A DNA stretch of 21,147 bases from a virus. Shown here piece by piece: positions 1 to 21,147 of this stretch. The stretch's first letter is position 1. Each line of letters begins with the position of its first letter. The translations under genes were made by a program, and so were the position numbers. The notes under the pieces were generated by a model. It made no database searches, was not told where the DNA came from, and saw only the letters and a list, made by a program, of their open reading frames with translations. Location: the IMG/VR virus record IMGVR_UViG_3300025864_000058, positions 1 through 21,147 of that record, one strand, 5' to 3'.

Positions 1-53
1 TCATATTTTACTCAAAATCTAATTTGTAAATTTACACTATCAAAATATAAAAA

Positions 54-263
54 ATGAGCAATCTTGAATTCATCCGCACCTATTTCGCCGCCCCACTACA
101 CCAACAGTGTATTTACCAACAGGAAGTTGAAAACCTGGCCGGGGTACCAAACGGAACTATCCAGACCGCTTTGACGGTTGATGATATTGTGTCCGATGAA
201 GATTTAAAAGCAATTGTGATAACCTTAAAAATAATAGGAAAATGGAAACAAAAAACGAAGTAA
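54..263 (+). CDS. Small phage protein with HTH-like segment
   Basis: A 69-residue protein of unknown function. Residues 20-34 (YQQEVENLAGVPNGT) look like the 'xxVExxAGVPxGT' helix-turn-helix segment found in short early regulators of Bacteroidota phages, so a DNA-binding role is possible; this is an inference from one short motif. The upstream 53 bases are A/T-rich, as is usual for Bacteroidota starts, and show no Shine-Dalgarno sequence. The last 22 bases overlap the start of the next gene, so the two are probably co-translated. Confidence 0.7.
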   Translation: MSNLEFIRTYFAAPLHQQCIYQQEVENLAGVPNGTIQTALTVDDIVSDEDLKAIVITLKIIGKWKQKTK

Positions 264-1612
264 TGGTAATTTTACCAAGTGAAGTTCAGGAGTTGGCTAT
301 CAGAGTTTCAGCCGACAAACAGAAAGAAGTCAGTAATGTGTTGACTCAAATTTTCACCGGTACAGCCGACTGGAAACAGCAGGCCGACTCAATTGTCGTT
401 AAGGATGTTAACGACAAGATGAGTATGCAAATGGCCGAAATTGGTCGTAAAAACGTCAAAACAGCCAGAATTGCAGGTGAAAAGATCATCGATGCAAAAC
501 GCGATGATGTCCAACAGGTCAAAGCCGAATATGATCTGCAGGATAAATTATGGCTAAAGGCAAAACAAACCATGCAGCTGCTTTTCAAGGATGTTGAAAA
601 CACTTTTGAATACAAGGCCAAATTCGCCGAAAGATACGAAGCTGAACAAAAAGAACTCCGCACGCAAGCGAGAATTGAGAAAGTCAAACCGTTTGCCGAA
701 TTGAACCGGGTTGAGTTTGAAAATATGAGTGAAGAGATGTTTTCTATTTTCCTGTCAGGAATTGAAAAATCATTTAACGACCAGACCGAAGCCGAACAAA
801 AAGCAGAGGACGAAAGGTTGCGACTGATTGAAGTTGGAAGGCTGCACAATGAGCGTAAGGATCTTATTTTACCAGCATGGCAATTTATTCCACTTGCGAA
901 AACAGGAGATAATTTTGGCGAGTTAACCGAGGAAGAGTGGAAAGAGCGGTTTAATTGGACGATGAAACAAAAAGCCGACAGCGAAGCAAAACAGGAAAAA
1001 GTAAGACTCGAGAATATAAAACTGCAAGAGGAAAACAAAAAGCAGGCTGCAAGGATCGAAGCGGAGATACTATTTCAAAAGGAGCAACAGGCCAAAGCCG
1101 AACAGGAACACAAAGCAACTGAAGAGAAAGCCAGAAAAGAGGCCGAAATCAGAGAAAAAAGAAATGCGGAGTTAAAGCCTTTTATTGTCCTTATTCGGGA
1201 TTATTCCAAAATGCTGAATCATTCAGACTCGGAATATCAAAAAGAACTTGCAAACCTGAAAATAGCGTACAAATTAGAGCGCGAATATGAAGAGTCTGAA
1301 CGTCTCAAAAAAATTGATATTGAGAATAAAAGAATCGAAGAGTTTCAAAAGGCAGAATCTGAAAGGGTTAAATTAGCCGCCGAACTTCAAGCCAAAAATG
1401 ACGTTGAACTGAAAGCGCAACAGGAAGCCGAAAGCAAAGTAACCGAGGCAGCCAAAGCGCCAGACAAAGAAAAGATGAACAAATGGATTGACTCGCTGAA
1501 TATCGCAGTTCCAGAATTGTCAAATCCGAACACAATGGCGACCGCTAATGTAATTTCACAAAAATTTGAAGGGTTCAAAAATTGGGCAAAACAGCAAATT
1601 GAAACGCTATGA
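242..1612 (+). CDS. Long coiled-coil phage protein
   Basis: A 456-residue protein rich in Lys, Glu, Gln and Ala. Residues about 90-150 and 245-415 are long charged heptad-like runs that should form coiled coils. The first 60 residues and the C-terminal 45 (about 412-456, with conserved-looking Trp residues) look globular. The architecture recalls phage proteins encoded beside single-strand annealing recombinases, such as the DUF1351 type, but no recombinase is visible in the window and I do not assign a function. The gene overlaps its upstream neighbour by 22 bases and ends in an ATGA overlap with the next gene. The frame stays open throughout and looks intact. Confidence 0.85.
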   Translation: METKNEVMVILPSEVQELAIRVSADKQKEVSNVLTQIFTGTADWKQQADSIVVKDVNDKMSMQMAEIGRKNVKTARIAGEKIIDAKRDDVQQVKAEYDLQDKLWLKAKQTMQLLFKDVENTFEYKAKFAERYEAEQKELRTQARIEKVKPFAELNRVEFENMSEEMFSIFLSGIEKSFNDQTEAEQKAEDERLRLIEVGRLHNERKDLILPAWQFIPLAKTGDNFGELTEEEWKERFNWTMKQKADSEAKQEKVRLENIKLQEENKKQAARIEAEILFQKEQQAKAEQEHKATEEKARKEAEIREKRNAELKPFIVLIRDYSKMLNHSDSEYQKELANLKIAYKLEREYEESERLKKIDIENKRIEEFQKAESERVKLAAELQAKNDVELKAQQEAESKVTEAAKAPDKEKMNKWIDSLNIAVPELSNPNTMATANVISQKFEGFKNWAKQQIETL

Positions 1613-2082
1613 AAGCAGTAAAATTATCGGAGTTAAAAGTTGGTGATCAGGTTTACGACATGGATGTAGATGGATCTTTATTTGAGATCGTAAAGATCGA
1701 AGGCCAGTCTCTTTGGATGAAACACATCTCAGGGTTTAATAATTATTCACAAGACGAAACCGGATTTATGCCTTTCCCTCTTGGAATGATCACGGAATGG
1801 TTTAAACAGGAAAGACTTTCCGATTTAAACTTCGACCATGCAGACAAAGATGGAGAAATCAGAATTCCTAACCCAGACGCTCCGGGATCAAACATGTTAT
1901 TCACTAAAGGGCAAAGATGCGGTTTTAACGAGTTTGTCACTGAAATGATAGATAGATATGATAATCCGGCAATAAGCGTTCAGAACGGACGTGTGACCAT
2001 CCACAGCGAGAAATTCATCTCAGATATTAAAAAGCAGAATTCAGAATGTCAAAGTTGGTGCGAAGAAAATACGGAAGAATGA
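1609..2082 (+). CDS. Hypothetical phage protein
   Basis: A 157-residue acidic protein that I do not recognise. The N-terminus (KLSELKVGDQVYDMD, residues 4-18) has the 'LkvGDxVyd' pattern of small SH3-like or beta-barrel domains, followed by alternating hydrophobic and polar residues that suggest beta strands. The C-terminal half has two Cys residues near the end (Cys147 and Cys151). The start overlaps the previous stop as ATGA, which supports translational coupling and fixes the start codon. Confidence 0.75.
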   Translation: MKAVKLSELKVGDQVYDMDVDGSLFEIVKIEGQSLWMKHISGFNNYSQDETGFMPFPLGMITEWFKQERLSDLNFDHADKDGEIRIPNPDAPGSNMLFTKGQRCGFNEFVTEMIDRYDNPAISVQNGRVTIHSEKFISDIKKQNSECQSWCEENTEE

Positions 2083-2393
2083 AAATGAATACAGAAACTT
2101 ATGGATTAATAGCCATTGTTTGTATGGCTGTGGCTATGATATTTGCCATTCTTTATGGTATAAGTGATCATAGAGATCGAGCATTGAGGTCTGAAAAATT
2201 TTGGAAAGAGTACAATGAAAAAGAAAAGATCATCCAGAAAAATAGTATTGAGTATGATACTGCTATAATGGCAGAAAAATTGTCAGACAAACAACTGGAT
2301 GTCCTGATTAATGAGCATATCGTAGTTACTGATAAATTACTTTTACAAAATGACGTATTAATGGCCGAACGTAATAAAAGACATCTCAAATGA
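2079..2393 (+). CDS. Small single-span membrane protein with charged tail
   Basis: A 104-residue protein starting at the ATG that overlaps the preceding stop as ATGA. An in-frame start 33 bases upstream is possible but lies inside the previous gene. Residues about 8-27 form one hydrophobic segment rich in Ile, Ala, Val and Met, then the chain becomes highly charged and helical. This fits a single-pass inner-membrane protein with a cytoplasmic or periplasmic coiled helix. A spanin or lysis role was considered but nothing specific supports it. The gene overlaps the next one by four bases. Confidence 0.65.
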   Translation: MKMNTETYGLIAIVCMAVAMIFAILYGISDHRDRALRSEKFWKEYNEKEKIIQKNSIEYDTAIMAEKLSDKQLDVLINEHIVVTDKLLLQNDVLMAERNKRHLK

Positions 2394-2767
2394 AAACACT
2401 TTTACTTTTCATCCTGCTCCCAATATTCGCGGCAGGACAAACCGCCAGATTTACAAAGTCTGGTGATACTTTGTATTTCGAAACTCAACACAGGCCAATT
2501 TTCGACACGATCCCTGTGATTATGCTGGTAAGCGATACAATACACCAGTATTTTTCTGGAATTGAGATGGAGTCTGTTTTAAGGAGGCCAACATATTTAA
2601 AACGGGGCTATTTGGTCCGAAAATACCATCGCACAGGCGAATATATAGAGAGGTTTACATATTGGTCAAATAGTGGATATGAACACGTTAAATATCTTGA
2701 CGCGAACAAAAAGCCAATGAAACCCGAAATAGTTATTTGGGATAGCAAGGAGGTAAAACGTGACTAA
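2390..2767 (+). CDS. Small exported protein with signal peptide
   Basis: A 125-residue protein. Residues 1-17 (MKTLLLFILLPIFAAGQ) make a convincing Sec signal peptide with cleavage likely after the Ala-Ala-Gly stretch, and there is no lipobox Cys. The mature part is small, basic and rich in Tyr and Arg; I recognise no family. The start overlaps the previous stop as ATGA, and the end overlaps the GTG start of the next gene by eight bases. An exported protein among early phage genes could act at the host envelope, but that is inference. Confidence 0.7.
   Translation: MKTLLLFILLPIFAAGQTARFTKSGDTLYFETQHRPIFDTIPVIMLVSDTIHQYFSGIEMESVLRRPTYLKRGYLVRKYHRTGEYIERFTYWSNSGYEHVKYLDANKKPMKPEIVIWDSKEVKRD
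2747..2753 (+). promoter_or_regulatory. Strong Shine-Dalgarno site (AAGGAGG)
   Basis: AAGGAGG lies six bases before the GTG at 2760 and decides that start codon. A perfect Shine-Dalgarno sequence is unusual here, since most starts in the window have only A/T-rich upstream sequence. It lies inside the 3' end of the preceding gene. Confidence 0.65.
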
Positions 2768-3050
2768 AGATCAAATCAAAGAGTATAATCATTCCCGGTA
2801 TTGGGCAAATCCTGAACATTACAAAGCTGTTAGCCGGGCCAATTACGCAAAGGATCCTGAGGCCCACAAAGCAAGAATTAAACGAAATTACATCCCGGTG
2901 AAGCCAAAAGTGCAAGTAACTGACCCCGCGCTTTTCATCCATGATTTTAAATCTCTTTGGAAGGCCTGTCAGTTTTTTGATCTGCCATATTTGATTTACA
3001 AAAAATATCCGATTAGATATAAAGGTTTTAAATTCGAGAAGCTATGTTAA
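2760..3050 (+). CDS. Arg/Tyr-rich protein with NUMOD1-like DNA-binding motif
   Basis: A 96-residue basic protein starting with GTG, chosen because of the AAGGAGG six bases upstream. Residues 9-45 carry a repeated 'RYWxNPExYKxxxRxxYxxxPE' pattern seen in small basic phage proteins. Residues about 61-95 (from HDFKSLWKACQFF to YKGFKFEKL) match the nuclease-associated modular pattern 'S-x2-A-C-x-F ... I-x-YKG-x-F' (NUMOD1/IENR1-like), which binds DNA in homing endonucleases. No nuclease catalytic residues are present, so it may be a detached DNA-binding module. It overlaps the following methyltransferase gene by seven bases. Confidence 0.7.
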   Translation: MTKDQIKEYNHSRYWANPEHYKAVSRANYAKDPEAHKARIKRNYIPVKPKVQVTDPALFIHDFKSLWKACQFFDLPYLIYKKYPIRYKGFKFEKLC

Positions 3051-3868
3051 TTCACGACCATTTCCAGAATTTCAAGGTGTACCAAATTCCGCGCGCTCAG
3101 CTTATTATCGCTGATGTTCCTTATAATTTGGGAAATAATGCTTATGCGTCAAATCCGGCTTGGTACAAGGACGGCGACAATTCTAACGGTGAAAGCGATA
3201 AAGCTGGAAAGAGCTTTTTCGATACTGATAAGGATTTTCGACCTGCCGAATTTATGCACTTTTGCAGCACAATGCTGAAGCCAGAAAAGAAAGCGATTAA
3301 GGTAGAAGGTGAAGCCCGGCAAAAGGGAGACGCCCCGTGTATGGTTTTATTTTGCGCCTTTGATCAACAAATGTACTTCATCGAACTGGCTAAAAAATAC
3401 GGATTAAATAATTACATCAACCTTGTATTTAGGAAGAACTTCTCAGCTCAGGTATTAAAGGCAAACATGAAAATCGTCGGCAACTGTGAATATGGTTTAG
3501 TTCTTTACCGCGAGAGATTGCCAAAATTCAACAACAACGGCAAAATGATTTTCAATTGTTTAGAATGGCCGCGCGATAACGAATATGAAAAGCTACATCC
3601 AACTCAAAAGCCCGTCAAGCTATTGGAAACCATTATTTCGATCTTTACTGACCCTGGCGACGTAGTTATCGACCCGGTTGCTGGTAGTGGATCTACCTTA
3701 GTCGCTGCTGAAAACCTGAATCGTAAATCGTACGGATTTGAAATCAAACGGGATTTTTTCAAATTAGCCGACAAATGGATTAAGGAAAACCAGCAAAAGA
3801 AAAGTGAGCTGAAGACTTTAGGCTATGCCAAAACTGAAATATCAAAATTCAATCCAATACTATTCTAA
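3044..3868 (+). CDS. DNA methyltransferase, beta class (N6-adenine/N4-cytosine)
   Basis: A 274-residue methyltransferase with motifs in the beta-class order. Catalytic motif IV is DVPY at residues 24-27, followed by the conserved HPTQKP block at 185-190 and the S-adenosylmethionine-binding motif I DPVAGSGST at 210-218. The family moves a methyl group from S-adenosylmethionine to adenine N6 or cytosine N4; which base and site cannot be read from sequence. Motif IV has Val in the second position of the usual DPPY, a variant seen in phage enzymes. No restriction enzyme lies beside it, so it is probably an orphan enzyme that protects phage DNA or marks it for timing. It overlaps both neighbours. 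Confidence 0.93.
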   Translation: MLIHDHFQNFKVYQIPRAQLIIADVPYNLGNNAYASNPAWYKDGDNSNGESDKAGKSFFDTDKDFRPAEFMHFCSTMLKPEKKAIKVEGEARQKGDAPCMVLFCAFDQQMYFIELAKKYGLNNYINLVFRKNFSAQVLKANMKIVGNCEYGLVLYRERLPKFNNNGKMIFNCLEWPRDNEYEKLHPTQKPVKLLETIISIFTDPGDVVIDPVAGSGSTLVAAENLNRKSYGFEIKRDFFKLADKWIKENQQKKSELKTLGYAKTEISKFNPILF

Positions 3869-4050
3869 TGAATATCCATCGCGTCATTAACTACAATGGC
3901 CGCAACTATTATTTAGCCGAGCTCCTCACTGAGAAGGGTCTGATGGGCAACTACTATGCAATTTTGCGAAGGCTTTCAAGGGGTTGGTCTGGCAATAAGG
4001 CAATAAATAAACCGATAAACAGCTATTGTAAATCAATAAATAATCACTAA
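3868..4050 (+). CDS. Mini-protein with homing-endonuclease-type HTH motif
   Basis: A 60-residue protein whose start shares one base with the methyltransferase stop (TAATG). Residues about 14-47 carry 'YYLAELL ... YYAILRRLSRGWS ... AINKPI', matching the 'laellee.glsxxtyyxRLrrGWsveeAlttP' helix-turn-helix tail that accompanies phage homing nucleases (NUMOD/IENR-like). No HNH or GIY-YIG catalytic residues are present. It may be a stand-alone DNA-binding module or the leftover of a decayed homing endonuclease. Confidence 0.65.
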   Translation: MNIHRVINYNGRNYYLAELLTEKGLMGNYYAILRRLSRGWSGNKAINKPINSYCKSINNH

Positions 4051-4060
4051 ATTTATAATC

Positions 4061-4282
4061 ATGGAGCCAAAAAAAATGTACGTCGAATCAGTTGAATCGG
4101 AATTTGATAATTGGTGCAGTACTGAAAAAAAGGCCGAAAGTGATATTGAGTATATTTCGGTTGAACACTTGAAAAAACAGATAACCGACCGTCAAATCAG
4201 ATCGGAAGGCGGAGCGCTGTTAGTCGTAAACGGACGGGAAATTATTTTTGTTGATGAACTTTTGAAATACATTGAATCATGA
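4061..4282 (+). CDS. Hypothetical small phage protein
   Basis: A 73-residue acidic protein that I do not recognise. It has one Cys (Cys19) and ends in a helix (VDELLKYIES). It follows the HTH mini-protein by ten bases, and its stop overlaps the next start as ATGA, so it belongs to the same translationally coupled run. Confidence 0.6.
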   Translation: MEPKKMYVESVESEFDNWCSTEKKAESDIEYISVEHLKKQITDRQIRSEGGALLVVNGREIIFVDELLKYIES

Positions 4283-4446
4283 AAACAATAATCACCACAA
4301 GACCAACGGACTTATCTGCAATTTGGTTTTTGCAAGGGAAGAAAAAAATTGACTGGAAGGATATTCCACGGGATGAACAAATTGTAATTATCAGGGCGCT
4401 AAGACAATTTTCCGACCTTTTTAATAATTTTGTAACCAAGCCATGA
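4279..4446 (+). CDS. Hypothetical small phage protein (55 aa)
   Basis: A 55-residue reading frame that starts in an ATGA overlap with the previous stop and ends in an ATGA overlap with the next start; this exact tiling is the main evidence that it is real. It begins MKTIITTRP and contains a Trp-rich middle (AIWFLQGKKKIDWKDIP) followed by a helical C-terminus (EQIVIIRALRQFSDLF). Function unknown. Confidence 0.6.
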   Translation: MKTIITTRPTDLSAIWFLQGKKKIDWKDIPRDEQIVIIRALRQFSDLFNNFVTKP

Positions 4447-4616
4447 GTAAAACCCAACTTCCTTTCACAACCGATAAGCCTCTAATTTCTGGCACGATCT
4501 ACATGATTGAGCAAAATAAGGTTAAGCGCGTAGTTACCAAAGAGTCGGCCATAACAAAAGGATTGATCGGTCACTGGATCATAAAAACCGAATTTTTAAA
4601 CCAAGCAAAGAAATGA
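4443..4616 (+). CDS. Hypothetical small phage protein (57 aa)
   Basis: A 57-residue basic reading frame with ATGA overlaps at both ends, which fixes its start and supports its reality. It begins MSKTQLPFTTDKPLISG and contains a likely beta hairpin (GTIYMIEQNKVKRVV). No family recognised. Confidence 0.6.
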   Translation: MSKTQLPFTTDKPLISGTIYMIEQNKVKRVVTKESAITKGLIGHWIIKTEFLNQAKK

Positions 4617-4846
4617 AACCCTGGCACGAAGCGACAACTGAAGAGCGTAAAGCATTTGTAAAGTCCGGTGCAAAAGTAGCCGACCTGATGCGAGAGTACT
4701 TACAGCCGGACTGGTGTAATTATCCCGAAGCGTTAAGCTGGTCCATGGGGTGCTGGTCGTTATGTGATGAAGAGACAAAAGTAAGTTATGAATTTTGTAA
4801 AACGTGTACTGAAAGCAAACATTATGAAGCCGAAAAGTTACACTGA
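4613..4846 (+). CDS. Cys-rich hypothetical phage protein
   Basis: A 77-residue protein coupled to the previous gene by an ATGA overlap. Residues 1-25 are helical (EATTEERKAFVKSG). The second half contains five Cys residues (Cys35, 47, 51, 62, 65) and several Trp residues, so metal binding is conceivable, but the spacing fits no zinc finger I know. Function unknown. Confidence 0.6.
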   Translation: MKPWHEATTEERKAFVKSGAKVADLMREYLQPDWCNYPEALSWSMGCWSLCDEETKVSYEFCKTCTESKHYEAEKLH

Positions 4847-5003
4847 CAAGATCCGTATCTTAGTTAAATGCGATCTGCAAAACGGGAACAGGCATAAAAT
4901 AAAGGCACTCATTCCAAAACTTCTAGCAGATGAAAATTACGAAGCATTACAAGGAATTAAATTAGCCAATTTGGATACAAAGAAATTGTTTTTAAACAAA
5001 TAA
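4824..5003 (+). CDS. Hypothetical small basic protein
   Basis: A 59-residue basic protein if started at the ATG at 4824; an in-frame ATG at 4788 would add 12 residues but lies deeper in the preceding gene. It is mostly helical (KIRILVKCDLQNG, IKALIPKLLADENYEALQGI). No family recognised. It ends right where the promoter and structured leader of the first HNH gene begin, marking a boundary in the operon. Confidence 0.55.
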   Translation: MKPKSYTDKIRILVKCDLQNGNRHKIKALIPKLLADENYEALQGIKLANLDTKKLFLNK

Positions 5004-5015
5004 TACGTATCTTTG
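4986..5015 (+). promoter_or_regulatory. Bacteroidota-type promoter for first HNH leader
   Basis: TATCTTTG at 5008-5015 matches the Bacteroidota -7 element TAnnTTTG exactly. TTG at 4986-4988 lies 19 bases upstream, the expected distance for the -33 element, although only TTG of TTTG is present. Transcription would start about five bases after the -7 element, at or near G5020, which is the first base of the leader helix. Confidence 0.6.
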
Positions 5016-5019
5016 TATT

Positions 5020-5113
5020 GCTATTCAGTTATGAAAACTTTAAAAACATTCCCGCTCCTTACACTGCCGAAAGCGCAACCCGCGCAACTGGATAGCCTTT
5101 GTATTGAGCGGGA
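5020..5113 (+). ncRNA. Structured HNH leader 1 (pseudoknot)
   Basis: Two long complementary pairs interleave. Helix A pairs 5020-5030 (GCTATTCAGTT) with 5086-5096 (AACTGGATAGC): 11 pairs, one a G-U. Helix B pairs 5050-5057 (TCCCGCTC) with 5106-5113 (GAGCGGGA): eight pairs. The order A-B-A'-B' is an H-type pseudoknot. A GCGC-AACCC-GCGC mini-hairpin sits at 5073-5085. The B' strand is followed by a T-rich stretch and then the HNH start at 5124. An ATG directly after the A strand (5031) reads in frame into the HNH gene, so a longer product or a leader-coupled start is possible. Confidence 0.6.
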
Positions 5114-5123
5114 TATTTTTATT

Positions 5124-5633
5124 ATGAAAGAAATTTTATTAAGTCAGCAGAGCAAAAAGAATAAGGGTAAATATATTGCTCTGGTAGATGACGAAGACTA
5201 TGAAACTGTTAACCAGTTCAGGTGGCATGCGTATAAAAATAGAAATACTATTTATGCGCGAAGAAACATAAATATATTAAACAGGAAACAGACAGGGCAG
5301 TCTCTTCATCAATTTATAATGGGTGAGAATTTTATCGACCACATAGATAGGGATGGACTGAATTGTCAGAGATTAAATATGAGAAAATGCACTCCTCAAC
5401 AAAATTCCTTTAACAGTAGTGGAGTTAAAAATTCAGCATCAATATTTAAGGGAGTTATCTGGAATAAAACAGTTAAAAAATGGCAAGCTCAAATTGGAAT
5501 GAATAAAAAATGTATTTATATCGGAATATATACTGACGAGATTGATGCTGCCATTGCGTACGATAAAAAAGCAGTTGAGTTATACGGAGAATTTGCAAGA
5601 TTAAACATATTAATTCAAGATGAAAAAATTTAG
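5124..5633 (+). CDS. HNH homing-type endonuclease with AP2 domain (copy 1)
   Basis: A 169-residue protein counted from the ATG at 5124, chosen because its first residues (MKEI) align with the two paralogues; ATG 5031 would add 31 residues encoded by the structured leader. Residues 17-35 hold the conserved 'ALVDDEDYExVNxFxW' start. The HNH fold has His62, then Asp72-His73 and Asn80/Asn94. An AP2-type DNA-binding domain covers about 105-162 (IFKGVIW to AYDKKAVELYGEFARLN). Such enzymes nick or cut DNA at specific sites and spread as free-standing mobile genes. The 3' end overlaps the next gene by 14 bases, consistent with an insertion accommodated in the operon. Confidence 0.92.
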   Translation: MKEILLSQQSKKNKGKYIALVDDEDYETVNQFRWHAYKNRNTIYARRNINILNRKQTGQSLHQFIMGENFIDHIDRDGLNCQRLNMRKCTPQQNSFNSSGVKNSASIFKGVIWNKTVKKWQAQIGMNKKCIYIGIYTDEIDAAIAYDKKAVELYGEFARLNILIQDEKI

Positions 5634-5826
5634 CTGCACCGTGGAGTATACTTTTGAGGCTCAGATTACCGTAGAAGGCGAAAGCAGACAAGACGCCTAT
5701 GATATTGTCAAAGAGAAAATAAAAATAGTAGCAGGAATCCAGCAGTTATCCGTACAGATTAAAGAAAAGTTTATGCCAAGCCAGCCGGAAAGTGTTGAAA
5801 TAACCAATATAAGAGAAATATTATGA
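5620..5826 (+). CDS. Hypothetical small phage protein
   Basis: A 68-residue protein beginning inside the last 14 bases of the HNH gene and ending in an ATGA overlap with the next gene. The N-terminal half (KFSCTVEYTFEAQITVEGESRQDAYDIVKEKI) has a beta-beta-alpha pattern like small 'AxxxVxA-SxxEA' phage domains. No family assigned. Confidence 0.6.
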   Translation: MKKFSCTVEYTFEAQITVEGESRQDAYDIVKEKIKIVAGIQQLSVQIKEKFMPSQPESVEITNIREIL

Positions 5827-6110
5827 AACTACTTAAATCAATTTCCACAGCAGTAATGCTAATTACCGGGATCATCACAGCGATAACCGGAGCGGTTGAA
5901 ACAGTTATCAAATTGGTTGACAAACTACATCCTGTACCTTTGCCATCTGCGCCAATGGCGATAGAGAAATCACTCAGGGGACTTCCGGAATACATCGCAG
6001 TGGTCCCGGCGCCTACGTTTTGGATCGAGTGGCACGGCCCTCTTCTTTGGGTATTCGGTCTAATTGCTATATTTACAGCTATTTGGATAAGTTCAAAAAA
6101 TAACCCATGA
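5823..6110 (+). CDS. Small two-span membrane protein, possible holin
   Basis: A 95-residue protein with a hydrophobic segment at about 8-30 (rich in Ala, Ile, Thr) and a second at about 72-90 (LLWVFGLIAIFTAIWI), joined by a Pro-rich linker. Two short membrane spans and a charged C-terminus fit a holin or similar phage membrane protein, but no endolysin lies beside it and many unrelated small membrane proteins look the same. It is coupled to both neighbours by ATGA overlaps. Confidence 0.6.
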   Translation: MKLLKSISTAVMLITGIITAITGAVETVIKLVDKLHPVPLPSAPMAIEKSLRGLPEYIAVVPAPTFWIEWHGPLLWVFGLIAIFTAIWISSKNNP

Positions 6111-6424
6111 AAACAATGAAATTAAGCGAACTAAAAACAACATATGAACTGGCATGTAATGAATACGCCTATAAATTTGCCAGAAAGCAGGATATTCATT
6201 TTGACGGATGGATTGGAACCCCCGGGCAATTGACATCATTTATTGATCAGTATTTTTTTTCGATGGATGACATTATTTACGACATTAACCATAAGTGTAA
6301 AAAAGGCTTGATTTTAAAATGGCAGGATGACGGGATTGAAAATTCTGATTTCAGAATGAATTATGCAAGTTACGCCAAAGGATTACGGTTTGAAGATTTA
6401 AAAAAGCAAGATGAAAACACCTGA
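6107..6424 (+). CDS. Hypothetical phage protein
   Basis: A 105-residue protein with mixed charge. It begins MKTMKLSELK and has an aromatic-rich middle (SFIDQYFFSMDDIIYDINH) followed by KGLILKWQDD. I recall similar proteins in Bacteroidota phages but know no function. The start overlaps the previous stop as ATGA. Confidence 0.65.
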   Translation: MKTMKLSELKTTYELACNEYAYKFARKQDIHFDGWIGTPGQLTSFIDQYFFSMDDIIYDINHKCKKGLILKWQDDGIENSDFRMNYASYAKGLRFEDLKKQDENT

Positions 6425-6635
6425 AGCAATTTTAGAAAAAATAGAGGAACTAAAAACCCTTGGATTTACAGTTGACATCAAAGAAAAAGAGAACTTTGTG
6501 TTCCTTTGCTGGAAATCAGAAAATTCATGGTCGACTGGGGTTATTGAAGATGAGATCAGTATGCAAAGTATTAGCAACAGGCTTCAGAATGATATTGACG
6601 TTTTAAAATCAGCTCCCCATGAAAACAATTCGTAA
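6411..6635 (+). CDS. Hypothetical small phage protein
   Basis: A 74-residue acidic protein overlapping the previous gene by 14 bases and the next by 17. Helical N-terminus (PEAILEKIEELKTLG), then a beta-like segment with Trp residues (FVFLCWKSENSWSTGVI). Function unknown. Confidence 0.6.
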   Translation: MKTPEAILEKIEELKTLGFTVDIKEKENFVFLCWKSENSWSTGVIEDEISMQSISNRLQNDIDVLKSAPHENNS

Positions 6636-6717
6636 CACTGTTTTAGTCCTCTATCTGTCTATCCTGGTTGGGATCTTCGTCTATTGTGTGATCGATTGGA
6701 TACGGGTTTATTTATGA
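6619..6717 (+). CDS. 32-residue single-span membrane peptide
   Basis: A very short reading frame overlapping the previous gene by 17 bases. After the basic start MKTIR, residues about 7-26 form one strongly hydrophobic span (from TVLVLYL to FVYCVID), ending in WIRVYL. The clean positive-inside pattern and operon position support a real membrane micro-protein. Length alone keeps confidence moderate. An ATGA overlap opens a further nine-codon frame at 6714 that I do not call. Confidence 0.5.
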   Translation: MKTIRNTVLVLYLSILVGIFVYCVIDWIRVYL

Positions 6718-6743
6718 AGCCTGAAATAAAACCGGCTGAATAG

Positions 6744-6773
6744 TTGCAAATTGAGTAAATTGTATTATATTTG
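6744..6773 (+). promoter_or_regulatory. Bacteroidota-type promoter for candidate small RNA
   Basis: TATATTTG at 6766-6773 matches TAnnTTTG exactly, and TTG at 6744-6746 lies 19 bases upstream as the -33 element. The predicted start falls about base 6778, directly before the folded RNA. Confidence 0.65.
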
Positions 6774-6777
6774 TTTC

Positions 6778-6856
6778 GTCAACGGACAGGTTGAGCGTAA
6801 AATATTGAGGGTTGAAGAAAACCCGTGAAGCTCGAATAAGTAAACTGTCCTTTATT
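6778..6856 (+). ncRNA. Candidate folded small RNA or leader
   Basis: Three nested helices follow the promoter. P1 pairs 6784-6789 (GGACAG) with 6845-6850 (CTGTCC). P2 pairs 6791-6796 (TTGAGC) with 6830-6835 (GCTCGA, one G-U). P3 pairs 6809-6813 (GGGTT) with 6820-6824 (AACCC) around a six-base loop. The closing strand of P1 is followed by TTTATTTATTT, like a weak terminator. It could be a free small RNA of about 75-80 bases or the 5' leader of the gene at 6886. It matches no RNA family I can name. Confidence 0.5.
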
Positions 6857-6885
6857 TATTTGGGCTTTACACATTTTAGAAAGTT

Positions 6886-7119
6886 ATGACAACATTAGAT
6901 GAGGATAGGGAATTAGCGATAAAACTTATAAACAGTGGGAAAATTTCGCTGTTAGATGAAATAATAGAAATACATATCAAACCGCTATTTTTTAGTCTCG
7001 ATATTGCATCTGTAAAGTATTTTACTCAAAAAGGGGATATTAGCGGGGGATTTCTTCTCGCACTCAGGAAGATGCTAATTGAATATGGTGAAATTTGCGA
7101 TAAATCATTAACAACATAA
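6886..7119 (+). CDS. Hypothetical small phage protein
   Basis: A 77-residue, mostly helical protein (ELAIKLINSGKISLLDEIIEI, GFLLALRKMLIEYGEIC). No family recognised. It is the first gene after the promoter and folded RNA at 6744-6850, so its expression is probably governed by them. Confidence 0.6.
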   Translation: MTTLDEDRELAIKLINSGKISLLDEIIEIHIKPLFFSLDIASVKYFTQKGDISGGFLLALRKMLIEYGEICDKSLTT

Positions 7120-7122
7120 CCA

Positions 7123-7338
7123 ATGAAAGCAAAAGAATTTAGGAATGAATGGGTTAAATTGAACCCCAGAATAGTTCATATTCCAAGCGAACACGAACTT
7201 GATTTGATGGAATCCTATGCAGCTCAAAAAGTGGCTGAATATAAGGAACAAAAGAATATTTGGTTTAATATGTTTAACGACAGGCACCCAGACGAGGTGA
7301 AGGAAATTTTAGGAAAAGATTTTTACCCACATCCGTAA
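7123..7338 (+). CDS. Hypothetical small phage protein
   Basis: A 71-residue protein three bases after the previous stop. It contains a helix (SEHELDLMESYAAQKVAEYKEQ) of the type often seen in short phage genes whose product ends in an 'AxxxVxEYKxQ' helix. The Trp-rich C-terminus (IWFNMFNDRHPDEV) is unusual. Function unknown. Confidence 0.6.
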   Translation: MKAKEFRNEWVKLNPRIVHIPSEHELDLMESYAAQKVAEYKEQKNIWFNMFNDRHPDEVKEILGKDFYPHP

Positions 7339-7340
7339 TT

Positions 7341-7610
7341 ATGAAATCTTACAATAAAAGAACGTGGCTTAATAGCGAAGAATCATCTTCAACCAGCAAT
7401 GTTATTGCTTTTGATGGAGATGTTTTGTATGAAGATAAACCATATCATGATACTTTTTTAAAAATATACGATTGTAAAAATTCGATTACGCTGCACAAAA
7501 AAGACAGTGAATCAATGGAATACTTCACAAATAAACTGAAATTACTGAAAAACGAAATAGAACTATTTATTAATCACTTAAAAAAAAATGAAAACGAAAA
7601 CCGAAATTGA
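7341..7610 (+). CDS. Hypothetical small phage protein
   Basis: An 89-residue protein two bases after the previous stop. The first half looks beta-rich (STSNVIAFDGDVLYEDKPYHDTFLKIYDC) and the last 35 residues form a charged amphipathic helix. It overlaps the next gene by 23 bases. No family recognised. Confidence 0.6.
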   Translation: MKSYNKRTWLNSEESSSTSNVIAFDGDVLYEDKPYHDTFLKIYDCKNSITLHKKDSESMEYFTNKLKLLKNEIELFINHLKKNENENRN

Positions 7611-8058
7611 AAGAGCAATTATTACGCTATTATGCGAGGCATATGACAAAGGGACAGCATCGACGGGGTATTGTAGTTTGGATGACACCAAGAGAGATAA
7701 ATGGGTAAAAAATCAATTGGCAAATATTGAAAAATGGTATATTCGAGACAACAAATCCAACAGCCAAAAGGAAGAAATAACTAATAAATGGCTTTTGAAT
7801 CACAATTTTGACAACTTTACCAGTGAACATTACAGCTATCAGGGTGGAGGAAAGGATTTTTCTTTTATGGTAGAAAAGAAAGTGGGTAAATGGTTTGCAG
7901 AAATTGGAGATGGATTTACGGATAATCCTACATGCGGTTTAGAATATGCCGAAGAAATTGAAGATATATTTTTCTTGTTAACAGGCAAAGGAATTGATAA
8001 AAAGCAATATAAAAAACCACAAATTTTAGCAGGAGAAAGGCGATATATTTACCTATGA
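7588..8058 (+). CDS. Hypothetical phage protein
   Basis: A 156-residue protein that I do not recognise. Residues 1-55 are helical and charged. Residues 85-118 (a 'YQGGGKDFSFMVEKKVGKWFAEIGDGFT' type stretch) look beta-rich. The C-terminus has another helix around 'EYAEEIEDIFFLLTGKGI'. It overlaps the previous gene by 23 bases and is the last gene before the second HNH cassette. Confidence 0.65.
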   Translation: MKTKTEIERAIITLLCEAYDKGTASTGYCSLDDTKRDKWVKNQLANIEKWYIRDNKSNSQKEEITNKWLLNHNFDNFTSEHYSYQGGGKDFSFMVEKKVGKWFAEIGDGFTDNPTCGLEYAEEIEDIFFLLTGKGIDKKQYKKPQILAGERRYIYL

Positions 8059-8203
8059 GTAGACCATGCAATCCACCCAGACCCGGCGGAAGGTAATACC
8101 TTCATAAACTATTACACGAATTGATCAGGCGTGAAGGGATCTAAGGGAGCAAACCGATGACGCAGCATTTGGATTTGTCGAATTAATTTTGCATCTTTGT
8201 ATT
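8059..8203. other. Intergenic stretch with short palindrome
   Basis: No convincing gene; a 13-codon frame starts in an ATGA overlap at 8055 but is too short to call. A near-perfect palindrome GAAGGTAATACCTTC lies at 8089-8103; it lacks a T-run, so it looks more like an operator or protein site than a terminator. The remainder holds the promoter of HNH leader 2. Confidence 0.5.
8168..8199 (+). promoter_or_regulatory. Probable promoter for second HNH leader
   Basis: CATCTTTG at 8192-8199 is one base off TAnnTTTG, and TTTG at 8168-8171 lies 20 bases upstream. The following bases (TATTGC) are identical to those after the first HNH promoter, so the predicted start again falls on the first G of the leader helix (8204). 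Confidence 0.5.
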
Positions 8204-8299
8204 GCTTATCAATTTCATCATGAATCAAAAAAATATTTATACCCCGAAAGTAGATGCAACCCACCCCGGTGAAGTTGATAAGCCATTTACCGTAGGGGT
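8204..8299 (+). ncRNA. Structured HNH leader 2 (16-bp helix, possible pseudoknot)
   Basis: Bases 8204-8219 pair with 8268-8283 over 16 unbroken pairs, two of them G-U, starting at the predicted transcription start. In the loop, ACCCC at 8241-8245 can pair with GGGGT at 8295-8299 just before the HNH start, giving the same A-B-A'-B' order as leader 1. ACCCC at 8263-8267 is an equally good partner, so the second helix is uncertain. The loop shares CCGAAAG and GCAACCC with leader 1. The leader also encodes a 32-codon frame. Confidence 0.6.
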
Positions 8300-8318
8300 T
8301 TATTATTTCACAAAATGA
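8220..8318 (+). CDS. Candidate 32-residue leader peptide
   Basis: The ATG follows the 5' strand of the 16-bp leader helix with no gap. The frame encodes MNQKNIYTPKVDATHPGEV followed by a beta-like tail and stops in an ATGA overlap with the HNH start at 8315. Translating ribosomes would melt the 3' half of the helix and could then reinitiate at the HNH start, as in translational attenuators. Leader 1 has an ATG at the same place relative to its helix. There is no homology evidence for the peptide. Confidence 0.4.
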   Translation: MNQKNIYTPKVDATHPGEVDKPFTVGVYYFTK

Positions 8319-8779
8319 AAGAAATTAAGTTAACTCAAGGACTTGTTGCATTGGTTGACGATGAGGATTTTGAGCGAGTAAATCATTTTAAGTGGTGTGC
8401 ACACAAGCATGGGAAAACATTTTATGCCAGAAGAGCAGAAACGATTAACGGAAAGCAAAAAATAATATCCATGCATTGTTTTATTATGAATACGAAGGGA
8501 ATAGACCATGTTGACGGAGACGGATTAAACTGCCAAAAATTGAACATGAGAAAATGCACCCATCAACATAATATAATGAATCAAAGGCCGCAAAAGAACA
8601 AATCATCTATATACAAGGGAGTTTGTATTCAGGGTGCTAAGTGGAGATCAGGGATCATGTTTAATAAAAAAGGCATTTATTTAGGGTTGTTTGTTAACGA
8701 GATGGATGCAGCTAAAACCTATGATAAAAAAGCCGTTGAGCTTTTTGGCGAGTATGCACGCTTAAATTTTCCGATATGA
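8315..8779 (+). CDS. HNH homing-type endonuclease with AP2 domain (copy 2)
   Basis: A 154-residue paralogue of the enzyme at 5124. The N-terminus (MKEIKLTQGLVALVDDEDFE) and the AP2 end (TYDKKAVELFGEYARLN) align closely. HNH residues are His54, Asp64-His65, Asn72 and Asn86; the AP2 domain spans about 97-153. All key residues look present, so it is probably active. It lacks the six-residue KxxGKY-type insert that copies 1 and 3 carry after residue 9. The stop overlaps the following methyltransferase start as ATGA. Confidence 0.92.
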   Translation: MKEIKLTQGLVALVDDEDFERVNHFKWCAHKHGKTFYARRAETINGKQKIISMHCFIMNTKGIDHVDGDGLNCQKLNMRKCTHQHNIMNQRPQKNKSSIYKGVCIQGAKWRSGIMFNKKGIYLGLFVNEMDAAKTYDKKAVELFGEYARLNFPI

Positions 8780-9384
8780 AATCTGAAACTTACAACTCCG
8801 ATTGCATGGAAGGGATGAAGCAATATCCTGACAATTATTTTGATCTGGCAGTTTGCGATCCACCGTATGGAATCGGAATCAGCCAAAATCCAGTTAGGCA
8901 ACAGCACAAAAAAAAGAGCTGGGACAATGCAGTACCAATAAAGGAATATTTTGATGAGTTGTTTAGGGTTTCACAAAATCAAATCATTTGGGGCGGGAAC
9001 TACTTTAACCTACCTCCATCGCAAGGTTTTTTAATTTGGGACAAAAAACAACCCGAAGATTTTAGTCTTGCAATGTGCGAATTTGCATGGAGTAGTTTTC
9101 AGTGTCCGGCGAAAATATGGAGCAAAAGTGTTTTAAGTGAACAAAACAAAATCCATCCTACCCAAAAGCCAATAAAACTTTATTCATGGATTTATCACAA
9201 CTATCTGCCAAACGGCGGTAAAGTAATTGATACCCATTTGGGCAGTGGTTCAAACAGAATAGCAGCCGACTTAGCCGGAAATATTGACTTTTACGCTTAT
9301 GAAATTGATGCTGATTATTTCAGAGATGAAGAAAAGCGGTACAAAATATTTAAATCACAGCAAAGATTGGAATTTTCACCATAA
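8776..9384 (+). CDS. DNA methyltransferase, beta class (adenine N6 likely)
   Basis: A 202-residue compact methyltransferase with catalytic DPPYG at residues 28-32, HPTQKP at 127-132, and a divergent S-adenosylmethionine motif DTHLGSGSN at 152-160 in place of the usual DPFxGSGTT. The DPPYGIG form is typical of adenine N6 enzymes. It shares motif order with the methyltransferase at 3044 but is shorter and not closely alike, so the two probably differ in target. No cognate nuclease is visible, which suggests a protective orphan enzyme. Translation is coupled to the HNH gene by ATGA. Confidence 0.93.
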   Translation: MKSETYNSDCMEGMKQYPDNYFDLAVCDPPYGIGISQNPVRQQHKKKSWDNAVPIKEYFDELFRVSQNQIIWGGNYFNLPPSQGFLIWDKKQPEDFSLAMCEFAWSSFQCPAKIWSKSVLSEQNKIHPTQKPIKLYSWIYHNYLPNGGKVIDTHLGSGSNRIAADLAGNIDFYAYEIDADYFRDEEKRYKIFKSQQRLEFSP

Positions 9385-9557
9385 AATTTACTTATACGAA
9401 ATTGTATGAAGCGAATTAAACAAAGCCATACTGAAAGTTCAAGAGGAGTAAACATCTGCGGTGGTAGTATTGTCACAAAGCACACAAACAGTTAAATTCC
9501 TGTCTAAATTCCAAACTTGATAACAGGGAGCCGAAACGAATTCCGAGACTCATTTGA

Positions 9558-9656
9558 CGGATAGTTCAGTCTGATATAGGTTAATCTCAAAAGGGGGCTT
9601 TGGGGGTTAACTTATATCAGACCTACAAAAACCTCAATCTATTTTCGGATAGTTCA
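9558..9656. repeat. 11-bp direct repeats bracketing a hairpin
   Basis: CGGATAGTTCA occurs at 9558-9568 and again at 9646-9656. The left copy abuts the hairpin exactly; the right copy is 23 bases beyond it. This could be a duplication around an inserted element, or paired protein-binding sites upstream of HNH copy 3. Confidence 0.55.
9569..9622. repeat. 16-bp inverted repeat / hairpin
   Basis: GTCTGATATAGGTTAA (9569-9584) pairs with TTAACTTATATCAGAC (9607-9622) at all 16 positions, one as G-U, around a 22-base G-rich loop containing GGGGGCTTTGGGGG. No T-run follows on either strand, so a simple intrinsic terminator is unlikely. Confidence 0.75.
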
Positions 9657-9678
9657 AATGTAATGGTTAATTATTTTG

Positions 9679-9686
9679 TATCTTTA
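9679..9686 (+). promoter_or_regulatory. Possible -7 element before third HNH leader
   Basis: TATCTTTA is one base off TAnnTTTG and matches the first seven bases of the element before HNH copy 1. No clear -33 element is seen at the expected distance, so this is weak. Confidence 0.35.
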
Positions 9687-9695
9687 CAGAGCTTT

Positions 9696-9766
9696 TGAGG
9701 GAAAGCGCAAAGGTTTTATTAAACTGCCGTCATTTTGCGAGATTCCCTCATCTCAAAGAATGACGG
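9696..9766 (+). ncRNA. Structured HNH leader 3 (pseudoknot)
   Basis: Helix A pairs 9696-9703 with 9743-9750 (TGAGGGAA / TTCCCTCA, eight pairs) and continues as 9706-9711 (CGCAAA) with 9734-9739 (TTTGCG) after a small internal loop. Helix B pairs 9727-9733 (CCGTCAT) in the loop with 9760-9766 (ATGACGG) downstream. The order is again A-B-A'-B'. TTTTTAATTTT directly follows B', so B alone could also act as a terminator-like hairpin. GAAAGCGCAA is shared with leader 1. Confidence 0.55.
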
Positions 9767-9783
9767 TTTTTAATTTTAATGAC

Positions 9784-10269
9784 ATGAAGGAAATACAATT
9801 AAGTCAGCACGGGAAAAACAGGGGGAAATATGTCGCCTTGGTAGATGATGAAGATTACGAAAGGGTGAACCAATACCCATGGAGTATCGCACGCGGTAAA
9901 TATTCGATTTATGCCCAAAGTAGAATATTGGTAAACGGAATATATAAGGCAATACAAATGCACACTTTTATAACAGATAATAAAATAAGCGATCATATGG
10001 ATCATGATGGTTTGAACAATCAAAAAAGTAATTTAAGAAACTGTACTAATAGTCAAAATTTATGCAATCGAAGAAAATTTAAAAATAAATCATCAAAATA
10101 CAAAGGGGTTTCGTGGCATATAAGATATAATACTTGGGTTGCTTACATAGTTTACTGTGGAAAATTAAAAACTATCGGGTGTTATAAGGTAGAAGAAGAT
10201 GCAGCAATGGCATATGATACCGCCGCAAAAAATATATATAAAGAGTTTGCATACGTTAATTTCAAATAA
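9784..10269 (+). CDS. HNH homing-type endonuclease with AP2 domain (copy 3)
   Basis: A 161-residue paralogue. The ATG at 9784 is chosen because MKEIQLSQ aligns with the other two copies; upstream in-frame TTG 9676 and ATG 9760 lie within the structured leader. HNH residues are His60, Asp70-His71, Asn78 and Asn92. The AP2 domain spans about 103-159 (SSKYKGVSWH to EFAYVNF). It diverges most from the others, notably in the AP2 C-terminus. It sits immediately before the terminase genes. HNH proteins beside terminases can aid packaging in some phages, but the AP2 domain points to a mobile homing gene here. Confidence 0.9.
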   Translation: MKEIQLSQHGKNRGKYVALVDDEDYERVNQYPWSIARGKYSIYAQSRILVNGIYKAIQMHTFITDNKISDHMDHDGLNNQKSNLRNCTNSQNLCNRRKFKNKSSKYKGVSWHIRYNTWVAYIVYCGKLKTIGCYKVEEDAAMAYDTAAKNIYKEFAYVNFK

Positions 10270-10275
10270 GTTTAT

Positions 10276-10283
10276 TAATTTTG
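10276..10283 (+). promoter_or_regulatory. Possible -7 promoter element for terminase genes
   Basis: TAATTTTG matches TAnnTTTG, five bases before the small-terminase ATG at 10289. If used, the message would be nearly leaderless. No -33 TTTG lies at the right spacing, so confidence is limited. Confidence 0.35.
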
Positions 10284-10288
10284 TTGTT

Positions 10289-10867
10289 ATGGCAGACGAA
10301 ATAAAATACACACTTGAAGAGTTAAAGGCGAAATTAACCGAAAAGGAAAGGATTTTTTGTCACCAATACATCATTGATTGGAACGGTGCGAGGTCTGCAA
10401 GAGAGGCCGGATATAGCGAAAAAACGTGTGCTGTCATTGCTTGTGAAAACCTAATAAAACCTTATATAAAGCAATATATCAGCATTATCAAAGAAAACCT
10501 TGAAGAAGAAAGCGGAATTTCCAAACTTCGCAACCTTCAGGAACTTGCGAAAATCGCTTATTCCTGTATTTCGAATCTTCATGATGATTGGATTGAATTA
10601 TCAAACTGGGATGAAATAAAAGCGGCAAACCCCGAGGTATTATCAGCAGTTGAAAGCATTGATACTAAAACTGAGTACCGGAAATATAAGACGGACGGCG
10701 ACAGTGAAACCGAAGCAGAAATTAAGTATGTAAAGATCAAACTTTATAGCAAAACCATTGCAATTGATGTAATTAATAAAATGATGGGTTACAATTCATC
10801 TGAAAAAATAGAGGTAAAACAGTCAGTTGAATATGTAAATGTTTCCAAACAGTTCCCAAATAAATGA
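10289..10867 (+). CDS. terS: Terminase small subunit
   Basis: A 192-residue protein from the ATG at 10289 (MADEIKYTLEE); a longer in-frame version would begin inside the HNH gene and is unlikely. Residues 16-58 carry the Terminase_2 pattern 'LTEKERIFCHQYI ... NGARSAREAGYS ... ACENLIKP', the DNA-recognition HTH of small terminases. The helical middle would form the oligomeric ring and the tail would contact the large subunit. It recognises phage DNA and starts packaging into proheads. It overlaps the large subunit gene by four bases. Confidence 0.92.
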   Translation: MADEIKYTLEELKAKLTEKERIFCHQYIIDWNGARSAREAGYSEKTCAVIACENLIKPYIKQYISIIKENLEEESGISKLRNLQELAKIAYSCISNLHDDWIELSNWDEIKAANPEVLSAVESIDTKTEYRKYKTDGDSETEAEIKYVKIKLYSKTIAIDVINKMMGYNSSEKIEVKQSVEYVNVSKQFPNK

Positions 10868-12054
10868 TTTATCGAACGTCAACATATTACAAGATCAGGA
10901 ACATAAAGGCTAAGATCAAAGTAATACAGGGCGGGCAAGGAGCCGGTAAAAATGTATCAATAGCTCAAATACTTCTCGAAGATTGCGCCAAAGATAAAGA
11001 TACCACTACGATAGTTTCGGATACCTACGATAACTTAAAAGACGGCTCTATTTCAGATTTTAAAATGTTGTATGAATCTTCCGGCCTTGACTGGGAGCGG
11101 GATTTTAATAAAACAGATCACAATTTAAAGCATTGTGGCGGAGTTATTCAGTTTCGTTATGTTTCTGATACAAAGAAACAGGCCGGAAAATCCAAAAGAC
11201 GTGGAAAGCTTTACATAAACGAAGGGAATAAAATAGGCTGGGAGGTTGCTTCAACCTATATCGGCAGAACTCATGGAGATATTTACATAGATTATAACCC
11301 GGATCAGGAATTCTGGGCACACACCGAAATACCAAAACTAAAAGACGACAAAGGGAATTCGATAAGCGAGCAAATCATTGTCACCTATGTAGATAATGAA
11401 ATGTGTCCGCAAAGTGAAATTGATTTTATACTTTCCCGAAAAGACAACGTGGAATGGTTCAGAGTGTACGGACTTGGACAAACAGGCTACTATTCTGAAC
11501 GCAGAATTTATAAATACAAATGGATTCAACAGATACCACCAACAGCACAAAGGATACCTTCAGGGATGGACTTTGGCGTCAGTCCTGATCCCACTATTTT
11601 AATTGATGTCTGGAAAAAAGACAATTGCCTGTATGTTGACGAGGTTTTTTGTCTTAATAACCTCATGCCTGAAAAGATCCAGGGAGCTGAACGAATGGCA
11701 ATAGTTGACCAAATGGAACTGATTAAACACCCGAAAGGTCAACAGATAATAGCAGACAGCGCCGGGGCAGTGGAAATTAGAGACCTTCGTAAGTATGGCT
11801 ATGAAGTAAAGGGAGTTAAAAAGAACCCCGGTTCGGTTATCGCAGGAATCAATAAATTAAGAGGGTACGATCTATTTCTGACTGAACGATCAGTTAATTT
11901 AAAGTCCGGAATTGAAAAATGGTTTTGGAAAGTTGATATGAACGGAAAAATTATACCGGAGCCACAGGATCACGAACCGGACGGGCTGGCCGCTTTACGA
12001 TATGTGGTTATGATGCACGATAAATATCCGGGGTTTGAGGTTTCAACTTATTAA
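10864..12054 (+). CDS. terL: Terminase large subunit
   Basis: A 396-residue packaging motor of the Terminase_3 (PBSX-like) kind. The Walker A motif is GGQGAGKN at residues 23-30, with Asn where Ser or Thr is usual. The Walker B and catalytic Glu lie in KLYINE (115-120), and the coupling segment DYNPDQEFW is at 143-151. The nuclease domain shows Asp236 in GMDFGVSPDP, Asp298 in IIADSA, and Asp369/Asp373 in DHEPDGLAALRYV, the expected metal-binding acids. It hydrolyses ATP to pump DNA into the prohead and cuts the concatemer. It overlaps terS by four bases and is followed by a 65-base gap with no clear signals. Confidence 0.97.
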   Translation: MIYRTSTYYKIRNIKAKIKVIQGGQGAGKNVSIAQILLEDCAKDKDTTTIVSDTYDNLKDGSISDFKMLYESSGLDWERDFNKTDHNLKHCGGVIQFRYVSDTKKQAGKSKRRGKLYINEGNKIGWEVASTYIGRTHGDIYIDYNPDQEFWAHTEIPKLKDDKGNSISEQIIVTYVDNEMCPQSEIDFILSRKDNVEWFRVYGLGQTGYYSERRIYKYKWIQQIPPTAQRIPSGMDFGVSPDPTILIDVWKKDNCLYVDEVFCLNNLMPEKIQGAERMAIVDQMELIKHPKGQQIIADSAGAVEIRDLRKYGYEVKGVKKNPGSVIAGINKLRGYDLFLTERSVNLKSGIEKWFWKVDMNGKIIPEPQDHEPDGLAALRYVVMMHDKYPGFEVSTY

Positions 12055-12119
12055 ATAATAACAGGTACTCGCCGAGAAAATAAGACGAATTGTCAATTTA
12101 AGGTTAAAATATAATCAGA

Positions 12120-12470
12120 ATGAGAACAAAGCTAATTTCGTACGTAATTTATCCATTTGATTTAATTGTACTTTTCAATGTGAGCTATTCAGAAATTGAA
12201 ACACACCTAAAGAAGTGCTTGCCTGAAGAGGTTTATCCAGAGATAAGGTTCCACTTCGACAGAGAAATAAAACATGGCAGAACGGCAATGTTTACAACCG
12301 GGCAAACAGTGATAGTCCTAAATAATCACGACCGTGGACTAATGGCGCATGAGATTTTTCATGCTGTTGAATTTCTGTTTGATCGAATAGGTTGTAAATT
12401 AAGCTGTAAAAGCTCCGAGGCGTATGCTTATCTGATTCAATACATCACAAACGAACTGTACAAAAAATAA
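12120..12470 (+). CDS. Zincin-like phage protein (HEIFH)
   Basis: A 116-residue protein with a metallopeptidase-like HExxH motif at residues 77-81 (MAHEIFHAVEF), followed about 20 residues later by SSEAYAY (Glu100), which could be the third zinc ligand. Family knowledge: similar short 'phage zincin' proteins occur beside terminase or portal genes in Bacteroidota phages, with substrate unknown. A role in processing capsid or scaffold proteins is an inference from position. There is no signal peptide, so it should act in the cytoplasm. Confidence 0.75.
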   Translation: MRTKLISYVIYPFDLIVLFNVSYSEIETHLKKCLPEEVYPEIRFHFDREIKHGRTAMFTTGQTVIVLNNHDRGLMAHEIFHAVEFLFDRIGCKLSCKSSEAYAYLIQYITNELYKK

Positions 12471-12506
12471 TTTCACGTTTCGTAACACTTATTCAAAAAA
12501 CATTTT

Positions 12507-12514
12507 TAAATTTG
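12507..12514 (+). promoter_or_regulatory. Possible -7 promoter element before portal gene
   Basis: TAAATTTG matches TAnnTTTG in the short gap before the portal. It lies 14 bases before the TTG start. No clear -33 element is present at 19-20 bases. Confidence 0.35.
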
Positions 12515-12528
12515 TCACACGCAAAAGA

Positions 12529-14292
12529 TTGCGCCACTACTCAACCCGCAAAGAAGTGAGTACCGAGTTCATCAGATCAGCCGTAAATTCAGCCTCAATT
12601 AATAAAGCTGTTATCCAAGAAAAGCAGCTTAATTATATTCTCAACTCCAAACTTCAGGAAGATCGCTTTGATACTGAGTACCTAAAACAGTGGGCCGATA
12701 GAAAATGCCAGTCAGATGATGCCTTTTTAAACTGGGTTAAATCAATCTTCAAAACCGAGAACTTCCTGACATTTTTCAAATACCTTCGATTCCCCTTACC
12801 GTCAACAAAAATCATTCATAACAGGATTGAGCCTCAGTTAATGAGAGTGTTCAATGCTGAAGATGCCAATTTTACCTATGATGTAAAAGGCCGTGACTTT
12901 GCAGACTTTGAAGAAGATTTGGAAGTGAAGCGTTTTAACCGGAATATCTTTGACCGATTGCTTTACAAACATAATAGCCTGATTGTCGCAGACCTCGACC
13001 CGCTGACGCCTAATAAACCGTATCGCTATTTTATTGACATTACAGACGTTAAATCGCTGGAAGAAAAAGACGGGAAAGTAACCCGTATTGCTTTTAAAGG
13101 ATGTGTTACGGAGACAGAGCCGGGAGAAGAAACGGAAGCCGAAACAGGATACATTTACATTGACTCGCAGGTTTACTCGTTTTACGATGACTCAATGGAA
13201 TTAATTCGAGAGGTTGCGCATGATTTAGGATATTGCCCGGTACATTTCATTTCACCTAAAAAATACAACGATGACTGCGTTGTAAGAGAGTCTCTATTTA
13301 CTTATGTTCGTGAAGAGATTGAAGAGTTCAACTTCATGAAAACCCTTCAGAGAATGACTGAGCCGAACGGAGCTATTCCTGTTGTTTCAAAGATTCAATC
13401 TACCAAAAAGAAAGAAGGCAGTGGCGGCCCGGAAGGCGAGCAGGATATCAATAAGATTATGGGGTCGGCAAAGTCAGATGTTTATAATCAAAATGTCAGT
13501 TTAGGAACTGGAGACCTTCAGCCTGGAACTATTCATGAGATACCGATAGACGCTATTCGTAGCGACGATGGATCAATTAACATGGATGCTGTTAAGAACT
13601 ATTTGAATTTTCACTATATTCCTATTGAGGCGCTGGATTACCTGAACAGACGTATTCAGGAACTGGAGCGCTCAATTGTCAGCACGATAGTAGGTGACGT
13701 TCTGGAAAGCAGCGAAGCAAGCAAAAATCAGGATCAAATCGCTAAGTCAATTTCTATTCTGGAAAATACTTTGATGTCTTTTGCTGAATCCTTAAACAGG
13801 ATCAGGAAATATTCAGATCGTGATATGCTTTGTTTGAAATACGGAAGCAAGTTGGTTAACGAGGTGTTCATTCATTATGGTACCGATTTCTTTTTGGACT
13901 CCCAAAGTAAACTATTCGAAGATTTAGGAAAAGCGCCAAATACTTTGGAGCGCAAAAATATCATAGTCAGGATCAGTCAAAACAGGTATAAGAATAATCA
14001 GGATCAGATGAGCAGGCAGAAACTTCTCTATGATTTGATGCCCTATGTTTCGGATATTGACTTTGACAAAGCGATTGCGCAACAGATAGTTAATCCTGTT
14101 AACAAAGAATATCAACTAAGATTTAACTATTGGATTGATCAATTTGAAGCATATTACGGAAATATTGTGCAATTTTACAAAGACATGGAAATATCAAAAG
14201 CTGAGAAGCTGGTATTGATAAATAATTTAATCACCGATTTGATTAATAAACAATTAATTGTAAAACAAAATGAACCGAGTAATTTGGCTTAA
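12529..14292 (+). CDS. Portal protein
   Basis: About 587 residues, the size of a portal, placed between the terminase and scaffold-capsid genes. Visible features are the 'FFKYLRFPLPSTKIIHNRIEPQ' region, the aromatic stem-like block 'KPYRYFIDITDVKSLEE' and a long helical C-terminal part (about 360-580). Portals form the dodecameric ring through which DNA enters the prohead and to which the tail joins. The start is uncertain: there is no upstream ATG in this frame, and TTG at 12529 is the first usual start codon. The gene overlaps its downstream neighbour by 23 bases. Confidence 0.85.
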   Translation: MRHYSTRKEVSTEFIRSAVNSASINKAVIQEKQLNYILNSKLQEDRFDTEYLKQWADRKCQSDDAFLNWVKSIFKTENFLTFFKYLRFPLPSTKIIHNRIEPQLMRVFNAEDANFTYDVKGRDFADFEEDLEVKRFNRNIFDRLLYKHNSLIVADLDPLTPNKPYRYFIDITDVKSLEEKDGKVTRIAFKGCVTETEPGEETEAETGYIYIDSQVYSFYDDSMELIREVAHDLGYCPVHFISPKKYNDDCVVRESLFTYVREEIEEFNFMKTLQRMTEPNGAIPVVSKIQSTKKKEGSGGPEGEQDINKIMGSAKSDVYNQNVSLGTGDLQPGTIHEIPIDAIRSDDGSINMDAVKNYLNFHYIPIEALDYLNRRIQELERSIVSTIVGDVLESSEASKNQDQIAKSISILENTLMSFAESLNRIRKYSDRDMLCLKYGSKLVNEVFIHYGTDFFLDSQSKLFEDLGKAPNTLERKNIIVRISQNRYKNNQDQMSRQKLLYDLMPYVSDIDFDKAIAQQIVNPVNKEYQLRFNYWIDQFEAYYGNIVQFYKDMEISKAEKLVLINNLITDLINKQLIVKQNEPSNLA

Positions 14293-14815
14293 AACCGCAC
14301 GGGTGTACGCTACGGACAGCGACATGACGGCGAAGGTGGAAAGATCCACAGTGAAATTAGAGGATGGAGATAACTGGAATAAATTCATCCGGTACGCTCC
14401 GTTAAAAGGTTACAAGAAAGATGAACCACCTTATGTTGAAAAGGTGATGGAAAAGAAAGAGGGCAAATGGGTTGTGATTGATCCGCAACCATGGATTGAC
14501 CAGCTCAATGAAGTATTGGCTATCAAACCAATGGCAAATGAAAAGATTGACTTCAAGGCGTTGGCAGAAAGACAGGCTAATGAGCTGAAGGAAACAAAGG
14601 CCGGATTAAAGGCAATGGAGGAAAGGATGAGGGCGTTGGAAGCAAAACCAGCTATTCAACCAAATATTGATGAGGTTACCGGATCCGGGCCGGAAAATAT
14701 GATTGAGCCTGTATTGAGAAATCAGGACGGTAAGGAAATTACCGGATCAGAGGAAGTACCTACGGCAAAAGCTCCAATCCAACACCGGACAAAACCAGCA
14801 ATAAAACGCAAATAG
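14270..14815 (+). CDS. Hypothetical virion-region protein with coiled coil
   Basis: A 181-residue basic protein overlapping the portal gene by 23 bases. Residues 1-85 look globular (RVIWLKTARVYATDSDMTAKVERS ...). Residues 92-130 form a short coiled coil (ERQANELKETKAGLKAMEERMRALEA). The tail is Pro/Lys-rich and disordered. Position between portal and scaffold suggests a capsid or internal protein, but the family is unknown to me. Confidence 0.65.
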   Translation: MNRVIWLKTARVYATDSDMTAKVERSTVKLEDGDNWNKFIRYAPLKGYKKDEPPYVEKVMEKKEGKWVVIDPQPWIDQLNEVLAIKPMANEKIDFKALAERQANELKETKAGLKAMEERMRALEAKPAIQPNIDEVTGSGPENMIEPVLRNQDGKEITGSEEVPTAKAPIQHRTKPAIKRK

Positions 14816-14817
14816 CC

Positions 14818-15138
14818 ATGAAATCAATGAAAAATTATAATATGTTCGCGATGATGGCATTAATGTTTGCATCTACGGCTAATTTGTTTGGGAATCCAAA
14901 AGGAATAAAATCATCTTCGCTCCGATCTAATAAAACGCGATCATCAGGCCCAATTGATAAAAGGACATACGAAAGCCGAATGCCACTTGAAGCAGGAAAT
15001 GGAAGTAAGTTATTTTCCTTTAAAACAAAATTCGGGATTGCATCTATTCATGCCGACAATTCTAATTCAGCGGCAAAACACTTAAGGAAATTGATTGGTG
15101 AGAGGTTTGGTTTTAGAACATCAATAGTATCTTATTAA
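14818..15138 (+). CDS. Hypothetical protein with N-terminal hydrophobic segment
   Basis: A 106-residue basic protein two bases after the previous stop. Residues 9-24 (MFAMMALMFASTANLF) are hydrophobic and could be a signal or membrane segment. The rest is Ser/Arg/Lys-rich and ends in a helix (NSAAKHLRKLIGERFG). Function unknown; the location among head genes suggests a virion or assembly role. Confidence 0.6.
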   Translation: MKSMKNYNMFAMMALMFASTANLFGNPKGIKSSSLRSNKTRSSGPIDKRTYESRMPLEAGNGSKLFSFKTKFGIASIHADNSNSAAKHLRKLIGERFGFRTSIVSY

Positions 15139-15160
15139 ACGCAAATAATCCTAAAAGACT

Positions 15161-16060
15161 ATGGAATTTACAACAGAATTTATTACAGAAATAGGACTTT
15201 CTGACGATCAAGCAGCAAAGTTAAAAGAAGTAACTACTTCGCACGAAGCGGAGTTAAAACAGGCATGGGACGGCAAGGCAAACGAGAACGCCGAGAAGAT
15301 TATCCAGGGAGCAGCCGACCGGGTGCAGTCAATCACAGGCATCCAAAGGGAACCAGCGCAAAAGTTAGGTGATTACCTTTCCTTTGCAAGTGAGAATTAT
15401 TTCAAGGGTCAAAAATCGGCCCTTCAGCAAAAAGAACTCGAACTCGAAAAGAAGATCAAAGAAGGTGGAGGCGATCCGGTGCTGAAAGGTCAACTTGAAA
15501 AAGTGAGCGGTGAGCTGGACTTGTTGAAACAAAAAGAGGCGAAGTTTTCCGACTACGAAACGAATGATTACAAAAGTAAACTCGAAGCAACCCAACAGCA
15601 AATGACTGCAATGGAGTTAAAGGTAGCTTTTGCAAACGTCAAACCCGCTTTTCCTGACACGATTAATCAGTATGAAGCTAAAGCGAAATGGAAAGACTTT
15701 CAAGACGTCATTACGGCGGCCTATAACATCAAATTAAACGATGAAGGCGAAGCGATGGCAATTGATAAGACCAATGAATACAAGGTTGTAAAACTGTCTG
15801 ATTTGGTCACCAATGACAAGAATATTTCTGAACTGGCAAAAGGTCGGCAGGCTGTCGGACTTGGATCAGGTTCAAAACCAAATATCAAAGTGGATGGAGT
15901 ACCATTTGAGATTCCCGACAATGCAACACCAGAGGAACGCAACAAGGCAATAAAAGAATATTTGACCGTAACGCTTCAACTGGCAGCAACATCGAAGGAA
16001 TATGCAACAAAATACTCCGAATTTAACACAAAACTACTGGAAAAGACTCCTAAAAAATAA
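15161..16060 (+). CDS. Probable capsid scaffolding protein
   Basis: A 299-residue acidic, helical protein immediately before the major capsid gene, the normal place for a scaffold. Residues about 10-45 and 85-155 are coiled coil (QQKELELEKKIKEGGGDP..., GQLEKVSGELDLLKQKEAKF). The C-terminal 40 residues are basic and helical, like the capsid-binding tail of known scaffolds. Scaffolds guide procapsid assembly and then leave or are degraded; the zincin at 12120 is one conceivable protease. The call rests on position and composition. Confidence 0.75.
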   Translation: MEFTTEFITEIGLSDDQAAKLKEVTTSHEAELKQAWDGKANENAEKIIQGAADRVQSITGIQREPAQKLGDYLSFASENYFKGQKSALQQKELELEKKIKEGGGDPVLKGQLEKVSGELDLLKQKEAKFSDYETNDYKSKLEATQQQMTAMELKVAFANVKPAFPDTINQYEAKAKWKDFQDVITAAYNIKLNDEGEAMAIDKTNEYKVVKLSDLVTNDKNISELAKGRQAVGLGSGSKPNIKVDGVPFEIPDNATPEERNKAIKEYLTVTLQLAATSKEYATKYSEFNTKLLEKTPKK

Positions 16061-16077
16061 GCATAAAACTTAAAAAC

Positions 16078-17157
16078 ATGGCTTATTTATCGAATACCGT
16101 TTTAAACGACTTTCAAGCACTCGAAGCCCAAAACGAAAAGTTAGAAGGCAATTATGGGATGCTTGACATGGTCAGGGATAGCACAGCGAGGGTTGACTAT
16201 GTTCCGCCTTCCGTTGCTCAGGCCCTAAATACTGTTTCCGCTTCACGTCTTGCGAAATTGCCGGTAATGAAGGATCAAACTGTCACCGTTACCACAACCC
16301 CCGGTTTCTCAAACATCCCGGTGAACATTGGCGAAAGTGACACGTACTATTTCACCGCTTTTGACATTTTCTCAGGGTTCAGGCTTTATCCTGCCTCTTT
16401 TGAAAACAACCAAATTGACGGCGCATGGTGGAGGGATCAAATTACCCGCAACGTACTCAAAGCAATGGCAGTCGTAAAAGACGACATTGTAGAGACTGTA
16501 CTTGAAGCCCGCAAATCAAGGCTTTTGAACTTTTGTACTCAGGTTTCTCAGGGTGATGGAACTTTTGTATTTGACGCCGGTAGCGATACTTTAGGTATCA
16601 ACAAGGCAGCTCAAAAGGATACGATGTTTTCTTATCTGAACGAACTGATGAAAGCTAACCAATTGGCTGGTAATTACAGGATCGTAACAAGCCCGGGTGG
16701 TTTGTTGGTTTCTGAAACTGAAGGTTTCAAATATCAAACCCAACAGTCAAAGGATTTACTTTGGTCACAGAGTGCAATTCCTGCCGATCGCAGGTACGCT
16801 TCTAATCAACTTTCTCCCGGATCAGACAACTTCACTGGCTTCCTGATGCGCGATGGTGCAATGGGTATCTATGAAAACTGGCCGTGGGACTTCCGCACTG
16901 GTACTGTCGTAGCCAACAAAAAATGGTCAATCGCAGACGTCGAAATGCCTTACATCAAATCACGTCCTAACCTGTTTATAAATACCGAAGCTACTGAGGC
17001 TACATCCATTGTAAGCCCTACCACTGATTCAAATTTGATCATGACTCACTTTGAGGAAATGGCTATTTGGGATCGGTTCTATGTAGTTTATCGTTACAAC
17101 TCTGATTTGGACACAAGGGTTAGCGATGTTGTGAAAATCAAAGGTTTAACCACTTAA
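16078..17157 (+). CDS. Major capsid protein
   Basis: A 359-residue protein with the length and composition of an HK97-fold capsid protein, directly downstream of the scaffold-like gene. It begins with a helical N-arm (LSNTVLNDFQALEAQNEKLEG). Residues 57-95 form an E-loop-like beta region with many Thr residues. The long central helix segment (RDQITRNVLKAMAVVKDDIVETVLEAR) fits the HK97 spine. The aromatic block 'GAMGIYENWPWDFRTG' near residue 260 and the C-terminal 'MTHFEEMAIWDRFYVVYRY' are typical of Bacteroidota phage capsids. It forms the icosahedral shell. Confidence 0.9.
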   Translation: MAYLSNTVLNDFQALEAQNEKLEGNYGMLDMVRDSTARVDYVPPSVAQALNTVSASRLAKLPVMKDQTVTVTTTPGFSNIPVNIGESDTYYFTAFDIFSGFRLYPASFENNQIDGAWWRDQITRNVLKAMAVVKDDIVETVLEARKSRLLNFCTQVSQGDGTFVFDAGSDTLGINKAAQKDTMFSYLNELMKANQLAGNYRIVTSPGGLLVSETEGFKYQTQQSKDLLWSQSAIPADRRYASNQLSPGSDNFTGFLMRDGAMGIYENWPWDFRTGTVVANKKWSIADVEMPYIKSRPNLFINTEATEATSIVSPTTDSNLIMTHFEEMAIWDRFYVVYRYNSDLDTRVSDVVKIKGLTT

Positions 17158-17167
17158 TACTGACAAA

Positions 17168-17620
17168 ATGAAACATTATAAAGCTCTGGCTGATCAATCA
17201 GTAATTGAGGTTCCGGGGATACTTGATTCCGAGGCAATGATTAACGGAAACCCTACAACACTAACGGCAAATTATTCCGTGGTTGCTGCCGATAATGGTA
17301 AAACTTTTTTAATTGCAACCGACGCAAAGGTTATCACTCTGCCTGCAACGATTGCAGGATTCAAGTTGAGAGTAATCAACTTCGGAGCGGCTGGCAATAA
17401 CATCGTAACTATTTCACCGGCTGCCGCTGATGGAATTTCTGGAACATTTAAACTTGCAGCTACTGTTGTCACCGATGCAGGGGTGGTAAATAAAGACATT
17501 ATCAACACGAAGGCAACCGCCACTTGTGGGGATTATGTTGATCTTTTGGGATCAGGCGTTACAGGGACTAAAGCATGGTTGATCGTTGGATCAGCCGGTA
17601 TTTGGGCCGTTGAAGGTTAA
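17168..17620 (+). CDS. Beta-rich capsid decoration or head-fibre-like protein
   Basis: A 150-residue protein ten bases after the capsid gene. Residues 33-93 carry the pattern 'YSVVAADNGKTFLI ... ITLPATIAGFKLRVINFG ... NNIVTISP', a beta-sandwich motif common in phage decoration and fibre proteins. The protein is rich in Gly, Ala, Thr and Val. Position right after the capsid gene suggests it decorates the head surface. A short fibre is the main alternative. Confidence 0.7.
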   Translation: MKHYKALADQSVIEVPGILDSEAMINGNPTTLTANYSVVAADNGKTFLIATDAKVITLPATIAGFKLRVINFGAAGNNIVTISPAAADGISGTFKLAATVVTDAGVVNKDIINTKATATCGDYVDLLGSGVTGTKAWLIVGSAGIWAVEG

Positions 17621-17632
17621 TAAATTCCAATT

Positions 17633-18781
17633 ATGGCAACTTTAGCTTTTGCAGAAGATTTTACGTCTGACATTCTGTTAGACTCCGATTTGTTGGGGGC
17701 TCCCGATTCTGGTTTATTCTGGAATCGGGGGGTTCACCCGATAGTGACTTTAGATAATTTACTCGCGATGTTACCAAGTTTGACCGCTACTTTTGCGGCT
17801 TATTCAGCTTCTGTCACTTACTCAAAGTTTGAGGCAAGTCGCAGACGGGCAGATGTGGTGACGTATCAAAATAAAATCTATCGGTCGCTATTGGACACGA
17901 ACCTAAACCATGTACCCGGAGCGACAGGATCGGTGACGTATTGGCTGGAAACTACCCTACCAAGTTTGAAGGTAAAATCCTTTATTTGGTCGGTTGAAGA
18001 TAATGTCACTTCTGCACTTTCGCTAAATCGCAAGCTGATTGAAAACCAGTATATCTACAATTTAGGATCAAAGCTAAACACACTCTCAAATGATTGGTCG
18101 GGTTGGGCCTTTGAGCCGAAAGGTTCAGATTACGTCAAAATCAGGATTAATCAAATGAGCTTGCAGGCGAATACTTCCAGTCCTGTTAATGTCTTTGTAA
18201 TTAACCAGGGAGTTTTAAAAGCCACAATTGTACTGAATCCCAGCAATGGAATTCTAGCTTTTGAAGTGGCTCCCTATGTGATTTCCGGCAAAGGTCGCTT
18301 TATGTTCGTATTCGCTTCGCAAGATGTTTTTAGTGATGGTGCTTACAATGATCCTCTCAGATATGAAGGTTTTGTCTGTTATCCTGTTAATGGTATTGGT
18401 GACACAGCTGCAACGGCTGTTTATTCTGAAAACTACAATTCAAACGGTTTAAACTTCAATGTCTCTGCCTATCTGGATTCGAGTGTTTATCTTGATAATA
18501 ACAAAGTTGATTTCGCTAAATTCTATCAGGCTCAATTTGAGTTGGATTTTATGAAGCTGACAACTACCAACGCAAACACCGAAAGCAATAGAGAGCAAAG
18601 AAACCTGAACAATGACCGGACATTGGCACTGTTGGCAACTGAGGCACTTAATAATGAGCTGAACACTGTGGCACGTAATTACCTGCACCAGAAAAAAGAG
18701 GCCATTGACGCGATTAACAAGACGTTTGACAAATATCTCCAAGTCCCGGTTGGATGGGATGTAACACAAACAGTAATATGA
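17633..18781 (+). CDS. Virion structural protein with CBM-like patch
   Basis: A 382-residue protein lying 12 bases after the decoration-like gene. Residues about 75-104 (VVTYQNKIYRSLL ... VPGATGSVTYW) resemble the 'V-x-Y-x-x-x-x-Y ... P ... W' core of CBM5/12 carbohydrate-binding modules. The middle (about 150-260) is beta-rich, and the C-terminal 90 residues are helical. It could bind capsule or glycan, or be a neck or whisker protein. It is coupled to the next gene by an ATGA overlap. Confidence 0.7.
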   Translation: MATLAFAEDFTSDILLDSDLLGAPDSGLFWNRGVHPIVTLDNLLAMLPSLTATFAAYSASVTYSKFEASRRRADVVTYQNKIYRSLLDTNLNHVPGATGSVTYWLETTLPSLKVKSFIWSVEDNVTSALSLNRKLIENQYIYNLGSKLNTLSNDWSGWAFEPKGSDYVKIRINQMSLQANTSSPVNVFVINQGVLKATIVLNPSNGILAFEVAPYVISGKGRFMFVFASQDVFSDGAYNDPLRYEGFVCYPVNGIGDTAATAVYSENYNSNGLNFNVSAYLDSSVYLDNNKVDFAKFYQAQFELDFMKLTTTNANTESNREQRNLNNDRTLALLATEALNNELNTVARNYLHQKKEAIDAINKTFDKYLQVPVGWDVTQTVI

Positions 18782-19272
18782 GCAAAGGAATCGACATATC
18801 AATTGATGCACTTGTAGCAGACTTCACCGCTTATCTGTGGACTTCAAATGTAAGAGGCTTTTACGGTCGGGTGTTCAGAAATGAACGCAACGGCAAAATT
18901 AGTCCTGAAATTTGGGTAACGCCAAACAATTACATCGAAGTTCTGAAAGATACTCAGAAAGATGCTCAATGTTTCTTTGATGTTCAACCCTCTATTGCGA
19001 TGATCGCTGATATTTGTACCGCTGATGTCTGGCTTTGTGTTATGGTTAACCTTCAAAAGTTATACCCTACTCTTACCAGACAGGATGCAACAGAGCAGGC
19101 GCATGAAGATGTTAAAGACCTTTTGATGCAAAGTCAATTTGAGATCAAAGGACTCATTACTGGGATAACTGGATTTTCAACCTATGATTGGGGTGAATCG
19201 GCTTTTGCGGATATGTCGCCTCATTACCTATTTAGATTTAATTTACAAACAATTTACACAAATACACTATGA
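18778..19272 (+). CDS. Probable tail completion / neck protein
   Basis: A 164-residue protein starting at the ATG that overlaps the previous stop as ATGA; an in-frame start eight codons earlier lies inside the previous gene. Its size, mixed alpha-beta pattern (GRVFRNERNGKISPEIWV, TADVWLCVMVNLQKLY) and place between capsid genes and the tail-tube-like gene fit a tail terminator or head-tail connector. No specific motif proves this. It overlaps the next gene by four bases. Confidence 0.6.
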   Translation: MSKGIDISIDALVADFTAYLWTSNVRGFYGRVFRNERNGKISPEIWVTPNNYIEVLKDTQKDAQCFFDVQPSIAMIADICTADVWLCVMVNLQKLYPTLTRQDATEQAHEDVKDLLMQSQFEIKGLITGITGFSTYDWGESAFADMSPHYLFRFNLQTIYTNTL

Positions 19273-20159
19273 CAACATTTAAATATTCAGGTAACGGGGC
19301 GAGCAAAGCACTCTTAAAGGACGTGAAAGGCCTCATTATCCTTAACAAAAACACCTCGCAAACTGTAGCGGTAGGTAAAACTATTGCAGGCTGGAAGGCT
19401 CTTATTTGCCCTGCCACGACCGCAGCGATTAAGGCAACCTACATAGACATTGCACGTGGTTTTGAGACAAAGACAAAGGCCGCTGAAATGGTTACTTCTA
19501 ATACCGGATTTGAGGAAAAGACAAAAGATTTTGCACCTCAGTTCATTGCTTATGGCCATTTATCTTATGCTGATTATATGGCATGGTTTGCGTCCGACGG
19601 GATGGAAGTTGATTTTATTCCTGTTCTGGAAGATGGGAAACAGATTCACCCGCTTACTTCTGCTGGTTTACAGATTGGATTTTGTGGCCGTTTGATTATT
19701 ACCAATTTTGACCTTCCAAAAGCAGGCGGAGCAGAAAAAGCAAAATACGCTGAATTTACGGTCATATTCGATGACGTTGAGCAGATGAAAAATGCTGTTA
19801 TCACAACTCCAGCATTCACTCGAAAAGAACTTGAGGCTATTGTTCCGGTAGGGTTAAATATCGAAGTCGTAACTGCATATGAAAGTTTAGGCGGTACTGT
19901 CGTTGTTAAGGCTACTCAAAGAGCTACGGGATTACCATACTCAGGATTAACCACAACATCCGAGTGGGAGGTAGTTTCTATCAGTGGCGACACTGGCGGG
20001 GCTGTTACCACTGTTAGCGCAACAAGTGCCGCTTTGGGTATTTATACTTTGACGGTATTAAACACTACGCCAAAGATGACAGCAGACTTTGAAATTCAGG
20101 CGGTGAAAGTTGCCACCGATATCGTTTATCTTTCTAACGTGCTTAATATCCCTGTATAA
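19269..20159 (+). CDS. Probable major tail (tube) protein with Ig-like C-terminus
   Basis: A 296-residue beta-rich protein in the usual tail-tube position. Residues about 1-190 form the likely tube domain, with 'GLQIGFCGRLIITNFDLP ... AEFTVIFDDVEQM' near its end. Residues about 195-296 (VVTAYESLGGTVVVKATQR ... SEWEVVSISG ... GIYTLTVLNTT) look like a bacterial Ig-like surface domain fused to the end, as in other tail-tube proteins. Ig domains decorate tails and may aid cell-surface contact. Its stop overlaps the next start (TAATG). Confidence 0.75.
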   Translation: MTTFKYSGNGASKALLKDVKGLIILNKNTSQTVAVGKTIAGWKALICPATTAAIKATYIDIARGFETKTKAAEMVTSNTGFEEKTKDFAPQFIAYGHLSYADYMAWFASDGMEVDFIPVLEDGKQIHPLTSAGLQIGFCGRLIITNFDLPKAGGAEKAKYAEFTVIFDDVEQMKNAVITTPAFTRKELEAIVPVGLNIEVVTAYESLGGTVVVKATQRATGLPYSGLTTTSEWEVVSISGDTGGAVTTVSATSAALGIYTLTVLNTTPKMTADFEIQAVKVATDIVYLSNVLNIPV

Positions 20160-20356
20160 TGGCACAATTCGGCAAAGTACACGTAAAGGATGACAATCAT
20201 TGGGATGAATGGAGCTGGGAAGACTTTCTGAGTTTCTATAAATCTTCATTGAAAGGTCATTGTACGGAAACACACGAACAGGTAGCGAAAGCTCTTGGCG
20301 TTGTTATTCCTGAAAAAGTCAAACCTGATAAGGTAAAACCAGCCGCTGAGGCTTAA
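20159..20356 (+). CDS. Small tail-region protein
   Basis: A 65-residue protein sharing one base with the tail-protein stop. A Trp-rich stretch (NHWDEWSWEDFLSFYKSS) is followed by a helix (HEQVAKALGVVIPEK) and a Lys/Pro/Ala-rich tail. Tail-chaperone genes often lie here, but the size and sequence do not show one. Followed by a terminator-like hairpin. Confidence 0.6.
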   Translation: MAQFGKVHVKDDNHWDEWSWEDFLSFYKSSLKGHCTETHEQVAKALGVVIPEKVKPDKVKPAAEA

Positions 20357-20365
20357 ACAAAATAG

Positions 20366-20396
20366 GGTGTTACGAGAGATTGTGGCACCTTTTTTA
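20366..20396 (+). terminator. Intrinsic terminator-like hairpin
   Basis: GGTGTTAC (20366-20373) pairs with GTGGCACC (20382-20389) at all eight positions, two as G-U, around an eight-base loop, and is followed by seven T residues (20390-20396). This is a good intrinsic terminator. It lies inside the structural block, so it probably lowers expression of later tail genes relative to capsid and tail-tube genes. Confidence 0.75.
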
Positions 20397-20421
20397 TTCG
20401 AATTAAAAACAAAAAAGTGAA

Positions 20422-20577
20422 ATGGAAACGAAAAAACAAAGAATGGAATCAGATGAATTAAAAGCGATTTCAAAAGAATTACAAAGGATTAATATGCTTA
20501 TCAGCAAGGCACTTGAAAATTATCCAAAGTTGATTGACTTGCATGAAAAAATGAAAATGATTGATGTTGTAAAATGA
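20422..20577 (+). CDS. Hypothetical small protein (51 aa)
   Basis: A 51-residue charged helical protein (METKKQRMESDELKAISKEL ..., INMLISKALENYPKLIDLHEKM) that ends in an ATGA overlap with the next gene. It is the first gene after the terminator-like hairpin. Function unknown; the overlap and unbroken frame support it. Confidence 0.6.
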   Translation: METKKQRMESDELKAISKELQRINMLISKALENYPKLIDLHEKMKMIDVVK

Positions 20578-21020
20578 GTAGAATCCTTGACATACAGAAA
20601 AAGAGCAATCAGTACATGGCGCAATTTTCGGCTAATGTCGTTCGTGTAATTGAGTCAAACGAGAAAATCATGATAGAGATGAACCGGGCACAAATGATGA
20701 ATTCTAAAGGATCGCAGGATAATCCATTAATCCATCGAAGTACTAAATCGGAATATTTAACAAAGCCTTATGCAAAACGAACAGGTAAAAGCAAACCGAA
20801 TTTATTCGTTAGTGGAGACTTCCAGAATGGCATGCAAATGTTTGTACCGTCCGAAAAGGAATATTTCATCAGTTCAAAAGATTATAAAAGCGGGTACCTG
20901 GAAAAGAATTATGGATACGATAAAAGTATTTTTGGCGTACCGGTATCTAAACAGCCTGCCGCAAAAGCGAAAAATGACGCGGACATAATCAATGATTACA
21001 AAAAATTCGTATTCGGATGA
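20574..21020 (+). CDS. Hypothetical tail-region protein
   Basis: A 148-residue basic protein with ATGA overlaps at both ends. The N-terminal 40 residues are helical. The pattern 'KPNLFVSGDFQNGM ... YFISSKDYKSGYLEKNYGYDKSIFGV' resembles phage morphogenesis proteins that carry a 'G-D-F-x-x-x-M ... I-x-S-x-D-x-K ... YG-x-x-I-F-G' core. Role in head-tail joining or tail assembly is plausible but unproved. Confidence 0.65.
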   Translation: MSRILDIQKKSNQYMAQFSANVVRVIESNEKIMIEMNRAQMMNSKGSQDNPLIHRSTKSEYLTKPYAKRTGKSKPNLFVSGDFQNGMQMFVPSEKEYFISSKDYKSGYLEKNYGYDKSIFGVPVSKQPAAKAKNDADIINDYKKFVFG

Positions 21021-21147
21021 AACTTTTAAAGGCTTATCATGAAATTATTTTGCGGGACGTCATTTTACTCGACGCCACAAAGTCGGCCAAAACCCTCAAA
21101 AAGTATTGGTTCATCCCGTTATTTTTGTGCAGGAAGGAACTTGAGCA
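21017..21147 (+). CDS. Partial gene at window edge
   Basis: A frame opening in an ATGA overlap with the previous stop and still open at the window end. The visible 43 residues begin MKLLKAYHEIILRDVILLD and contain a hydrophobic stretch (YWFIPLFLC). Too short to assign; truncated only by the window edge. Confidence 0.6.
   Translation, partial: MKLLKAYHEIILRDVILLDATKSAKTLKKYWFIPLFLCRKELE

Follow-up and report, generated by a model that had tools for sequence, protein, structure and literature searches.

A portable pseudoknotted leader RNA upstream of endonuclease genes in Bacteroidota phages, a putative kinetic attenuator

The window, i.e. the whole stretch of 21,147 nucleotides of viral DNA analysed here, contains three genes for HNH-AP2 endonucleases on its forward strand, and all three are preceded by a leader with interleaved helices. 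The first gene, HNH1 (5124–5633), encodes a protein of 169 amino acids assigned to PHROG 99 HNH endonuclease (2.6e-34) and starts with the ATG at 5124–5126. Upstream of it a Bacteroidota-type promoter can be read off the letters at 4986–5015, consisting of TTG (4986–4988), 19 nt and the box TATCTTTG (5008–5015), which we take to be the established consensus of Bacteroidota promoters. The leader opens with the 5' strand of helix P1 (GCTATTCAGTT, 5020–5030), which lies 4 nt downstream of the −7 box, at the predicted transcription start, as a first-pass annotation of this DNA had assumed. A TAnnTTT(G/A)-like box is located about 4 nt upstream of P1 in every leader of this HNH1 type, in the following called type A. 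P1 is followed by the A-rich linker L1 with conserved ATGAAAA-like letters (5031–5049), the 5' strand of P2 (5050–5063, with TCCCGCTC at 5050–5057 and the conserved extension TACA at 5060–5063), the hairpin P3 (5073–5076 with 5082–5085, loop AACCC), which sits between the strands of P1 and P2, and the 3' strand of P1 (AACTGGATAGC, 5086–5096). Then come the 3' strand of P2 (5100–5113, with the extension TGTA at 5100–5103 and GAGCGGGA at 5106–5113) and a U-rich tract (TATTTTTATT, 5114–5123), which reaches the start codon. P1 comprises 11 contiguous pairs including one U-G, and P2 comprises eight Watson-Crick pairs and goes on beyond a 2x2 internal loop with TACA/TGTA. The helices are arranged in the order P1-P2-P1'-P2' and are thus interleaved. 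Two interleaved helices of 11 and eight pairs between the promoter and the endonuclease start had been proposed beforehand, and both were recovered, with the start refined to ATG 5124. P2 ends at 5113, about 10–11 nt 5' of the ATG, and both the start codon and the U-tract lie outside the helices.

When the 150-nt leader upstream of the start codon was dinucleotide-shuffled 200 times, no shuffle matched this interleaved pair, in agreement with the earlier statement that such helices are very unlikely by chance. Under the same criteria one other pseudoknot occurs along the whole 21 kb of the window's forward strand, at 4974–5048, and it overlaps the HNH1 leader region. A plain nested fold of the leader yields P2 only (z −3.5), and P1 and P2 together therefore require a pseudoknot. 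Within Rfam 15, no family matched the HNH1 leader (5020–5113) above its gathering cut-off, with matches at chance level only at 4950–5200, and no riboswitch, ribozyme or intron was matched in the window. A self-cleaving or self-splicing element was rejected, since no Rfam ribozyme or intron matched and the topology alone is no evidence for one. No description of such leaders was found in the literature, the coverage of which is incomplete, so that 'new' is provisional and the type-A leader is provisionally regarded as a so far unnamed pseudoknotted leader family.

The leaders of the other two HNH genes follow the same plan, with interleaved helices soon after a −7 box. The HNH2 gene (8315–8779; PHROG 99, 3.2e-28) has a leader at 8204–8299 with a P1 of 16 bp (8204–8219 with 8268–8283) and a P2 at 8241–8245 with 8295–8299. 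A covariance model trained on HNH1-type leaders recognizes it with 28.2 bits (E 8e-4). The shuffle score is that of whichever interleaved pair is strongest, and in HNH2 this pair differs from the biologically likely P2. HNH3 (9784–10269; PHROG 99, 1e-31; Pfam AP2 2.8e-6, below the curated cut-off) is preceded by a leader at 9696–9767, in which P1 is formed by 9696–9703 with 9743–9750 and P2 by 9727–9736 with 9757–9766. An inner helix of GAGAT (9739–9743) and ATCTC (9750–9754) turns P1' into the apical loop of P2, and the 5' end of the HNH3 transcript is thus predicted to pair with the loop of a hairpin preceding the start codon. A homologue of this leader is present in locus L128 (512–625). 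HNH1 and HNH2 each end with a stop codon that overlaps the start of the phage gene behind it (window 5620–5633 and 8776–8779), and the cassette promoter and leader may govern these downstream genes as well. Another stretch of the window, 6762–6885, has a TATATTTG box and a weak crossing pair upstream of an ORF of 77 amino acids at 6886. This crossing pair is not significant (121 of 300 shuffles), and the intergenic stretch is absent at the homologue of the ORF in the related phage G012 (L419 8613).

Homologous leaders were collected by protein searches of viral contigs, in which the HNH2 query returned 57 loci and the HNH3 query 80 loci. For 97 non-redundant HNH-AP2 start sites the best interleaved helix pair per 150-nt leader was compared with 200 shuffles of the same leader. 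Twenty of the 97 leaders beat all 200 shuffles and 39 ranked at or below 10/200, compared with five and 23, respectively, of 300 other ORFs of the same loci (Fisher p 2e-9 and 1e-12). The five control matches include two that are themselves related, one being the antisense of a leader and one lying before an apparent HNH gene (L178:309). The HNH-AP2 leaders fall into several sequence classes, which share the succession of P1, a P2 that crosses it, a U-rich tract and the start, and the promoter box is common to the Bacteroidota-type leaders. A short repeat array at about 74242 of G013 (in L424; GTATGCGTATGCGGATGCGG) was the source of many false pseudoknot matches.

Covariation was looked for in 11 leaders of the HNH1 class (A2), scored on the pseudoknot named above. 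In these, 87.3% of the cells are paired, compared with 74.9 in column shuffles and 31–40 after sliding by 1–3. Fifteen pairs have double-sided changes versus 8.5 in shuffles, the covariation score is 0.363 versus 0.146, and none of 500 shuffles reached the observed value for paired cells, double changes or score. P1 is paired in 95.8% of its cells with three pairs changed on both sides, and P2 including the conserved inner TACA/TGTA in 86.8% with nine such pairs. P3 has three of its four pairs changed on both sides and 64% of its cells paired, the rest being partly alignment slippage. Both helices covary, and the pseudoknot claimed from the single sequence withstood the comparison. Wobbles occur as G-U on the mRNA strand in 27 cells versus four cells with A-C, and this bias indicates that it is the sense RNA which is conserved. 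Further members beyond the training set of model R1 are L457 (85.6 bits), L452 (81.7 bits), L405 (61.1 bits) and L209 (43.7 bits). In the non-training leaders P1 is paired in 67 of 69 cells with its letters replaced, which is weaker evidence as the alignment was fitted to P1, and P2 is paired in 50 of 78 cells with visible register slips. The linker ATGAAAA..ATTAAAAA, CATTGCC and CTTTG tend to persist while the letters of P1 change. Taken from these sequence comparisons, the reading of the HNH1 leader as a real conserved RNA pseudoknot with a third hairpin is well supported. An in-frame N-terminal extension of the endonuclease from the ATG at 5031 was rejected, because the frame is kept in W1 and L335 only, is lost in L143, L329, L163 and L333, and the ATG is missing in L181.

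Type-A leaders are found before HNH-AP2 genes in the window and in seven other loci (L143, L163, L181, L205, L329, L333, L335), before NUMOD4-HNH genes (L206, L209, L405) and before a GIY-YIG gene (L196). They also precede genes that do not encode endonucleases, namely a DUF6291 gene (L405 539–681) and the gene behind L209 769–893. A search with DUF6291 yielded two further type-A leaders (L452 and L457, 82–86 bits), and nine of its 34 non-redundant leaders ranked at or below 10/200 shuffles, two of them at 0/200. The DUF6291-like genes behind the leaders are listed as unknown in PHROGs, and a role of this gene group in replication is only an inference. A leader confined to endonucleases is thus ruled out by the DUF6291-like genes, and the earlier proposal that the RNA controls a mobile endonuclease is too narrow for the family, which also precedes NUMOD4-HNH, GIY-YIG and DUF6291-like genes. 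Other leader classes precede the HNH family PHROG 374 (G013 21267) and a zinc-rich HNH-like protein with no family match (G013 22829). A single phage contig, G008, has four type-A model matches before different genes. The type-A pattern was absent from all 395 Bacteroidota genomes in a pattern search, and a chromosomal origin was rejected on this basis. In the relative G012 the homologue of the gene that follows HNH1 (5620) has no HNH cassette, and a type-A leader with an HNH gene is located elsewhere. This arrangement fits a mobile unit, with flanks too divergent to read the ends of an insertion. Judged by the genes that it precedes, the type-A leader is a portable phage unit, which is carried along by homing-endonuclease cassettes. 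Among annotated phages the nearest HNH-AP2 genes mostly lie tight behind an upstream gene, and no named phage with a type-A leader was found among these nearest genes. The 3.5-kb contig of L209 (JAHFKU010000036.1), filed under Candidatus Staskawiczbacteria, contains two leaders of the Bacteroidota-phage kind and is probably a phage fragment binned into the wrong genome.

How such a leader could act is suggested by what follows P2. In 26 leaders the mean T fraction is 0.63 after P2 versus 0.29 before P2 (p 3e-10), and 16 of the 26 have at least five T within 8 nt after P2, with the U-tracts often broken by A or G. The T-rich stretch before Bacteroidota start codons may have other reasons; T at −20 to −6 amounts to 0.27 in other ORFs of the same loci versus 0.44 in the leaders, with a control set that includes non-Bacteroidota phages. 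In HNH1 the GC-rich P2 helix is directly followed by the U-tract, as in an intrinsic terminator. A simple terminator scan, which permits loops of 3–8 nt only, returned none at 5050–5123, where the P2 loop holds P1' and P3. For transcripts that stop at the end of P1', the predicted minimum free energy fold contains the complete P1 in 15 of 17 leaders. For whole leaders, the form with P2 is predicted to be more stable by 4–14 kcal/mol in 14 of 15 leaders, in HNH1 by 10.8. A kinetic attenuator would be expected to show such a combination of P1 forming early, P2 forming later with higher stability and a U-tract behind P2. According to this model P1 would fold first behind the RNA polymerase and keep the leader in a conformation that hinders P2. 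Once P1 is broken up, or has had enough time to rearrange, P2 as the more stable hairpin would form and, with its U-tract, act as an intrinsic terminator, which in Bacteroidota would also crowd the start codon. The outcome would be an attenuated, conditional expression of the downstream gene, which would be useful for a DNA endonuclease as well as for other phage genes. P1 and P2 could also coexist as a stable pseudoknot because they share no strands, a state that nested energies cannot score. The leader most likely acts as an expression switch. We lean, on balance, towards reading the segment from about 5016 to 5123 as a kinetic attenuator with P2 as the terminator-like and P1 as the anti-terminator element, and as a member of an unnamed portable leader family. 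Control by hiding the start or by a switch to a terminator-like form had both been suggested before, and it is the latter half that is favoured, by P2 with a U-tract before the start codon, by the prediction that P1 forms first and by the higher predicted stability of P2.

The main rival of attenuation is occlusion of translation, and both may act. Bacteroidota rarely use a Shine-Dalgarno sequence, so structure at −8 to −20 should matter, and in nearly all leaders the distance from the end of P2 to the ATG is 7–23 nt. A pseudoknot whose P2 abuts or overlaps the ribosome footprint could hide the initiation region of the endonuclease and open on a signal, with no termination involved, for which the hairpins of I-TevI, segB and mobE would be a precedent (PMC2988022). 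P2, however, leaves the start codon and the U-rich stretch free, the Shine-Dalgarno-like GGAG of three leaders (L161, L345, L389) is downstream of the P2 end and unpaired with P2, and no ribosome site sequestered in a helix, as in control of the T-even type, was found in the HNH1 leader. Translational control without termination is possible but doubtful as the full explanation. The helices might instead be DNA-level repeats that serve as binding or nicking sites of the endonuclease, as some homing endonucleases such as I-TevI bind operators near their own promoters. The 27:4 asymmetry between G-U and A-C, the variation of the P1 and P2 letters within one endonuclease family and the occurrence of the same leader before unrelated endonucleases and DUF6291-like genes all speak against it, and we hold it for highly improbable.

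A further reading is a regulation in trans. Termination at the U-tract would free a leader RNA of about 100 nt, which would pair via its P1 or P2 strands with a leader RNA like itself, be it nascent or full-length, and the very variable letters of P1 and P2 would be the own address of each copy. Short prophage RNAs provide precedents, namely IsrK and P4 CI/seqA (PMC4825925). The letters of P1 are wholly replaced between copies with pairing kept, and G008 alone carries copies with differing P1; neutral compensatory drift, however, also yields variable helices, and two of the G008 copies have an identical P1. This reading appears unlikely. A wider version of it, which we also regard as rather unlikely, sees a portable module that would move between unrelated selfish endonucleases (HNH-AP2, NUMOD4-HNH, GIY-YIG) and phage operons, and whose freely changing 'address' helices would make each terminated leader RNA act specifically on its own kind, as an RNA immunity or exclusion system of homing-endonuclease cassettes and phages. 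Finally, a structured 5' end could simply shield the mRNA of a mobile gene from decay and, in every genome newly entered, from unwanted pairing, with no switching at all. In Bacteroidota leaders the −7 box is followed at a distance of 0–12 nt by P1, which thus lies close to the predicted 5' end, and related phages have the type-A leader and its HNH gene at different places; both observations suit such an insulation. It does not account, however, for the crossing of the helices, the conservation of CATTGCC and CTTTG or the U-tract, and we consider it quite unlikely.

Leaders of mRNAs with an H-type pseudoknot in the order P1-P2-P1'-P2' are known from T4 gene 32 and from the preQ1 and SAM-II riboswitches. 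Compared with these, the HNH1-type leaders have longer helices (8–18 bp) and possess P3 as a further hairpin and a U-tract downstream of P2. In T-even phages the leaders of homing-endonuclease genes form hairpins that in most cases hide the ribosome site, and in seg43(25) of Aeromonas phage 25 a stable hairpin lies directly 5' of the ribosome site and not over it (PMC2988022). The hairpins of I-TevI/II/III, segB and Aeh1 mobE resemble the HNH1 leader in being a structured 5' leader beside the translation start. They are, however, simple hairpins and mostly bound to the choice between early and late promoters, whereas the HNH1-type leader is a crossing pseudoknot that runs from the predicted transcription start of the cassette itself, forms a conserved family and precedes several gene families. 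Prophage leaders in which an early terminator yields a regulatory RNA are P4 CI RNA and IsrK (PMC4825925). P4 CI/seqA and IsrK of Gifsy-1 share with the HNH1 leader complementary segments in one leader and an early terminator, putative in HNH1, before phage genes, but have no demonstrated sequence relation to it, and the cited work mentions no pseudoknot. Whereas the known T4-like leaders are simple hairpins, the family described here consists of covarying pseudoknots and has no Rfam entry. Its occurrence with at least three endonuclease families and DUF6291-like genes suggests that Bacteroidota phages have a regulatory scheme in common, and the timing of dangerous nucleases by phages and their parasites becomes directly testable.

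Besides the type-A leaders, a second class of HNH-AP2 leaders is matched by the Rfam family int-alpA (RF02996, gathering cut-off 35.8 bits). The matches are located shortly 5' of HNH-AP2 start codons at L172 1914–1979 (45.7 bits), L164 1916–1982 (40.7 bits) and G419 36722–36792 (43.2 bits), and two more leaders, also upstream of HNH-AP2, match below the cut-off. The window contains no match to RF02996, and the HNH1 leader (5020–5113) is accordingly unmatched by it. Int-alpA is filed by Rfam as an sRNA, but in the HNH-AP2 leaders it stands just before the start codon and has an extra pairing of its loop with downstream sequence. It may thus represent a leader RNA and not an sRNA in its own right, which suggests a possible role for this catalogued RNA as the leader of HNH genes. 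An int-alpA-like class of Bacteroidota leaders (L132, L138, L147, L155, L158, L173, L376) has a loop that pairs downstream of the U-tract of the hairpin, and the loop strand CCAGAAC can also pair with a second copy nearer to the ATG. The loop strands seen in L132, L138, L155, L158 (upstream of ATG 2001) and L173 (upstream of 186) are AACCAGAAC and TGTACCA. Their potential partners occur in two copies, the first in the pseudoknot and the second just ahead of the start codon, as GTTCTGG and CTGGTT for the former and as TGGTACA twice for the latter. A loop with two partner copies resembles a built-in two-state switch. The phage contig of L132 also has a match to Permuted tmRNA (RF04321, 60.5 bits) at 1557–1772, shortly upstream of an HNH-AP2 gene.
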